Of a DNA stretch of 64,000 nucleotides, positions 1-64,000 are shown piece after piece (position 1 is the first letter of the stretch; every line of letters starts with the position of its first letter). A program made the translations under genes and the position numbers. The notes under the pieces were generated by a model. It was not told the DNA's origin, did not search any database, and worked only from the letters and a program-made list of their open reading frames with translations. The stretch lies in the NCBI GenBank assembly GCA_020072785.1, contig JAIQGG010000002.1, positions 496,001 to 560,000 of the forward strand, in the 5' to 3' direction. This DNA comes from Terriglobia bacterium. Lineage in GTDB: Bacteria; Acidobacteriota; Terriglobia; Acidiferrales; UBA7541.

Positions 1-2
1 GG

Positions 3-347
3 GACATCCAGCAGCTCGTCACGCCGTTCGATGCCCAGGCCCTGGTGCATCCCTGGCGGCATCGCGATCCGCGCGTGGACGCGCTGTGCGATGAGTTGCA
101 GCAGATCGTCGCCGCGAGCGAGAAGCTGAAGCGGCCGCGCCACGCCATTTTCGAACGCGTCCTGCGCGCGGCGGAAGCTGCGGCGGGCGTGCGGGCAGCG
201 GAGGCGGCCCAGCCGGTGCTTGTGGCCCGCGCCGCCATCCCCTATCTCAACGAGCCCTGGTACTGTTGAGCCGAGCCGTCGCGGGACCAGTTGGTCCCCA
301 TCGCGCAAGCCAGGGAAGCGTTGAGTAAGGCCGAGTCGTTCGTCTAG
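3..347 (+). CDS. CUAEP-tail radical SAM selenoprotein, C-terminal part (5' end outside window)
   Basis: The reading frame is open from the left edge to a TGA at 267-269 and then to TAG at 345-347. The residues before the TGA read PYLNEPWYC and those after it read AEP. Reading TGA as selenocysteine (U) gives EPWYCUAEP, the signature tail of the family known as CUAEP/CCAEP-tail radical SAM (seleno)proteins; relatives carry Cys at the U position. A hairpin with a GU-containing loop lies directly downstream, as bacterial SECIS elements require. Only the tail domain is present here; the radical SAM core would lie upstream. Reading through adds 26 residues and leaves 10 nt to the next gene, as expected in an operon. 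The reaction catalysed by this family is not known to me. The alternative, that the protein ends at Cys before the TGA, would leave the conserved AEP untranslated. Confidence 0.8.
281..304 (+). promoter_or_regulatory. candidate bacterial SECIS hairpin
   Basis: GGGACC (283-288) and GGTCCC (293-298) form a perfect 6-bp stem closed by the tetraloop AGTT. Two further pairs (G281-C304, C282-G303) are possible across a small 3' bulge. The loop begins 19 nt after the TGA at 267-269 and contains GU. Known bacterial SECIS elements present a G and U in the apical loop 16-37 nt after the UGA for SelB binding. Fold and position agree; function is inferred. Confidence 0.65.
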
Positions 348-357
348 AAGGTCACCG

Positions 358-1689
358 ATGCATCAGGACGCAAACAACAAGAAGCGGTTGTTGCTCTTCA
401 CCAGCAAGCTGGGCTACCAGACGCGCAGCTTCGCCGAAGCCGCGCAAAAGCTCGGAGCGGAACTGGTCTTCGTGACCGACCGTTGCGGCCGGCTGGATGA
501 TCCCTGGGGCGACCACGCTATTCCCGTGCATTTCGAAAAGCCGGAAGCCGCCGCGGCAGCCGTACTGCAAGCGCAGCGCGGGCAGGCGCTGAACGGGGTG
601 CTGGCGCTGGGCGACCGCCCCGCGCTGGCCGCGGCGTATGCCGCGCGGGGCCTCGGCGTGCTGCACAACCACCCCGCGTCGGTGGAAGCCTGCCGCAGCA
701 AGCAGCGCATGCGCGAAGTTTTTCGCGAGGCGGGGATGCGCGTGCCGTGGTTCCGCGCGCTGCCGCTCACGCCGGCGCCGGAGCCCGCGCTGGCGGGTAT
801 TACGTTTCCCTGCGTGCTCAAGCCGCTCTCGCTTTCCGCCAGCACCGGCGTGATCCGCGCCAATTCGCGCGAGGAGTTTCTCACCGCGGCGGAACGCATC
901 CGCCGCCTGCTGGAATCGCCGGAGGTGCAGGCCACCCACGAGCCGCATCTCGACCGCATACTCGTGGAAGGCTACATCCCGGGCAGGGAAGTTTCCGTCG
1001 AGGGCCTGCTGACGGAGGGCGCGTTGCGCGTCCTGGCCATTTTCGACAAGCCGGAGCCGCTGGAAGGCCCCTTCTTCGAAGAGACGATCTACGTGACGCC
1101 GTCGCGCCTGAGCGCGGACGAGCAGCGCACCATCGCGCGCACCGCGCAGGAAGCCGTGCGCGCCCTGGGGCTGCTGCACGGGCCGGTGCACGTGGAGTTG
1201 CGCGTGAATGAAGATGGGGTATGGCCGCTGGAAGTGGCGCCGCGGCCGATCGGCGGCCTGTGCTCGCGCGCTCTGCGCTTTCAGGCGGACGCCGCGGCCG
1301 AACCCATTTTCCTGGAGGAACTGCTGCTGCGCCATGCCCTGGGCTTGCCGGGAAGTGACTGGCCGCGCGAGCGCGCAGCCTCCGGGGTGATGATGATTCC
1401 GGTGCCAAAGAGCGGCGTGCTGGGGAAGGTGGAGGGAGAAGAGGCGGCGCGGGCCACCCCGGGAATTACCGAGCTGCAGATCACCGCGCGGCTGTACGAC
1501 TACATCGCCGCATGGCCCGAAGGGTCGAGCTATCTGGGATTTCTCTTCGCGCGAGGCGGCAGCGCGGCCGATGCGGAAGCCGCATTGCGCCAGGCGCATG
1601 CGCGATTGCACTTCACGCTGGCGCCGCGCCTGCCGGTGGAGCACCCGGCCGCACGGTCAACAGCGACCGGGGCCGGGCAGCAGGATTAG
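358..1689 (+). CDS. ATP-grasp domain carboxylate-amine/thiol ligase
   Basis: The 443-residue protein has an ATP-grasp fold, which joins a carboxylate to an amine or thiol through an acyl-phosphate. An N-terminal Rossmann-like segment (to about residue 120) precedes the ATP-binding part, where FPCVLKPLSLSASTGVI carries the nucleotide-contacting Lys. EGYIPGREVSVEGLL and the Mg-binding LEVAPRPIGG follow, as in dapdiamide- and L-amino-acid-ligase-like enzymes. The start has AGAAGG 6 nt upstream and lies 10 nt after the selenoprotein stop, so the two are probably co-transcribed; a shared peptide or cofactor pathway is possible but unproven. The 3' end overlaps the convergent YggX-like gene by 4 nt. 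The substrate is unknown. Confidence 0.8.
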   Translation: MHQDANNKKRLLLFTSKLGYQTRSFAEAAQKLGAELVFVTDRCGRLDDPWGDHAIPVHFEKPEAAAAAVLQAQRGQALNGVLALGDRPALAAAYAARGLGVLHNHPASVEACRSKQRMREVFREAGMRVPWFRALPLTPAPEPALAGITFPCVLKPLSLSASTGVIRANSREEFLTAAERIRRLLESPEVQATHEPHLDRILVEGYIPGREVSVEGLLTEGALRVLAIFDKPEPLEGPFFEETIYVTPSRLSADEQRTIARTAQEAVRALGLLHGPVHVELRVNEDGVWPLEVAPRPIGGLCSRALRFQADAAAEPIFLEELLLRHALGLPGSDWPRERAASGVMMIPVPKSGVLGKVEGEEAARATPGITELQITARLYDYIAAWPEGSSYLGFLFARGGSAADAEAALRQAHARLHFTLAPRLPVEHPAARSTATGAGQQD

Positions 1690-2018
1690 CCCTTGGCCTT
1701 GGGGGCCACGTAGCCTTCCGGCAGTTTGGCGCCTTCCCCGAAGAAAAACTGCTCCATCTGTTCTTCCATGATCTTCTGGGAGTTGGGGTCCAGGGGATTC
1801 AGCCGGTACTCGTTCATCAGCATCTTGGAATATTCTACCCACATCTTCCACGCGTCTTTCGAAACGTTCTCGTAGATGCGCTGGCCCAGTTCGCCCTTCC
1901 AGGGAACGCGATCCAGCCCCGGCAATTCTTTGCCGATCTTCACGCACTTCACCATGCGCGTGCCCGGCTTGACCGGCTCCGGCGCGGGGGGCTGCGAACC
2001 GCAACAATCGTTGGCCAT
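1686..2018 (-). CDS. yggX: Fe(2+)-trafficking / oxidative damage protection protein, YggX-like
   Basis: This 110-residue protein contains VKCVKIGKELPGLDRVPWKG near its N-terminus and GQRIYENVSKDAWKMW in the middle, the conserved blocks of the YggX family. YggX proteins are cytosolic; they are linked to iron handling and to protection of Fe-S enzymes from oxidation. A 22-residue extension with a CC pair and a PPAPEPVKP stretch precedes the core, so the protein is a little longer than the usual 90 residues. The start has a strong AGGAGG ribosome site. The reading frame continues far upstream, but those residues do not resemble the family and the ribosome site fixes this start. Confidence 0.88.
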   Translation of the reverse strand: MANDCCGSQPPAPEPVKPGTRMVKCVKIGKELPGLDRVPWKGELGQRIYENVSKDAWKMWVEYSKMLMNEYRLNPLDPNSQKIMEEQMEQFFFGEGAKLPEGYVAPKAKG

Positions 2019-2159
2019 GCTCTCCTCCTGGGGACCCAAACTCTGAACATACTGCAACTGGGCCAAAATTCCTAGCCCGCGCGCGGGCGGACTTGCGCCG
2101 GGAGCCCGATTTTGAGACAAAAGAACGGGTATTTCCCCGCGGGGCCCCAGGAGGCTGTG

Positions 2160-3899
2160 GTGGCACTTCCCACGCAGACGATCATTCCTGGAGTTCTGGA
2201 ATCCGTTTTTCGCCGCGAATTCGAAGCGCTTCTCGCGGAAAACGTTCTCGCCCGGCTCTGGGCGAGAGATTCCACGCTCTGGCCGCCTCCTTCTGAAAAA
2301 AGCGCAACGACCGAGGAAGGGCTGAGCTGGCTGGACCTGCCGGTGCGCATGGGGACGAAGCTGCGGGAATTGGCGGAGTTTTCCGCGGAAATCGAGAAGG
2401 ACGGTATCCACGACATCGTCAATCTCGGATTTGGCATTTCCCATATTGCCCCGGAAGTGGTTACGCTGGTTTTTCCAGCGCCAGCCGGACGCAGGTTCTT
2501 CGCGCTGGACAGCACCGATCCCGCTTCCGTTCGTGACGTAGCCGAGACCATCGATCTTCGGAAGACCCTGTTCCTCGTGGCCGGAAAATCGGGGAAGTCC
2601 CCCGACGCCCATATTCATTTTCTCTACTTTTTGGACCGCCTCAAGTCGGCTGGAGTGAAACGCCCGGGCAATCACTTCGCGGCCGTTGCGGAAGAACACT
2701 CATATCTGGATCAAATTGCCACGCAGTATGGGTTTCGAAAAAAGTTTCTGGACCCACCAGGGCTGGGAGTGCGTTATTCCGTCTTTTCCTATTTTGGGCT
2801 CGTGCGGGCGGCGCTGTGGGGACTGGACCTGCCGGCTTATCTTGCCGCGGGGGCCGCCATGCATCAGGCATGCGGTCCGGATTCCCCCCCGGATCAGAAT
2901 CCGGCACTGGCTCTCGGTGCGCTGCTTGCCGCGGGAGTCATGGCCGGGCGCGACAAGCTGTTGCTTTTTGCGAGTCCGCGAATCGCCTGGCTCAGCCAGA
3001 GAATCGAACAGCTCATTGCGGCCGGCACAGGGAAGCAGGGAAGCGGAATCGTGCCTGTAGTGGGGGATTGCGAAATCGATGGGGATTCCATCGCTACGCG
3101 GGGCATCACGGCGCTTCTGCGCTTGCAAGAAGAAGGCTCTCCGGAACTCGAACGCCGCATGGCCAGCGCACGGGAATCCAGGCAGCCCTTCGTGGAGATT
3201 CTCCTCAACTCGCCTCTGGAAGTGGGAGCTGAATTTTACAAGTGGGAGGTAGCCACGGCGCTTGCGGCTTACCTGCTGGGCGTGGCGCCATTCGAAATCC
3301 CCGCTGTGCGGGAGAGTGAAGCGCGGACCACCGAGATGCTGGAGCGCGTGCAGACGAACCGCGGACTTCCGGCGGCGACGCCGCGCGTTTGTGAGAGCAG
3401 CCTTGAGCTTTACGCGGAAGGTGTGGCGCGCCAGCAGATTTCGACGCTCAGCCTGGTCGATGCCCTGCAGACCTTTTTCAAATTGCGCCAGCCGGGCTCC
3501 TACCTGGCGATCCTCAGCTTCCTCCCGAACGGTGCCCAGGTCGCCGAAAGCCTATGGGCTCTGCGCGGGCAGCTCTCCCGAACGCTGGACATTCCTGTCC
3601 TGCTTAGTTTCGGTCCGCGCTACCTTTATTCCCTCGGACAGATGTATAAAGACGGTCCGCCCAGCGGCCTGTTTCTGATGCTGACAGCGGCCCACGACCA
3701 GGATGTGCCCATTCCCGGGGCCGGCTATACCTTCGGGCAGTTGCAAATGGCCCAGGCGCTGGGCGATCTGGACTCGCTGGTGCGGCTGCAGCGGCCTGTC
3801 ATCCGGCTGCATCTAACGCAGGGAGCCGAACAAGGGCTTGCGCAAGTGGAGAAAGTTGTGAACCGCGCCCTGACGCAGGCCCGGCGCGCCCAGGGATAG
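2160..3899 (+). CDS. phosphoglucose isomerase-like protein (PGI half of transaldolase/PGI fusions)
   Basis: The sequence matches the isomerase half of bifunctional transaldolase/glucose-6-phosphate isomerase proteins: GFGISHIAPEVV, FFALDSTDPASV, FLVAGKSGKSPDAHIHFLYF, PGNHFAAVAEEHSYLDQIA and a region after PGLGVRYSVFSYFGLVRAA. These enzymes interconvert glucose-6-P and fructose-6-P. No transaldolase domain precedes it. A C-terminal part (about residues 400-579) follows the SIS-like core. I chose the GTG at 2160 because AGGAGG ends 5 nt before it; an in-frame TTG at 2112 would add 16 residues. It is divergent from yggX, and a HAD phosphatase and glucokinase follow on the same strand, which supports a hexose-phosphate role. 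Confidence 0.72.
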   Translation: MALPTQTIIPGVLESVFRREFEALLAENVLARLWARDSTLWPPPSEKSATTEEGLSWLDLPVRMGTKLRELAEFSAEIEKDGIHDIVNLGFGISHIAPEVVTLVFPAPAGRRFFALDSTDPASVRDVAETIDLRKTLFLVAGKSGKSPDAHIHFLYFLDRLKSAGVKRPGNHFAAVAEEHSYLDQIATQYGFRKKFLDPPGLGVRYSVFSYFGLVRAALWGLDLPAYLAAGAAMHQACGPDSPPDQNPALALGALLAAGVMAGRDKLLLFASPRIAWLSQRIEQLIAAGTGKQGSGIVPVVGDCEIDGDSIATRGITALLRLQEEGSPELERRMASARESRQPFVEILLNSPLEVGAEFYKWEVATALAAYLLGVAPFEIPAVRESEARTTEMLERVQTNRGLPAATPRVCESSLELYAEGVARQQISTLSLVDALQTFFKLRQPGSYLAILSFLPNGAQVAESLWALRGQLSRTLDIPVLLSFGPRYLYSLGQMYKDGPPSGLFLMLTAAHDQDVPIPGAGYTFGQLQMAQALGDLDSLVRLQRPVIRLHLTQGAEQGLAQVEKVVNRALTQARRAQG

Positions 3900-3996
3900 T
3901 CCGCGCGACCCGCTGAAATCAGCGCAGGAAAACGGGAACGCCTGGCCGGTTTTTCGTTTCCCGGAAGGGGCGCCCGCCGGCAAAAGGAAATGGACC

Positions 3997-4620
3997 ATCT
4001 CGACTGAGATTACAACACTGTTCTGGGACATCGGTGGAGTTATCCTCACCAATGGGTGGGATGCTGTTTCGCGCCGGGAGGCAGCGGAGGTATTCCACTT
4101 GGACGGGGAGGACTTTCAGGAGCGCCACGAGCGGAGTTTCCCCGCCTTCGATAGCGGAGGGACAACTCTAAACGAATATCTCGATCAAACCCTGTTCTAT
4201 CGTCCGCGTCCCTTCACTCGGGAAGAATTCACGGCCTTCATGTTTGCCCAGTCGAAGGAGTATCCCGAGAGCCGCGCAATCCTGGCCGCATTAGCGGCCA
4301 CGGGGAACTATTTCATCGGTGCGATCAATAACGAGCCTCTGGAGCTGAACCAGTACCGCATCGAGACTTTTCAACTCCGGAAGGATTTCGTTGTATTCTT
4401 CAGCTCGTGTTTCATCGGCGTGCGCAAGCCCGATCCGGCCATTTTCCGGGTGGCGCTCCAGGCAAGCCAGCGCTCGCCCGAGGAATGCGTATTCATCGAT
4501 GATCGTCCTCTCAACCTGGAAAGCCCGCGCCGCATGGGACTGAACGTGATTCACTATCAAAACCCCGGGCAGTTACGGACGGAATTGGCCGGGCTGGGCG
4601 TCGAGGTTCCGCACCGCTAA
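3997..4620 (+). CDS. HAD-superfamily (YihX-like) sugar phosphatase, non-canonical start
   Basis: HAD motifs are present in order: FWDIGGVI with the nucleophilic Asp, KPDPAIF with the stabilising Lys, and FIDDRPLNL with the Mg-binding acidic pair. The usual second Asp of motif I (DxD) is Gly, as in the DLGN variant of YihX-type glucose-1-phosphate phosphatases, so activity is not excluded. Homologues begin only a few residues before the FWDIGG motif, yet there is no ATG, GTG or TTG in frame between the previous gene and that motif. The best placed codon is ATC at 3997, 8 nt after AAAGGA; ATT at 4009 is an alternative. If translation began at the later GTG-rich part (about 4099), motif I would be lost. 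It lies between PGI-like and glucokinase genes. Confidence 0.68.
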   Translation: MSTEITTLFWDIGGVILTNGWDAVSRREAAEVFHLDGEDFQERHERSFPAFDSGGTTLNEYLDQTLFYRPRPFTREEFTAFMFAQSKEYPESRAILAALAATGNYFIGAINNEPLELNQYRIETFQLRKDFVVFFSSCFIGVRKPDPAIFRVALQASQRSPEECVFIDDRPLNLESPRRMGLNVIHYQNPGQLRTELAGLGVEVPHR

Positions 4621-4666
4621 GCGCGGCAGCGCGCGGCATGCCCTGCTGCTGGAAAAGGGAGGGATC

Positions 4667-5653
4667 GTGATTCTGGCGGGCGATGTTGGCGGTACAAAGT
4701 GTAATCTCGCGCTGTTTGCGGAGAAGAACGACAAACTCACCCCCGTCTTGCAGAGGCGGTTTCCGAGCAAGGATTACGCGCAATTCGACAAGCTGGTTGC
4801 GGATTTTTCCAAGCAGGCGGCGGCGCACTGCGCCGGCGAACCCATCGTCGCGGCGGGTTTCGGGGTGGCCGGCCCGGTAGTGCACAACTGCGTTCATGCC
4901 ACCAATCTGCCGTGGGTGGTGGACGGCTCCGCATTGCAGAAAACCTTCGGCTTCGAGCATGTCGTACTCCTGAACGACCTCGGCGCGACCGCGCACAGCC
5001 TCGCGCATCTTTCGCCGGAGGACTTCTGTATCCTCAACGCCGGGACCCCGGAGCCTGGAGGCACCAAGGCCCTGCTTGCGGCGGGCACCGGTCTCGGGCA
5101 GGCCATCCTTTTCTGGGATGGCGCGCGCTACCGCGTCGCCCCCAGCGAGGGAGGCCACAGCGACTTTGCGCCGCGCACCGACCAGCAGATCGAACTGCTC
5201 CGCTTCATGCGCCAGCGCTTTTCCCACGTTACCTGGGAGCTGATTCTTTCCGGGCGCGGCTTCAAGACAATTCACGAGTTTCTGAATTCGGGGGTGCGGC
5301 ATCCATCCTTCGACGATCCAGCCGCCGACCCGGCGCCGGGCATCACCCGAAGGGGCCTCGAGAAGTCCTGTCCCGTTTGTGTCGCCACCGTGGATCTTTG
5401 GACCGCCATCTATGGCTGCGAAGCGGGCAATCTGGCGCTGAAGGTGCTCGCGCTCGGCGGCGTGTATGTGGCCGGCGGCATTGCCGCGAAGATCATCGAA
5501 AAAATCAAGGATGGGACGTTTTTGAAGAATTTCTGCGACCGGGAAGAGAAGTTTGACGAGATGATGCGAGATATTCCCGTTTCGGTCGTTCTCAATGAGG
5601 ATGCGCCGCTGCTCGGCGCGGCCTACCAGGCCCTGGCGGCCGCCCGGAAGTAG
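4667..5653 (+). CDS. glk: glucokinase
   Basis: A 328-residue ROK/Glk-type kinase that phosphorylates glucose to glucose-6-P in the cytosol. The phosphate-1 loop GDVGGTKCNLALF is at the N-terminus, LNDLGATAHSL carries the catalytic Asp, and AAGTGLGQAILFW and EGGHSDFAPR follow in the order and spacing of the E. coli Glk family. The C-terminal GGVYVAGGIAAKII is the adenosine motif. The GTG start has AGGGAGG just upstream. It forms a glucose-6-P module with the PGI-like gene and HAD phosphatase upstream, and would feed the gnd-zwf-pgl cluster further along the window. Confidence 0.92.
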   Translation: MILAGDVGGTKCNLALFAEKNDKLTPVLQRRFPSKDYAQFDKLVADFSKQAAAHCAGEPIVAAGFGVAGPVVHNCVHATNLPWVVDGSALQKTFGFEHVVLLNDLGATAHSLAHLSPEDFCILNAGTPEPGGTKALLAAGTGLGQAILFWDGARYRVAPSEGGHSDFAPRTDQQIELLRFMRQRFSHVTWELILSGRGFKTIHEFLNSGVRHPSFDDPAADPAPGITRRGLEKSCPVCVATVDLWTAIYGCEAGNLALKVLALGGVYVAGGIAAKIIEKIKDGTFLKNFCDREEKFDEMMRDIPVSVVLNEDAPLLGAAYQALAAARK

Positions 5654-5739
5654 CCGCGCAGGGGAAGGGAAGTGGCGGCCCGGAAAACCGGAGCGCCGCA
5701 AGCCTTTCCGTTTTCCCGAGTGCTTGCTAGGCTGTCCGC

Positions 5740-6288
5740 GTGAGCTTCCTGCGCCAAAAATTGGGGGAGTGGAAACCGGTCTCGCGCATCGCGGGCATCG
5801 CCTGGCTCTGCGTTTATGGCTTGTTTTTTCTTTATGCCGCCAACGACCGCAGCGGCTTCCTGTTTCTGGATTACGTGAACCTGCTGATCCACGAAGCTGG
5901 GCATATGTTTTTCGGCTGGGCCGGCTACACCGTCATGATTCTGGGCGGAACGCTCGGGGAACTGCTCGTGCCACTGCTCTGCGCCGCCTATTTTGCCTGG
6001 CAGCGCGAGACGACCGGCGCGGCCTTCTGCAGTTTCTGGTTCTTTGAGAATTTCCCCTACATCGGCACCTACATGGCGGACGCGCGCGCGGAGGCCCTGC
6101 CGCTGGTCGGCTCGGGTGAGCACGACTGGAACATCCTGTTCAGCCAGTGGGGACTCCTGCCGCAGGACCGCGCCATCGGCAGCTTCACCTCCGCCGTGGG
6201 CTGGGCGGGCATGCTGGGCACGGCGGCCTGGCTGGGGTGGCGCTTGTGGCAAAGCCCGCGTGGGGAACAGGGCGGGCCGGAGTTGTAA
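5740..6288 (+). CDS. membrane protein with HEAGH metalloprotease-like motif
   Basis: This 182-residue protein has about four hydrophobic segments: IAGIAWLCVYGLFFLYAA near residue 25, a GGTLGELLVPLLCAAYF segment near 80, one around FWFFENFPYI near 105, and VGWAGMLGTAAWLGW near the end. IHEAGH at about residue 51 matches the HExxH zinc signature of membrane metalloproteases (site-2 protease, M50-like), and HDWN later supplies a possible third ligand. The protein is shorter than typical M50 enzymes and lacks an obvious PDZ or NPDG motif, so protease function is only suggested. The start is GTG. It follows glucokinase by 86 nt. Confidence 0.6.
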   Translation: MSFLRQKLGEWKPVSRIAGIAWLCVYGLFFLYAANDRSGFLFLDYVNLLIHEAGHMFFGWAGYTVMILGGTLGELLVPLLCAAYFAWQRETTGAAFCSFWFFENFPYIGTYMADARAEALPLVGSGEHDWNILFSQWGLLPQDRAIGSFTSAVGWAGMLGTAAWLGWRLWQSPRGEQGGPEL

Positions 6289-6399
6289 CCCTCCGCGGGC
6301 GTATTCAAACCTTACATATCTTTGATAAACTAAGGTGATTTTACTCTTTTGCGGTTCGCCGCTATCGCACGTTTACCGGTGCGCGTCCGGGAGTCATTC

Positions 6400-7893
6400 A
6401 TGAGCAGTGCCGTTACCACGCAAGTGAAAGAACTGCAGAATTACATCGGCGGGAGCTGGCAGCGCTCCAGCGCCGCCGAATATTCCAGTGTCACCAATCC
6501 GGCTACCGCCGAGATCCTCGCGCGCACCCCGCTTTCCACCGCCACCGACGTGGACGCCGCGGTGGAGGCAGCCGCCGCGGCCTTTCCGGCCTGGCGCCGC
6601 ACGCCCCCCGGCGAACGCATCCAGTACCTTTTCAAGCTGAAAAACCTGCTCGAAGAGCACATCGACGAGCTGGCCAGGCTCATCACGCTGGAAAACGGCA
6701 AGACCTTCGCCGAAGGCAAGGCTGAGCTGCGCCGGGGCATCGAAAACGTGGAAGTAGCCTGCGGCATTCCCATGATGATGCAGGGTTACAACCTGGAAGA
6801 CGTCACTCCCGGCGTGGACGAGACGCTCATCCGCCAGCCGCTCGGTGTCGTCGCGGCTATTACTCCTTTCAATTTTCCGGCGATGATTCCGTTCTGGTTT
6901 CTGCCCTATGCCATTGCCTGCGGCAATACTTTCGTGCTGAAAACTTCGGAGCGCGTGCCGCTCACGATGATCCGCGCCTACGAGCTCCTGGAAGAGACCG
7001 GCCTGCCCAAGGGGGTGGCCAATCTGGTGAATGGCGGGCGGAGCGTCGTGGACGCGCTGTGCGATCACCCGCAGGTGCGCGCCATCAGCTTCGTGGGCTC
7101 CACGCCGGTGGCCAAGCACGTCTACCTGCGCGCCGCGGCCAGCGGCAAGCGCATGCAGTGCCAGGGCGGAGCCAAGAACCATGTCATCGTCCTGCCCGAC
7201 GCGGACATGGACCTGGCCAGGCAGATCATCAGTGACAGCGCCTTCGGCTGCGCGGGGCAGCGCTGCCTGGCCGTTTCCGTGGCCGTCACCATCGGTGAAG
7301 CGCAGAAGACGTTCCGCGACGCCATCGCGGATGCCGCCGCGGCCATCCGCATCGGCAGCGGCCTTGACGCCGGCGTGCAGATGGGGCCGGTCATTTCCAA
7401 AGAGAGCAAACAGCGCATCGAGTCGCTCATCGGCACGGGCGTGCAGGAAGGCGCCAAGCCGCTGGTGGACGGACGCAACGCCAAAGTCGCCGGCCACGAG
7501 GAAGGACATTTTCTGAAGCCCACGGTTCTCGACGGCCTTTCCGCGACCAGCAGCCTCGCGCACACGGAGATTTTCGGTCCGGTGCTGAGCTTGATCCATG
7601 CCAACTCCATGGACGAAGCGTTCGAATTCCTCCGCCGCAGCCCGTATGGCAACCAGGCGTCCCTGTTTACCGGCAGCGGCGCCGCCGCGCGGCGTTTCCG
7701 CTACGAAGCGCCCGCCGGAAACATCGGCATCAACATCGGCGTGGCCGCGCCCATGGCCTACTTCCCGTTCAGCGGCTGGAAGGAAAGCTTCTTCGGGATT
7801 CTGCACGGGCAGGGGCGCGACGCGGTGGAGTTCTACACCGAGTCCAAGGTCGTGATCGAGCGCTGGTCGCGACAAGAGACGCGCAAGTTCTAG
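6400..7893 (+). CDS. mmsA: methylmalonate-semialdehyde dehydrogenase (CoA-acylating)
   Basis: A 497-residue aldehyde dehydrogenase of the MMSDH subgroup, which oxidises methylmalonate or malonate semialdehyde to propionyl- or acetyl-CoA with NAD and CoA, in valine and inositol breakdown. It begins with NYIGGSWQ, has the cofactor segment [20 protein letters not shown], and the catalytic Cys in [15 protein letters not shown], the form typical of this subgroup. The C-terminal [16 protein letters not shown] is also characteristic. I start at ATG 6400, 6 nt after GGGAG, rather than at the upstream in-frame codon at 6349. The next open segment is a dioxygenase remnant. Confidence 0.92.
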
Positions 7894-7915
7894 CCAGCCG
7901 CCCAATGAGTGACGA

Positions 7916-8148
7916 TTGTCTCTCTTTGAATGGTTTTCCACGGCGCGGATTCGGAGCCGGCGCGCGAACGCATTCGCCGCGCCGTGGCCTTCCGCGACGA
8001 AGTCCAGCAGGAGGATATTTTCCTCTGCGAATCCGTGCAGCGCGGGTTGCGCTCGGCGACGTATGACCGCGGGCGCTACTCCGTCAAGCGCGAGAACGGC
8101 ATGCACCACTTCCACTCGCTGCTGAGCGAGTTCCTCGGACCGCGCTGA
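7916..8148 (+). pseudogene. C-terminal remnant of an aromatic ring-hydroxylating dioxygenase alpha subunit
   Basis: The translation QQEDIFLCESVQRGLRS then YDRGRYSVKRENGMHHFH is the C-terminal end of Rieske non-haem iron dioxygenase large subunits. Neither the Rieske domain nor the catalytic iron ligands are present in the DNA upstream, which is the mmsA gene. At 7931-7940 the frame also shifts: LFEWF is in one frame and FHGADSEPARERIRR in the next, consistent with loss of one base in the T run. This is therefore a truncated and frameshifted gene end, left by an old deletion next to mmsA. Confidence 0.7.
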
Positions 8149-8463
8149 ACCCGTGCCTTTTGCGGAAAAGCACTGCGACTGGGTGAAAGTTCTCAGCCGG
8201 AACGGGCCAAATCACCCACCCACGGCGTGAGGCCCTGCGCCGGCATTGTCTATCTACCGCAGGTTCAATCCTTTTCCGTACTGCCCGGTTCGGTACGCGG
8301 CATGCTCGAAATATTATGGGGAGTTATGGAATGATGGAGCAGCTGGTACGTACACCCGCGGCTTCTGCTTCCCATACGAACTCAGGAAAAGCCGACTCGC
8401 AGCACGAGTTGTCCTGCCTGCCTCTTTCTTTCCCAGATACTCCCCGAAGCGAGGGAGGTTGCC
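8149..8463. other. intergenic region before hsp20
   Basis: About 315 nt with no supportable gene. It must hold the hsp20 promoter. I see no CIRCE-type inverted repeat and no clear -35/-10 pair that I would defend. Confidence 0.4.
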
Positions 8464-9006
8464 ATGATCGAGACCACGGAAAGGAAGTCTGCCAGCTTGT
8501 TGCCGGTGCCCTTCGAGGAAATCGAAGATTGGCCGGCACGCATGCAGGAATTTTTTGACATGATCGCCCGCAGGCCGTTCGAGCTTCTGGAGACACGGCC
8601 GCGTATGTGGCGGGAGTTCGAAAGCTTTTTCCGGCCGGATGCGGAAGTGCTGCATCCCGTGCACGTCCGGCTGTTTGAGACTGACGAAGATCTGGTGCTC
8701 CACGCCGAAGTCCCGGGTTTCACCGAGAAGGATCTGAACGTCACGGTCGAGCCTGGCCGCATAATCATCGCGGGCAAGCGCGAGCACAAGGAAGAGAAGG
8801 AATTCAAGGAAACCAAGGGAGAGAAGAAGGAACTGACCCCTTACTACAAGGAACGGTACGTCAACCAGATCTATCGTTCCGTGAAACTGCCGATGGATAT
8901 CCGGGCGGAAGGCGTGAAGGCCACGCTGAAGAACGGCATCCTGGAGCTCACACTGCCCAAGGTGGCCCCAGTGAAAAAGGTTCACGTGGAAGTGAAGACC
9001 GCATAA
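8464..9006 (+). CDS. Hsp20 / alpha-crystallin family small heat-shock protein
   Basis: The 180-residue protein has an alpha-crystallin domain from about residue 58: the strands around VRLFETDEDLVLHAEVPGF, then ITAGK-like residues (IIIAGKREHK), and the closing motif LKNGILELTLPK that seals the domain. Such proteins are ATP-independent holdases that bind unfolding proteins in the cytosol. The N-terminal arm (LLPVPFEEIEDWP to about residue 55) is long and probably drives oligomer assembly. GAGGGAGG lies just before the ATG, and a good intrinsic terminator follows, so it is transcribed alone. Confidence 0.92.
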   Translation: MIETTERKSASLLPVPFEEIEDWPARMQEFFDMIARRPFELLETRPRMWREFESFFRPDAEVLHPVHVRLFETDEDLVLHAEVPGFTEKDLNVTVEPGRIIIAGKREHKEEKEFKETKGEKKELTPYYKERYVNQIYRSVKLPMDIRAEGVKATLKNGILELTLPKVAPVKKVHVEVKTA

Positions 9007-9030
9007 AAACCGGAAAACAGAGTGCTTCGA

Positions 9031-9059
9031 AGGGCGCAGTCAGGGGCTGCGCCCTTTTT
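9031..9059 (+). terminator. rho-independent terminator of hsp20
   Basis: A 9-bp stem (AGGGCGCAG with CTGCGCCCT, 9031-9039 and 9047-9055) with a 7-nt loop is followed by a T5 run, 24 nt after the hsp20 stop. Confidence 0.9.
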
Positions 9060-9116
9060 CCTATAGGGTGTGTGTTTTTGTAGCCGCTCTCTTCAGAGGG
9101 CAGATTTTTCTTCGCG

Positions 9117-10505
9117 TCAAACGGAGCTGGTCCGCGGATAGCACTCGGCGATTTCCGGGGCCGCGCTCGTTCCGGAGGCCCGCTCCCCGCCGCTCTCCTC
9201 GGCGGGGAAGTGCGGGAGAGTGCGCGGCCAGGGTTTGCGGCGGCGGTAGTTGCGCGCCAGCTCGAGGAAGATGCCGATGTCGCGTTCCAGGTCGGACTGC
9301 GTCTCGTCGCAGTAGAAGTTGCGGATGGGGATCTCGGCGTGCTCCTTGCTGATCAGCGGGTAGATGGCCTCGCCGACGATTCCGTTCATGCACGTGAACG
9401 GGCTGATATCCACGATGCCGTCCACGCCCTTCTTGGCCAGGTAGATGCTCCGCCCGGCGTTTACCGTCATCTCCCCCAGCGCGCCGTCCGCGGGCAGATA
9501 CGGCTCGGCAAGCTCCAGCACCTCGCCGATATCTTCCGGCTCTTCATAGCCGCGGAAATCTGCGGTGAAGAGCGCGCGCAGCTCCTCTTCGTCCTTGCGC
9601 TGGAAATGCGTGCGGATGGTTGAGCGGAGCATCTGCCCGGAAATCCGCTTGCCTTTCAGCTTGAGCACGCGCCGCTCGTCCGCATTCGTGTACCAGATCC
9701 ACTCCGAGATGTCGCTCATCCATACTTCCGCGCCAAAGCGCTCCAGCAGGCGCACCAGCTCCTGGTTGCTGTAGATGTTCAGGCGGCAGTAGATCTCGCC
9801 CACCGCGCCGATCAGCGGCCGCTCCGGATCGAAGCGCACCGGCACCATGCGGAAGCGGCGGCGCGCCCGGCGCAGGCTCGCCTGCAGCTTGCGCATCTGC
9901 ATCCCGTCGTTCGGCCAGGGAACTTCCAGGCAGCGGCAGACGTCCGCGACGCTGGCCTCGTGCGCCGCGTCAGCGTCGCCCGGCATCGTCTCGTACGGGC
10001 GTGTCTTCAACAGGCATTTCAGCAGCAGGTCTCCGGCGACAAGGGCGCGCCAGGCGCTGCGCGCGAACAGGTTGGAGGCCGGCCCGAAGTCGCTGTAGCC
10101 GGTCTCGCAGGTCGGGGCCAGGATGGTGACGCCCGAGTAGCCCAGGGTTGCGAACGTCGACTTCATCAGAGGAACGTACTGCCCGAAGCGGCAGGGTCCC
10201 TGGCCGGTGGCCATGAAAAAAGCCACTTTGTCCGGATCGGTTCCCGGCTGCTCCAGAATTTTCACGCAGTCGCCCATGGTGACCCGTGCGGGATAGCATT
10301 CATCGCCGCAGGTGTGGCGCGCGCCCAGGGCACGCGTGCGTTCGTCCGACGGGGGAGTCGCTTCCGCATCCAGCCCCAGCGAGCGCAGCATGGCCGCAAA
10401 AATCTGCGTGCTGCCGTCGCTCATGCGCGGAATCCACACTTTCTTTCCGGCGAGGGGGTGGGATGCCGGGATTTGTCTTGGGTTTTTCAGTGGGCTGTTG
10501 CGCAT
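9117..10505 (-). CDS. acyl-CoA dehydratase activase-related protein, C-terminal component (HgdB-like part)
   Basis: This 462-residue protein corresponds to the last third of the very long (about 1400-residue) CoA-dehydratase-activase proteins. It contains the Cys-rich HTCGDECYPARVTMG, MATGQGPCRFGQY, LAPTCETGYSDFG and PFTCMNGIVGEAIYPLI segments, which resemble the Fe-S binding regions of 2-hydroxyacyl-CoA dehydratase subunits. Its start overlaps the end of the upstream activase gene by 19 nt, so the two are translationally linked. Role by family: ATP-driven electron transfer to radical dehydratases or related reductases; the actual partner is not in this window. The C-terminal tail after residue 430 is low in complexity. 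Confidence 0.78.
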   Translation of the reverse strand: MRNSPLKNPRQIPASHPLAGKKVWIPRMSDGSTQIFAAMLRSLGLDAEATPPSDERTRALGARHTCGDECYPARVTMGDCVKILEQPGTDPDKVAFFMATGQGPCRFGQYVPLMKSTFATLGYSGVTILAPTCETGYSDFGPASNLFARSAWRALVAGDLLLKCLLKTRPYETMPGDADAAHEASVADVCRCLEVPWPNDGMQMRKLQASLRRARRRFRMVPVRFDPERPLIGAVGEIYCRLNIYSNQELVRLLERFGAEVWMSDISEWIWYTNADERRVLKLKGKRISGQMLRSTIRTHFQRKDEEELRALFTADFRGYEEPEDIGEVLELAEPYLPADGALGEMTVNAGRSIYLAKKGVDGIVDISPFTCMNGIVGEAIYPLISKEHAEIPIRNFYCDETQSDLERDIGIFLELARNYRRRKPWPRTLPHFPAEESGGERASGTSAAPEIAECYPRTSSV

Positions 10506-13500
10506 CGCAGGATTCCTTTGCTGTCCAGATAGGCTTCGCAGCGCGTCAGGTAGCCGGCGTCGTTGCCGTGCCCGTCGAATTGCAGGACCAGATACGGCGC
10601 CTGGGCCACTTCGCGCAGGAAATGCTTGATGAAGGAGTCCGGGCCGCATTTGAAATTGGTGATGTAGATGATGTGCAGGCGCGGATTCCGGCGCGCCAGG
10701 TTCCCCGCGGCCAGGATGCGCCGCCCGGAGTTCCAGAACATGTTGGGGTGAAGAGTGTCGGTAGGCTGCGCGTCCAGCGGCAGGAAGTCCATCGGCAACA
10801 CGTTCACGCCGTAATGATCGCGCAGCTTGCGCGGGATGTCGCAATTGCTGTTGCGGTCGTACAGGTTGTACGGCCGCCCCACGAGCAGCACGCCTGGTTC
10901 CCCGCTGCGCTCCAGCGTGTCCCAGGCCGCGCGGCCCGCCTCCAGCATCCTTTCCGAGAACTCCGCCTGCGCCGCATAGGCCGCTTCCACGGCGGCATCG
11001 CTGGCCCAGCGCCGCACGCCCAGCCGGGAGAAATATTCGCCGAGCTGCTTCTTGACGTGCCCGCGCCCTAGCCGGAAATAAAGCGTGGGCGCGAGGAAGC
11101 GTTCGGCCTGCGGCGCGAAGTCCGGCGCCGCACGGATGACGAAGGGCAGCGTTTGGTTCCACGGACAGAGGTGCGAGGCCACCTTGGTGTTCGGCGCTTC
11201 GTGGTCCAGTACGTTGGGCAGGAGAACGTAGTCGGCGGGCGCATAGTCCGCGCAGCCGTGCAGCAGAGCGTGCACATGGCCGTGCGCCAATTGCACCGGG
11301 TAACATGGCTCGGCCACGCTCAGCTCCGCGCTCTGCCGCTCCACCGGCCGGGAAACGACCACCGCAAAGCCCAGCTCTTCGAGGTAGCGCCGCCAAAACG
11401 GGAAGCGATCGTAGAAATACATCGCGCGGGGAATCCCGATGCGCACTCCGCGAACGGAACCAGGCCGCCGGCCGTTCTCTGCTTCGGGATGCCCGTCGTC
11501 CAGAAGGCGCTCGCGCAGGGCCAGCAAGTCTTCCAGGACCGGCTTGTGGCTGGTGCGCGTGCGTTTGCGGAACTTGTCCGAACACTTGTCGCCCCAGTAG
11601 GTCTTCTGCCCGTCCACCTTGATCTCTTTCATCTCGCAATAGTTGGAGCAGGCCTTGCAGGTGAACTCCCGGGTTTCGAAATGGGCCTGGTTCAGGTCGT
11701 AGCCGCGGAAAGTAGAGACGGAGTCAATGCGCGGACCCCCGCGCGCGGCACCGGCGGCTCCGGCCGAGGCGGCAACCGCTACGGCGCGCGGTTTTGCCCG
11801 GCAGACCTCCTGCGCGATCAGCGCCATGCCGATGGCTCCGATCACGCCGTTGTGCGGCGGCACGATGATGGGCTGGCCGAGGATTTGCGAGAAGGCCGCG
11901 GCCACGGCGTCGTTGTACGCCGTCCCGCCCTGAAAATAGATCACCTTGCCGATCTTGCGGTTGCGCACCACGCGATTGAGATAATTCAGGGCGATGGAGT
12001 AGGCCAGCCCCGCCGCCAGGTCCTCCAGCCGCGCGCCGCGCTGCATCCAGGCGGTGACGTCGCGCTCCATGAACACCGTGCAGCGCTCGCCGAGGTGCAC
12101 CGGTGCGGCCGAAGCCAGCGCCAGCCGCGCGAACTCCTCCTTGATGGAGATGCCCATGCGCTCGGCCTGCTCCTCCAGAAACGAGCCGGTGCCCGCGGCG
12201 CAGGCTTCGTTCATCGCGAAGTCCACGACCACGCCGCGGTCGATGGAGATGAACTTGGAATCCTGCCCACCGATTTCGAAGATGGTGTCCACCGTGGCGT
12301 TGCGCTCTTCTTCGCGCACTTCACCCAGCGCGCGGCCGCGCACCAGCCGCTCGTGCACGTACAGCGCGCCGGTCTTGTGCGCGGTGATCTCATCGTTCAC
12401 GGTGTCCGCGCCGACCAGTTCGCCGATCAGCTCCCGCCCGGAGCCCGTTGTGCCCACGCCGCAGATGGTGATGCGCGCGCCGAGCAGGCCGTCGATCTCG
12501 TGCAACCCTTCGTTCACTACTTCGATCGGCCGCCCTGCAGTGCGCAGGTAGATCTGGTGCAGCAGGCGCCCGTCTTCGTCCAGCACCGCGAGATTCGTGC
12601 TCACCGAGCCGATGTCGATCCCCAGATAGGCGGGAAGCCGCCCGCGGCCCGCTTCCGGCAGCGGCTCGGTGCGCGAAGCTTCGGGATGATCGCGCAGCAG
12701 CAGCACGCGCTGCATGGAAAGCGGCTCGAGCGGCGCGCTGGCCTCCGCCGTGGTGCTGTCTCCCCCTGCTGTATGCCTGCTCCACACGGTGGATGGCCTG
12801 CGGCTCTCCTCGTATTCCAGCAGCGCGCAGCCGAGCGCACCGAGCCACGCATACCACTCCGGCACGAAGAGCTCTTCCGGCGCCAGATGAAAGGCGTCGC
12901 GCAGGGCCTGCACTACCCCGGCGTTTTGCGAGACCGCGCCGATCAGCGCTACCCGCGGCACCACCGGCTTACCTTTCACGATGTTGCTCTTGAAATTCCG
13001 CGCCACCGCCTCGCACAGCCCTTTCAGCACCTCCCCGGTGCCGTAGCCGCGCTGCTGCGCGTGGATCATGTCCGACTTCGCGAAGACCGAGCAGCGCCCG
13101 GCAATCTGCGCCGCGCGCTTCGCTTCGCCCACCACTGCGCCGATCTCTTCCACGCGGTAGCGCAGCCGCGTCGCCTGCTGGTCGAGGAACGAGCCCGTGC
13201 CCGCAGCGCACTCTCCGCTCGTCGAATAGTCCACAATGCCCGCGGAAGCCGCGCCGTCCCCGTGGTTGCCGCCATTGCCGCTGGAGGCACCCACTCCACC
13301 CAGCCGCAGGTATTTGGAGCTTTCCCCGCCAATTTCGAACACCGTGCGCACGCCGGGATACAGCCGGGCCACGCTGCAGGCGATGGCCTTGAATTCGTTT
13401 TCCACGGGAGCGTGCGCCACGCGCGCGGCCAGCCGCGCACCCGAACCGGTCACACGGATGCCGCTCAGACGCGTACGCGGCACGCAACGGTAGATCGCCT

Positions 13501-13720
13501 GCAACGATTCGCTGACGCACTGCACCGGATTGCCCAGGGTGCGGCGATAGCTGGAGACGGCCAGGGACAATTCCGGAGCGTCCGCGGATTGGCCGGGGAT
13601 GCTTTGGAATCCGCACCCCGCGGCCAGCAGTGCGCCGAGCAGGTCTGCATCTTCCGGCGGTGCGGCGGCGGCCCATTTGAGGCTGACGCTGCCGAGATCC
13701 AGTCCGAGGAAAATGCCCAT
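10487..13720 (-). CDS. acyl-CoA dehydratase activase with two BadF/BcrA/HgdC ATPase modules
   Basis: The 1077-residue protein begins MGIFLGLDLGSVSLKW, an ASKHA phosphate-1 loop, and repeats the module from about residue 350 (YLGIDIGSVSTNLAVLDEDG). Each copy keeps both Cys ligands that bridge a [4Fe-4S] cluster between activase subunits: CAAGTGSFLDQQA and GRCSVFAKSD in copy one, CAAGTGSFLEEQA and ERCTVFMERD in copy two. The last 400 residues (CKACSNYCEMKEI, GIPRAMYFYDRFPFW, GRPYNLYDRNSNCDIP) are the DUF2229-type dehydratase-like part. By family, ATP hydrolysis energises one electron for a dehydratase. Many bacteria have this and the next gene as one protein; here they are split with an overlap. 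Confidence 0.85.
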   Translation of the reverse strand: MGIFLGLDLGSVSLKWAAAAPPEDADLLGALLAAGCGFQSIPGQSADAPELSLAVSSYRRTLGNPVQCVSESLQAIYRCVPRTRLSGIRVTGSGARLAARVAHAPVENEFKAIACSVARLYPGVRTVFEIGGESSKYLRLGGVGASSGNGGNHGDGAASAGIVDYSTSGECAAGTGSFLDQQATRLRYRVEEIGAVVGEAKRAAQIAGRCSVFAKSDMIHAQQRGYGTGEVLKGLCEAVARNFKSNIVKGKPVVPRVALIGAVSQNAGVVQALRDAFHLAPEELFVPEWYAWLGALGCALLEYEESRRPSTVWSRHTAGGDSTTAEASAPLEPLSMQRVLLLRDHPEASRTEPLPEAGRGRLPAYLGIDIGSVSTNLAVLDEDGRLLHQIYLRTAGRPIEVVNEGLHEIDGLLGARITICGVGTTGSGRELIGELVGADTVNDEITAHKTGALYVHERLVRGRALGEVREEERNATVDTIFEIGGQDSKFISIDRGVVVDFAMNEACAAGTGSFLEEQAERMGISIKEEFARLALASAAPVHLGERCTVFMERDVTAWMQRGARLEDLAAGLAYSIALNYLNRVVRNRKIGKVIYFQGGTAYNDAVAAAFSQILGQPIIVPPHNGVIGAIGMALIAQEVCRAKPRAVAVAASAGAAGAARGGPRIDSVSTFRGYDLNQAHFETREFTCKACSNYCEMKEIKVDGQKTYWGDKCSDKFRKRTRTSHKPVLEDLLALRERLLDDGHPEAENGRRPGSVRGVRIGIPRAMYFYDRFPFWRRYLEELGFAVVVSRPVERQSAELSVAEPCYPVQLAHGHVHALLHGCADYAPADYVLLPNVLDHEAPNTKVASHLCPWNQTLPFVIRAAPDFAPQAERFLAPTLYFRLGRGHVKKQLGEYFSRLGVRRWASDAAVEAAYAAQAEFSERMLEAGRAAWDTLERSGEPGVLLVGRPYNLYDRNSNCDIPRKLRDHYGVNVLPMDFLPLDAQPTDTLHPNMFWNSGRRILAAGNLARRNPRLHIIYITNFKCGPDSFIKHFLREVAQAPYLVLQFDGHGNDAGYLTRCEAYLDSKGILRCATAH

Positions 13721-14075
13721 CGCAGTGGCCTCACTTTCAGAAGTCGCAGCGTAATGGCATCAAGGTAGGTGGAGCGAATGGAAAATTATGAAATCCAGGT
13801 CCGGCCACGAGTCCCGGTACTAGGACTATGAATGCCCATAGAAGTAAGCAGCAACTTGTAGGCCAAAAGTTCTCTATGCGGAGAATCAATCCGTCTGCCT
13901 GCTGGTACCCCGATGATAGAAAGACGTGGTTTATTGCCCCAACGAAGCCCTCTGCGGGCTTTCTGGGCAGGCCCAAGACCGCATCCGCGTCGCGGCTGCG
14001 CCGAATTGCGCACGAGTGTGGCATTTGACTGATTCCAAACCGATTGACCCCAGGGGAACAATGCGCTCCCTGGAA
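13721..14075. other. intergenic region between the activase gene and hox operon
   Basis: About 355 nt without a credible gene. It should contain the activase promoter (minus strand) and the end of the hox transcript. A short hairpin, AAGCCC with GGGCTT (13945-13961), is present but has no T run in either direction, so I do not call a terminator. Confidence 0.4.
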
Positions 14076-14552
14076 TCAAATCCCATCTGCCAGGCTTTTT
14101 GCTGTGCGCTGCGTCACAAAGGCTTCTATCTTCCTAATCGCTTCGGGCAGGGCGCGCCGCGCGGGTTCAGACAACTCTTGCGCCAGCGAGAAGGACTGCC
14201 CGCCAATGAGCAAGGCGAAGGCGCGGCGCGGCGTCCGGCCATAAAGCAAGCGCGCCAGTTCGAGTAGCGCCGCGGGATGCAGATGATGAGTTAGCGCTGC
14301 CGGAGCGGCGCGGGCCTCAGCGAGGGGCTCGAATGACACGGAACCCGGCTGTGCGCTGGCGGTGGCGTCCACAAAAATCACGCACTCGGCGTGGCTTACA
14401 CGTTCCGCCATCTCCGGGGTCAATTGCTGGCAGGCCGCAACCTCGATCTCCGCAGACGAGAGCCTTTCTCTGACCGCTTCGGCGATCCACCAGCCTGCGG
14501 CATCGTCGCCGCGCAGCGGATTGCCGCACGCCAGAAGCAGCACGCGTTCCAT
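14076..14552 (-). CDS. hoxW: [NiFe]-hydrogenase maturation endopeptidase
   Basis: A 158-residue HyaD/HoxW-family protease that removes the C-terminal tail of the hydrogenase large subunit after nickel insertion. It starts [21 protein letters not shown], where the GNP..GDD block carries the first nickel-sensing acidic residue. IFVDAT and THHLHPAALLELA supply the second Asp and the His. Its ATG overlaps the hoxH stop in the form TGATG, so the two are translationally coupled. The cognate substrate tail (25 residues after DPCLSCSTH) is present in HoxH next door. Confidence 0.88.
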   Translation of the reverse strand: MERVLLLACGNPLRGDDAAGWWIAEAVRERLSSAEIEVAACQQLTPEMAERVSHAECVIFVDATASAQPGSVSFEPLAEARAAPAALTHHLHPAALLELARLLYGRTPRRAFALLIGGQSFSLAQELSEPARRALPEAIRKIEAFVTQRTAKSLADGI

Positions 14553-15976
14553 CAATCCCGCCGCACTTCCTGGAGCAGCGCGCCATCCGGACCGACCAGC
14601 CGCACCACCAGGGGCATGGCGCCGGCCGCATGTGTCGAGCAGCTCAGGCAAGGATCGAACGTCCGGATAACCGCCTCCACGCGGTTCAGCATCCCTTCGG
14701 TCAATTTGTCGCCGCGCACATACTGTCTGGCCACCTGCAGGATGCCGCGGTTCATCGCCAGGTTGTTGTGGCCGGTGGCGATCACCAGGTTGGCCCAGGT
14801 GATCAGCCCCTGCTCGTTCACCCGGTAATGGTGCAGCAGCGTGCCGCGCGGGGCTTCCGCCACGCCCACGCCCTCGGCGTTGTTGAGTGCGGCGTTGGCG
14901 CGCACGTGCGGGCTGAGAATCTCCGGGTCGTCGAGAATGCTGCGGATGCTTTCGATGGCGTGCAGGATCTCGATGAGCCGCGCATAGTGATAGTGAAACG
15001 AACTGAGCACCGCCCCGCGCTCGATCTCCCGGAACTCCACCCACTCCTGCTCCGCCAGCGGCGTGCCGCAGCGCTCCGCGATGTTCAGCCGCGCCAGCGG
15101 GCCCACGCGGTACATCCCCCCGGGATAGCCCAGCGGCTTGTAGAAGGGAAACTTCAGAAAGGTGAAGGGCTCGACCGCTTCCTCGATGAACTCCGCGTAG
15201 CGCGCGGGATCGAGCTGATCCGCCACAATCGCGCCCTGCGCGTCGGTGAGCCGCAGCTTGCCATCGTAGTATTCCGCCTGGCCCTCTGCCGTGACCAGCC
15301 CCAGGAACAGGCTCGGGAAATTCGCGAACGTGCGGATCTCCTCGCGGTACTTTTCGATGTTCTGCTTGAACCACACCAGCGTCCTCTGCGCCGTTCCCAG
15401 TGCTTCCGGGATCATCGCCAGCATCCGCCCGTGCTTCTCTGCGGAGAGCGGCTCGCTCACACCCCCGGGGACCACCCAGCCCGGATGAATGCGTTTTCCG
15501 CCCAGCAGCTCGATGATCTGCTGCCCGAACTGGCGCAGGCGAATTCCGCTGCGGCCCAGTTCCGGATTGGCGCGCGCCACGCCCAAGATGTTACGCTCCG
15601 CGGGGTCCGCATCCATTCCCAGCAGAAGATCCGGGGAGGCGAGGTAAAAGAAGCTGAGCGCATGAGACTGGATCACCTGCGCGAGATTCAGAATCCGCCG
15701 CAGCTGCACCGCCGCGGGCGGAACGCGGATGGCCAGGAGCGCGTCGCAGGCCTTGGCCGAAGCGAGCAGGTGGCTCACAGGGCAGATGCCGCAAATGCGC
15801 GACATCAGGTTGGGCATTTCGTAGAATGGGCGCCCTTCGCAAAAGGTTTCGAAACCGCGCAGCTGCGTCACATGAAAATAAGCTTTCTGGACCACGCCGT
15901 GGTCGTCGGTCTGCAGCGTGATCTTCGCGTGCCCCTCGATTCGCGTCACCGGGTCGATGACAATCTTCTGCGCCAT
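14552..15976 (-). CDS. hoxH: bidirectional NAD-linked [NiFe]-hydrogenase large subunit
   Basis: The 474-residue catalytic subunit carries both nickel-binding motifs: [10 protein letters not shown] (Cys 62 and 65) and DPCLSCSTH (Cys about 443 and 446). These four Cys hold the Ni-Fe(CN)2CO centre where H2 is made or split. RIEGH near residue 12 is also typical. Length, the ICPVSH form of motif L1 and the neighbouring diaphorase genes place it in group 3d (Hox). The 25 residues after the last His are the part removed by HoxW. It is the fifth gene of hoxEFUYH-W and lies 9 nt after hoxY. No hyp genes for Fe(CN)2CO assembly are in the window. Confidence 0.95.
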
Positions 15977-15985
15977 TCCGTTCTC

Positions 15986-16516
15986 CTATGCCCCGAACCG
16001 CGTCGCGCTGGTCACATCCGGCATGCGCCCCGCCAGAAGCTCGCGCAGCACGCTGTAGATGGTGTCCGCGGAAGGCGGGCAGCCGGGCACATAGACATCC
16101 ACGGAAACCACTTCATGCACCGGCCGCACCTGCGGCAGCAGGTGCGGCACGCCCTGCCCCGAGATCCACAGCAGCGCCGCCGCGTCTCCATACGCGCGGT
16201 GCAGCACCTTGTCCGCGGCGAAGGGATTGCGCATCGCCGGCACGTTTCCGGTCACCGCGCAGTCGCCCAGGGAAACCAGCGTCCGCGTCCGCCCGCGGAT
16301 CCGCCGGATCTTCTCCGCATCCGCATCGGTGCTCACCGCGCCTTCCACCAGCGTGATGTCCACATCCGCCGGAAAGGTCTTCAGGTCCACCAGCGGGCTA
16401 TAGACCAACTCGCACTGTCCGGCGATCTCCAGCAGCCGTTCATCCATGTCCAGAATCGACATGTGGCAGCCGGAGCAGCCGTCCAGCCAGACGGTGGCCA
16501 GCTTCATCCTGTTCAT
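15986..16516 (-). CDS. hoxY: NAD-linked [NiFe]-hydrogenase small subunit
   Basis: A 176-residue subunit binding the proximal [4Fe-4S] cluster that passes electrons between HoxH and the diaphorase. The Cys ligands are visible in [28 protein letters not shown] and [12 protein letters not shown], the expected set for HoxY. It lacks a twin-arginine leader and the extra clusters of membrane hydrogenases, so it is cytosolic. The start MNRMKLA overlaps the hoxU stop (ATGA), with GGAAGG just upstream; the internal ATG at 16507 is a possible alternative. Confidence 0.93.
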
Positions 16517-17232
16517 CGCCTTCCATCCCGCATCAAGCTGAGGTACGTCAGAAACTCCGGGCTCTTCGGAAAGAGCGTGCCGACCTTGCTCTTTTCGAAG
16601 AGAGCGCCGGTGGGGCAGACCTGCACGCATTTCCCGCAGCTCGTGCACGTCTCCGAGGTTCCCCAGGGCTGATTCAGGTCGGTGATCACCTGGGAATCCC
16701 CGCCGCGGCCCATTACGTCCCAGGTGCGCGCGCCTTCGACCTCGCTGCAGACGCGCACGCAGCGCGTGCACAGGATGCAGCGGTTGTGGTCCTTCGAAAA
16801 GCGCTCATGGCTGGCATCCACCGACAGAGCGGGGAAGCGGTATGGGAATTGCACATGGTCCAGGCCATGCAACTGTGCCAGCGCCTGCAGCTCACAGGCG
16901 CCGTTGGCTACGCAAACGGCACACACGTGGTTGCGCTCGGCGAAAAGGAGTTCCAGAGTCATCCGGCGGTATTTCTCCAGCCGCTCGGAGTGCGTGGTCA
17001 CCGTCATGCCTTCTTCCACGCGAGTGGCGCAAGCAGGCTGCAGCCGATGGCTGCCCTTAATCTCCACCAGGCACATGCGGCAGGCACCGACATCGCCCAG
17101 GCCGTCCAGATGGCAGAGCGTCGGAATCCAAACGCCGATTTCGCGCGCGGCCTCCAGAATCGTCTGGTCGGCGCGGGCGCTGACGTCCCGCTCATTAATG
17201 ACCAGGGTTTTGACGTCCGCTGCAGGAGTCAC
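16513..17232 (-). CDS. hoxU: hydrogenase diaphorase subunit, NuoG-like Fe-S protein
   Basis: This 239-residue protein is the electron-wiring subunit of the Hox diaphorase. It has an N-terminal [2Fe-2S] ferredoxin domain ([20 protein letters not shown]), the NuoG-type [15 protein letters not shown] cluster motif, and two [4Fe-4S] motifs, [11 protein letters not shown] and [17 protein letters not shown] place the start at GTG 17232, which overlaps the hoxF stop as GTGA and gives the usual family length; the frame extends further upstream but into the hoxF sequence. Electrons from NADH oxidised at HoxF pass through it to HoxY. Confidence 0.93.
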
Positions 17233-18872
17233 GCACCCACCTCCGTGGCCGCTGCGCATTCGCAGACGCCGGCACGGCAGCGTTTCGCTTCGATGTGCTC
17301 GATATACTCGTCCTTGAAATAGCGCAGGGTGCTGAGAACGGGATTGGGGGCCGCCTGGCCCAGCCCGCAGAGGCTCGTCGCGCCCACCATGTCGCACAGG
17401 GAGATCAGCATCTCCAGGTCTTTGTGTGTGGCGCGCCCGTCGCAGATCCGCGTCAGCAGTTCATGCATTTGCGCGGTTCCCGCGCGGCACGGGATGCATT
17501 TCCCGCAGGACTCCGCCATGCAGAACTCCATGAAAAAGCGCGCCACGTTGACCATGCACGACGTGTCGTCCATCACCACCATCCCCCCGGAACCCATGAT
17601 CGAGCCGAGCTCGCGGAGGGATTCGTAGTCCACCGGACGATCCAGAAACTGCTCCGGGATGCAGCCTCCAGAGGGGCCGCCGGTCTGCACCGCCTTGAAC
17701 TTCCGCCCTTCGGGCACGCCGCCGCCGATCTCGAAGATGATTTCGCGCAGGGTCATGCCCATCGGCACTTCAATCAGGCCGTTGTGTTTCACTTTTCCGC
17801 TCAGGGCAAACACTTTGGTGCCCTTGCTCTTCGGCGTGCCCAGGGCCGCATACCAGTCCGCGCCACGACGGAGAATGGCCGGCACGCTGGCAAAGGTTTC
17901 CACGTTATTGATCAGCGTGGGCATGCCCCAGATGCCGGACTGCGCCGGGTACGGCGGGCGCGGCCGCGGCGTGCCGCGCTTCCCCTCGATGGAGGCCATG
18001 AGCGCGGTTTCCTCGCCGCAGACATACGCTCCCCCGCCGACCCGCAATTCGATGTCGATGCTGAATGCGGTGTCGCAAATATTGCTTCCCAGAAGGCCGA
18101 ACTGCCGGGCCTCGCGGATGGCCGTTTCCAGACGGTTCAGGGCCAGCGGATACTCCGCGCGAACGTACAGGTATCCGCGGCTCGCACCCACGGCGTATCC
18201 CGCGATGATCATTCCTTCCAACACCCGCTGCGGATCGCTTTCGAGCACGCTGCGATCCATGAATGCGCCCGGGTCGCCTTCGTCCCCATTGCAGACGACG
18301 TACTTTACGCCGCTGCCTGTCTTTGCCACCGTCCCCCACTTCAGCCCGGTGGGGTAGCCTGCTCCGCCACGCCCGCGCAAGCCGCTGCGCGAAATCTCCT
18401 GAATCACCGCGGCCGGCGTCATCTCCGTGAGCGCGCGCATCATTCCTTTGTAGCCGTCCGCCGCGATGTATTCCTCGATTTTTTCCGGATCCAGCCTTCC
18501 GGAGTTTTCCGTCACGATGTGGACTTGCCGCTGGAAAAAAGCCTGGTCGCGCGAGCACTGCAGCCGCCGCACCGGCTCGCCCCCGGCGCTCCGGGCGACC
18601 GCCGGAGCATCCTCCGGCTTCACATTGCAGTACAGAACGCCATCGGGTTCCACGCTGACAAGTGGACCCGCTGAGCACAATCCCATACAGCCCGTTCCCC
18701 GCACCCGGCAGGACGCGCCCGCCTCTTTCGCTTCCTTTTCCAGCGCTTCCTTCAGCGCGTCGCTGTGCTGCGAGAGACAGCCCGCGGCCAGGCAGACGTT
18801 CACCTCGTGGCCGCCTTCCGCCCGCGCTCTTTTCGCGCCCGCCGCAATACGTTCCAGCCCTTCACGCGTCAT
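17229..18872 (-). CDS. hoxF: hydrogenase diaphorase subunit, NuoF-like NAD/FMN protein
   Basis: The 547-residue subunit oxidises NADH or reduces NAD. An N-terminal thioredoxin-like [2Fe-2S] domain ([11 protein letters not shown] and [12 protein letters not shown]) is followed by the NAD and FMN domain with [17 protein letters not shown] and [16 protein letters not shown], then the [4Fe-4S] motif [13 protein letters not shown] near residue 460. The arrangement equals NuoF of complex I with a fused NuoE-like front part, the standard HoxF form. It overlaps hoxE by 11 nt and hoxU by 4 nt. Confidence 0.94.
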
Positions 18873-19368
18873 GGGCCAGCCACCTCTCCAGGCGTTCCTG
18901 CACTTCGTTCGCCGTGGCTTCGCGGGTCACCTCACCGTCGAAAATCGCGACCGGCGCCAGGCTGCACGAGCCCATGCAGCGTTCGGCACGCAGGGAAGCG
19001 CTGCCATCAGGCGTCGCTTCCCCCGGTTTCATGCCGAGAATCTTTTTCGCCCGCGCCAGCAGTTGGGCTGCGCCCTTGATATAGCAAGCCGTGCCCATGC
19101 ACACGTGACACGTGTGCTTGGCGGGGGGCTGCAGGCTGAAGAAGTGATAAAAAGTGGCTACGCCGTAGGCCTGACTGAGGGGGACACGCAGGGAGTTGGC
19201 GACGAACTTCAGAGATTCTTCGTCCAGATATCCGAACAATTCCTGGACGGTGTGCAGCGTTTCGATCAACGCATCGCGCGCGTGCCCATGGCGCCGCATG
19301 GTGCCGTTCACGATCTGCCAGCGCTGGTCGTCCGAGGGCAGTGGCGGTGGTGCCACGTGGACGCTCAT
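18862..19368 (-). CDS. hoxE: hydrogenase diaphorase subunit, NuoE-like [2Fe-2S] protein
   Basis: A 168-residue thioredoxin-fold [2Fe-2S] protein, first gene of the hox operon. The cluster ligands appear in [12 protein letters not shown] and [16 protein letters not shown], and the [15 protein letters not shown] and [12 protein letters not shown] segments are shared with NuoE. HoxE occurs in pentameric Hox enzymes and may link the complex to ferredoxin or another donor. AAGGAGG lies 6 nt before the chosen ATG. An inverted repeat about 60-90 nt upstream could be a regulator site. Confidence 0.93.
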
Positions 19369-19430
19369 CGGCCCCTCCTTCTCGCTCCCTTTCCGCGAAG
19401 CAGGCGCTTCACTTGAGAGGCGAGTCTCAT

Positions 19431-19458
19431 GCGCGTAGAGCAACAGTTCACTACGCGC
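19431..19458. promoter_or_regulatory. inverted repeat upstream of hoxE
   Basis: GCGCGTAG (19431-19438) and CTACGCGC (19451-19458) form a perfect 8-bp inverted repeat with a 12-nt spacer, 63-90 nt before the hoxE start. The spacing fits a dimeric regulator or a hairpin in the leader. Function is inferred only from position. Confidence 0.4.
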
Positions 19459-19615
19459 GGCCGGGATTGCTACTCTGCGGTTAACAACAGGAAGGGCGAA
19501 GGGTTCGTTCCCGGCTCCGTACTCCCAGTCCGCCCGGGGTGGCGAGCTCGCTAGGATACGTCTTAATTATAGCGCGCATTGGCCGCGCCCGGCGCAGGCT
19601 TTCTTTGGAGGCGGG

Positions 19616-20431
19616 CTAATGCGCTGGAGGGGGTGCCGGCGCGGCGGTCGGGGCGACGGGGGCTTTGCGGCGGCGGTGAAAAAGTGTGCGCCGGATGTCC
19701 GGATAGAACTCGCGCAGCATATTGTATCCGCTGGTGTACGCGAGCCCCACGCCCCAACTCCGGAAGACCCTGCCAGCCGAGCGGTCCTGGCGCGGGTAAT
19801 ATGCCGTGGAAATCGAGCCGGAGATGAGCTGCCCGAGCACCTGCGGGGTGTTGAAGGTTGCTCCGCCGGAATCCCGCCGCGTGATGAACGTGCGCCCCGC
19901 CGCATACCACATGCGCCCGCCCAGCGAGCCCTTGCCGCGCCGAAAATAGCGCGGATCTTCCTTCAGGACGGCCGGGAGCACGCCGACGATGAACAGGCTC
20001 GAAGTAGCTTGGTCGCCTTCCGCGGCCAGGAAGCGCTTGCCGTAGGCGTCCCAGCCCTGGCCGTAGTGCGGCGAGCCGTTGAAGGCCTGCTGCATGCCGG
20101 CCTGAAACGCATTTCCCACATGCGCACTGAAGTCGGACATCTGGTGCCAGGCCAGGACATATTTCTGCCGGGCAGTGAGGGGGTGCTGCTTGCCGGGAAC
20201 GTCGTTCGCAGTCGTGTAGTTGGGGATGATCCCGAAGATATGCGTGGGATTTTCCTCATGCTGCGGCGGGTTCGCCGCCGGCGCTTCGCCGGACTTCGCT
20301 GGCGGCTCCTGTTTCTTTGCTGCGGGCTCCTGACTCTGGCCCGGCTGCACAGGAGCCTGCGCGCCAGCCTGTGCCGCCGCAACCAGGAGAAGAATCGCGA
20401 TCGCGGCCTGCGGTATCCCTGAACGCTTCAA
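19616..20431 (-). CDS. secreted hypothetical protein with Pro-rich linker
   Basis: The 271-residue protein starts with a signal peptide (AIAILLLVAAAQAGAQA), continues with a Gln/Pro/Lys-rich linker to about residue 60, and then a conserved-looking domain with FGIIPNYTTAN, KYVLAWHQMSDFSAHVGN, and GQGWDAYGKRF followed by a VGVLPAVLKEDPRYFR segment. It ends in a basic then Pro/Ala-rich tail. I recognise the style as a periplasmic or outer-membrane protein frequent in Acidobacteriota but know no function. It is transcribed in the same direction as hoxE and ends 247 nt before it, so co-transcription is doubtful. Confidence 0.75.
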   Translation of the reverse strand: MKRSGIPQAAIAILLLVAAAQAGAQAPVQPGQSQEPAAKKQEPPAKSGEAPAANPPQHEENPTHIFGIIPNYTTANDVPGKQHPLTARQKYVLAWHQMSDFSAHVGNAFQAGMQQAFNGSPHYGQGWDAYGKRFLAAEGDQATSSLFIVGVLPAVLKEDPRYFRRGKGSLGGRMWYAAGRTFITRRDSGGATFNTPQVLGQLISGSISTAYYPRQDRSAGRVFRSWGVGLAYTSGYNMLREFYPDIRRTLFHRRRKAPVAPTAAPAPPPAH

Positions 20432-20838
20432 AATTCCTCCGGGGCAGTTAGCGCCAAGTGTTTTGAGTTGCGTACTTCAAGCGGGTCATTCTACTCGAAG
20501 CGAGCCGCGAAACTGAATGTGAAGCTGGCGCAGACGGTAATCCTTCCCATACCAGCCATTTTTCCAAGAAGCACGAGCATTTCCATTCGCTTAGGCCGTA
20601 GTGTGGCATAGACCGCTGCGAAAGGGCCATTTGGCGCAGTGGAAGTCCCCGAGAGAGCCCTCACCGCTAGCATCCTCTTGCTTATCTGTAACATAGCCTA
20701 AGGGGGCTGTGGCATGAGAGTTGCCCCATATCTCTGCAGGTTGACGGTGCATTCGCCCTATAGCCTGCGCCATAGAAAGGCACCGGAGGCCTAAAGGACT
20801 GTACCTTTTTGACCGATGAAAGATAGGGAGAGTTTTCT
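20432..20838. other. intergenic region, divergent
   Basis: About 407 nt between two divergent genes. It is lower in GC than its flanks and should carry both promoters. I find no coding signal, tRNA or convincing operator. Confidence 0.4.
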
Positions 20839-21321
20839 ATGAAAGCTTATCGAGATGTTGCTACCCTGGCCAGTCTCCAGGTGATCTGTTTTCTTCTGCT
20901 CACCTATCTGGAACCTGACTTTTTCCTCCTGCACCTCTATCAGACCATCATCTACATGGCCATCCTGCTCATGCTCTTCTACATGGAGGACCGTTGGGCA
21001 TATATGATCGGCATGCTGGCTCCGGCCGCGTGGCTGGTCATGGCCTTTGCCACGGGCCTGCTTGGCGGGGCCTTGCGCCAGCTCTTCCGTCTGGCGCAGA
21101 GGCAGTGGCCCAGCAATCAAGTAAGCCTGCTCGCCGCCTTCACCGCGCTCCTGGCCGTGGCGATGTTCGGCGTCTGTGCCTACCACTGGAAGCGCTCCTT
21201 TGCCGGTCTGGGCAAAGGCCTGAGCACCTTCCTGGTGAGTTTCGGCGTCGTGATCGTCTACTACGGCATTTTGGTGGTCTGGTTCTGGCAGATGATTCCC
21301 AATCCCGCCGCGAAGGGCTAG
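20839..21321 (+). CDS. four-helix integral membrane protein of unknown function
   Basis: A 160-residue hydrophobic protein with about four membrane segments: from residue 10 (LASLQVICFLLLTYL), around 35 (YQTIIYMAILLMLFYM), near 57 (MIGMLAPAAWLVMAFATG) and in the C-terminal half (LAAFTALLAVAMFGVCAYHW, then LVSFGVVIVYYGILVVWFW). No catalytic motif is visible. GGGAG precedes the ATG. It stands alone between a divergent gene and an alcohol dehydrogenase; I cannot assign a role. Confidence 0.75.
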   Translation: MKAYRDVATLASLQVICFLLLTYLEPDFFLLHLYQTIIYMAILLMLFYMEDRWAYMIGMLAPAAWLVMAFATGLLGGALRQLFRLAQRQWPSNQVSLLAAFTALLAVAMFGVCAYHWKRSFAGLGKGLSTFLVSFGVVIVYYGILVVWFWQMIPNPAAKG

Positions 21322-21518
21322 CCCCCCAGCCGCTTCTTCGCAGGACCACGCGGAGAGGGAAAGCAGTCCGGGCGGAGGTTTCAGATGCGAGGCTACCTCC
21401 GCCCGGAACTGCACCCGCATTCGGGCTTGTGCAGCCCCCCCCACGCAGGTGAGATTCTTCCTATTTCCGCATCCCCTTGAAATCGGATAGCATCTCTGCG
21501 CCCCACCGGAGGCGCATC

Positions 21519-22541
21519 GTGAAGGCCGCAATCCTGCACGACTACAATCAGCCGCTCCGCATCGAGGACGTCCCCCGGCCCGAATGCGCCGCGGACGAAG
21601 TGCTGATTCAGGTCGAAGCCTGCGGCGTCTGCCACTCCGATCTGCATCTCGCCGAGGGCGGCTGGCCGCAACTGCTCAGCGCGGTCACCGTGAAGATGCC
21701 GCTGATTATGGGCCATGAAGCCGTCGGCCGCGTGGTGGAGAAGGGGCGCGACGTCGCGCAGGTCGCGCTTGGCGACCGCGTGGGCGTGGCCTGGATCTAC
21801 TGGAGCTGCGGCCAGTGCCGGCTCTGCAAGGAAGGCCTGGAGAATCTCTGCCCGCGCCAGATCATCACCGGCGTCACCGTCGATGGCGGCTACGCGGAGT
21901 TCGTCAAGGCCAAGGCCAGCCATGTCACCAGGGTTCCTGAAACTCTTTCTGCGCAGGAGGCGGCCCCGCTGTTTTGCGCCGGTCTGACCGTCTATCGCGC
22001 CAGCAAGAAGGCGGGCATCCGCCCAGGCCAGCGCGTGGCCGTCTTCGGCATCGGCGGGCTCGGCCACCTGGCCGTGCAAGTCGCGAAAAGTTTTCAGGCC
22101 GAGGTGATCGGCATCGATGTCACGGAGGAAAAGCTGGCCTTGGCGCGATCTCTCGGCGCGGACCACGTGCTGAATGCCGCGGCCGGCGATTTTGCGGCGC
22201 AGCTCAAGAAAGTGGGCGGTCCGCACATCGCTCTGGTCACCTCGGCCGCCAAAGCCGCCTACGACCTGGCCTTTTCCTCGCTCCGCCCGGACGGCACCCT
22301 GGCCGTCATCGGCCTGCCCGCCGAAGATCTCACGTTTCCGACCATCGTCATGGTGGCCCGCGAGACGCGCATCGTGGCCTCGTCGGTGGGCACGCGTGCC
22401 GACTTGCGCGAACTGCTCGATTTGGCAGCCGCCGGAAAAGTCCGCTGCCGCAGCGAAGCCCGCCCCCTCGCGCAAATCAACCAGGTCTTCGACGACATGC
22501 GCCACGGCCGCATCCTCGGCCGCGTCGTTGTCCGCGCCTGA
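21519..22541 (+). CDS. zinc-dependent alcohol dehydrogenase, AdhP type
   Basis: This 340-residue medium-chain dehydrogenase oxidises primary alcohols with NAD. The catalytic zinc ligands are in ACGVCHSDLHLAEGGW and MGHEAVGRV, and the structural zinc site is CGQCRLCKEGLENLC. The NAD fold begins at VAVFGIGGLGHLAVQVAK, with Asp in VIGIDVTEEK selecting NAD. The closest family by these motifs is propanol-preferring AdhP. The GTG start at 21519 follows GGAGG by 6 nt. The next gene begins 59 nt later. Confidence 0.9.
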   Translation: MKAAILHDYNQPLRIEDVPRPECAADEVLIQVEACGVCHSDLHLAEGGWPQLLSAVTVKMPLIMGHEAVGRVVEKGRDVAQVALGDRVGVAWIYWSCGQCRLCKEGLENLCPRQIITGVTVDGGYAEFVKAKASHVTRVPETLSAQEAAPLFCAGLTVYRASKKAGIRPGQRVAVFGIGGLGHLAVQVAKSFQAEVIGIDVTEEKLALARSLGADHVLNAAAGDFAAQLKKVGGPHIALVTSAAKAAYDLAFSSLRPDGTLAVIGLPAEDLTFPTIVMVARETRIVASSVGTRADLRELLDLAAAGKVRCRSEARPLAQINQVFDDMRHGRILGRVVVRA

Positions 22542-22600
22542 GCCACCGCGTCGGGGTGCGTTTATTGGAAAGGGAATTCGCTGTTTCGGGAGAGGGCACC

Positions 22601-23779
22601 TTGGATACTTCGACGAATATCAAATGGATCGCACTCTGCGCCTCTACGTTCCTTCTGCTTCTGCCCGCACGCGCTGCGGCGCAGGCCAAACCCGCCGCCG
22701 AGCTGCGTCCCCGTGCCCGCGATCTGGGCATCCGCCCCGGCGTCCTCGATCCCGGCCCGCTCAACGCCATCACCGACGTGCCTGGCGTGCGCGTCGGCCA
22801 GGTGACCGTCACCGAGGGCGACAGCGTCCGCACCGGCGTCACTGCCATCCTCCCGCATCCCGGCAATCTCTTCCGCGAAAAAGTGGCTGCGGCGGTTTAC
22901 GTCTACAACGCCTTCGGAAAACTAGTCGGCTCGACGCAGGTGCAGGAGCTCGGCCAGCTCGAAACGCCCATCCTTCTCACCAACACCCTCAGCGTCTGGG
23001 ACGCCGCCGCGGCCATGACCAGCTGGATGCTCGCCCGCCCCGGCAACGAAGAGGTGCGCAGCATCAATCCCGTCGTTGGCGAAACCAACGACGGCTGGCT
23101 CAACGACATCCGCGGCCGCCACGTGAAGCCCGAACACGTCCGCCAGGCCCTTGAAAGCGCCCGCGACGGCGCAGTCGAGGAAGGCTCGGTTGGCGCCGGC
23201 GCGGGCACCATGGCCTTCGGCTGGAAGGGGGGCATCGGCACCAGTTCGCGCCGCATCGCGGCCGCAAAGAGCAGCTATACCGTCGGCGTGCTGGTGCAGA
23301 CCAACTTCGGCGGCTCGTTCACCATCGACGGCGTCCCCGTCTGGCGCGAACTCCAGCCGCCGCAGGAGCGCGCGGCATTGCACCGCTCTTCAGAACAGCC
23401 CGCAAAGTCCGGCGATGGCTCCTGCATGATCGTCGTGGCCACCGACGCGCCCCTCGACGCCCGCCAGCTCCGTCGCCTCGCGGCCCGCGCCGTCTTCGGC
23501 ATGGCCCGCGCCGGTTCTTCCGGCAGCAACGGCAGCGGCGACTTCGTTATCGCCTTCTCCACCACGAACCGCATCGCCACGGACGCTGTATCCCAGCCCA
23601 TTACGCTTCTCCGCGACGACGACCTCTCCCCGCTCTTCGAAGCCGCCATCGAAGCCACCGAGGAAGCCATCGACAACTCCCTTCTCCGTGCCACCACAGT
23701 GCGCGGCCGCGATGGCCACACCGCCGAAGCTCTCCCCATCGCCAGAGTTCGCGAACTCCTACCCCGACACCCGCGGTAG
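22601..23779 (+). CDS. secreted P1-family (DmpA/S58) aminopeptidase
   Basis: The 392-residue protein has a signal peptide (WIALCASTFLLLLPARAAAQA) and then the DmpA fold: ARDLGIRPGVLDPGPLNAI, DVPGVRVGQVTV, LTNTLSVWDAA and NPVVGETNDGWLNDI. The autoprocessing site and nucleophile lie in GWKGGIGTSSR, where Ser is the new N-terminal nucleophile after self-cleavage. Family members are N-terminal-nucleophile aminopeptidases or beta-aminopeptidases; here it would act in the periplasm. The TTG start at 22601 follows a GAGAGGG sequence; another in-frame TTG at 22565 is possible. Confidence 0.85.
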   Translation: MDTSTNIKWIALCASTFLLLLPARAAAQAKPAAELRPRARDLGIRPGVLDPGPLNAITDVPGVRVGQVTVTEGDSVRTGVTAILPHPGNLFREKVAAAVYVYNAFGKLVGSTQVQELGQLETPILLTNTLSVWDAAAAMTSWMLARPGNEEVRSINPVVGETNDGWLNDIRGRHVKPEHVRQALESARDGAVEEGSVGAGAGTMAFGWKGGIGTSSRRIAAAKSSYTVGVLVQTNFGGSFTIDGVPVWRELQPPQERAALHRSSEQPAKSGDGSCMIVVATDAPLDARQLRRLAARAVFGMARAGSSGSNGSGDFVIAFSTTNRIATDAVSQPITLLRDDDLSPLFEAAIEATEEAIDNSLLRATTVRGRDGHTAEALPIARVRELLPRHPR

Positions 23780-23916
23780 CCTCGAAACGGGCTTCCGCGC
23801 GAGCCGTGTTTGTATTGCTCTGCGCCGTCCTTCATAATCCATTTAGAATGAGGAATTGCCTGGCCGAGCAGGGCGTTTCGTCGATCTTTCGGCAGGCTCC
23901 CGCATTCGCGCCGTTC

Positions 23917-24372
23917 ATGAGCAAGCCAGCAACATCGGCCCGTGATTTGCGCATCGACCTGGCATCCAAGCGGGAGAGCGAGCTCTTCAAATGGTTTCTG
24001 GCGTGTCTGCTCTTCGGCAAACCAATTCAGGCGGAGATTGCCGGACAGGCCTGCCAGGCGCTTGTGGCTGCGGGATTGACCAGTCCCGGCGCGATTCTCC
24101 GCGCCGGTTGGGACAAACTTGTGTTCCTGCTGGATCAGGCGCACTACGTCCGGTACGACTTTTCCACGGCGACTAAACTTCTGGAGGTCTGCCGGGAGCT
24201 GCAGCGCCGTTACGGCACTCTGACCAATCTCCTGGCGCAGGCAAAGACCGCAGCGGATCTCTTGCACAAGCTGCAGGAGTTCAAGCACATCGGTCCGGTC
24301 ACCGCGCGCATTTTCCTGCGCGAAGTCCGTCCCATCTGGTATCCGCGGTCCGCACCGCCCAGGAAGAAATAG
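23917..24372 (+). CDS. HhH-GPD-like DNA repair protein
   Basis: A 151-residue, all-helical protein with a helix-hairpin-helix at LQEFKHIGPVTARIFLREV and an upstream helical bundle (FKWFLACLLFGKPIQAEIA) resembling the endonuclease III/HhH-GPD fold. Such proteins remove damaged bases. The usual catalytic Lys is not evident and there is no C-terminal Fe-S cluster, so activity is uncertain. I use the ATG at 23917; ATG 23848 is in frame and would add 23 poorly conserved-looking residues. Neither has a strong ribosome site. Confidence 0.65.
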   Translation: MSKPATSARDLRIDLASKRESELFKWFLACLLFGKPIQAEIAGQACQALVAAGLTSPGAILRAGWDKLVFLLDQAHYVRYDFSTATKLLEVCRELQRRYGTLTNLLAQAKTAADLLHKLQEFKHIGPVTARIFLREVRPIWYPRSAPPRKK

Positions 24373-24616
24373 ACTTGACGGCCGCGGGACGTATCCGGCA
24401 CGGCCCGGCTCAAGATCAATGTGAGTGGCACCTCGCGTATGGACTTCTCGGCTCTTCTCTGTTATCACTTTTCCCTGGCGGCGCGGCCTGCAGGAGTGGA
24501 GGGTGTCTCTTTCCGCGCGGAGTGAGCGCAGGAGTGAGGACCGTAACTTCCTCTCGACTGTTTTGCCCGAAGACGATCGAGGCTTCCTGTGCAGGAAGCC
24601 AAAATATGGAGGGTCC

Positions 24617-25081
24617 ATGTTCGAGGCACCGAAGGAACAGCAGCAAGATAGTTCGAAATCGCTTTGGATCGGCGTGGCGGTGGTCGTAGCCGTCCTAGCC
24701 GGCGGAGCGCTGTTTTATATGTCCCAGCATGGCGGTAAGGCTCCGGCGGCCACGGCGCCCGTTGCGGCCACGGGCCCTGCCGATCCGGTGCACGATTTGA
24801 AGATCCAGCGCGCCACCATGGACAAGGATCCCACCGGAACCGTCGCCGTGTGGCTGGTGAGCATCGAAAACCGCTCCTCTTCCTATGCCTACAGCAATAT
24901 CCAGTACGAGACGACTTACATCGGCGCCGACAGCAAGCCTATCCTGGTCAACCAGGGCACCATCCCCATCACGATCGGCCCCGGCGAAGAACTAAACCGC
25001 GAAGTTCGCGACGCCCTCTACCCCAACGGCACCGCTTGGTTCAAGTTCAAGATTACTGGCGCGAAAGCCACCGCGCAGTAG
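24617..25081 (+). CDS. membrane-anchored FxLYD/DUF2393-like protein
   Basis: A 154-residue protein with a cytosolic tail, one membrane helix (WIGVAVVVAVLAGGALFYM), an Ala/Pro-rich linker and a periplasmic beta domain of about 90 residues that includes VWLVSIENRSSSYAYSNIQY and the closing GTAWFKFKITGA. That domain resembles the FxLYD/DUF2393 group of immunoglobulin-like folds. GGAGGG precedes the ATG by 3 nt. Function unknown. Confidence 0.72.
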   Translation: MFEAPKEQQQDSSKSLWIGVAVVVAVLAGGALFYMSQHGGKAPAATAPVAATGPADPVHDLKIQRATMDKDPTGTVAVWLVSIENRSSSYAYSNIQYETTYIGADSKPILVNQGTIPITIGPGEELNREVRDALYPNGTAWFKFKITGAKATAQ

Positions 25082-25175
25082 TAGACCGACTCCGCTTCCC
25101 AACGCAGGTGCAAGGATTGCGGGATGGCCGCAAACCTCCGGAACCTGCTCTCGGTACCGGCAGGCAGCCCATCAT

Positions 25176-26855
25176 CTATTCGTGCGTTCCAGGATAGACA
25201 CTGAGCCGCGCACCGGAAGCTCCCGGTTCCACCAGCCAGACGTGGCGGCCCCGGAAATAGTTCAGCAGCGGCTCGATCGCCACACCGGGAATCTCCCGCG
25301 CCCATACCACCCGGGCCTGATCGATCTCCGCATGGTTGTAAACCCACTCGCCCCCGCTGCTCTCCGGCGAATAGCGCACGATGGCCAGGTGCTGCCCGGG
25401 AAGAGCCTCGAGCTGGGCCTCGATCCGTGCCCGGGCCCAGTTGCCCGGCGTTCCCCAGACTCCCGCTGGCGCGACCAGCGAGCTGGCCCGCGGATTGCTC
25501 CTTGCCTCGCCGACGTACACTAGATTCATGGCCACCGCAAAAAGCACCAGAACCCGCGTCACCCCAATCCCCGCCGGCTGGCCGCGGAATTTCCATAGGC
25601 GCACGTGCCGCAGAGCCAGGATCACCAGCGCAAACAGAGTGGCGGTTAATGGCGCCGCATAGTGTGGTTCAAACCAGACGATCGTCATCATGCCCGCGAA
25701 ACAGAAGAGAAACTGCCACACCAGGAAGCGGTATTTTCGCTCCTGCAGCAGCCACGGCAGCGCCAGGAACGGGATGCACAGTTCCGGCCACAGGAAAAAA
25801 TAGCCGAACTTCGCCACGCGCCACTGCACCGCGAACCGCATCCGTGACCAGTATTCCCGCGCCCACTGATTGTAGAAATAGTCCATCTGCGGGTTCTCGT
25901 AATGGCGGGGAGCCTGCAAGCTCTGCCACGCAAACGGGGGCGTGCTCATATATGTGCGCTCGTTCAGCACATACGGGAAGAGAAGCGGGTTGCCTGTGCC
26001 CCGCCAGTTGTAATAGCCGAGGAACGCGCCCGTCAGGAACAGCACCGCGCACAGCGGCAGCACAACTCGTGCCAGCACGGCACGCCCAGTCGCGGTTCCT
26101 CGCCGTGACAACTGCACCGCCAGGAACACTGCGGCGGGAAGACACAGGAGAAGTCCTTCCAACGGACGGCTGTTGGCAAGGATGGCTGCGCCCACTCCCA
26201 ACAGCAAGGCATCGCCGATGCGCAGCCGCCGCACAATTCGCGGCAGGGCCCCCATCACCAGCGCTCCCCCTGCAGCCGGGACCGCTCCTCCCCAGTAGCT
26301 GTTTATCCAGTAGCTGAAGATTCCCAGCCGCAGGAATACCAGCACCGCACCGAGAAAAGCCCATCGCGCCGGCATCCATCCTTGCAGCATCCACAGCAGC
26401 GCTCCGCACATCAACGCCACGCTCAGCACCACGCCAATCCACGGATGCCCGCACAATTGCCCCACCGCCAGCAGCGCGCCCTGCGCCGGCGGGTATTTCG
26501 ACATGTACGTCGGCTGCTGGTTCACATGAAACGTATCGAAAAATCTCCACATCGCGTGTGGGGGATTGCTCAGCCGCCCGTGCGCGAACGTATCTCCGGC
26601 CAGCAGGTAGCTAAATTCGTCGTGCACCGCGGGGACGGGCGCAGGGCTGACGCTGAGAAGGCTGATCCGTACCAGCGGCACCGCAAGTACAATCGCGAGA
26701 ATCGCCAGTCCTTTTCTCCGGGCCAGGTTTGCCCCTATTCTCTCGATCGCGCGCAGCGTGCGCCCGCCGAAATCCGGGACCCAGCAGGCTGCTGCGAGGC
26801 AGCCCAGCAAGGCCAGGTCAAGCACCAGATCGAGTCGAGAGAAATAACGAAACAT
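25176..26855 (-). CDS. GT39/ArnT-like membrane glycosyltransferase
   Basis: This 559-residue protein has about ten to twelve hydrophobic segments and a first periplasmic loop VPAVHDEFSYLLAGDTFAHG, where the acidic pair DE is the catalytic hallmark of GT-C enzymes that use polyprenyl-phosphate sugars. SKYPPAQGALLAVGQ and YWINSYWGGAVPAAGGALV are typical of a family common in Acidobacteriota. It ends with a periplasmic C-terminal domain (LPGQHLAIVRYSPE). It probably glycosylates a lipid or protein at the inner membrane; acceptor unknown. It stands alone between two plus-strand genes. Confidence 0.78.
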   Translation of the reverse strand: MFRYFSRLDLVLDLALLGCLAAACWVPDFGGRTLRAIERIGANLARRKGLAILAIVLAVPLVRISLLSVSPAPVPAVHDEFSYLLAGDTFAHGRLSNPPHAMWRFFDTFHVNQQPTYMSKYPPAQGALLAVGQLCGHPWIGVVLSVALMCGALLWMLQGWMPARWAFLGAVLVFLRLGIFSYWINSYWGGAVPAAGGALVMGALPRIVRRLRIGDALLLGVGAAILANSRPLEGLLLCLPAAVFLAVQLSRRGTATGRAVLARVVLPLCAVLFLTGAFLGYYNWRGTGNPLLFPYVLNERTYMSTPPFAWQSLQAPRHYENPQMDYFYNQWAREYWSRMRFAVQWRVAKFGYFFLWPELCIPFLALPWLLQERKYRFLVWQFLFCFAGMMTIVWFEPHYAAPLTATLFALVILALRHVRLWKFRGQPAGIGVTRVLVLFAVAMNLVYVGEARSNPRASSLVAPAGVWGTPGNWARARIEAQLEALPGQHLAIVRYSPESSGGEWVYNHAEIDQARVVWAREIPGVAIEPLLNYFRGRHVWLVEPGASGARLSVYPGTHE

Positions 26856-27058
26856 TCTTTTTGTTCGTTCCCCGGGAGCTGCAGAACTGCAACATCAGAT
26901 CGCGGTGGAAAATCTGCGTTGGAATGTGGTATCACCAATTCCGTCTGAATGCCAGATGTTCATGGTGGTTTGACGGCGGCCTTCCTGATGCCCATACTGA
27001 CTTTTCTCGATTTCCTTTTCGCAGCAGCGAGTCCACCGGATAGGGAACAGACAGTTGC

Positions 27059-27727
27059 TTGCGTCCGGGGGCACATACACAGGTGACAGCGATCGACGGC
27101 AAAGCCAGCAGTTTTTTCACGCACTTGGCGGGCAGGATTCACTCGCGCCTGATTTTTGACCGGCGCAGAAACGTTCTGGCGCGGCGACTCGCCGCCCTAC
27201 TTCCCCCCGGCAGCCGTCTTCTGGATGTGGGCTGCGGCGACGGTTCTCTGGGGGCGCTGCTCCGCAGCCTGGTCCCCGGCTTGCACGTGGAGGGCGTCGA
27301 AGTCCATGCTCGCCCGGACTGCGCCGTTCCTTTCCAGCTCTTCGACGGCCGGCATCTGCCTTTTCCCGACAACTCTTTCGACGTCTGCCTTTTCGTCGAT
27401 GTTCTTCATCATTCGCCGGCGCCGGTCACCATCCTGCAGGATGCCTGCCGGGTCAGCCGCAAATTCGTTCTCATCAAGGACCATCTTTCGGAATCTCGCT
27501 TCGACGACTGGACCCTGCGCCTTATGGATTGGGTGGGGAATGCGCCCCACGGCGTGTCCCTCCCCTATAACTACTTCTCGCGCGCGCAGTGGGACGGCGC
27601 CTTTCACCAGTCCTCCCTAGTGCCGGGTTCCACGCAGACGCACCTGGATCTTTACCCGCCCCCTCTTTCCTGGCTCTTCGGCAGAGGCTTGCACTTCATT
27701 TCACTTTTGGAAAAGAAAGACGGGTAG
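27059..27727 (+). CDS. class I SAM-dependent methyltransferase
   Basis: A 222-residue Rossmann-fold methyltransferase. The SAM-binding motif I is LLDVGCGDGSLGALL, motif II lies at VEGVEVHARP, and post-motif DNSFDVCLFVDVLHH matches UbiE/Coq5-like enzymes (Methyltransf_11). The C-terminal part, with SLPYNYFSRAQWD, is typical of unassigned small-molecule methylases. The chosen TTG at 27059 has a weak AGGGA 12 nt upstream; the in-frame GTG at 27083 would shorten it by 8 residues. A convergent hairpin follows. Confidence 0.78.
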   Translation: MRPGAHTQVTAIDGKASSFFTHLAGRIHSRLIFDRRRNVLARRLAALLPPGSRLLDVGCGDGSLGALLRSLVPGLHVEGVEVHARPDCAVPFQLFDGRHLPFPDNSFDVCLFVDVLHHSPAPVTILQDACRVSRKFVLIKDHLSESRFDDWTLRLMDWVGNAPHGVSLPYNYFSRAQWDGAFHQSSLVPGSTQTHLDLYPPPLSWLFGRGLHFISLLEKKDG

Positions 27728-27747
27728 CGGCGCGCAGCGCCGCCCGT
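27720..27747. terminator. bidirectional terminator-like hairpin
   Basis: GCGGCGC-GCA-GCGCCGC (27727-27743), extended by ACGG with CCGT after a 3-nt bulge, lies at the meeting point of two convergent genes. The plus strand has only a short T-rich stretch behind it, so efficiency is uncertain. Confidence 0.5.
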
Positions 27748-27748
27748 T

Positions 27749-28810
27749 CTACGCCCACCGGCGGAAAAAGAGCGCCTGCCGCGCAATCGCCTCGGTCCTC
27801 TCCGCCAGTGCCGCGAGCTGCTGCTCGCTCAGCGGCGTGAACTCGCGCGCCAGTTTCACGTTTTCTTCCAGCTGCGCTACGCTATCGCACCCGATGATTA
27901 CCGTGCTTACCGGCAGCGAAAGAACGTAGTACAGCGCTTCCTTCATCGTCAGCGTCCCAGGCCCCTTGGCCGGGCCCTCGAAGGGCGAGTACCCGCCCGG
28001 GTGCGGCTTCCACGCGGTCAGGATGCGCCCCCGCGCCGGTATCTTCATGCCGATAATGCCCATCTTCCTGTCCACGGCCATGGGCAGGAGTTTCTCCATA
28101 AAGCTGAGGTGGTGTTTGTCCGCGGCGTTTAGCGCCAGCAGGATCTGGTCGAAAGGGAAGCGGCGCAAGCATTCCATCAGCAGCTCCGGGTCCGTGTGCC
28201 CCGTCACGCCCAGGTAGCGCACCAGCTTCTGTTCGCGCGCCTGTTGTAGCGCCTCGATCGCCCCGCCCTTCGCGAAAATACGGTCTACATCGTCCTGCGT
28301 GGTCACGTGGTGCAGTTGCCAGGCGTCGAGGTGATCGGTGTTCAGCAGTTTCAGCGATTCTTCCAGCAGCCGCAACGACCCGTCGCGCGTGCGCTCGTGC
28401 GTCTTGCTGGCCAGATATGTCTGGTTGCGCCGCCGCTTCATCACCTGCCCGATGTAGCGCTGGCTCCAGCGTTCGCTGCCGCCGTACTGCGCGGCCGTGT
28501 CGATGTAGTTCACGCCCAGGTCCAGTGCGCGCTCCACGATGGCTACGGCCGTCTCTTCGTTGTGCGGCTCCTCGATCGCCGCCTGCCCACCCAGGCTGAA
28601 AATTCCCGTGCGGTAGCCCGTACGTCCCAGGTTGCGTGTGGGCATGGCCTCCGCCGTAGCCGGGTTGTCGGGAAATGCCGGCGGCGCCGGTGCCGCGCTT
28701 GCCCCCTTGTCCAGAAGTCCCTGCGCAACAATGCCCGCGGTCACCGCCCCGCTTTTTTTGAGGAAATCCCGCCGCGATGATCCAGTTTTTTCTTCGGAGT
28801 TGTCTTGCAT
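27749..28810 (-). CDS. Tat-exported aldo/keto reductase
   Basis: The 353-residue protein starts with a twin-arginine leader, SRRDFLKKSGAVTAG, followed by an Ala-rich c-region, so it is predicted to be folded before export. The reductase barrel follows: MPTRNLGRTGYRTGIFSLG, YIDTAAQYGGSERW with the catalytic Asp and Tyr, YLASKTHER with the Lys, and AWQLHHV with the His, giving a complete tetrad. A Pro-rich linker joins leader and barrel. It probably reduces a carbonyl in the periplasm; no Fe-S tail is present. It is transcribed alone. Confidence 0.87.
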   Translation of the reverse strand: MQDNSEEKTGSSRRDFLKKSGAVTAGIVAQGLLDKGASAAPAPPAFPDNPATAEAMPTRNLGRTGYRTGIFSLGGQAAIEEPHNEETAVAIVERALDLGVNYIDTAAQYGGSERWSQRYIGQVMKRRRNQTYLASKTHERTRDGSLRLLEESLKLLNTDHLDAWQLHHVTTQDDVDRIFAKGGAIEALQQAREQKLVRYLGVTGHTDPELLMECLRRFPFDQILLALNAADKHHLSFMEKLLPMAVDRKMGIIGMKIPARGRILTAWKPHPGGYSPFEGPAKGPGTLTMKEALYYVLSLPVSTVIIGCDSVAQLEENVKLAREFTPLSEQQLAALAERTEAIARQALFFRRWA

Positions 28811-29181
28811 GACGGACCTCCAGCCAGCACAACGAGGAAGAAGTAACGCGCCCGGAAAAATTCAAGCCCTGACCCTCTCCTGCGCAGGAATCCCGGGGCA
28901 CTGTGCACAGGATAAGACGTGTCGGTATGCGTTGCAAATGCAATATGCATGATTCCCTGCGCCCGGCCCATGCGACCCCATCTAAACGGGCAGCCGCTGC
29001 AGGATCCGCTACCGTCCTGAGAGGGCCGCGGGCCGTTGCAACGACAGTTTCGAGCACCTCTGCGCCCGCGCGTCCGGAACGGCATGCTCGCTCGGTTGGA
29101 TGCAGCGGACCGATACGCCGACAGGGGGCATGGGGAAGTTTTCGATAGACTGTTTTCACGCTGGGAGTGTAGCATCGTGCT
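28811..29181. other. intergenic region
   Basis: About 371 nt divergent region. No coding pattern or clear operator is visible; it should contain two promoters. Confidence 0.35.
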
Positions 29182-29364
29182 ATGAAGTGCACCGTCGCGG
29201 GCTGTTCGCAAGAAGCGCCTCGGCAATGTGTCGAGTGCTCCCGATACTTCTGCGACAATCACATTGAGATATGCAGCTGGTGCCAGGCATTCGTGTGCTT
29301 AGAGTGCCGGGACGAGCACGATTCCAATAATCCTCTGCACGAGGAAGGCGCGCCGGGCTCCTGA
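29182..29364 (+). CDS. small zinc-binding protein (B-box/AN1-like knuckle)
   Basis: A 60-residue protein with eight or nine Cys/His in a regular pattern: CTVAGC, QCVECSRYFCDNHIE, CSWCQAFVCLEC and a later H. The pattern (C-x4-C, C-x2-C, C-x2-H, C-x2-C, C-x2-C) fits two zinc knuckles. Such mini proteins are usually adaptor or DNA/RNA-associated; no role can be read here. The ATG has no strong ribosome site. The composition, rich in Cys against a background of random frames, makes coding likely. Confidence 0.6.
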   Translation: MKCTVAGCSQEAPRQCVECSRYFCDNHIEICSWCQAFVCLECRDEHDSNNPLHEEGAPGS

Positions 29365-29702
29365 GCGCAAGCGTTAGCGGACGTAAGTTTCTCCCCCTTT
29401 GCTCCCCAAAGCGTTAGGCGAGTCCGCCCGGTCAGCTCGCGGATGACCAGGGGATTTCCCGACGATTATCGGTTTACGCCCCCAAAGTTCTAGCGAACAA
29501 AATTCAGAAGATTTTCTCTCACGCCCGCTGGTACACAATCCCTATCCGGTCAAGTCCCTACACCAAAACTGGACTTCAGACCAGTAGTTTGAAATCGGTG
29601 GATTGCATATCCTGACCACAGAAATGTAGAGAGCACTGAACCCCACGCCCCCGGCCCCTTGTGGTTCCGCTCCTAGTTCGAATCCGAAAGATAAGGAAGC
29701 GC
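29365..29702. other. intergenic region before the repeat protein
   Basis: About 338 nt, lower in GC than the genes. I see no promoter pair that I would defend and no RNA gene; a GTTCGAATCC string near 29676 is not part of a tRNA. Confidence 0.35.
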
Positions 29703-31307
29703 ATGCACAAAAAGGGATTGGTGTGTTCCGGAGTTTTGATTTTCCTGATGGGTTGCGGTCTTTTTGCTTCGCCGGCAGTGGCGGGCGTCGGAGTCAGTCC
29801 CTCTTCCTGGAATTTCGGCTCAGTAACTGTCAATTCCTTGAGCTCCCCGGCTGTCCTCGTACTGACCAACAACGGAAATCGAAACGTATCGATCCAGCAA
29901 GTCTCGAGCACCCTCGCGCAATTCATCGTGGCAGGCCCGTCTCTGCCGCTCACTCTGCAGGGCAAGCAAAGCGTTTCCTTCCAAGTGTTCTTTCAGCCAA
30001 ATGCGGCGACTTTGTTTTCCGCAAACATTGTCTTCACGATGGGCCGTCGCTCTGGCGGCACACTGGCGGTGCCAGTCACCGGGACGGGTGTCGCTTTGAC
30101 TGCCTCCTCCGGGACGTCGAGCCCGACCTATTTGCTTACGCCAAGTGCGAGCAGTCTGAGTTTCGGGAATATCCTCGTCGGTAACTCCGCTTCTCAAACC
30201 GTCACATTGACAAACACCGGAAACTCCAGCGTGAGCATTTCGCAGATTAGCGTGAGTGGGACCGGCTTCGCCGTTAGCGGAGCCACCCCGCCCGTTACCC
30301 TGTCGGCCGGCCAGAGCGTTTCGCTGCTTGTCGGATTTTCTCCCAGCCTGGCGGGGGCCTCGACCGGAAGTGTGACCGTCGTGAGCAATGCGAGCAACTC
30401 GCCTGCAACGATCTCGCTAGCCGGCACCGGTGTGCAGCCCCAGATCTCCGTTGTCCCCACAAGCGTTGATTTCGGCAATGTCACGGTCGGCATGACCAAC
30501 ACGCAATCAGTAACCGTGAGCAATCCCGGCAGCGCCAATCTGAGCATCACGCAAGCGACGGTTAGCGGCACCGGCTTCGCGTTGAGCGGAGTAACTTTGC
30601 CCCTTACACTGGTGCCGGGCAGTTCCGCTGTTTTGACCGTGAGCTTCACGCCGGCTTCGGCCAGCAGCACCACGGGTGCTTTAACGCTGGTCAGTAATGC
30701 GCCGAATTCGCCTCTCAGTGTCATGCTTTCCGGCACGGGCGTGTCCCAGGTTCTGCAGCTTTCGGCGAGTCCGACTGCGTTGAGTTTTGGCAGCGTCACC
30801 ATCGGCAGCAGCGGAACGCAAACTGTAACGGTCACAAATACAGGAAACTCCGCGGTGACCGTCTCTCAGATCAGCGTGGCCGGCACAGGCTTCAGCTACA
30901 GTGGCCTTGCGCTGCCCATCACTCTCTCTGCCGGACAGTCAACAAGCTTCAACGTGACATTTGCCCCGGCCACGTCCGGCAGCCTGACCGGTACGGCCAC
31001 TGTAGTCAGCAACGCGACCAATTCACCCACAACGATCCCGCTCTCTGGTTCGGGCGCCGCTCTAGCGACCCATTCGGTCAATCTTTCCTGGTCGGCTGGC
31101 ACGTATTCCGTGGTGGGCTTCAATATTTACCGCGGCACGCAGGCAGGCGGGCCATACACTAGACTGAACTCCAGTCTGGAGACCTCCATGACCTATTCGG
31201 ACACGAATGTCCTCTCGGGGCTGACCTACTACTATGTGACCACGGACGTGGATTCCTCCGGGGTCGAGAGTCTCTATTCAAACGAAGCCTTCGCAACAAT
31301 TCCGTAA
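29703..31307 (+). CDS. secreted choice-of-anchor-D repeat protein with fibronectin III tail
   Basis: The 534-residue protein has a signal peptide (VLIFLMGCGLFASPAVAG) and then four repeats of about 105 residues, each with the pattern SFGNILVGNSASQTVTLTN, an ISVSGTGFAVSG-type turn and a LSAGQSVSLLV strand. This is the ASPM-SPD-2-Hydin immunoglobulin-like fold known as choice-of-anchor D. A fibronectin III-like domain closes it (HSVNLSWSAG, YSVVGFNIYRGTQAGGPYT and GLTYYYVTTDVDSSG). Such proteins are exported and probably sit at the cell surface. AAGGA lies 6 nt before the ATG. A strong hairpin follows. Confidence 0.85.
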   Translation: MHKKGLVCSGVLIFLMGCGLFASPAVAGVGVSPSSWNFGSVTVNSLSSPAVLVLTNNGNRNVSIQQVSSTLAQFIVAGPSLPLTLQGKQSVSFQVFFQPNAATLFSANIVFTMGRRSGGTLAVPVTGTGVALTASSGTSSPTYLLTPSASSLSFGNILVGNSASQTVTLTNTGNSSVSISQISVSGTGFAVSGATPPVTLSAGQSVSLLVGFSPSLAGASTGSVTVVSNASNSPATISLAGTGVQPQISVVPTSVDFGNVTVGMTNTQSVTVSNPGSANLSITQATVSGTGFALSGVTLPLTLVPGSSAVLTVSFTPASASSTTGALTLVSNAPNSPLSVMLSGTGVSQVLQLSASPTALSFGSVTIGSSGTQTVTVTNTGNSAVTVSQISVAGTGFSYSGLALPITLSAGQSTSFNVTFAPATSGSLTGTATVVSNATNSPTTIPLSGSGAALATHSVNLSWSAGTYSVVGFNIYRGTQAGGPYTRLNSSLETSMTYSDTNVLSGLTYYYVTTDVDSSGVESLYSNEAFATIP

Positions 31308-31330
31308 TCGCAGTACTCGGAGAAAGTTGG

Positions 31331-31363
31331 CCGGCCAGTTCCACCTGCGGTGGAGCTGGCCGG
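31331..31363 (+). terminator. strong hairpin after the repeat protein gene
   Basis: A stem of 15 pairs with one G-T wobble (31331-31345 with 31349-31363) and a 3-nt loop begins 24 nt after the stop. There is no T run directly behind it, so it may act with Rho or as a 3' stabiliser; a second small hairpin (GGCTG with CAGCC) follows near 31371. Confidence 0.55.
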
Positions 31364-31474
31364 GATAGGACGGCTGTCTGCGGGCAGCCGTGAGGTGGGC
31401 TTGACGCTGACAACAGCACGAAAGTTACCTGCACGCGGTTCCTGGCGCCGCGCGCCAGCGCTCCTTGGCCGATA

Positions 31475-31489
31475 TATCGTAATACGATA
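31475..31489. promoter_or_regulatory. 15-bp palindromic operator upstream of gnd
   Basis: TATCGTAATACGATA is palindromic around a central A and is identical to a copy just before the MarR-family gene at 37618-37632. It lies 198 nt before the gnd start. MarR proteins bind palindromes of this length and bind their own promoter, so this is the likely operator of the gnd-zwf-pgl-glucoamylase set. Confidence 0.72.
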
Positions 31490-31686
31490 GACGGTCCTCG
31501 GTGTCTTCCCGCACCGGACATCGCGTTTCCCCCCGTTTGCATCTCATAAAAACGAGCGTTCCCTCTATGGCTTGCGCTGGCCGGGTGAGGAGTATAGCTT
31601 GAGCGGGTAGAAAAACCGGGCTACCGGAAGTCGTGCGCTTCGGAGCCCGCAAGCCTTCGTATTTCCGGGAAGGAGCTTTCTCTCAC

Positions 31687-32706
31687 ATGCAGCTTGGAAT
31701 GATAGGTCTCGGCCGGATGGGCTCGAACATGGTGCGGCGTCTGACCCGCGGCGGTCATCAGTGCGCAGTCTTTGACCGCAACGCGGACGCAGTCCGACAG
31801 CTTGCCGGTGCTGGCGTCAGAGGCGCAAACTCGCTCGACGAATTTGTAAAGGCACTCAACGCCCCGCGCGCTATCTGGCTGATGGTTCCTGCAGCAGCCG
31901 TGGACGCCACGATCGCCGAACTTGCGCCCAGGCTGCAGAAGGGCGATCTGCTCATCGACGGCGGCAACTCCTATTACATCGATGATATCCGTCGTGCGAA
32001 GGAGCTCTCCGCAAGAGGCATTCACTACGTGGATGTCGGCACGAGCGGCGGCGTCTGGGGACTCGAGCGCGGTTATTGCCAGATGATCGGCGGCGAAGCC
32101 GGCATCGTGCAGCATCTCGACCCTATCTTCAGGACGCTGGCCCCCGGCCGCGGCGACCTGCCGCGCACACCAAGCCGCCAAAAGGACAGCGGCACGGCGG
32201 AAGAGGGCTATCTGCACTGCGGACCCTGGGGGGCGGGCCACTTCGTCAAGATGGTCCACAACGGCATCGAATACGGATTGATGGCCGCTTATGCCGAAGG
32301 CCTGAACATCCTCAAGCACGCCAACGCCGGCAAGCAGTCGAACGCCTCGGATGCGGAGACGGCTCCGCTGCGCAATCCCGGGCACTTCCAATACGACTTC
32401 AATCTCGCGGACATCACGGAGGTCTGGCGTCGAGGCAGCGTCGTGGCCTCCTGGCTGCTGGATCTGACGGCCGCCTCCCTCTTCGAGCAGCCGGCGCTCG
32501 ATGGCTTCTCCGGCCGCGTCTCGGATTCCGGGGAGGGTCGCTGGACGATTCTTGCCGCGATCGAATCCGCGACGCCCGCGCCTGTGCTCAGTGCCGCGGT
32601 CTACCAGCGCTTCGCCTCGCGCGGCGAGGACGATTTTGCCGGGAAGGTTCTCTCGGCCATGCGCTTTCAGTTTGGCGGCCACATCGAAAAGCCATCCGGA
32701 GACTAA
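31687..32706 (+). CDS. gnd: 6-phosphogluconate dehydrogenase, decarboxylating (short GndA-type)
   Basis: A 339-residue enzyme that oxidises 6-phosphogluconate to ribulose-5-P, CO2 and NAD(P)H. It has the nucleotide loop [15 protein letters not shown], the substrate loop [17 protein letters not shown] and the catalytic Lys in [16 protein letters not shown]. Length and layout fit the short class rather than the 470-residue class. I start at ATG 31687, after AAGGAG at about 11 nt; the frame extends upstream but without homology-like sequence. It is the first gene of a four-gene set with zwf, pgl and a glucoamylase. Confidence 0.9.
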
Positions 32707-32722
32707 GGTCAGCGAGGACCCC

Positions 32723-34297
32723 GTGGACTCGAATCCCGTGAACAACAACGATCATGCCGCTCCCTGCGTCATGGTAATTTTTGGCGCCTCCGGCGACCTC
32801 ACGAAGCGCAAGCTCCTCCCGGCGCTCTACAATCTCGCGCAGCAAGGGCTCCTTTCGAAGCAGTTCGCCATCATCGGATTCGCCGTCGACGATTTCACGA
32901 CGGAATCTTTCCGCAAGACGCTCTCCGAAGAGATTCCGCGCTTTGCGTCCGCGCCGCTCGAAGCCAAGCTCTGGAACTGGTTTCTCGAGCGCATCTATTA
33001 CGTTCGGGGAGACTTCCAGGATGCGGCCGACTACCAGAGTCTTCGTGCACAGATCGCGGAAGCGGACAAGCTCCACAGCGCGCAGGGCAACCGCTTCTTC
33101 TATCTGGCCGTCGCCCCGCGGTTCATCTCTCCGATTGTTCGGGAACTTGGGGCGGCCGGCCTTGCGCAGGAAGAAAATAGCCGCTGGACGCGGGTCATCG
33201 TCGAAAAGCCTTTTGGCCATGACCTGGATTCCGCCATACGGCTCAATCGCGAACTGAAGGAGGTCCTTCAGGAAAAGCAGATTTACCGTATTGATCACTA
33301 CCTGGGCAAAGAGACCGTTCAGAATCTGCTGATCTTCCGCTTTTCGAACAGCATCATCGAACCGCTCTGGAACCGCAACTATGTGGACCACGTCCAGATC
33401 ACCACCGCCGAAACCGTGGGCGTTGAACACCGCGGCGGTTACTATGAGACCGCCGGGGCGCTACGCGACATGGTGCCCAATCACCTCTTCCAGCTCCTGA
33501 CCCTGACCGCCATGGAGCCGCCCATCTCCTTCGCCGCGGACGAGGTGCGCAACAAACAATCCGATGTTCTGCACGCCATCCAGCCGTTCCGTCCGCAAGA
33601 TGTGCCCACTGCCGCCGTGCGCGGCCAGTACGGCGTAGGCATGATCGCCGGCGAGCGTGCCGCGGACTACCGGAGCGAACCGAACGTCTCGCCGGATTCG
33701 AACACCGAGACTTTCGTCGCGCTCCAGCTCATGATCGACAACTGGCGCTGGGCTGGCGTGCCCTTCTACCTGCGCACCGGGAAGCGCCTCGCTCGCCGCG
33801 TCACGGAGATCGCCATCCAGTTCCGGCGGACTCCGTTCGTGCTCTTCCGCAACACGGGAGTTCGGGATCTCGATGTGAATCGCCTGCTTATTCACATCCA
33901 GCCGGAGGAAGGCATCTCGCTCAGCCTCAGCGCCAAAATACCCGGCGCGGTGATGCGCATCGGACAAGTGAACATGGATTTCGACTACGCCACCTATTTC
34001 GGTTGCGAGCACAGCACCGGATACGAGCGCCTGTTGCACGATTGCATGGCCGGAGACGCCACGCTGTTCCGCAGCGCGGACATGGTCGAGGCCGGCTGGA
34101 GCGTGGTCCAGCCCATTCTCGATGCCTGGAGGGCGCAGCCGGCCGGCGCCTTTCCCAACTATGCGGCGGGCTCCTGGGGTCCGGACGCGGCGGAGGACCT
34201 CCTCCAGCGTGAACAGCGCGCATGGAGACGTATCGGCGAAGAGGAATTGGACCGCCGGGGCCCTCTGCCTGTTTCCGAAAAAGTCTCTGGCGCCTAG
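32723..34297 (+). CDS. zwf: glucose-6-phosphate 1-dehydrogenase
   Basis: This 524-residue enzyme makes 6-phosphoglucono-lactone and NADPH from glucose-6-P. It shows the dinucleotide motif [18 protein letters not shown] and the active-site signature [15 protein letters not shown], and the later [12 protein letters not shown] with the C-terminal substrate residues. The start GTG 32723 has GAGGA just upstream; GTG 32738 is an alternative. It starts 17 nt after gnd and 15 nt separate it from pgl, so the three are one transcript. Confidence 0.95.
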
Positions 34298-34312
34298 GGG
34301 GAAACGCAGCAC

Positions 34313-35104
34313 ATGAAGGGCATCCTTCGAATTCTGGAAAGCACGGACGCACTCTGCGAAGCCGCCGCGGTGGAGTTTCTGTCAGCGGTGGCGGATGCCG
34401 TGCGGGAACACGGATCGTTCCGCGTCGCGCTGGCCGGCGGCTCCACCCCGAGGGGCCTCTACGCGATGCTCGCAACCGATCCGCAACTTCGCGCCCGGAT
34501 TCCCTGGGACAAGCTGTATTTCTTTTTTAGCGACGAGCGGCACGTTCCCCCGGACCATCCCGATAGCAATTTCCGCATGGCGCAAGAGGCCATGCTTTCC
34601 AAAGTCTCTCTTGCGCCGCAGCAGGCGGCCCGCATCAAGGGCGAATACCCCGATGCCCGGCAGGCCGCGGGCGAGTACGAGCAAACACTGCGCGATTTCT
34701 TCCACCTTGCCGCAGGACAACTGCCGCGCTTCGACCTGGTGCTTCTCGGCATGGGACCAGATGGACACACCGCCTCCCTCTTTCCCGGCACGAGAGCACT
34801 GCGGGAAGGGAAGCGCCTGGTCGTCTCGAACTGGGTGGAGAAGCTCGGTACCGACCGGATCACCATGACTGTACCGGTCCTGAACAACGCCGTGCGCATC
34901 CTCTTCCTCGTGCAGGGCGAGGAAAAGGCCTCCGCGCTCAAAGCCGTCTTGGACGGCCCCCGCAATCCCGGACACCTTCCGGCACAGCTCATTCATCCAG
35001 CAAATGGTCAATTGCTGTGGCTGGTGGACAAGGCGGCCGCCCGCCTTCTCTCCCCTGCCGCACAGCAAACTGCACCGGTCCTGTCAGGAAAGCAAAAGCC
35101 ATAG
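34313..35104 (+). CDS. pgl: 6-phosphogluconolactonase
   Basis: A 263-residue DevB/SOL-type lactonase that hydrolyses 6-phosphogluconolactone to 6-phosphogluconate, between the Zwf and Gnd steps. It has the VALAGGSTPRGLYAML loop, YFFFSDERHVPPDHPDSN and LVLLGMGPDGHTASLFPG, the three family blocks. GGGGAAAC precedes the ATG. Together zwf, pgl and gnd give a complete oxidative pentose-phosphate branch in one operon. Confidence 0.95.
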   Translation: MKGILRILESTDALCEAAAVEFLSAVADAVREHGSFRVALAGGSTPRGLYAMLATDPQLRARIPWDKLYFFFSDERHVPPDHPDSNFRMAQEAMLSKVSLAPQQAARIKGEYPDARQAAGEYEQTLRDFFHLAAGQLPRFDLVLLGMGPDGHTASLFPGTRALREGKRLVVSNWVEKLGTDRITMTVPVLNNAVRILFLVQGEEKASALKAVLDGPRNPGHLPAQLIHPANGQLLWLVDKAAARLLSPAAQQTAPVLSGKQKP

Positions 35105-35157
35105 GTGTCTAAGAGAAATGAATCCAGCCTAAGGTTTCGGTGTCAGGGAGGCGCAGT

Positions 35158-37551
35158 TTGATCCCAGGGAACAGAGGAGAAGCTTTCGGACGACCCGGCA
35201 TCGAGCCCCGGTGGACTCATGGCGGAAAAGACGGTGTGGGAACCGCATACGCTTCCTCCAGCCGGATCTGGTTTACCTTCTGGAATGGCATCGTGACCGA
35301 GGTTTACTATCCCACGGTAGATCGCCCGCAACTTAGGGACCTTCAGTATCTGATCACCGATGGGGAAAGCTTCTTCCATGAGGAAAAGCGGCATCTGCAA
35401 TCCGAGCTCGTGCGTCTTTCCGATCATACTTTGGGTTACCGCAGCACGAACCGCGATCCCGACGGCCGCTACGCCATCGAAAAAGAGATCATCGCCGAGC
35501 CTCACTTTGCCTGCATTCTTCAGCGCACGCGGCTCACCGGAGACGAATCCTTTCTTTCCAAGCTGCGGCTTTATGCTCTCTGTGCGCCTCATCTGGAAGT
35601 TGGTGGGTGGGGGAACAACGGCTACGTGGTCGAGGCAGACGGCCGGAAGATCCTCATGGCGGAGAAACAAGGAAGATGGCTGGCCCTCGCCGCTACGGTA
35701 CCCTTTTCCCGCCTTTCGTGCGGCTATGTAGGCCGGAGCGATGGCTGGACGGACCTGGCTGACAATTTCCAGATGGACTGGGAGTTCGACCAAGCCACCG
35801 GCGGCAACATCGCCCTTACGGGCGAACTAGACCTGAGCGGTCGCCGCGAGTTCACCCTGGGACTGGCCCTTGGTGATACCAAGCACCATGCGATTACAAC
35901 TCTTCTGCAGGCACTGGCAGTGCCCTTCCAAGAGCACCATAAGCGATACACCGATCAGTGGGATCGCGCTTGCGCGAACATCCTCCCCTTGGGCAAGGTT
36001 TCCGGCGATGAGGGCAATCTGTATCACTGCAGTTTCAGCCTGCTCCTCGCTCACGAGGACAAGTCCTATCCGGGCGCCTTTATCGCTTCGCTCTCCATCC
36101 CCTGGGGCGAAGCAAAAAGTGACGATGACCAGGGCGGATATCATCTGGTCTGGACTCGCGATCTGGTCAACAGCGCTTCCGCCATGCTCGCTGCCGGGAA
36201 TACGATCACCCCCCTGCGAGCGTTGATCTATCTGGCTGCCTCTCAGCAGGAAGATGGAGGCTTCTCGCAGAACTTCTGGATCGACGGGGAGCCCTATTGG
36301 AAGGGAATCCAACTAGATGAAGTGGCTTTTCCGATCCTGCTCGCGTGGCAGCTCCGGCGGCGGGACGCCCTTCAGGATTTCGATCCCTACCCGCTGGTCC
36401 TCCGGGCCGCTGGCTACCTGGTCCGGCACGGACCTGTCACTCAGCAGGAACGCTGGGAGGAAGTAAGCGGATATTCGCCTTCCACGCTGGCATCCAACAT
36501 TGCTGGCCTCGTCGGTGCGGCATGGTTTGTCCGCCAACGAGGCGATGAGGCAACGGCCACATTCCTGGAGGAATACGCTGACTTTCTGGAAGCGCACCTC
36601 GAAGCCTGGACGGTCACAACAAAGAGCTCACTTGTCCCGGGAATCCCCCGGCACTATATACGGATCTTGCCCGAGGATGCCGGTAACCCAATTCCGGTGG
36701 AAGGGCCGGATTCGCAATTCGTTCAAATCAAAAACCTTCCTCCGGGCGCACCAAATTTATTCCCCGCAAAGGACATCGTTGACGCCGGGTTCCTTGAGCT
36801 GGTTCGTTATGGAATCAGAAGGTTCGATGATCCGCTTATCGTAGATTCGCTCAAAGTCGTTGATGCCGTGCTGAAAGTCGAGACGCCCTCGGGTCCTTGC
36901 TGGCGCCGCTACAACCACGATGGCTACGGCCAGCGAGAAGACGGAAGCTCATTCGACGAATGGGGCAAAGGCAGGGCGTGGCCGCTCCTGACGGGAGAAC
37001 GCGCTCACTACGAATTTTCTGCTGGACGGGACGTAAAGCCGTTTATCCGGGCCATAGAAAGTTTCGCCTCGGCCACTGGTCTCTTGCCTGAACAGGTGTG
37101 GGACCAACCCGACCGCCCGGAAGCCTATATGTTTCTCGGCCAGCCGACGGGTTCGGCCATGCCCCTGATGTGGGCTCATGCCGAGTATATCAAGTTGCTT
37201 CGCTCGGTTTCCGATGGACAAGTATTTGATCTGCTCCCTGACGTCGCAAGCCGCTACAGCACAAACCGCAAAAAACGCCGGTTGCTCGAAATCTGGAAGC
37301 GTAGCCGGCAGGTGCGCAGCGTGAAGCGAGGTGCCACCCTCCGCATTCAGCTTCCAGCCCCATTCCGGGTCCGTTGGTCGGATGACGACTGGCAAACCGC
37401 GAACGATGCCCCCTCTTCCACTACGTCTCTAGGGATTGATTTCGCGGACATCCCCATTCTCTCTGCCCGGCGGGCACCGATTCGCTTTACCTTCTTCTGG
37501 CCAGGGGAAAACCGCTGGGAGGGTCAAGACTATGCGGTAGCTGTCGAATGA
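35158..37551 (+). CDS. glucoamylase-like glycoside hydrolase, GH15
   Basis: The 797-residue protein has an N-terminal beta-sandwich (WFTFWNGIVTEVYYPTVDRP) and a C-terminal (alpha/alpha)6 barrel with YHLVWTRDLVNSASAMLAAG, DGGFSQNFWIDG and the catalytic region GKGRAWPLLTGERAHYE. It would release glucose from alpha-glucans (glycogen, starch or maltodextrin). No signal peptide is visible, so it is probably intracellular and acts on stored glycogen. The TTG at 35158 follows AGGGAGG by 6 nt; a GTG at 35140 is possible. Linkage to zwf-pgl-gnd suggests that it supplies the branch with glucose. Confidence 0.85.
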   Translation: MIPGNRGEAFGRPGIEPRWTHGGKDGVGTAYASSSRIWFTFWNGIVTEVYYPTVDRPQLRDLQYLITDGESFFHEEKRHLQSELVRLSDHTLGYRSTNRDPDGRYAIEKEIIAEPHFACILQRTRLTGDESFLSKLRLYALCAPHLEVGGWGNNGYVVEADGRKILMAEKQGRWLALAATVPFSRLSCGYVGRSDGWTDLADNFQMDWEFDQATGGNIALTGELDLSGRREFTLGLALGDTKHHAITTLLQALAVPFQEHHKRYTDQWDRACANILPLGKVSGDEGNLYHCSFSLLLAHEDKSYPGAFIASLSIPWGEAKSDDDQGGYHLVWTRDLVNSASAMLAAGNTITPLRALIYLAASQQEDGGFSQNFWIDGEPYWKGIQLDEVAFPILLAWQLRRRDALQDFDPYPLVLRAAGYLVRHGPVTQQERWEEVSGYSPSTLASNIAGLVGAAWFVRQRGDEATATFLEEYADFLEAHLEAWTVTTKSSLVPGIPRHYIRILPEDAGNPIPVEGPDSQFVQIKNLPPGAPNLFPAKDIVDAGFLELVRYGIRRFDDPLIVDSLKVVDAVLKVETPSGPCWRRYNHDGYGQREDGSSFDEWGKGRAWPLLTGERAHYEFSAGRDVKPFIRAIESFASATGLLPEQVWDQPDRPEAYMFLGQPTGSAMPLMWAHAEYIKLLRSVSDGQVFDLLPDVASRYSTNRKKRRLLEIWKRSRQVRSVKRGATLRIQLPAPFRVRWSDDDWQTANDAPSSTTSLGIDFADIPILSARRAPIRFTFFWPGENRWEGQDYAVAVE

Positions 37552-37617
37552 TCCGATGTAGATCGGCGCCGCCACGAAGCCCGCTGTCACGCAGGTTGTC
37601 TTTTCGCTGGCAACGTA

Positions 37618-37632
37618 TATCGTAATACGATA
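37618..37632. promoter_or_regulatory. 15-bp palindromic operator at the marR promoter
   Basis: TATCGTAATACGATA again, identical to the copy before gnd and ending 10 nt before the MarR start, so it overlaps the expected promoter or transcript start. An autoregulatory operator is the natural reading. Confidence 0.72.
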
Positions 37633-37642
37633 TAGTGATGAT

Positions 37643-38110
37643 GTGGGGAAGACTGTAGAAAACGGGCAGTACCAGGCGCTCGCCGAGTTCCGCTACCGCA
37701 TTCGCCAGTTTCTGCGCGGAAGCGATGCTGCTGCGGAAGAGGCGGGGCTCGAGCCGCGGCAGTATCAAATGCTTCTGGCAATCCGCGGGCTCGCCCCGGG
37801 GCAGGCGGCCACCATCCGCACCCTCGCCGAACAGCTTTTCCTGCGGCACCATAGCGCGGTCGAATTGATCGACCGCCTGGAAGCCAAGGGATACATTGTC
37901 CGTGCCCGCAGCAGTGAGGACCGCCGCCAGGTGCTGGTCTCCCTGCTCCCGCGCGGGGAACGCCTGCTTGAACATGTCGCCCGGTTGCGTTTCGAAGAGC
38001 TGCGCTCGTCCGGACTCATCCTGGTCAAGGCGCTCACGGCTCTGCTGGAGAGCAGTGGAAAAATACAGCGGGTGAAGAAACGCGCTCGAAAGCACAAAGT
38101 CAGCCGCTGA
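37643..38110 (+). CDS. MarR-family transcriptional regulator
   Basis: A 155-residue winged-helix repressor. The DNA-binding part is LEPRQYQMLLAIRG, TIRTLAEQLFLRHHSAVELI (recognition helix) and RLEAKGYIVRARSSEDRRQV (wing), the classic MarR layout; flanking helices form the dimer. The GTG start follows the palindrome by 10 nt. It is the last gene of the gnd-zwf-pgl-glucoamylase block and shares an operator with it. The ligand is unknown; a sugar-phosphate or phenolic would be a guess. Confidence 0.88.
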   Translation: MGKTVENGQYQALAEFRYRIRQFLRGSDAAAEEAGLEPRQYQMLLAIRGLAPGQAATIRTLAEQLFLRHHSAVELIDRLEAKGYIVRARSSEDRRQVLVSLLPRGERLLEHVARLRFEELRSSGLILVKALTALLESSGKIQRVKKRARKHKVSR

Positions 38111-38156
38111 TCGGCGGTCAATCCCCTCACACAATCCCGTTAGCATACCGGGCTCC

Positions 38157-38309
38157 TCAGGAACGGGCGAACAGGAAAAAGAGGTTGCTGCATACAGGAT
38201 CAGCAGAAGCGTGCCGGACCATCAGTCCTGCCAGCGGCTCGCGAACAGAGCCAGCCCAAAAACCGGCAATCGCCTGAAAAACCAGGCTGCCAGCGCGAAC
38301 ATTTCTCAT
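38157..38309 (-). CDS. possible small protein coupled to the P-type ATPase
   Basis: A 50-residue frame ([18 protein letters not shown] at its N-terminus) begins in the TGATG overlap with the ATPase stop, with AAGGAG inside the 3' end of the ATPase gene. The mixed hydrophobic and basic residues could be a small membrane-associated partner, but no family is recognised. The translational coupling is the only evidence. Confidence 0.35.
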   Translation of the reverse strand: MRNVRAGSLVFQAIAGFWAGSVREPLAGLMVRHASADPVCSNLFFLFARS

Positions 38310-41134
38310 CACTCCTTTTTGCTGATGCGCATCAGCCACTTTTCCAGCTCCACGGCCCAAAAAACGGCGGCACAGGCGGTCACTGCGATACCCACATCTC
38401 GGGGGGAAAGCGATGTGGTCTTGAAGACCCCCTGCAAAAACGGCACGTAAACCAGGGCCAGTTGAAGCAGTACTGTCACAGTGATCGCGCCCAGCAAAGG
38501 CTTGTTTGAAAATAGGCCGATTCGGAACAGCGAGCTGCGTTCCGATCGAATCGCAAGAATATGCGCCATTTGCGACAGGGTCAGCGTGGTGAAAAGCATC
38601 GTCTGCCATTTTGCATCGTGCGCATGCCAATACCAGTAGCCTGTGCCCAGCGAAAGAAACGCCATCAGCAAGCCTACCCACATCACGTGCCGCCCCAGGC
38701 CACGCGCAAATATGCTCTCATTTGGGCGGTGAGGCGGCCGGCGCATCGTGCCGGATTCCGCGGGCTCCACTCCCAGCGCGAGTGCGGGCAGGCCGTCGGT
38801 CACCAGGTTCATCCACAGGATCTGCAGCGGCAGCAATGGCAACGGCATTCCGAGAAAGGGCGTGAGCAGCATGGTCCAGATCTCTCCGGAGTTGGTTGCC
38901 AGAATGTACCGGATGAATTTGCGGACGTTGTCATAAATGACTCGCCCTTCTTCTACCGCCGCAACGATCGTGGCGAAATTGTCATCCAGCAGAACCATGT
39001 CGGCGGCTTCTTTGGTGACGTCCGTGCCGCTCAGTCCCATGGCGACCCCAATGTCCGCTTTCTTGAGCGCCGGTGCGTCGTTCACTCCGTCTCCGGTCAT
39101 CGCCACGATGTGGCCCAGCCGTTGCAGACTTTCAACGATCTTCAGTTTGTGCGCCGGAGAAACTCTTGCGTAGAGTGCCGCCGATTCAGCCGCGTGCTCC
39201 AATTCGCTAGCAGAAATGCTTTCCAGCTCCGCCCCTGTGAGACTTTTCCCATTCCCAAGGATGCTCAGCTGTCCGGCGATGTATTGCGCCGTCAGCGGGT
39301 GGTCTCCGGTGATCATCACTGCACGAATCCCCGCAGCCTTGCACGTGGACACTGCGGCCTTTGCCTCCGGCCTCGGCGGGTCAATCATGCCGATGATCCC
39401 AACATAGGTGAGCTTCCGCTCTGTCGTTTTCTCGTCGCCCGCGGCCGGCGCCGACTCCAAACAGCGAAATGCGACGCCGAGAACCCGCATGCCATTCCTC
39501 GCGAGATTCTCGTTCGCGGCTATAAGACGATCGCGCCATTCCGGTGTTAGCGGCTCCTTCTCTCCGTTGACCCACACTGTCGTGCACACCTGCAGAAGTG
39601 CCTCCACACCTCCCTTCGTAAACGCAAGATACGCAGGCTGCTCCCTTTCGACAGCGATCCTGATTTCTGCGGGAATCCTGGTGGAATCTGAAGGAACGCG
39701 GTGAACCGTGGTCATCCGCTTTCGTTCCGATGCAAAAGGGACCTCCGCTATGCGCGGTAATATCCGCTCCAAGTCCAGCTTCGATAATCCGAAACGCGCT
39801 GCAGCCACGAGCAATGCAACTTCGGTAGGATCACCCAGAGATGTCGGTGAATTACCTTCGCCTCCCGTGGACTGCATCATGGCGTCATTGCAGAGTGCGC
39901 TGCCGGCCAGCAGCAGGCCCAATCCAGATTGGGCGAAGCCCGCAACCTTGTTGTTTCCATCGCTGATTGGCAAAAGGGAAAGGTCCAGCTCGGCGCCAGC
40001 GGTTTGCAGAATTACGGCGGTCATCCGATTTTCAGTGAGCGTTCCTGTCTTGTCCGAGCAGATGACGGTTACCGATCCCAGCGTCTCAACCGCTGTCAGC
40101 CTGCGGATGAGCACTCTTCGCTTGAGCATCCGCTGTGTGCCCAGAGTCAAAGCGATGGTCACGACGGCAGGCAGTCCTTCGGGAACCGCGGCAACGCCGA
40201 TGCTCACCGCAGTCAAAAACATGAGCTTCAGCCCCTCCCCGCGGAGCAACCCGAGGAGAAAGATCATCCCCACCAGCATCAGCGCGGTTGCCGCCAATCC
40301 CTTTCCGAGTTGCGCGAGACGCCGTTGCAGCGGGGTCGGTTCCCGCTCGACGCTCTGGATCATTCTGGCGATCCGTCCCAGTTCCGTACGCATGCCCGTC
40401 TCTGTGACCACCGCCTGTCCGCGCCCTGAGGTGATGAACGTGCCCATGTAGGCCATGTTCCGCCGGTCCCCTAACGGCAGGTCTGGCTCCTCGAGCGCCC
40501 CGGAAATCTTCCGGACCGGCTGTGACTCGCCGGTCAGCGTGGCCTCTTGCGCTTGGAGATCTGCGCTCTCGATCACGCGGCAATCGGCGGCCACTAGACT
40601 TCCGGCTTCAAGCAGAACGATATCCCCCGGCACTACATGAATGGCCGGGATCTCCCGGACTTCTCCTCCATTTCGCCGAGTCCTCACGGAAGGCACGGCC
40701 AGTTTTTTCAGCGCAGCCATGGCCTGTTCCGCGCGGTACTCCTGCGTGAAACCCAGGATGGTGTTAAGAACCACGATCACGATGATGGCGATGGCGTCCT
40801 TATAATCCGCGAGCAGCGCGGACACCGCGGCCGCGACGATTAGAATCACCACCATCAGCGCCGTCAGCTGTTCCCCCAAAATCAGCCACCAGCTCTTGAT
40901 CCCGCTTCCCACCAGATCGTTGCTCCCGTGTTCCGCGAGCCGGCGCGCGGATTCCGCATCGTTCAGTCCCGCGGCTGGGTCGACTCCGAGCTCCTGCAAC
41001 ACTTTCTGGAAATCCAGTTGATGCCAGTTGATAGGCTCCGGTGACAGGCTGGATTCCCGCACTGCTTTGGGCGGGGCGTGCCTTTGCGCGTCAGTTGAAT
41101 CCGATTTGTTGCGGGACGGCGGGATGGTTGCCAT
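38309..41134 (-). CDS. calcium-transporting P-type ATPase (type IIA)
   Basis: This 941-residue pump has all P-type motifs: the actuator TGES at residues 201-204, PEGLPA at about 318 in M4, the phosphorylated Asp in DKTGTLT at 361-367, and [33 protein letters not shown] in M6 supplies the Ca-binding residues found in SERCA-like pumps. A 35-residue disordered front part and a cation-ATPase N domain precede the first membrane helix. It would export Ca2+ (or Mn2+) from the cytosol. The nearest neighbours are an ORF of 50 residues and a CBS remnant. Confidence 0.9.
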
Positions 41135-41348
41135 GGTCGTGACTGCCCAGCTGGGAACTGTTCTCAGGGTTACGCAAGAGGCCGCGAGAGGGTTGACGCA
41201 TCGGTGGCGTATTCTCTAGGCCACATCACTGTTCCAGGCGGAGGAAGCTGCTGCCCGCGGTCCTGAAATCTGCGGGAATGATATGCGCTGGAATAACTTG
41301 AAACCCGCCGCTAGTTCTGCTGCTTGATTTGGATGGGGACTGTTTCCG

Positions 41349-41695
41349 ATGATCGTGCGGGAAATCATGGTAAGCCCGGTGATCGCTGTTCGCGAGAACT
41401 GCCCTCTCGAGGATACCGCCAAGCTCGTGCTGGATCGGCAACATCGGCTGCCTCCCGGTCGTGAACGAGAAGGGCGACCTCTCCGGCATTGTGACAGATT
41501 CCGATTTCGTCGCCAAGGAGAAGGAGCTCCCTCGCTCTCGATTTCCCCGCCCGTATCTTAGTTTATCCACTTGCAGGTCGAGGATGAGACCGGCCGCTGC
41601 TGCCGGTTGTAAGCCGCGCAAATCTTCAACGCCTGGAAGGAGTCATCTCCCTCCCTAACGTCCTGGAGACCTACAGGAAGTCCGCCGAAGATTGA
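41349..41695 (+). pseudogene. frameshifted CBS-domain protein remnant(s)
   Basis: The first frame reads MIVREIMVSPVIAVRENCPL, a CBS start. From about 41437 the homology moves to another frame with IGCLPVVNEKGDLSGIVTDS. After a degenerate stretch of about 100 nt a third piece reads NLQRLEGVISLPNVLETYRK and ends at TGA 41695, like the last CBS strand of ClC chloride channels or similar proteins. No continuous frame joins them, so this is one decayed gene or the join of two. The intervening sequence is no longer CBS-like. Confidence 0.65.
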
Positions 41696-41787
41696 TATCC
41701 ACAAAGGGGTCCGTCTCCGCAGACGCTCCTGCCAGGTCTCCGGAGAGTTCGCCCTTTGTATTCTTTGATTCAGCCTGGCCCTGGCGG

Positions 41788-42420
41788 CTAGACTCTTGGG
41801 CGCGATAAGCGTCTAGTTCCAGAGGACAACGGTCCTCGACACGCAAAAACGAACGCGGGAGGCAGATTGCGCCAGATGATTTTCCGTTGCACTGAGCTGA
41901 AATACCGGTGCAGGACTTGGGCGAGATCGAACCTCCTCACCTGCCCGTTCTTCAGCTGCAAGCGGTGGAAATATTGATATTGGGTGAAGACGCCCGCATC
42001 GCCAAGAAGACTCCCGAGCGCACCCAGGAAGGCGCGCCTCTGCCAGTCGGTCATAAGACCCAAGGCCAGCGAGGAGACTACCGCGTCGACACGCTTGTAC
42101 CCGCGGCGGTGTACCTCCTTCTGCAGCATCTCTGCACTGGCATTGATGACATCCAAGCGCGAGTCATGGACATTTGACTTCAGGTACCGGGAAAAACGGG
42201 AATTGATCTCGAAGGCAAGCAGAGTAGCGTCAAATGGAATCAGGTTGAGCAATGCTTGCGTCATAGCCCCGGTGCCGGGGCCTACTTCCACAACAACCCG
42301 CGCCTTCTCCAACGGAAGTGGTCCCAGCATGGCCTGAGTGAGGTAACGCGAGCTGGGAGCAACCGCGCCAACGGTGCGAAAGTCAGCCACAGCCTCCATG
42401 GCAAAAGTCGTCAGATCCAT
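41788..42420 (-). CDS. phospholipid N-methyltransferase-like SAM enzyme
   Basis: A 210-residue methyltransferase of the PmtA/KsgA-like group, which in bacteria often methylates phosphatidylethanolamine. It begins with an amphipathic membrane-binding stretch (TVGAVAPSSRYLTQAML), followed by SAM motif I VVVEVGPGTGAMTQALL, motif II LLAFEINSRF and DAVVSSLALGLM. The basic C-terminal tail (VFACRGPLSSGTRRLSRPRV) could contact lipid. It is divergent from the TonB-receptor gene. rRNA methylation is a less likely alternative. Confidence 0.75.
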   Translation of the reverse strand: MDLTTFAMEAVADFRTVGAVAPSSRYLTQAMLGPLPLEKARVVVEVGPGTGAMTQALLNLIPFDATLLAFEINSRFSRYLKSNVHDSRLDVINASAEMLQKEVHRRGYKRVDAVVSSLALGLMTDWQRRAFLGALGSLLGDAGVFTQYQYFHRLQLKNGQVRRFDLAQVLHRYFSSVQRKIIWRNLPPAFVFACRGPLSSGTRRLSRPRV

Positions 42421-42740
42421 CTTCGTATGGCCATCCCGCCTGCACTGACCACAATATTGAATCAGCGTGAGTGAGAGTCTACATCACAATCGAGGTTGTG
42501 AAATTGGATTTGATGCGGCCTTCCGGGAAGGCACAGTGGCGCGTCCGGGAGGACGCGAACTTCCGACCCTCTGCCGAGTGGCGCTTTCTCCCACGCCGGT
42601 CGCTTTCCCCACGCCCGCATAGGCGCTATCGAGTGCAGAAGTTCCGGAGTGCCGCTTTAGGACTAGACCCAATTCGGGCCAACGCAGAGTGATTGAAAAA
42701 AGACCCACAAAGTAAAGTCTCCGTTTTGGCAATGGCTCTA

Positions 42741-42756
42741 CCAGACGGTTGTTTTG
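42741..42756. promoter_or_regulatory. operator-like repeat, upstream copy
   Basis: CCAGACGGTTGTTTTG matches the downstream copy at 42858 in 13 of the first 15 bases. It lies 65-80 nt before the -35 box. The AACGGTTGTT style of half-sites recalls LacI/GntR-type operators; no regulator gene is adjacent. Confidence 0.5.
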
Positions 42757-42820
42757 TGGCGCTAATGTCTGTGTTATCAGCCTGATAGATGTGAACGCCT
42801 TTCCCGCCAGCAAAAAATGC

Positions 42821-42848
42821 TTGACATCATTTATCTTTCGGGTATAAA
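42821..42848 (+). promoter_or_regulatory. sigma70-type promoter of the TonB-receptor gene
   Basis: TTGACA (42821-42826) and TATAAA (42843-42848) are separated by 16 nt, close to consensus in a GC-rich genome. The expected start of transcription is near 42855, giving a leader of about 230 nt. Confidence 0.75.
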
Positions 42849-42857
42849 CAGCACCAT

Positions 42858-42872
42858 CCAAACGGTTGTTTG
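42858..42872. promoter_or_regulatory. operator-like repeat at the transcription start
   Basis: CCAAACGGTTGTTTG with the inverted ends CAAAC and GTTTG. It overlaps or directly follows the predicted start of transcription, an ideal place for repression; the other copy lies 117 nt upstream, about 11 helical turns, allowing a loop. Confidence 0.55.
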
Positions 42873-43085
42873 AATATGGAGCAGTGGTTTTTAGACGGGA
42901 GTTCCGCCGGTCCTTGGAAGTGGGGGGTACGGTCCTGTTTGGCACGGAAACTTTCCGAACACAGTTGGCTGTTCAGTTCTGCGGTCTTCCCTACAGGTGT
43001 ACTCACTTGGGCTTTGCTATTGCTCCCTGTCTGGGCGGGGGCCAATTCGATCAGCGTGCAGATTCTTGATGCGTAAGAGGGGGGT

Positions 43086-46000
43086 ATGCAAATGAGATTG
43101 AGTAAATCGTTCGCCGCAATGGTCCTTCCGGTTTTTGCGTGCTTCGTGATCCTATGCGGAGCAGCGCCATCTGCCCGAGGGCAGGGTTCCGTCACGACCG
43201 GCACGATCAGCGTGGACGTCACGGACCCTAACGGCGCGGCGGTAGCCGGCGCCAGGGTGACGGCAAAAAATCAGGAAACCAGCCAGACGCGCGAAGGCAC
43301 GACCGACCAGGATGGCCGGGCGGTCTTCTCCCTGCTGAATGTGGGAAGGTACGAGATTACGATTGAGGCCAAAGGGTTCAAGAAGGCCGTGATTCGCGAC
43401 ACCGTGGTGAACGTGGGCTCGGTGATCACGCTGCCGGAGGCTCTGCAGATCGGCGGAGTGACCGAGAGCGTGGAAGTGAGCGCGGAGCAGATCGCGCCGA
43501 TCGAGACAGAGAAGACGGAAGTGAGCACGGTGATCCAGTCGCAGCAGGTGCGCGAGCTGCCGCTGAACCAGCGGAGCTTCACGGCGCTGGTGACGCAGGA
43601 AGCGGGGATCGTATCGCTGACCAACACGTCGGGGAACTCGAACCAGACGCCGACGAGCGTGGCGTTTGCGCAGGGCTCGCAGATCAGCGCGAACGGGCAG
43701 GTGTCGCAGTCCATGGCGTACTTGGTGGACGGCGTAAACATCAACAACACGGGATTCGGAGCGCCGGGCACGGCGGCAGGCGGGGACATCCCGGGCGTGG
43801 AATCGATCCAGGAATTTCAGATCCTGAGCCACAACTACAGTGCGGCGTACGGCGGGTCGGCGGGAGCGGTGGTCAGCTTCGCGACGCGCAGCGGTGGGAA
43901 TAATTTCCACGGCAACCTGTATGAATTCCTGCGCAACGACAAACTGGATGCGCTGGCGTTCTTCGATCATCAGGTAATCAACGGACAGCAGATCCCCAAG
44001 CCGCCCTTCAAGCGCAACCAGTTCGGAGGCACGATCGGCGGCCCGATCAAGAAGGACAAGACGTTCTTCTTCACGAATTACGAAGCGCTGCGGCAACGGC
44101 TGACGACCACGGGTATCGGCAACGTGCCGACAGATTGCGCGCGGAATGGCGGGGTGGGCGGCACCTGCGCGTTCCCGGTTGTGGATGAATTGGGCAATCC
44201 GGTAGCCATTTCCCCTGGAGTTCAATCCATCTTGAATATGTATCCGCATGCCAACGGGACAGACTTCGGGAACGGTATCGCGCAGTATATTTTCGCCAAT
44301 GCACAGCCGGTGCGGCAGGATTTCGGACTGATCCGCTTTGACCATGCCATCAGCAACAAGGATAACTTCATGGGCCGGTACTCGGTGACCGACGCGGAAG
44401 GCTCGAATGTGTACTTCCTGCCGAGCTATTCGTTCGCCAAGTACAACCGGCTGCAGAGCCTGATTTTGAAATGGACGCGGACGATCACCAACAACCTGAC
44501 GAACACGGCGAGCTTCGGATTTGTGCGCTCGCTGACGCAAGCGGTGGTGACGCCGACCTCGCCGCTGGATCCCAACGCGTACACGGGGAATCCGGCAAGA
44601 GAAGTGGTGGGGACGATTTCCGTAGGCTCCGCCACATCGGGAAATACGAGCGGGTCGGTCTCGACGATTGGCTTGGATAACTGGGGGCCATTCCGGGGGG
44701 CCAATAACACGTTCCCGATCAACGACGACCTGATCTATACGCACGGGAAGCACACGGTGCGGGTGGGTGGCGAAATCGTGCCGCACCAGTGGAATTGGGA
44801 TAAGGGCAATCTGATCGGCGGTGGCTGGACGTTTAACTCACTGAACGATCTGCTCGCCGGAAATCCAGCGGTGCTGATTATCCGCGTGGATGGGGCCAAC
44901 CCGCACTGGAAGTTCCGGACCAAGCAGTTCGCCTGGTATGCAGAAGATACCTGGAGAGCGAAATCCAACGTGACGGTTACGGTGGGATTGCGGCACGAAT
45001 TCCAGGCGCCGGTTCTTTCGGAAACGCACGGGCGGCTTGGGAATACGAGTTCACGCACATCCGCGGACGTCGTCGCGGGAGCGCCGTACCACAACTACTC
45101 GCTGAAGCAGTTCCAGCCACGCATCGGGATCTCCTGGGATCCGTTCAAGGACGGGAAGACGGTGGTGCGGACGGGCTTCGGTCTGTTCAACGACTTCATC
45201 CCGCTGGAAGCGGTGGCGGGCGAGCTAAGCTACAACGACCCGAACCCCACGCTGAACGCATTTTTCGGGGCGCCGATTGCTCCGGGATATCTTCCGGAGA
45301 TCCCGTTCCCGAATTGCGTGACGTTGACCTTTAACTGCACCGCGGCTACGGGCTACCCGGGGTTGTTGGTTGGCGTGCTGGAGCCGGTGCGCGCACCGAC
45401 CTCGGCGCAGTGGAACCTGGGAGTGGAACGGCAGCTGCCCGGAGGAGTGAAGGTAGGCCTGACGTATACGGGCTCGTCCACGTGGAACATCATGCGCGGT
45501 GTCGAAGGCAATTCCAGCCTGCCATGCAGCGTGGATGCCAATGGCAATCCGTACTTCGGCCCGACGGTTGGGGCGTGCGGGACGGCGGCCCCGGCAATTC
45601 TCAGCAAGGCATTTACGCTCTATGCCGTCGTGTTTGACGCGCATTCGTTCTACCATGCGGGGACGCTAAGCCTGAGCCGTACCTTCGGCAAGTCGTTGGG
45701 GTTCAATACCAGCCTGACGTGGGCCAAGGCGATCTCCGAATCCGACACCAACAACAGCGGCGCCATCCTGCTGGGGAACGCGTCGCACAGTGAAGACCCG
45801 CTCAATCGGCACGTGGACCGCTCGGAATCGCTGATCAGTTTCCGCCGCCGGTTTACCGGGAACATGGTCTATTCGCTGCCGTTCGGAAGTGGCCAACGGT
45901 ACCTGAAGGATGCGCACGGCATCACGCAGGGGATCTTCGGCGGGTGGCAGTTCAATATGTTGGCGGAAGTGCGTGATGGCGCGCCCTTCTCCGTCCTGGC

Positions 46001-46478
46001 TGGCTTTGGGATCACCAATGTGGGTGACGCCCTGACCTACCCGGACCGGCCAAACCAGTTGAGGCCGAATCCGGTGATCGGGGATCCAAATATGTATTTC
46101 GATCCGAAAGCCTATGCCCTGCAGGCCCCGGGCTACCTTGGCACGGCAACCCGCAACTCGGTTGTCGGCCCCGGATTCATGCAGTGGGATATGAGCTTCG
46201 GGAAGAAATTCCAGATCGGCGAGCGGTCGAGCCTGCAGTTCCGCGCGGAGATCTTCAACTTCCTGAACCACCCGAACTTCGGGCTGCCCGCTAACCAGCT
46301 CTATGTACCTACGCCGCAGTTCGCGTCGTTGCCGACGCAGGCACAGTTGGATGCGCTGCCGTGTGTGTTGACGGCTGTGCAGTCGCTGACCACGTCGTGC
46401 AACCCGCAGGCGGGGCTGATCACCGCGACCGTGGGCATCCCGCGGCAGATCCAGTTTGGTCTGAAGTACACCTTCTAG
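43086..46478 (+). CDS. TonB-dependent receptor, Oar-like with carboxypeptidase regulatory domain
   Basis: This 1130-residue outer-membrane protein starts with a signal peptide (VFACFVILCGAAPSARG), then an N-terminal carboxypeptidase-regulatory-like domain (TISVDVTDPNGAAVAGARV to about residue 120), a plug (QQVRELPLNQRSFTAL, YLVDGVNINNTGFG and YGGSAGAVVSFATRSGGNNF) and a long beta-barrel ending in the aromatic F needed for outer-membrane insertion (IQFGLKYTF). It should import a bulky organic compound with TonB energy, or bind it at the surface. It is the first gene of the catabolic cluster and has its own regulated promoter. The start has GGGGGG upstream; ATG 43092 is possible. Confidence 0.9.
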   Translation: MQMRLSKSFAAMVLPVFACFVILCGAAPSARGQGSVTTGTISVDVTDPNGAAVAGARVTAKNQETSQTREGTTDQDGRAVFSLLNVGRYEITIEAKGFKKAVIRDTVVNVGSVITLPEALQIGGVTESVEVSAEQIAPIETEKTEVSTVIQSQQVRELPLNQRSFTALVTQEAGIVSLTNTSGNSNQTPTSVAFAQGSQISANGQVSQSMAYLVDGVNINNTGFGAPGTAAGGDIPGVESIQEFQILSHNYSAAYGGSAGAVVSFATRSGGNNFHGNLYEFLRNDKLDALAFFDHQVINGQQIPKPPFKRNQFGGTIGGPIKKDKTFFFTNYEALRQRLTTTGIGNVPTDCARNGGVGGTCAFPVVDELGNPVAISPGVQSILNMYPHANGTDFGNGIAQYIFANAQPVRQDFGLIRFDHAISNKDNFMGRYSVTDAEGSNVYFLPSYSFAKYNRLQSLILKWTRTITNNLTNTASFGFVRSLTQAVVTPTSPLDPNAYTGNPAREVVGTISVGSATSGNTSGSVSTIGLDNWGPFRGANNTFPINDDLIYTHGKHTVRVGGEIVPHQWNWDKGNLIGGGWTFNSLNDLLAGNPAVLIIRVDGANPHWKFRTKQFAWYAEDTWRAKSNVTVTVGLRHEFQAPVLSETHGRLGNTSSRTSADVVAGAPYHNYSLKQFQPRIGISWDPFKDGKTVVRTGFGLFNDFIPLEAVAGELSYNDPNPTLNAFFGAPIAPGYLPEIPFPNCVTLTFNCTAATGYPGLLVGVLEPVRAPTSAQWNLGVERQLPGGVKVGLTYTGSSTWNIMRGVEGNSSLPCSVDANGNPYFGPTVGACGTAAPAILSKAFTLYAVVFDAHSFYHAGTLSLSRTFGKSLGFNTSLTWAKAISESDTNNSGAILLGNASHSEDPLNRHVDRSESLISFRRRFTGNMVYSLPFGSGQRYLKDAHGITQGIFGGWQFNMLAEVRDGAPFSVLAGFGITNVGDALTYPDRPNQLRPNPVIGDPNMYFDPKAYALQAPGYLGTATRNSVVGPGFMQWDMSFGKKFQIGERSSLQFRAEIFNFLNHPNFGLPANQLYVPTPQFASLPTQAQLDALPCVLTAVQSLTTSCNPQAGLITATVGIPRQIQFGLKYTF

Positions 46479-46495
46479 TTTGCCCCCGGAGCGGG

Positions 46496-46522
46496 GGGAG
46501 GAGAAACACCCGGCCTCCTCCC
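46496..46522 (+). terminator. hairpin after the receptor gene (attenuator or partial terminator)
   Basis: GGGAGGAG (46496-46503) pairs with CTCCTCCC (46515-46522) over an 11-nt loop. No T run follows, so some transcription may read through to the dehydrogenase gene. Confidence 0.4.
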
Positions 46523-46565
46523 GCTTCACCCCTAATTTCCGGGCACCCACAGGAGACGGACTTGC

Positions 46566-47615
46566 ATGAAGGCAGCCCGGTGGCATGGTCGGCGAGACAT
46601 CCGCATTGAAGAGGTTTCTTCCCGTGATCCGGGTCCGCAGGAAGTACGCGTGCGCGTGGACCTTGCGGGCATCTGCGCCACGGACCTGCACGAATACACG
46701 CACGGCCCCCAGTTTATTGCCACAAAACCGCATCCGCTGACGGGGCGGTGTGCGCCGGTGACCATGGGTCACGAATTCACCGGAAGCATTGTTGACGCCG
46801 GGTCCGCGGTAAAGCATCTGCGCGCGGGGGACCGCATCGTGGCGGAAGCCAGCCTGTCCTGCGGGGTCTGCTCCCACTGCCTGAAAGGCGAATACATTCT
46901 GTGCCGGCAGGCGGCGTACCTGGGGTTTGCCTGGGACGGCGCGTTTGCGGACACCTGCACGCTGCCGGCGGCGGTGTGCCACAAGGTTCCGGACAAGCTA
47001 ACGGGCGAAGACGCGGTGATGATCGAACCACTCGCTTCGGCGATGCATGCGGTTCGGCGCGGGCGGATCCTGGCCGGAGAGACGGTGGCCATCGTGGGGA
47101 CCGGCACGATCGGGCTGTGCACGCTGCTCTGCGCTCGGGCGGCGGGGGCCAGCCGGGTGTTCACCGTGGAGCGCATTGCGCAGAAGAGGAAACTGGCGCT
47201 GGAATTGGGCGCGGAGATGGCGCTGGACCCGGCCGATGGCGACGTGGCGCTGAAGATCGCGGAAGCCACGGGAGGTGGGGTGGACCTCAGCTTCGAATGC
47301 GTGGGGTCGAGCCGGACGGTAGACCTGGCGGTGCGCGCGGCGCGGGTGCATGGACGCACGGTGGTGGTCGGCGTGTCGGTGGAAGCGCAGCCATTCAGCT
47401 TTCTGGAGATGTTGCTGCACGAACGGGAGATTATCGGCACGGCGGGCTATTTCGGGGAATTCGAAATGTGTATGGTGTTGGTGGCTGACGGGCGGATCAA
47501 CGCCAAGCCGCTGATCTCCGCGATAATCGGCATCGATGAGATCGTGCCGCGCGGGTTCGAGCCCTTTGCGGCTGTGGACAATACCAACGTGAAAATCGTG
47601 GTCCGTCCGCGGTAA
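46566..47615 (+). CDS. zinc-dependent 2,3-butanediol-dehydrogenase-like enzyme
   Basis: A 349-residue medium-chain dehydrogenase. MKAARWHGRRDIRIEEVSSR and AGICATDLHEYTHGPQFIA followed by MGHEFTGSIV give the catalytic zinc site with the form seen in (R,R)-butanediol and threonine dehydrogenases; SLSCGVCSHCLKGEYILC holds the structural zinc. The NAD fold is VAIVGTGTIGLCTLLCA. The enzyme would oxidise a secondary alcohol or acyloin diol to a ketone. It is the first gene behind the receptor, and the E1 subunits of an acetoin/2-oxoacid dehydrogenase lie further down, which agrees with acyloin or ketone catabolism. Confidence 0.82.
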   Translation: MKAARWHGRRDIRIEEVSSRDPGPQEVRVRVDLAGICATDLHEYTHGPQFIATKPHPLTGRCAPVTMGHEFTGSIVDAGSAVKHLRAGDRIVAEASLSCGVCSHCLKGEYILCRQAAYLGFAWDGAFADTCTLPAAVCHKVPDKLTGEDAVMIEPLASAMHAVRRGRILAGETVAIVGTGTIGLCTLLCARAAGASRVFTVERIAQKRKLALELGAEMALDPADGDVALKIAEATGGGVDLSFECVGSSRTVDLAVRAARVHGRTVVVGVSVEAQPFSFLEMLLHEREIIGTAGYFGEFEMCMVLVADGRINAKPLISAIIGIDEIVPRGFEPFAAVDNTNVKIVVRPR

Positions 47616-47654
47616 CCGGCCGTGAACAGCAAGCTGACCCAGAAGAGGGACACG

Positions 47655-48131
47655 ATGGATCTTCAGGAGCTCCAAGCCCGGGTTTGCGCGCAGGAAGACC
47701 GCGAAGCGATTCGCGAAACGATCGCGCGGATGAACTGGCTCTCCGACGCGGGGGACGCCGTGGGGCACGCGGCGCTCTACACGGAAGACGTGGCGTACGA
47801 TGTGGGCGCGTTCGGCGTCTTTCGCGGCCGGGAGGAGTTGCGCAAGTTTTTCGAGCAGGTGTATGCGAGCTTCCGTCTGCGGGAGCACCGCACGTCGAAC
47901 CTGGTGATTGAGCTGCGCGGCGACAAGGCTAGCGTACGCTGCTACTGGCAGGCGCATCTCATCTTCCAGTCCCGGGCGCTGATCAGCTCCGGAAAGTATG
48001 AGGATGAGTGGGTGAATCTGAACGGGCGCTGGCTGTGCGCGGCGCGCAAGGCGCCGATCGCCTACCTCTCGCCGCTGGAAGAAGGATGGGCGCGCACGCC
48101 GTTTCTGGATTTAAGCAAGGAGATGGGCTGA
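47655..48131 (+). CDS. NTF2/SnoaL-like protein 1
   Basis: A 158-residue protein of the SnoaL_4 type: an N-terminal helix (EDREAIRETIARMNWLSDAG), the YTEDVAYDVGAFGVFRGREE strand and turn, and a beta-sheet ending in DEWVNLNGRWLCAARK. This fold often acts as a cyclase, dehydratase or isomerase on small organic molecules. AGAGGGA precedes the ATG. It is one of three members of the fold in this cluster, each different in sequence. Confidence 0.72.
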   Translation: MDLQELQARVCAQEDREAIRETIARMNWLSDAGDAVGHAALYTEDVAYDVGAFGVFRGREELRKFFEQVYASFRLREHRTSNLVIELRGDKASVRCYWQAHLIFQSRALISSGKYEDEWVNLNGRWLCAARKAPIAYLSPLEEGWARTPFLDLSKEMG

Positions 48132-48221
48132 GCGGGAAGGGTTGCCGCGGCAGGAGCGGGGCAGGCAGGCAGAAAAACGGTCCGGAAAGCCAGTTTCCGC
48201 CAGACTAGGAAGCGAGCAGCG

Positions 48222-48683
48222 ATGAAGAGGCATCCCAAGAAGACGCGCGGAAAGAAAGCTCGGGCAGGTGCGCAGCTGAGCAAGACGGATCACGCCAAGG
48301 TAGCCGCGGTGCTCGATGAATTTGCGCGGGGCTGGCGGGAGGCGGACGCGGCGGTGCTGGAGTCCACGTGGATGCAGGACGATCGGACGATCTCCTATCA
48401 GGCTTCCGAGCAGCCCGCGCCGATCTATGGAATGGCCGCGCTGCGCAAGTACTACCGGGAAGCGCTGGGGATGTATCCGATCACGAGCATGGAGATTCGC
48501 AATGTGCGGATCGTGCCGGTCGGGACGGCGGCGTACTCCACCTGCGACATCGACATCGGATTTGTGGTGAACGGGAAGGAATATGTGGTGCATCCGCGGG
48601 CGACGTTTGTGCTGCGCAAGCGGGGCAGTCGCTGGTTTGTGGTGCACTACCACGAATCCATCAAGTATGAAGTGCCGGGATGA
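48222..48683 (+). CDS. NTF2/SnoaL-like protein 2
   Basis: A 153-residue protein with a Lys-rich N-terminal tail and an NTF2 cone: FARGWREADAAVLESTWMQD, YGMAALRKYYREALGMYP and ATFVLRKRGSRWFVVHYHES. The final WFVVHYHES is typical of ketosteroid-isomerase-like enzymes (SnoaL_3). Substrate unknown. It lies 90 nt after the first copy and 24 nt before the EthD gene. Confidence 0.72.
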   Translation: MKRHPKKTRGKKARAGAQLSKTDHAKVAAVLDEFARGWREADAAVLESTWMQDDRTISYQASEQPAPIYGMAALRKYYREALGMYPITSMEIRNVRIVPVGTAAYSTCDIDIGFVVNGKEYVVHPRATFVLRKRGSRWFVVHYHESIKYEVPG

Positions 48684-48707
48684 GCGCCGGCACGCGGGAG
48701 ATGGAAA

Positions 48708-49439
48708 ATGATCAAACTTGTTTATTGCTTGCGGCGACTGAAAACATTGTCGCTGCGGGAATTTCAGGAGCACTGGATCGAGGCGCACGCGCGGTTCGGG
48801 AGGCAGTTGCCGGGCTTGCGGCGCTACGTGCAATACCACGTCCTCGGGAATGACCCCATCCGGGAAGCGATGGCCCAGGCCGGGGTGAGCAAGGTCGAAC
48901 CGTTTGACGGCATCGCCATCGCCTGGTGGGACAGCATGGAGAGCATGCGCCAGCTGCTGGAAGGCAACCCGATCGTGAAGGCCGCGCTCGAGGATGAGAA
49001 GCACTTTATCGATCATGCGCGGTCGCTAGCCTGCGTCACGGAAGAACATGTGGTGGTCGAACCGCACGCGCATACGCCGGTTGTGCTGATTGAATGCCTG
49101 CAGCGGCGCGCGGACATCACGCGGGAAAAGTTCCGCGAACACTGGCGGCACCACCAGCATATCGGGCGGCGGGCCCACGAGATGGGCCTGCTGATGGGTT
49201 ACATCCAGAACGATACGCTGCTCGGGGATGCGGGGCGCGTGGCCGAACTGGGCACCGGGCAGGAACCCTTCGACGGAGTCGTGACCGCTTATTTTCACAG
49301 TGTGGCGGCATTCAAAGCGCTGGTGGCCTCGCCCCTGGCGTCGCAGGAATCGTACGAGGACGAGAAGAAGTTCATTGATCACAGCCGTTCGGTGGACATG
49401 CTGACGCGGCGGCATGTGATCCGGGACGTAGAGAGGTAA
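48708..49439 (+). CDS. double EthD-domain protein 1
   Basis: Two EthD (dimeric alpha/beta barrel) modules fill the 243 residues: MIKLVYCLRRLKTLSLREFQ starts the first and VLIECLQRRADITREKFREH the second. Each has the EFQEHWIEAHARFGRQL or KFREHWRHHQHIGRRA segment and a FIDHARS or FIDHSRS closing strand. EthD-like proteins accompany ether and aromatic degradation or act as decarboxylases and cyclases in polyketide pathways. A paralogue follows directly. Confidence 0.78.
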   Translation: MIKLVYCLRRLKTLSLREFQEHWIEAHARFGRQLPGLRRYVQYHVLGNDPIREAMAQAGVSKVEPFDGIAIAWWDSMESMRQLLEGNPIVKAALEDEKHFIDHARSLACVTEEHVVVEPHAHTPVVLIECLQRRADITREKFREHWRHHQHIGRRAHEMGLLMGYIQNDTLLGDAGRVAELGTGQEPFDGVVTAYFHSVAAFKALVASPLASQESYEDEKKFIDHSRSVDMLTRRHVIRDVER

Positions 49440-49489
49440 CAGAGCGGGAGCGAAGAGAAACTCCAGTTTTTCAAAAAGGACAAAGCAAG

Positions 49490-50212
49490 ATGATTAAAGT
49501 TGTTTCCTGCTTGCACCGCTTGCCGTCTCTCTCCCGGGAGGAGTTCCAGGCGCATTTCATCGAGCGTTATGCGCAGCTGCTGCTGGAGATTCCCGTGCTG
49601 CGCGCCTACGTGCAGTACCACACCGCGGGCACGAACCCGATGTCCCGCCCCAAGGTGGGAGCGGCAGAACCGTTTGACGGTTTCGAAGTGTTCTACTGGG
49701 ACAGCCTGGATGCCTTGCGGGAAGTGGCGGCGGGGGATGAAAACTACATTGCGGCGAAGCGGGACCAGAAACTGTTTATGGATGCGCAGCGCTCATTCAC
49801 CGCGTATGTCGCGGAGAAGGTGATCGTGGAGCTGGAGCCGCCGGCGGAGATGGCGCTGGTGGAATGTCACATGCACCGGGCGGGACAGACGCGGGCGGAT
49901 TTTCATGCCTCGTGGCTGAGCGTACACGGGGATTTCGGGCGAAAAATATACAAGACCGGACTGATGCCCGGATATCTGCAGAACCAGATCGTGGATCTGG
50001 ATCCGGCGATTGCGGCGTCGCTGGGCTTTGATCAGAAGACGTTCGACGGAGTGGGATTTGCGTATTATCACAGCGTGGCGCAGTTAATTGCGTGCGCGTC
50101 ACTGCCGATCGTGGCCAGGGACGCCTTCCAGGCCGAGGATCAATTTACGGATCAGAAGAAGCTAGGAAGCGTGCTGGCGCGGCGGCATGTGCTGCGTTCA
50201 TGCACGCGTTGA
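49490..50212 (+). CDS. double EthD-domain protein 2
   Basis: A 240-residue paralogue of the preceding gene, with MIKVVSCLHRLPSLSREEFQ at the first module and MALVECHMHRAGQTRADFHA at the second, and a LFMDAQRS closing strand. The tandem arrangement and clear divergence indicate an old duplication, possibly giving a heteromer. AAAGGACAAAG precedes the ATG. Confidence 0.76.
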   Translation: MIKVVSCLHRLPSLSREEFQAHFIERYAQLLLEIPVLRAYVQYHTAGTNPMSRPKVGAAEPFDGFEVFYWDSLDALREVAAGDENYIAAKRDQKLFMDAQRSFTAYVAEKVIVELEPPAEMALVECHMHRAGQTRADFHASWLSVHGDFGRKIYKTGLMPGYLQNQIVDLDPAIAASLGFDQKTFDGVGFAYYHSVAQLIACASLPIVARDAFQAEDQFTDQKKLGSVLARRHVLRSCTR

Positions 50213-50276
50213 ACCGGGGCAGCGCGGGTGCGCGCGCTGCGCGGCGTACACGAACAGCAGTCAGGAGAGAATTGCC

Positions 50277-50726
50277 ATGAGTGTTTCATCCGCCGCAGAG
50301 TATGAAGCCTGGAAAGCGCAGACCGAGGAGAGCCGGCGCGTGGTGCAAATGTCGATCGACGCGCTGAATCGTGGAGACGCTGTCGTATTCCTCGGCAGCT
50401 TTTCCGATGATCTGCATTTCGAAATGCCGGGGTACACGCCGGTCTCGGGGAAAACGAAGGGGTTGCAGGACTTTACGGAGCTGGTGACGAAAGTGGCCGG
50501 GTACCTGAGTGTGCTGATCACGATCCGGGCGACTTTTTTTCTGGCGGCCGGAGAGTGGGTGGTGACGCGTGCGGACGGGCACGGGGTGACGAAGCACAGG
50601 AAGAACTACGACAACCATTACTGCCATCTCTGGCGGGTGCGCAACGGGAAGATCGTGGAGTTCGTGGAGTACAACGATACGCAGTTGATCATGGACGTGC
50701 TCTGTGCAAAGGAAAACCGCGCCTAG
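50277..50726 (+). CDS. NTF2/SnoaL-like protein 3
   Basis: A 149-residue protein of the SnoaL-like (ketosteroid isomerase-related) group: VVQMSIDALNRGDAVVFLGS, DLHFEMPGYTPVSGKTKGLQ and HLWRVRNGKIVEFVEYND are the conserved blocks. AGGAGAG lies 8 nt before the ATG. It is the third fold member of the cluster; the closing IVEFVEYND is the most enzyme-like of the three. Confidence 0.74.
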   Translation: MSVSSAAEYEAWKAQTEESRRVVQMSIDALNRGDAVVFLGSFSDDLHFEMPGYTPVSGKTKGLQDFTELVTKVAGYLSVLITIRATFFLAAGEWVVTRADGHGVTKHRKNYDNHYCHLWRVRNGKIVEFVEYNDTQLIMDVLCAKENRA

Positions 50727-50767
50727 GCCGGCGCGGACGGCTGTGTGATCGCCGGGGAGGAGCCAGC

Positions 50768-51805
50768 ATGATTCCGCAATATAACGCCATCGGACTGCAG
50801 GTACGCCAGTTCTGCGATGTACAACAGAACCTGAAGCATTTGTCGAACTGCATCGACATGGCCTACACGCTGGCGTCACAGGAATTGCCGGTGCGGCTGA
50901 TCTGCCTGCCGGAATCCGCGATACAGGGCTTCCCGGTGGACAAACCGCCGATCACGGAGATTTCCGGGCCGGAGACGGAGTTTTTCGCGGCCAAGGCCAA
51001 GGCGCTGAACGCGTACATCATCGGCGAGCTGCTGTTTGTGAAGATACCGGGGATACCGGAAGACCGGCTGTTCAACTGTCTGTTCATCGTCAGCCCCGAA
51101 GGGAAGATGATCTACCGGCGGGCGAAGCTGCAGCTGGAGCGGATCGAGGCGCAGTGGACGTCAGTGCCGCACGACGTGTGGGACGCCTGGGTGAAGGCGT
51201 ACGGCGACGACTTGAACTCGTTCTATCCGGTAGTGGACACGGCGATCGGAAAGATCGGGTGCTGCGTCTGCATGGAGCGCGGGTATCCGGAGATCGCGCG
51301 GGGGCTGGCGATGAACGGCGCGGAGATCCTGTATCTCTCCACGTATCACGAGCCGTTTGTGGGGAACGGGGTATATGAGGCGGTGACGCGAACGCGGGCG
51401 TTTGAAAATACCTGCTACGTGATCTCGCCGAACTCGGGACCGTACAAATTTCCGCATTTCGATGCGCCGTTCGATATTTGCGGCGGCGTGAATCTCATCG
51501 TGGACTACAAGGGAATGGTGATCGGGCGGCACGAAACGACCGATGATTCCTTCGTGTGCGCGACGATCAACGTGGAAGCGCTGCGCGAATACCGGCAGAA
51601 CAATCTGGGCATCGGGAACTTCGTGAAGGACCTGCGGACAGAGCAGTTCCGGCTGATCTACGACAAACCCATCTACCCGATGAACACGCGCATGGGCGGC
51701 AAGATGCCGGATGCGGCGGCGCTGTACGAGAAAGAAAGCGAAATTCTGCGCGAGAACATACGGAAACTGCAGAAGGAAGGAGTCTATGTTCCTCCATCGC
51801 GCTGA
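50768..51805 (+). CDS. nitrilase-superfamily carbon-nitrogen hydrolase
   Basis: A 345-residue hydrolase with the Glu-Lys-Cys triad: LICLPESAIQGFP (Glu), IYRRAKLQLERIE (Lys) and IGCCVCMERGYPEIARGLAM (Cys before MERGYPE). The fold covers nitriles, amides and carbamoyl groups, so it could release ammonia from an amide or nitrile in the substrate. GGAGGAG is upstream of the ATG. Its 3' end overlaps the next gene by 20 nt. Confidence 0.84.
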   Translation: MIPQYNAIGLQVRQFCDVQQNLKHLSNCIDMAYTLASQELPVRLICLPESAIQGFPVDKPPITEISGPETEFFAAKAKALNAYIIGELLFVKIPGIPEDRLFNCLFIVSPEGKMIYRRAKLQLERIEAQWTSVPHDVWDAWVKAYGDDLNSFYPVVDTAIGKIGCCVCMERGYPEIARGLAMNGAEILYLSTYHEPFVGNGVYEAVTRTRAFENTCYVISPNSGPYKFPHFDAPFDICGGVNLIVDYKGMVIGRHETTDDSFVCATINVEALREYRQNNLGIGNFVKDLRTEQFRLIYDKPIYPMNTRMGGKMPDAAALYEKESEILRENIRKLQKEGVYVPPSR

Positions 51806-53645
51806 CCGTTTTCGTGCCGGCACATGGGCCGGAATTGCGGTGCTGCTTCTCGGAGCTGCCGGTATTTTTGGGCAGGAGCATCCGGGAATGGCCTCCGGCG
51901 CGGCAAAGGCGGACGGCGGAGGACTGTTCGAAGGCCGCTGCCTAATTTGCCACGGTCCGGCGGGCCGGGCGACGCATCGGGAGGCGCTGGCCAAGCTGGG
52001 CGCCGAAGCCATTTATCAGTCGATCAGCACCGGAGTGATGAAGGAGCAGGCTGCCGGATTGACGGAGGAAGAGCGCCGGGCAATCGCGGAATTCCTGGCG
52101 GGTGCGGAGAAGACGGTTGCTGCGCCGCCGGTCCCGGCGTGCGCGGGTGCCGTGCCGGAGTTTCCGGGAAGCGGGCCAGGGGCTGCGTGGAAAGGCTGGT
52201 CGCCGGATGAGGAGAATACGCGGTTCCAGAACGCAAAGGTGGCGGGTCTGACGGCAGAGGAGGTGAAGCGGCTGGAGCTGCGCTGGGCGCTAGTCATTCC
52301 GAACGCGTCGACGCTGGCCAATCAAGTGACCGTGACGGGCGATTGGTTGTTCCTGGCGGCACAGGACGGCACCATTTACGCGCTGGATCCGCGGACAGGT
52401 TGCGCGCGCTGGACCTACAAGGCCGGCACAGGGGTGCGCACCGCGGTGCGAATCGAAGGCAGCCTGGTGTTCTTCGGGGATTTCGAGGCGAACGTTTACG
52501 CCGTGGATGGCCGGACGGGCGCCTTGCGCTGGAAGCAAAAGGTGGAAGAGCACGTGAACGCACGGATTACGGGCGCGCCGACGGCGCACGGCGGACTGCT
52601 ATACGTGCCGGTCTCTTCGCTGGAAGAGGGCGTGGCAGCGGATCCGGCGTATGTCTGTTGCACGTTCCGGGGAAGCATCGTCGCGCTGGAGCTGGCCACG
52701 GGGAAACAGGTCTGGAAGACGTACAGCATTGCCAAGCCGGCGGCGAAGCAGGGAGTGAACGCGTGCGGCGTGGAGTGGCGAGGGCCCTCCGGCGCGGCGA
52801 TCTGGTCGGCACCGACGGTGGATGAAAAGCGCGGCGTGCTCTACGCCGTGACGGGCAACAACTATTCGAATCCGGACAGCCAGACCGCGGATGCGATTCT
52901 GGCTCTCGATCTGCGCACGGGCGCGATCCGTTGGCACCGCGCCCTGCGTCCGAGCGACGTGTGGAACGCCGCGTGTCTCGGTAAGAAAAGCGCTAATTGT
53001 CCGGAGAACGAAGGACCCGATTTTGATTTCGGATCTTCGCCCGTGCTGGTGCACAGGCCCGGCGGGCGCGACATGGTTCTCGCCGGGCAAAAATCCGGAG
53101 TGCTCTACGCGCTCGATCCGCAGCGGCGCGGTGAACTGCTGTGGGAGCGGCGGCTGGGCAAGGGCGGCTCGGTGGGCGGTATCCTGTGGGGATTTGCAGC
53201 GGACGGGGAGCGCGCCTACGTCGCCATTTCGGATCAGGATGTTGGCAGCTATGAGGCCGACGGGGCGCTCAACGCCGTGGACCTTGGCACAGGGAAACTG
53301 CTGTGGCGGACGCCGAACCCGCCGGAGACGTGCAAGGATCGCCCGAGGGGCTGTTCGATCGCCATGGCCGCACCGGTCACGGTGATGCCCGGCGTGGTCT
53401 TCGTAGGGTCGCTCGACGGGCACTTGCGTGCTTATGATGCGGGTTCCGGAGGCGTCTTGTGGGATTTCGACGTGGTGCAGGATTTCACGGGCTTGAATGG
53501 GATTGTGGGGCGTGGCGGGTCGGTGGATGCCGCGGGTGTGACGCTGGCTAATGGATTTGTGTATCAGACCGCGGGTTATGCTGCGTACGGTTTGGGCATG
53601 GCGGGGAATGTATTTCTGGCTTTTGCCCCGGCCGCGCCGAAATAA
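51786..53645 (+). CDS. exported PQQ-type quinoprotein dehydrogenase with N-terminal cytochrome c
   Basis: The 619-residue protein has a signal peptide (WAGIAVLLLGAAGIFGQ), one haem c motif CLICH at about residues 52-56 and a beta-propeller of about seven blades with repeated TIYALDPRTGCARW-like units (LYALDPQRRGELLWER, NAVDLGTGKLLWRTP, LRAYDAGSGGVLWDF). The domain order cytochrome-propeller matches polyvinyl-alcohol dehydrogenase-like quinohaemoproteins. It would oxidise a secondary alcohol in the periplasm and pass electrons to the respiratory chain. GGAAGGAG precedes the ATG, inside the end of the nitrilase gene. Confidence 0.82.
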   Translation: MFLHRADRFRAGTWAGIAVLLLGAAGIFGQEHPGMASGAAKADGGGLFEGRCLICHGPAGRATHREALAKLGAEAIYQSISTGVMKEQAAGLTEEERRAIAEFLAGAEKTVAAPPVPACAGAVPEFPGSGPGAAWKGWSPDEENTRFQNAKVAGLTAEEVKRLELRWALVIPNASTLANQVTVTGDWLFLAAQDGTIYALDPRTGCARWTYKAGTGVRTAVRIEGSLVFFGDFEANVYAVDGRTGALRWKQKVEEHVNARITGAPTAHGGLLYVPVSSLEEGVAADPAYVCCTFRGSIVALELATGKQVWKTYSIAKPAAKQGVNACGVEWRGPSGAAIWSAPTVDEKRGVLYAVTGNNYSNPDSQTADAILALDLRTGAIRWHRALRPSDVWNAACLGKKSANCPENEGPDFDFGSSPVLVHRPGGRDMVLAGQKSGVLYALDPQRRGELLWERRLGKGGSVGGILWGFAADGERAYVAISDQDVGSYEADGALNAVDLGTGKLLWRTPNPPETCKDRPRGCSIAMAAPVTVMPGVVFVGSLDGHLRAYDAGSGGVLWDFDVVQDFTGLNGIVGRGGSVDAAGVTLANGFVYQTAGYAAYGLGMAGNVFLAFAPAAPK

Positions 53646-53683
53646 GAGGTCCCTGCGCGGGACTTTAGGAACGAGGAGACCGG

Positions 53684-53917
53684 ATGGCCGTTGAACTTAC
53701 GATGCCCAAGTTTGGACTAACGATGGCGGAAGGCACGATTGTCCGCTGGCTGAAGAACGAGGGAGACGCGGTGCAGGCGGACGAAGTGGTGGTGGAGATC
53801 GAGACGGAGAAGATTACCGTAGAGATCCCTGCGCCGGCCAGCGGTCGGCTGCAGAAGATACTGACGCCCGCGGGTACGGTTGTGCCGGTGGGCGGCGCGA
53901 TGGCGATCATCGGATAG
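53684..53917 (+). CDS. free-standing lipoyl-carrier domain
   Basis: A 77-residue protein that is only a lipoyl/biotinyl domain: MPKFGLTMAEGTIVRWLKNE and EIETEKITVEIPA, with the modified Lys at about residue 43 in the ETEKITVE turn. It lacks both the E1/E3-binding and acyltransferase domains of an E2. It precedes E1 alpha and beta genes, so it may be the swinging arm they reduce-acylate. GAGGAGA precedes the ATG. Confidence 0.85.
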   Translation: MAVELTMPKFGLTMAEGTIVRWLKNEGDAVQADEVVVEIETEKITVEIPAPASGRLQKILTPAGTVVPVGGAMAIIG

Positions 53918-53971
53918 GACGAATAGATTGTTGCGGAATTCCAGAGGATGGAGTTTCCCGGGAGAGCGGAG

Positions 53972-54733
53972 ATGAAGCGACTCGAAGGAAAGACAGCAAT
54001 CGTTACCGGAGGCGGGCAGGGCATCGGGCGGGCCATAGCACGGAAATTCGCGTCGCACGGCGCCGTGGTGTGGGTTCCCGATTACTTCAAGGAACGAGCG
54101 GAAGCCACGGCGGCGCTGATTCAGGCCGAGGGCGGCAAAGCCTATGCCGATCAGTGCGACGTGACCGACGAGGCCAGCGTGCAAGCCATGATCGGGCGGG
54201 CCGTGGGCATGATGGGCCGGCTCGACGTTCTGGTGAACAACGCGGGCGTGGAGCTGCTGAAATCCATCGAAGAGATTACCGTGGCGGAATGGGACCGGGT
54301 GATGGCCGTGAACGTCCGCGGGGTATTCCTGTGCTGCAAACACGCCCTGCCCTACTTCAAGAAGGCCGGGAAGGGCAACATCATCAATATGGGCTCTTCC
54401 GCGGGCTACATCGGGGCCCCGTTTCAGACGGTATATTGCGCTTCGAAGGGGGCCGTGCACCAGTTCACGAAGGCGCTGGCGCTGGAATGCGGAGCGGCGG
54501 GCGTGAAGGTGAATGCGATTGCACCGGGCGGGGTGAATACGGCGATGCTCGAATATCTGGACGCGGAGTTCCGGAAGAAGGGCATCGAGGTGAAAAGTTT
54601 CATCCAGAATCAGTTCGGAGGAATGCAGCAGCCGGAGGACATCGCCGATATGGCCGTCTTTCTGGCGTCGGATGAGTCCCGCGTGGTACACGGCGCGGCG
54701 CTTCTGATTGACGGCGGCCTGACGGCCAGCTGA
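53972..54733 (+). CDS. short-chain dehydrogenase/reductase 1
   Basis: A 253-residue classical SDR: TGGGQGIGRAIARKF is the NAD(P) motif, NNAGVELLKS the fold motif, and YCASKGAVHQF carries the catalytic Tyr and Lys, with Ser in MGSSAGYIGAP. It would interconvert an alcohol and ketone. The ATG at 53972 has GGGAG upstream. It is placed between the lipoyl gene and E1 alpha, in the same transcript. Confidence 0.9.
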   Translation: MKRLEGKTAIVTGGGQGIGRAIARKFASHGAVVWVPDYFKERAEATAALIQAEGGKAYADQCDVTDEASVQAMIGRAVGMMGRLDVLVNNAGVELLKSIEEITVAEWDRVMAVNVRGVFLCCKHALPYFKKAGKGNIINMGSSAGYIGAPFQTVYCASKGAVHQFTKALALECGAAGVKVNAIAPGGVNTAMLEYLDAEFRKKGIEVKSFIQNQFGGMQQPEDIADMAVFLASDESRVVHGAALLIDGGLTAS

Positions 54734-54762
54734 AGAAAACTGCAGAGGACCGGAGGAGAGCC

Positions 54763-55737
54763 ATGGACGCAAATTTCCGTAAGTTGCTTCTCGAACGGAT
54801 GATGACGATCCGCGCGTTCGAAGACACGATCGGCAAGCTTTTTTACAAGGGGCAGATTCCCGGATTCATCCATCTCTCGATCGGGCAGGAAGGAACCTCG
54901 GTGGGCTCCTGTGCGGCGCTGCGAGATACGGACTACATCGGGACGACGCACCGCGGGCACGGGCACATCATCGCCAAGGGAGTGGACCTGAACCGGATGA
55001 TGGCCGAGCTGTTTGGGCGGCTGGACGGGTTCAACCGCGGGAAGGGCGGGTCGATGCACGTCTTCGACAAATCGAAGGGCGTGCTGGGGGCCAACGGCAT
55101 CGTGGGCGGCGGGATCCCCATCGTCACGGGCGGTGCATTGTCGGCGAAGCTGGAGGGGAAGGACCGTGTGGCGATGTGCTTTTTCGGCGACGGCGCGAGC
55201 AACGAGGGAACGTTCCATGAAGCGCTGAACCTCGCCGCGGTCTGGAAGCTGCCGGTGGTATATGTGTGCGAGAACAACCAGTACGGGGAATTCACGCCGC
55301 TGAAGGAAGCGACGGCGGTGGCGAAGATCTCGCAGCGCGCGGCAGCCTACGACATTTCCGGCGTGACGGTGGACGGCAACGACGTGGAGGTCGTCTATCA
55401 GGCGGCGTCGGAAGCCGTGGCGCGCGCGCGGCGCGGGGAAGGGCCCACGCTTCTGGAGTGCATGACCTACCGGTGGCACGGCCACTTTCACGGCGAAGAG
55501 GCGCTGCTGGGTACCCGCAAGTACCGCGAGACGGAGGAGATCGAGCGCTGGAAGAAGCTCTGCCCGATCGCGCGGTACAAGACCAAGCTGGAGAAGGAGA
55601 AGGTGCTCACGGCGGAGCAGATAGCGGCGCTGGAAAAGATCACCACGGACAAGGTGAACGCCGCGGTGGAGTTTGCGCAGAAGAGCCCGATGCCGACGGG
55701 CGAGAACGCACTGGAAGATCTGTTCGCGGAGGCATAA
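54763..55737 (+). CDS. TPP-dependent dehydrogenase E1 alpha subunit (acetoin/2-oxoacid type)
   Basis: A 324-residue E1 alpha with the thiamine diphosphate motif GDGASNEGTFHEALNLAAVW to VCENNQYGE, and HRGHGHIIAKGVDL with the substrate His. Length and sequence resemble acetoin dehydrogenase AcoA and pyruvate E1 alpha. It cleaves a 2-oxo or acyloin bond and passes the fragment to lipoamide. E1 beta follows after 27 nt. Confidence 0.9.
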   Translation: MDANFRKLLLERMMTIRAFEDTIGKLFYKGQIPGFIHLSIGQEGTSVGSCAALRDTDYIGTTHRGHGHIIAKGVDLNRMMAELFGRLDGFNRGKGGSMHVFDKSKGVLGANGIVGGGIPIVTGGALSAKLEGKDRVAMCFFGDGASNEGTFHEALNLAAVWKLPVVYVCENNQYGEFTPLKEATAVAKISQRAAAYDISGVTVDGNDVEVVYQAASEAVARARRGEGPTLLECMTYRWHGHFHGEEALLGTRKYRETEEIERWKKLCPIARYKTKLEKEKVLTAEQIAALEKITTDKVNAAVEFAQKSPMPTGENALEDLFAEA

Positions 55738-55764
55738 GCCCCGGAGGGAGCCAAGGAGAAAATC

Positions 55765-56733
55765 ATGCGAGAGATTACTTACATACAAGCGGTCAATGAG
55801 GCCCTTCGCGAAGAAATGGAGCGGGATGCCACCGTTTTCGTGATGGGTGAAGACGTGCAGCTTTCGGCTTTCGGCTCGACGTCCGGGCTGGTGGAGAAGT
55901 TCGGAGCAGCTCGCGTGCGCAATACGCCGATCAGCGAGGCGGGGTTTGTGGGCGCGGGAGTAGGAGCGGCGCTGACGGGGTTCCGGCCAGTGGTGGAAAT
56001 CCAGATTGCGTCGTTCTTCTGGGTGGCCATGGATCAGGTGTGCAACGAGGCCTCCAAGATCCGCTATATGTCCGGCGGGCAGGCCAAGTTGCCGCTGACG
56101 ATTCGCTCGCTCTACGGGGTGATCGGTTCGGGCGCGGCGCAGCACTCGGAGACATTGTACTCGTCGTTTTTGAACGTGCCGGGACTGAAGATCGCGGTTC
56201 CGACGACGCCGTACGACGTGAAAGGGATGTTGAAATCGGCGATTCGCGACAACAACCCGGTGCTGGTCTTCGAACATATGCGGCTGGGAGGGAAGAAGGG
56301 GCCGGTTCCAGAAGGCGAGTATCTGGTGCCGCTCGGGAAGGCGGCCGTGGTGCGGGAAGGGAAGGATGTGAGCATCATAGCAATCGGGTGGATGGTGGAC
56401 CTGGCGCTGGAAGCGGCGAAGAAGCTCGAAGGCGAGGGCGTCTCCGCGGAAGTGATTGATGTGCGGTGTCTGGCTCCGCTGGACCGCGAGACGATTCTGG
56501 GTTCGGTCCACAAGACCGGGCGGCTGGTGATGGTGGACGAAGCGCATAAAACCGGCAGCGCGGGCAGTGAAATCGCCGCCATCGTCGCAGAAGAGGCGTT
56601 TTCCTCGTTGCGCGCGGCGATCCGGCGCGTGGCCAGCCACGATGTGCCGATCCCTTTCGCGCCGACGATGGAAAACTTCGTCATTCCCAGTGCAGAGAAG
56701 ATTTACGCGGCCGTCAAGCAGGTGCTGGCCTAG
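55765..56733 (+). CDS. TPP-dependent dehydrogenase E1 beta subunit
   Basis: The 322-residue partner of E1 alpha: MREITYIQAVNEALREEMER, VMGEDVQLSAFGSTSGLVEK, PISEAGFVGAGVGAALTGFR and GRLVMVDEAHKTGSAGSEIA are typical of AcoB/PdhB. With the upstream gene it forms a complete alpha2beta2 E1. No E2 acyltransferase or E3 lipoamide dehydrogenase is found in the window. Confidence 0.92.
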   Translation: MREITYIQAVNEALREEMERDATVFVMGEDVQLSAFGSTSGLVEKFGAARVRNTPISEAGFVGAGVGAALTGFRPVVEIQIASFFWVAMDQVCNEASKIRYMSGGQAKLPLTIRSLYGVIGSGAAQHSETLYSSFLNVPGLKIAVPTTPYDVKGMLKSAIRDNNPVLVFEHMRLGGKKGPVPEGEYLVPLGKAAVVREGKDVSIIAIGWMVDLALEAAKKLEGEGVSAEVIDVRCLAPLDRETILGSVHKTGRLVMVDEAHKTGSAGSEIAAIVAEEAFSSLRAAIRRVASHDVPIPFAPTMENFVIPSAEKIYAAVKQVLA

Positions 56734-56742
56734 AGTCCTGCG

Positions 56743-56774
56743 GCGGATGGGGCCTGGCGGCAGGCCCCATCCGC
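56743..56774 (+). promoter_or_regulatory. perfect 14-bp intercistronic hairpin
   Basis: GCGGATGGGGCCTG (56743-56756), a 4-nt loop and its exact complement (56761-56774) sit 10 nt after the E1 beta stop and 21 nt before the next ATG. There is no T run. It probably protects the upstream message from 3' exonucleases or reduces expression of downstream genes. Confidence 0.6.
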
Positions 56775-56795
56775 GAGTCTGGAGATCGTGAAGCG

Positions 56796-57557
56796 ATGAT
56801 TCGGCTGGACGGGAAAGTTGCGATGATCACCGGCGCTGGATCGGGCATCGGGCAGGGCGTGGCCGTGCTGTTCGCCCGCGCCGGCGCGGATCTGGCGCTT
56901 CTCGATCTCCGCGAGGAAGGCCTCGCGGAAACGGAACGGCGCCTGGATGGCAGTGCCCGCCAGCGGCTGCCGCTGCAGACGGACCTCGCGGACACGGCAG
57001 CGGCGCGAGCGGCCGTGTCCCGGGCGGTCGAAGAGTACGGGCGAATCGACATCCTGGTGAATTGCGCGGGGATCGCGGTGGTCAAGCCGTTCCTTGAAGT
57101 TTCCGAGGACGAGTATGACCGGGTCATGCGCACGAATATCCGCGGGATGTACTTTCTCTCGCAGGCAGTGGCGCGGGCCATGGTGGAAGCCGGGACGTGC
57201 GGACGGATCGTGCACATCGGTTCGACTGCGGGCGAATCGCCATTCCCCCAGGCCTCGGTCTATGCGGTGAGCAAGGGTGGGGTGCGGCAGCTGACACGCG
57301 CAATGTCCATCGAACTGGCGGGGCATGGTATCACCGTGAACTGCATCGCGCCGGGCCATTGCGATACGCCGCTGTCGCGGAGCCACATCCCGAGCGAGGA
57401 AGTTCGCCGGCAGATGATTGCCGGGATTCCCGTGGGGCGCATGGGTCAGCCCGCGGATGTCGCCTGGCTAGCGCTGTATCTGGCCAGCGATCAGGCTTCT
57501 TTCGCGAACGGGGAGATTTTCATTCTGGACGGCGGGAATCTGGCGGTCGGCCGCTGA
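56796..57557 (+). CDS. short-chain dehydrogenase/reductase 2
   Basis: A 253-residue SDR with TGAGSGIGQGVAVLFA, VNCAGIAVVKPF and the active-site Ser-Tyr-Lys set IGSTAGESPFPQASVYAVSK. Sequence differs clearly from SDR 1, so two separate alcohol/ketone steps are likely. GGAGATCGTGAAGCG is just before the ATG. It is followed by 152 nt before the thiolase. Confidence 0.9.
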   Translation: MIRLDGKVAMITGAGSGIGQGVAVLFARAGADLALLDLREEGLAETERRLDGSARQRLPLQTDLADTAAARAAVSRAVEEYGRIDILVNCAGIAVVKPFLEVSEDEYDRVMRTNIRGMYFLSQAVARAMVEAGTCGRIVHIGSTAGESPFPQASVYAVSKGGVRQLTRAMSIELAGHGITVNCIAPGHCDTPLSRSHIPSEEVRRQMIAGIPVGRMGQPADVAWLALYLASDQASFANGEIFILDGGNLAVGR

Positions 57558-57709
57558 GGTGCCGGGATGCTGCGAACCTTTCCGGAGAGTCGGCTGCTTG
57601 ATTCTGTTTGGACTTTCGTGAATGGACATGCGGTTTAGCAGATAAATGTGCGCGGTAGACCAAAGAAGTATATTGCGTTGAAGCAGGCTTTGCAGACAGG
57701 GGCTACAGG

Positions 57710-58945
57710 ATGTCATCCCTTCCATCGCCAAACGCGAAGGACATAGTGCTGGTTGCTGGCGTGCGCACGCCGTTCTCCAAGCTGGGCGGGGCCTTGCGAA
57801 GCGTCCCCAGCGTGACGCTGGGCAGCCATGCGATCCGGCGGCTGCTGGCGCGCACGGCACTGCCGGGGTCTTCGGTGAACGAGGTGTACTACGGGGTGAC
57901 GCTGCCAGCGGAGGTGGCGCTCGAGGGCCCCACGTCCGGCCGGCAGGCGATGCTGCGCGCAGGCTTGCCGGATACCACGCTCTCGCTGACGATCGATCGC
58001 GGTTGCTGCTCGTCGATGACCGCGGTGCATCTGGCCACGCGCAGCCTGCGTTCCCTGGAGGCGCAGTGGGTGATTGCGGCGGGGGCGGAGAACATGGGTC
58101 GCGCGGCGTTCCTGGCGCCTCCCGGTCTGCGCTTCGGCCATAAGAGCGGGCCTATCACCTTCAAGGATCCGTTGTATCGGCTCGGCGCGGATATCGGGAG
58201 CAAGCCCGTGGCCGTGGATACGGGTGAAGTCGCGCTGGAATGGGGCGTGAGTCGCGAGATGCAGGACGAGTGGGCGGCCGGCTCGCATCGCAAGTATTTC
58301 GAAGCCAAAGCCCGGGGCTTCTATGCCGACCACGTCGAGCCGGTCTCGTTTCCGGAGTTCAAGGCGAGTCTCGATCACGATGAATTGGCGCGACGGGAAA
58401 CGACGGCGGCATCGTTGGCCGAACTAAAGACGGTCTACGACAGCCCCACGATAACCGCTGGGAACGCGCCGGGGCTGGATACGGGAGCGACCGCGCTGCT
58501 GCTGAGCACGCGCGATGCGGCGTTGCAGCAGGGCCTGAAACCTCTGGCCACGATTGTGGGACTCGCGAGCATCGCCTGTGCGCCGCGGGAGATCGCCGTG
58601 GCACCCGGTCCCGCCATCTGCAAAGTGACGGCGCAGCTCGGCTGGCAACCTGAGGGCCTGGATGCGCTGGAAGTGAACGAGGCGTTTGCCGCGGTACCGT
58701 TGGTCACGGCGCGGCATCTGGCGCAGGGCGACAAGAAAATCGAGCAGGCCATCCTGGAGCGCATAAATCCGAACGGCGGGGCGGTGGCCATGGGACATCC
58801 CACGGGCGCTAGCGGCGCGCGGCTGGTGCTGCAGCTGGCGCTGGAGTTGCGCGCGCGCGGCGGCGGGCGTGGCGTGGCCTCGATCTGCGGAGCGTTGGGG
58901 CAGGCGGACGCAGTCGCGCTGGTGGTTCATTCGGAAGGAGCCTGA
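57710..58945 (+). CDS. thiolase (acetyl-CoA acetyltransferase family)
   Basis: The 411-residue enzyme cleaves a 3-oxoacyl-CoA with CoA. The nucleophile is Cys 99 in IDRGCCSSMTAVHLA, the NEAFA block and the His in NPNGGAVAMGHPTGASGAR are intact. The final Cys motif, normally CxGGGxG, is here ICGALGQADA, an unusual form. It would take a 3-oxo product of the carboxylase or another step to acetyl-CoA. It precedes the URO-D-like gene by 16 nt. Confidence 0.9.
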   Translation: MSSLPSPNAKDIVLVAGVRTPFSKLGGALRSVPSVTLGSHAIRRLLARTALPGSSVNEVYYGVTLPAEVALEGPTSGRQAMLRAGLPDTTLSLTIDRGCCSSMTAVHLATRSLRSLEAQWVIAAGAENMGRAAFLAPPGLRFGHKSGPITFKDPLYRLGADIGSKPVAVDTGEVALEWGVSREMQDEWAAGSHRKYFEAKARGFYADHVEPVSFPEFKASLDHDELARRETTAASLAELKTVYDSPTITAGNAPGLDTGATALLLSTRDAALQQGLKPLATIVGLASIACAPREIAVAPGPAICKVTAQLGWQPEGLDALEVNEAFAAVPLVTARHLAQGDKKIEQAILERINPNGGAVAMGHPTGASGARLVLQLALELRARGGGRGVASICGALGQADAVALVVHSEGA

Positions 58946-58961
58946 GCGGGATCTGTGGACG

Positions 58962-59732
58962 ATGGCGTGCGCGCTGCCACAATTCGTGCCCATCCTGACC
59001 TCGTACGCAGTCCGCGTCAGCGGACGGGAGTTGGAACCGCTGCTGGGTTCCAGCGCGGGACTCGCGCGGGCGCTTCTAGACACGCAGAAGGTGGTCGGCC
59101 ACGACGGAGTGCTGTGCCTGTTTCACCCGCCGGTGCTGGTGGAGGCATGCATTGAATCTGCCTCTGGGCCGCTACGGCTGCGCGCGGCGGACGACGTGCC
59201 GCGCTCCGGGAAGATGGCGGTGGTACTGGAGGCAGTGCGCGCGCTGCGCCGGCAGATGCCGCCGAGCATCTCGGTCTTCGCTACCTTCGCGGGTCCGAGG
59301 CTGCTGCTTTCCGAGTTGGCCAAGCGGGAGAATGGCGGTGACGCAGTGGATGCGGACTACGCCGGCGACGTGTTTCTGAGCTCGGTGCGGGCGGCCTTCG
59401 ATGCGGAGGCGCACGGCATAGCGGTGATGGAGAAGCGCATGCCGGAGATTCCACCGGAGCTCTCGGCTCTGTACCGAAGCGCAAATAAGCTGGCGGAGTT
59501 CTACGACGGCACACAGATGGTGTTTCATCTACCGGGGACAGAAAAAGCGGCGGCGACCGCGGCGCACTGCACGTTTTTTCTGGAATCCGGCGGAGATGCC
59601 TGCCGTGCGGTGCAGGGCACTGGCCCCACGGAAGGAAAGACGCCGGTGACGACGGCGGGGGATGTGCCCGCGGATACGCCGCTAGAGCAGCTCAAGGATT
59701 TGCGCGAGAAAGTGCTGCACAACAGCAGGTGA
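58962..59732 (+). CDS. URO-D-superfamily-like protein
   Basis: A 256-residue protein that resembles short uroporphyrinogen-decarboxylase-like barrels: FVPILTSYAVRVSGREL at the N-terminus, VVGHDGVLCLFHPPVLVEAC and the C-terminal VTTAGDVPADTPLEQLKDL. Members of this superfamily include decarboxylases and corrinoid methyltransferases. It is about 80 residues shorter than usual and I see no metal motif. The start is uncertain because a ribosome site is weak. It lies between thiolase and carboxylase genes. Confidence 0.5.
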   Translation: MACALPQFVPILTSYAVRVSGRELEPLLGSSAGLARALLDTQKVVGHDGVLCLFHPPVLVEACIESASGPLRLRAADDVPRSGKMAVVLEAVRALRRQMPPSISVFATFAGPRLLLSELAKRENGGDAVDADYAGDVFLSSVRAAFDAEAHGIAVMEKRMPEIPPELSALYRSANKLAEFYDGTQMVFHLPGTEKAAATAAHCTFFLESGGDACRAVQGTGPTEGKTPVTTAGDVPADTPLEQLKDLREKVLHNSR

Positions 59733-59770
59733 AGGATGGAAGCCAAACAAGCGGGCCTTGCGGAGCGAGC

Positions 59771-61723
59771 ATGAACACCATTGATGTGGACACGGGCGGA
59801 ACATTCACGGACGGAGTTTTTCGCTTCGAGGGCACGGTGGTAACCACGAAAGTGGACACGACGCCCCACAATCCCGTGCAGTGTTTTGTGGACTGCATCG
59901 AATCGGGCGCGGGGCTGATGGGCAAGGACATACAGGATCTGCTGCAGGCCACCGACCTGATCCGCTATTCGACCACGGCAGCGACCAATGCCATCATCCA
60001 GCGCAAGGGGGCGCGCATCGGGCTGCTGGTCACGGCGGGGGCGGAAGAGGGGCTGTACTTCGAAGGGCAGGGCGGCTCGCCGATCTGGCCGCTGGTGGAG
60101 AAGACGCTAGTGCGCGGGGTGCGCGAGACGGTGGACGGTTCCGGAACGCTGCGCACGGAGCTGGATGCGGACAGCTTCCGCAGCGCGGCCGAGGAGCTTC
60201 TGGACAACGGAGCGCGGCTGCTGGTGATCGCCTTCCGCAACGCCGCGCTGAATCCGGCCAACGAACGGCGCGCGCACGAACTTTTTCGCAAGTGGTTTCC
60301 GAGCCATTACCTGGGGACGCCGTTTCTGCTGCTGTCGCACGAAGTGAGTTCGCGCTCGGGCGATGCGGAGCGGCTGAACAGCGCGGTAATCTCCGGCTAC
60401 CTGCACCGGCAGCTGGTGGTGTATCTCTACAAGTGCGACGACGCGGTGCGCAGCCGCGGGTACCGGCATCCGCTGCTGGTGGTGCACTCGAGCGGCGGGC
60501 TGGCGCGGGTGGCCAAGACCAAAGCGCTGAATACCTACAACTCGGGGCCGACTGCGGGCGTTTTCGGGGCGTCGCGCATCGCCCAACGCTATGCGTTTCC
60601 GCACGTGGTGACCATGGACATGGGCGGAACGAGCACGGACGTGGCGTTCATCGAGAGCGGCACGGTCCGGCTTTCCTTCGACGTCCAGATCGAAGGGATT
60701 CCGGTGAACCTGCCGATGATCGATGTGCTGGGGCTGGGCGGGGGCGGCGGGTCGCTGGCGCGCATCGAGAACGGCAAGCTGCTCGTGGGGCCGGACAGCG
60801 CGGGTGCGGTTCCGGGGCCGGCGTGTTATGACCTAGGGAACGAGCGGCCCACGGTCACCGATGCGGATCTCGCGCTGGGGCTGATTGACGCGGGGAATTT
60901 TCTGGGGGGCCGGCGGCGGGTCAATCCCGAGCGCGCGCGGCAGGCGCTACAGAGTGCGCTGGCAGGTCCGCTGGGCGTGAGCGTGGACGAAGCGGCGCTG
61001 CGCGTGCGGCAGGTGCTGGCGGGAACGCTGGCGGAAGAAATCCGCGAGGAAGCCAAGAGCCGGAAGTATCCGCTTGCGGAGGCGGTGCTGTTCGCTTACG
61101 GAGGTGCGGGGCCGCTGCATGCCATGGATATCGCCTCGGCGCTGGGCATCCGCACGTTCTACATGTTCCCGGAAAGCCCGGTGTTCAGCGCGGCGGGCTC
61201 TTCCACGATGAACGTCGAGCACCTGTATGAGAGCCGGGTGCGGGCACATTCCGGGCGCAGCTTTACGCAGGTGCTGGAGGAGACGGTCCGCGGGCTGAGG
61301 CTCCGCGCGCAGCGGGACATTCGCGGCGAAGGATTCAATCCGGAACAGGCCACGGTGCGCGCGGTGGTGGAAACCATGCAGGGCAAGATCATTCCCCTGA
61401 ATGGGAGCGGGGGCGGGCCTGAACTCGGCGGGCTGCAAGACGCCATTGTGAGGCTGACGGTCACACTGCCGCGCTCCGAGCGGGAGGAGGCGATCGCGCC
61501 GGTACAGGGGTCCGGCGGAGGACACACGGGCTCCGGGCAGCGGGATATCGCGTGGGCCGACGGACGAAAGATGACGCCGGTCGTTTCGCTGAGGGCCATG
61601 GAGGCGGGGAAGAAGCGGCAAGGGCCACTGACCATCGAGACCGGAGAAACGACGTGCGTGGTGCCGGCGGGATGGAGCGCGGAGAAAGATGCGTACGGCG
61701 CGATACGCGTGCAGCGGGATTGA
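59771..61723 (+). CDS. hydantoinase/oxoprolinase A-type subunit, acetone-carboxylase-like (1)
   Basis: The 650-residue ASKHA-fold ATPase starts MNTIDVDTGGTFTDGVFRFE (phosphate-1 loop) and shows IRYSTTAATNAIIQRKGARI, VTMDMGGTSTDVAFIESG (phosphate 2) and LFAYGGAGPLHAMDIASALG. These are the conserved blocks of HyuA and of acetone- and acetophenone-carboxylase beta-type subunits, which use ATP to phosphorylate the substrate or bicarbonate. It belongs with the next two genes; the latter identification follows from the gamma subunit beside it. Confidence 0.85.
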   Translation: MNTIDVDTGGTFTDGVFRFEGTVVTTKVDTTPHNPVQCFVDCIESGAGLMGKDIQDLLQATDLIRYSTTAATNAIIQRKGARIGLLVTAGAEEGLYFEGQGGSPIWPLVEKTLVRGVRETVDGSGTLRTELDADSFRSAAEELLDNGARLLVIAFRNAALNPANERRAHELFRKWFPSHYLGTPFLLLSHEVSSRSGDAERLNSAVISGYLHRQLVVYLYKCDDAVRSRGYRHPLLVVHSSGGLARVAKTKALNTYNSGPTAGVFGASRIAQRYAFPHVVTMDMGGTSTDVAFIESGTVRLSFDVQIEGIPVNLPMIDVLGLGGGGGSLARIENGKLLVGPDSAGAVPGPACYDLGNERPTVTDADLALGLIDAGNFLGGRRRVNPERARQALQSALAGPLGVSVDEAALRVRQVLAGTLAEEIREEAKSRKYPLAEAVLFAYGGAGPLHAMDIASALGIRTFYMFPESPVFSAAGSSTMNVEHLYESRVRAHSGRSFTQVLEETVRGLRLRAQRDIRGEGFNPEQATVRAVVETMQGKIIPLNGSGGGPELGGLQDAIVRLTVTLPRSEREEAIAPVQGSGGGHTGSGQRDIAWADGRKMTPVVSLRAMEAGKKRQGPLTIETGETTCVVPAGWSAEKDAYGAIRVQRD

Positions 61724-61732
61724 GGCCCAACC

Positions 61733-62071
61733 ATGAGCCAGAGAGTCATCACCGAATACCTGGCGATCGACCTGGAGAAAGAGCGCTGGATGTGCCGGCG
61801 TTGCCAGCGCGACCTGGGCAGCGCCCGGGAGAACTACAAGCTGGGGCTGGTCTTTCGCCAGCGCGATCCCGGGGAAGTGCACTCTTCCGGGTTGGGTGAA
61901 GTGCGCTACACGCCGGACCCGCAGTGGTGCCGGCTGGTGGAGATGTTCTGCCCCGGATGCGCGACGCTGATCGAAGTCGAATACCTGCCGCCCGGCCATC
62001 CCATCACGTACGACATTGAAATCGATATTGACGTGCTGAAAGCGGCGGAGCAGGCCCGGAGCAAGCGATGA
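61733..62071 (+). CDS. acetone-carboxylase gamma-like zinc subunit
   Basis: A 112-residue subunit with two Cys pairs, WMCRRCQRDLGSARENYKLG and FCPGCATLIEVEYLPPGHP. These match AcxC-like gamma subunits of acetone/acetophenone carboxylases, where they bind zinc. The gene overlaps the next by 4 nt (ATGA). Its presence distinguishes this set from plain hydantoinases or oxoprolinases, which have no such subunit. Confidence 0.85.
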   Translation: MSQRVITEYLAIDLEKERWMCRRCQRDLGSARENYKLGLVFRQRDPGEVHSSGLGEVRYTPDPQWCRLVEMFCPGCATLIEVEYLPPGHPITYDIEIDIDVLKAAEQARSKR

Positions 62072-64000
62072 GCATGCGGAAGACAGACTCCGGCGCCACA
62101 ATCAGTATCGACGTCGGCGGAACCTTCACAGACTGTTATGTCACCTGCGGCGGACGTGTTTCCTGGGGTAAAGCCGCGACGACCCCCGATGACCTCTCGC
62201 GCGGCTTCCTCAACGCACTTCTGGATGCCTGCAAGCTTCTGGGCATCGGGGTTGGCTCGATGCTCACTGCCACCGATATCCTGCGCTATTCCACGACCGT
62301 GGCCCTCAACGCACTTCTGCAACGCAGTGGCCCGCGGCTCGGGCTGATCACCACGCGCGGACATGAAGATATGCTCTTTATCGGCAATGGCCGCGCCTGG
62401 GGCGATGGCCTGCCCATCGCGGAGCAGCGGAAAGTCGCGCAAGCGCGCATGCCGGAAGGATTGGTCGAACGCGATATGGTGGTGGGGCTTCGCGAGCGCG
62501 TGGACTCGTTCGGCAAGATCATCCGTCCATTGGATGAGAACGACGTGCTGGAAGCACTGCAATATCTGGTCGACCGCGGCGTGCAGGGCATTGTGGTTGT
62601 TCTTCTCTGGAGCTCGGCCAATCCCGATCACGAACGCAAGGTACGCGAGATCATCCGCGAGGAGTACCCTGACGTTTACCTCGGAAACATTCCGGTGCTG
62701 CTCTCGAGCGATATTGTCCCCAAGTGGCGCGAATACACCCGGGCCACGACCTCTCTTCTGACTGGCTTCCTGCATACCGAGCTCACCAACCAACTGCTTG
62801 GCATTGGCGATCGCCTGCGGGATGGCGGTTACAAAAAACCGTTGCAGATGGTGCAGAACACGGGCGGCGTGGCCAAGCTCTCGCGCACCCGCGTGGTGGA
62901 TACCTACCAATCGGGTCCTGTGGCGGGCGTCATGGGCGGCGCCTACCGCTGCCGCTCGCTAGGCATTGAAAGTGCCGTCTGCACGGATATGGGCGGCACG
63001 AGCTTCGATCTCGGCCTGATCGTTCGCGGCCAGCCGCGCTTTTATTCCGTGCGCCCGGTGATTGACCGCTGGGCGGTGGATCTGCCGCTCCTCGAGGTGA
63101 AGTCCATCGGTGCGGGCGGGGGTTCCATCGCCTGGCTCAATACGGCATTCGGCAACCGCCTGGAGGTCGGTCCGCAGAGCGCCGGTTCGATGCCCGGTCC
63201 AGCCTGCTACGGCATGGGCGGCACGCGTCCTACGGTGACCGATGCCGACGTGGTGCTGGGCTACGTCCCTCCGGACAATTTTCTCGGCGGTCGCATGAAA
63301 CTGGAGCCGGAGCGCTCCACGGAAGCCATTCGTCGGCACATCGCCAAGCCCGCCGGCATTTCCGTGGAGCAAGCGGCGTACTCGATCAAGCGTGTGGTGG
63401 ACGGGAAGATGGGCATGGAGATTTTCAAGGAAGTGGTGCTGAAGGGGTTCGACCCGCGGGAATTCGCGCTGTTTGCCTACGGTGGAGCGGGACCAACGCA
63501 CTGCTGCGGGTACGCGGAAGCGCTGGGTATCCGGAGGATCCTGCTGTTTTCGGAGTCCTCGGTGTTCTGCGCATATGGGGCTTCGACGCTGGACGTGACG
63601 CACGTGTACGAGCGGGCCCGACCGATGCCGCTCTACGATCCAATGTCCCGGGCATACTTGAGCGATCTGGAAGCGTTTAACCGGACGGTGGAGGAACTGG
63701 AGAGCGACCTGCGGCGCGACATGCAGGCCGAAGGACTGGATCTCTCCGGGATGAAGATGTCGCTGGAACTGGAGTTGCGCTACGGCTCTTCGCCGGTCAC
63801 GCAGAGGATCCACTGCAAGGAGTTGCGGCTGCGGGACCAGGAGAGCGCGCGCGAGCTCTACCAGGAGTTCCGCGAGCACCTGTTGGGGCTCAGCCTGGGG
63901 ATCGACCTTCCGGAAGCGCTGGTGCGCATCGAAACCTTCGTGCTGCACGGAAGCATCCCGACGCCGGGGCGTGCTGCCGTTGCGCGCGACGCGACGCCGG
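62068..64000 (+). CDS. hydantoinase/oxoprolinase A-type subunit, acetone-carboxylase-like (2), 3' end outside window
   Basis: The frame is open from ATG 62068 to the right edge (644 codons). ISIDVGGTFTDCYVTCGG, ILRYSTTVALNALLQRSG, VCTDMGGTSFDLGLIVRG and LFAYGGAGPTHCCGYAEALG are the same ASKHA motifs as in the previous HyuA-like gene, but the sequences differ strongly, as in the acetophenone carboxylase, which has two such subunits. The ATGA overlap with the gamma gene indicates translational coupling. A HyuB-like alpha subunit would be expected beyond the right edge. Confidence 0.85.
   Translation, partial: MSMRKTDSGATISIDVGGTFTDCYVTCGGRVSWGKAATTPDDLSRGFLNALLDACKLLGIGVGSMLTATDILRYSTTVALNALLQRSGPRLGLITTRGHEDMLFIGNGRAWGDGLPIAEQRKVAQARMPEGLVERDMVVGLRERVDSFGKIIRPLDENDVLEALQYLVDRGVQGIVVVLLWSSANPDHERKVREIIREEYPDVYLGNIPVLLSSDIVPKWREYTRATTSLLTGFLHTELTNQLLGIGDRLRDGGYKKPLQMVQNTGGVAKLSRTRVVDTYQSGPVAGVMGGAYRCRSLGIESAVCTDMGGTSFDLGLIVRGQPRFYSVRPVIDRWAVDLPLLEVKSIGAGGGSIAWLNTAFGNRLEVGPQSAGSMPGPACYGMGGTRPTVTDADVVLGYVPPDNFLGGRMKLEPERSTEAIRRHIAKPAGISVEQAAYSIKRVVDGKMGMEIFKEVVLKGFDPREFALFAYGGAGPTHCCGYAEALGIRRILLFSESSVFCAYGASTLDVTHVYERARPMPLYDPMSRAYLSDLEAFNRTVEELESDLRRDMQAEGLDLSGMKMSLELELRYGSSPVTQRIHCKELRLRDQESARELYQEFREHLLGLSLGIDLPEALVRIETFVLHGSIPTPGRAAVARDATP

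What the first reader, a model, noticed from the sequence alone, without database searches (positions are those of the whole stretch)
261..347. In-frame TGA read as selenocysteine in a CUAEP tail, with SECIS-like hairpin
Read through, the codons around 267-269 give EPWYCUAEP, the exact family signature, and a hairpin with a GU loop lies 19 nt after the TGA. Both the conserved residues after the stop and the RNA structure argue for recoding. The family's biochemistry is, to my knowledge, undescribed, and this gene directly precedes an ATP-grasp ligase, so a selenium-dependent modification pathway is possible.
Basis: partly seen in the sequence, partly recalled or inferred. Interest (0 to 1): 0.85.

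Follow-up and report, generated by a model that had tools for sequence, protein, structure and literature searches.

The report
Selenocysteine tail of an ArsL-like enzyme
A soil bacterium reads a stop codon as the rare amino acid selenocysteine in the tail of a radical enzyme; this was already predicted for the enzyme's family, but its closest characterised relative builds an arsenic antibiotic and it travels with one dedicated peptide-forming enzyme, so a widespread uncharted pathway can now be tested.

Summary
The TGA at 267-269 is read through in a CUAEP/CCAEP-tail radical SAM protein (NCBIfam NF040546, 644 bits against a cut-off of 500). The gene starts about 1.1 kb upstream of the window. 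Its own genome, an Acidobacteriota (Terriglobia, Ca. Acidiferrales) soil MAG, has SelA, SelB, a SelD that itself contains TGA, and two tRNA-Sec genes. In 60 same-family genomes with a readable tail, 34 have TGA and 26 have TGC/TGT at the same codon, always followed by AEP. The hairpin meets all four published bacterial SECIS criteria, covaries across phyla and decays in the Cys forms. Selenocysteine in this family is already in NCBIfam, although a 2026 review of 119 prokaryotic selenoprotein families does not list it: a new member of a known kind.

Function is inferred. The nearest characterised family is ArsL (arsinothricin synthase; reciprocal), which ends in RCCLKC. The adjacent ATP-grasp/LAL_C2 ligase is the only one in the genome and is beside the gene in several phyla. 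Three of four ArsL-type clusters inspected also carry an ATP-grasp ligase. Best model: the Cys-Sec tail presents a soft-element substrate to an ArsL-like radical reaction, and the ligase makes a peptide of the product. No arsenic genes lie nearby, so the element is unproven.

The parts
1..347 (+). 3' end of the CUAEP-tail radical SAM selenoprotein gene (starts with GTG at window -1107, outside the window)
   Evidence: NF040546 644 bits for the whole protein, cut-off 500; Radical_SAM PF04055 and weak B12-binding PF02310; coordinates
267..269 (+). UGA read as selenocysteine (C-U pair of EPWYCUAEP)
   Evidence: Cys/Sec exchange at this codon in 60 same-family genomes; SelA, SelB, SelD and tRNA-Sec in the genome
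283..298 (+). bacterial SECIS hairpin, 6 bp stem, loop AGUU at 289-292
   Evidence: fold -11.5 kcal/mol; covariation in relatives; bSECIS criteria of PMC13188914
270..344 (+). AEP signature and C-terminal extension translated only after read-through
   Evidence: AEP conserved in nearly all relatives, extension variable
358..1689 (+). ATP-grasp ligase with LAL_C2 domain, dedicated partner
   Evidence: PF13535 and PF18603; closest solved structure L-amino acid ligase BL00235, 3vot; the only LAL_C2 protein in the genome; neighbour in 87 of 120 loci
1686..2018 (-). YggX-type Fe(2+)-trafficking/oxidative damage protection protein, recurrent neighbour
   Evidence: NF003817 129 bits, cut-off 74; neighbour across Acidobacteriota in several orientations

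Best explanation
The gene encodes a genuine selenoprotein, a CUAEP-tail radical SAM enzyme (the recoding is well supported; the protein has not been seen). It works like ArsL: a reduced [4Fe-4S] cluster on CxxxCxxC cleaves SAM, and a vicinal Cys-Sec pair on a C-terminal tail holds a soft, thiophilic substrate, most simply a trivalent metalloid such as As(III), for C-element bond formation (inferred from homology to ArsL and from the shared tail dithiol). The product is an unusual amino acid, which the dedicated downstream ATP-grasp/LAL_C2 ligase joins to another amino acid (inferred from homology to L-amino acid ligases and from tight linkage). YggX and NfuA-type neighbours plausibly protect or load the Fe-S cluster (inferred).
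For: Recoding: complete Sec machinery; 34 TGA and 26 Cys copies at the same codon in one bacterial family; SECIS covariation, 29 double-changed cells against a shuffled mean of 8.1 and 96.9% of cells paired against at most 57% for slid versions (also 67); Cys forms lose the loop and stem; 32 of 34 Sec copies lie in genomes with selA, the two exceptions being 65% and 85% complete. ArsL likeness: NF040542 is the second-best family at 282 bits, next 42; a typical RCCLKC (ArsL-family) protein hits NF040546 with 373 bits, next 80; 29-34% identity over 87-88%; both end in a vicinal C-C or C-U pair; [quoted passage not shown] PMC12159101). Ligase: one LAL_C2 gene per relative genome, the one beside CUAEP wherever both were located; in 87 of 120 loci within 4 kb, on either side and strand, in several phyla; ATP-grasp genes also in the ArsL-type clusters of Priestia, Alicyclobacillus and Pantoea. 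ArsN1a-like acetyltransferases occur in 22 of 64 CUAEP genomes and 17 of 332 others.
Against: None of 120 CUAEP loci has ArsM, ArsR, ArsB, ArsQ or ArsN1 within 4 kb, while ArsL clusters are full of them, so arsenic may be wrong. The protein fails the ArsL model's own cut-off (282 against 450 bits). The ligases of the two cluster types are only distantly related, about 23-29% identical, and P. amygdali arsQLM has none. The ArsN1 association is post hoc, not clustered with CUAEP, confounded by descent (genus level p = 0.007), and the window's own genome has no ArsN1a match. The AlphaFold2 model leaves the tail at low to middling confidence, so its approach to the active site is untested.
Confidence: 0.45

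Rival explanations
1. A real selenoprotein, but the Cys-Sec tail is a redox element (a selenenylsulfide that reduces the Fe-S cluster or a disulfide intermediate), and the enzyme does canonical 5'-deoxyadenosyl or cobalamin-dependent chemistry in a small-molecule peptide or low-molecular-weight thiol pathway unrelated to metalloids.
For: No ars genes in any of 120 loci; N-terminal B12-binding-like fold and best PDB folds AprD4, TsrM, OxsB; Fe-S maintenance neighbours YggX and NfuA; many selenoproteins are thiol oxidoreductases (PMC13188914); widespread near-universal presence in some lineages suggests a housekeeping metabolite.
Against: Closest characterised family is ArsL, with no comparable score to canonical or B12 families; ArsL has the same weak B12-binding match and a tail dithiol.
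Confidence: 0.4
2. The TGA is an ordinary stop: the Cys-ending protein is the product and the AEP tail is a relic.
For: A hairpin of this kind follows 8% of TGAs in the window by chance; RefSeq ends the Thermomicrobium roseum protein at that Cys.
Against: AEP and the frame are conserved after TGA in many phyla; Cys codons replace TGA; stem covariation; complete Sec machinery.
Confidence: 0.03
3. The TGA is a sequencing or assembly error, or is read as another residue such as Trp.
For: The sequence is assembled from a metagenome.
Against: Independent genomes share TGA at this codon with a SECIS; the only sense substitute seen is Cys; a tRNA-Sec with anticodon tca is present.
Confidence: 0.01

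Closest known systems
NCBIfam NF040546, CUAEP/CCAEP-tail radical SAM (seleno)protein
   Same: Full-length match over the curated cut-off, CUAEP tail, Sec/Cys alternation
   Different: No difference found; the family has no published function in the papers held and is absent from the 119-family table of PMC13188914
ArsL, arsinothricin synthase, NF040542 RCCLKC-tail radical SAM protein
   Same: Reciprocal nearest family, CxxxCxxC, shared central motifs, vicinal dithiol or selenol-thiol tail, ATP-grasp gene in several clusters
   Different: Below the ArsL cut-off; tail is WYCUAEP after about 60-80 extra residues instead of a terminal RCCLKC; no arsenic genes nearby
L-amino acid ligase BL00235 (PDB 3vot) and BacD
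   Same: Same ATP-grasp_4 and LAL_C2 domains as the downstream gene (125 bits to 3vot)
   Different: Substrates here unknown; fixed genetic linkage to a radical SAM enzyme
TIGR04167 radical SAM selenoprotein and NF045646 TrsS
   Same: Radical SAM proteins with Sec, both listed in PMC13188914
   Different: Neither was among the families matched by this protein at E 0.001

Membership tests
NF040546 CUAEP/CCAEP-tail radical SAM (seleno)protein | Full-length score over the curated cut-off of 500 bits | tested here: met
   643.9 bits, profile 1-466 of 468
NF040546 CUAEP/CCAEP-tail radical SAM (seleno)protein | C-terminal CUAEP or CCAEP | tested here: met
   EPWYC-TGA-AEP
Bacterial selenoprotein gene | Sec machinery in the genome (selA, selB, selC, selD) | tested here: met
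   556, 356 and 349 bits for SelA, SelB and SelD; two tRNA-Sec with anticodon tca
Bacterial selenoprotein gene | SECIS: loop 3-9 nt, stem 4-16 bp, G in the first two loop positions, spacing 16-37 nt, MFE of -7.5 kcal/mol or lower | tested here: met
   4 nt, 6 bp, AGUU, 19 nt, -11.5 kcal/mol (criteria from PMC13188914); covariation
Bacterial selenoprotein gene | Cys homologues at the Sec position | tested here: met
   26 of 60 same-family tails have TGC or TGT
Bacterial selenoprotein gene | Selenium present in the protein | not testable with these tools
   Needs 75Se labelling or mass spectrometry
ArsL (NF040542) | Score over the cut-off of 450 bits | tested here: not met
   282 bits
ArsL (NF040542) | RCCLKC C-terminus | tested here: not met
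   Tail is CUAEP plus extension
ArsL (NF040542) | Arsenic gene context (arsQ, arsM, arsR) | tested here: not met
   0 of 120 loci within 4 kb
ArsL (NF040542) | 3-amino-3-carboxypropyl transfer to As(III) | not testable with these tools
   Enzyme assay needed
L-amino acid ligase (downstream gene) | ATP-grasp_4 plus LAL_C2 domains | tested here: met
   123 and 53.8 bits, cut-offs 27 and 29.4

The most novel reading that the evidence does not exclude
CUAEP enzymes are selenium-using cousins of ArsL that make a C-metalloid amino acid, which the dedicated ATP-grasp ligase turns into a dipeptide: a widespread, chromosomal organo-metalloid pathway in Acidobacteriota and several other soil and groundwater phyla, with the same ligation step hidden in known arsinothricin-type clusters.
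Probability: 0.25. Interest if true: 0.82.

Novelty: new member of a known kind. Interest (0 to 1): 0.5.

Why it matters
Selenocysteine here is secure enough that gene callers should extend these proteins: the RefSeq plasmid annotation of Thermomicrobium roseum still stops at the Cys. If the ArsL parallel holds, a two-enzyme cassette whose radical SAM gene is found in 64 of 396 sampled Acidobacteriota genomes and in several other phyla would make an unknown element-containing amino acid and its peptide, and would explain why a Cys-Sec pair is favoured: a selenolate is a stronger ligand for soft elements. It also makes a short list of testable enzymes, some from cultured strains.

Tried and rejected
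(2) Rfam on the window and on 200-420: no match. (3) Sec form against selA presence: Fisher p = 0.22, because most Cys-form genomes also keep selA; only genus g12, without selA in 5 of 6 genomes (a partial match in the sixth), is uniformly Cys in its five readable tails. (4) HgcAB-like/CpaM link seen at L197: rejected as general, since HgcAB-like proteins occur in only 2 of the 64 CUAEP genomes of the phylum sample and not in the window's genome. (5) Arsenic genes around CUAEP: none. (6) A simple stem-length score did not separate Sec from Cys within the family (p = 0.07) because of a bulged A, though it did across phyla (p = 1e-6); register-aware counts separate them. The two covariation alignments were sorted by loop length beforehand, so their percentage paired is flattered; the double changes are the better evidence. 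(7) Literature search for CUAEP, RCCLKC and NF040546: no papers held. (8) AlphaFold2 coordinates were not readable, so the distance from tail to cluster could not be measured.

Full report
1. The observation. The frame ending ...LNEPWYC meets TGA at 267-269 and goes on as AEPSRDQLVPIAQAREALSKAESFV to TAG at 345-347. The window starts inside the gene; in the assembly the ORF begins with GTG at window -1107. The hairpin 283-298 has a 6 bp stem and the loop AGUU, 19 nt after the TGA. It satisfies each of the four constraints of the bacterial SECIS model printed in PMC13188914. Such a hairpin alone is not rare: 119 of 1443 TGAs in the window have one at least as long.

2. Machinery. The window's own genome (98.9% complete) has SelA (556 bits, cut-off 268), SelB (356, cut-off 242), SelD (349, cut-off 125, itself with one in-frame TGA) and two tRNA-Sec genes 3.6 kb apart. 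Near relatives in genome contigs are Acidobacteriota MAGs (Terriglobia, Ca. Acidiferrales, gp2) from soil and groundwater.

3. Family evidence. The whole protein scores 644 bits against NF040546, named by NCBI as CUAEP/CCAEP-tail radical SAM (seleno)protein. In the same bacterial family 65 of 89 genomes have it. Of 60 readable tails, 34 have TGA and 26 have TGC or TGT, all EPWYC-x-AEP. In Sec forms the Cys codon before the TGA is TGT in 34 of 34, against TGC in 24 of 26 Cys forms, and the loop codon is TTG in 33 of 34, although TTG is only 15% of Leu codons in the body of these genes. The loop AGUU is kept in 33 of 33 distinct Sec sequences, and stem cells pair in 87%, against 56% in Cys forms. 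Across phyla the stem is rewritten with compensation: 29 double-changed cells against 8.1 expected from shuffles, and 13 against 4.4 in the four-base-loop class. A tree without the tail needs six Sec/Cys changes, at least four of them forced by well supported branches, so the exchange is recurrent. SelA is found in the genomes of 32 of 34 Sec copies; the exceptions are incomplete genomes. The Fisher test of form against selA is not significant (p = 0.22), because Cys forms mostly live in Sec-decoding genomes.

4. What the enzyme resembles. The second-best NCBIfam model is ArsL (282 bits); the third is 42 bits. A Priestia RCCLKC protein, which belongs to the ArsL family, hits NF040546 with 373 bits, with the next at 80. 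Identity is 29-34% over most of the length. The alignment keeps RGCxHxCxxC, DxDFFN and LTYDxT in most rows, and both families end in a vicinal pair, CC in RCCLKC and CU in CUAEP. ArsL moves the 3-amino-3-carboxypropyl group of SAM to As(III) (PMC8552651; PMC12159101). Fold search puts the model (pLDDT 86) near AprD4, TsrM, OxsB and MiaB, most of them radical SAM enzymes with a B12-binding-like domain; this does not discriminate chemistry.

5. The partner. The gene 10 nt downstream is an ATP-grasp ligase with an L-amino acid ligase C-terminal domain, closest in the PDB to BL00235. LAL_C2 occurs once in the window's genome and once in most relatives, and that copy is the neighbour of CUAEP wherever both were located. 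Over 120 loci (some of them near relatives) it is within 4 kb in 87, upstream, downstream or convergent, in Acidobacteriota, Methylomirabilota, Gemmatimonadota and Pseudomonadota. YggX is a second recurrent neighbour in Acidobacteriota, in either orientation, and an NfuA-like Fe-S carrier a third elsewhere. DUF169 is found in six loci. ArsL-type clusters of Priestia, Alicyclobacillus and Pantoea also carry an ATP-grasp gene, whereas that of P. amygdali does not. The two kinds of ligase are distant, so this is parallel gene content and not a shared cassette.

6. Arsenic or not. No arsenic gene lies within 4 kb of any of the 120 loci. ArsN1a-like acetyltransferases are commoner in CUAEP genomes (22 of 64 against 17 of 332; 13 of 47 against 17 of 164 genera, p = 0.007), but they are elsewhere in those genomes, the test was chosen after the fact, and the window's genome has none. 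I therefore keep the element open. Shown: recoding signals, family, linkage. Inferred: SAM cleavage mode, role of Cys-Sec as substrate ligand, ligation of the product.

7. Verdict. Recoding is confirmed as far as sequence can do it. It is a known feature of a curated but, in the papers held, unpublished family (absent from the table). The useful addition is the ArsL kinship together with the dedicated ligase, which turns an orphan selenoprotein into a concrete two-step hypothesis.

Noticed in passing
G000:C2:1112064-1112158 and 1115713-1115807 (L014, L013): Two tRNA-Sec genes 3.6 kb apart, 87 of 99 bases identical, both with anticodon tca; most Sec-decoding bacteria have one (from general knowledge).
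   Followed up: partly
L279:7372-7431 (Thermomicrobium roseum DSM 5159, WP_012643191.1): The annotated CUAEP protein ends at the Cys before TGA; the DNA continues AEP with a GGACCC-GUC-GGGUCC hairpin, so the RefSeq protein appears truncated at its Sec codon.
   Followed up: partly
L281:1741-2964, L282:1436-2668, L283:6572-7774: RCCLKC/ArsL-type arsenic clusters on Priestia, Alicyclobacillus and Pantoea plasmids contain an ATP-grasp ligase, which suggests a peptide of arsinothricin or a relative.
   Followed up: partly
L197:8001-12282: In a Pyrinomonadaceae MAG, CUAEP is followed on the same strand by DUF169, CpaM methyltransferase and an HgcAB-like fusion; the link is not general in the phylum.
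   Followed up: yes
window 1686-2018 and 64 of 120 CUAEP loci: A YggX-type Fe(2+)-trafficking gene sits next to the CUAEP/ATP-grasp pair across Acidobacteriota in different orientations.
   Followed up: partly
G000:C1:111200-112165 (L021): SelD of this genome has an in-frame TGA, so it is itself probably a selenoprotein.
   Followed up: no
window 9117-13720, minus strand: Two long overlapping minus-strand ORFs (9117-11639 and 10487-13720) read, by eye only, like BcrAD/BadFG-type activator and 2-hydroxyacyl-CoA dehydratase-like proteins, possibly one gene split by a frameshift.
   Followed up: no
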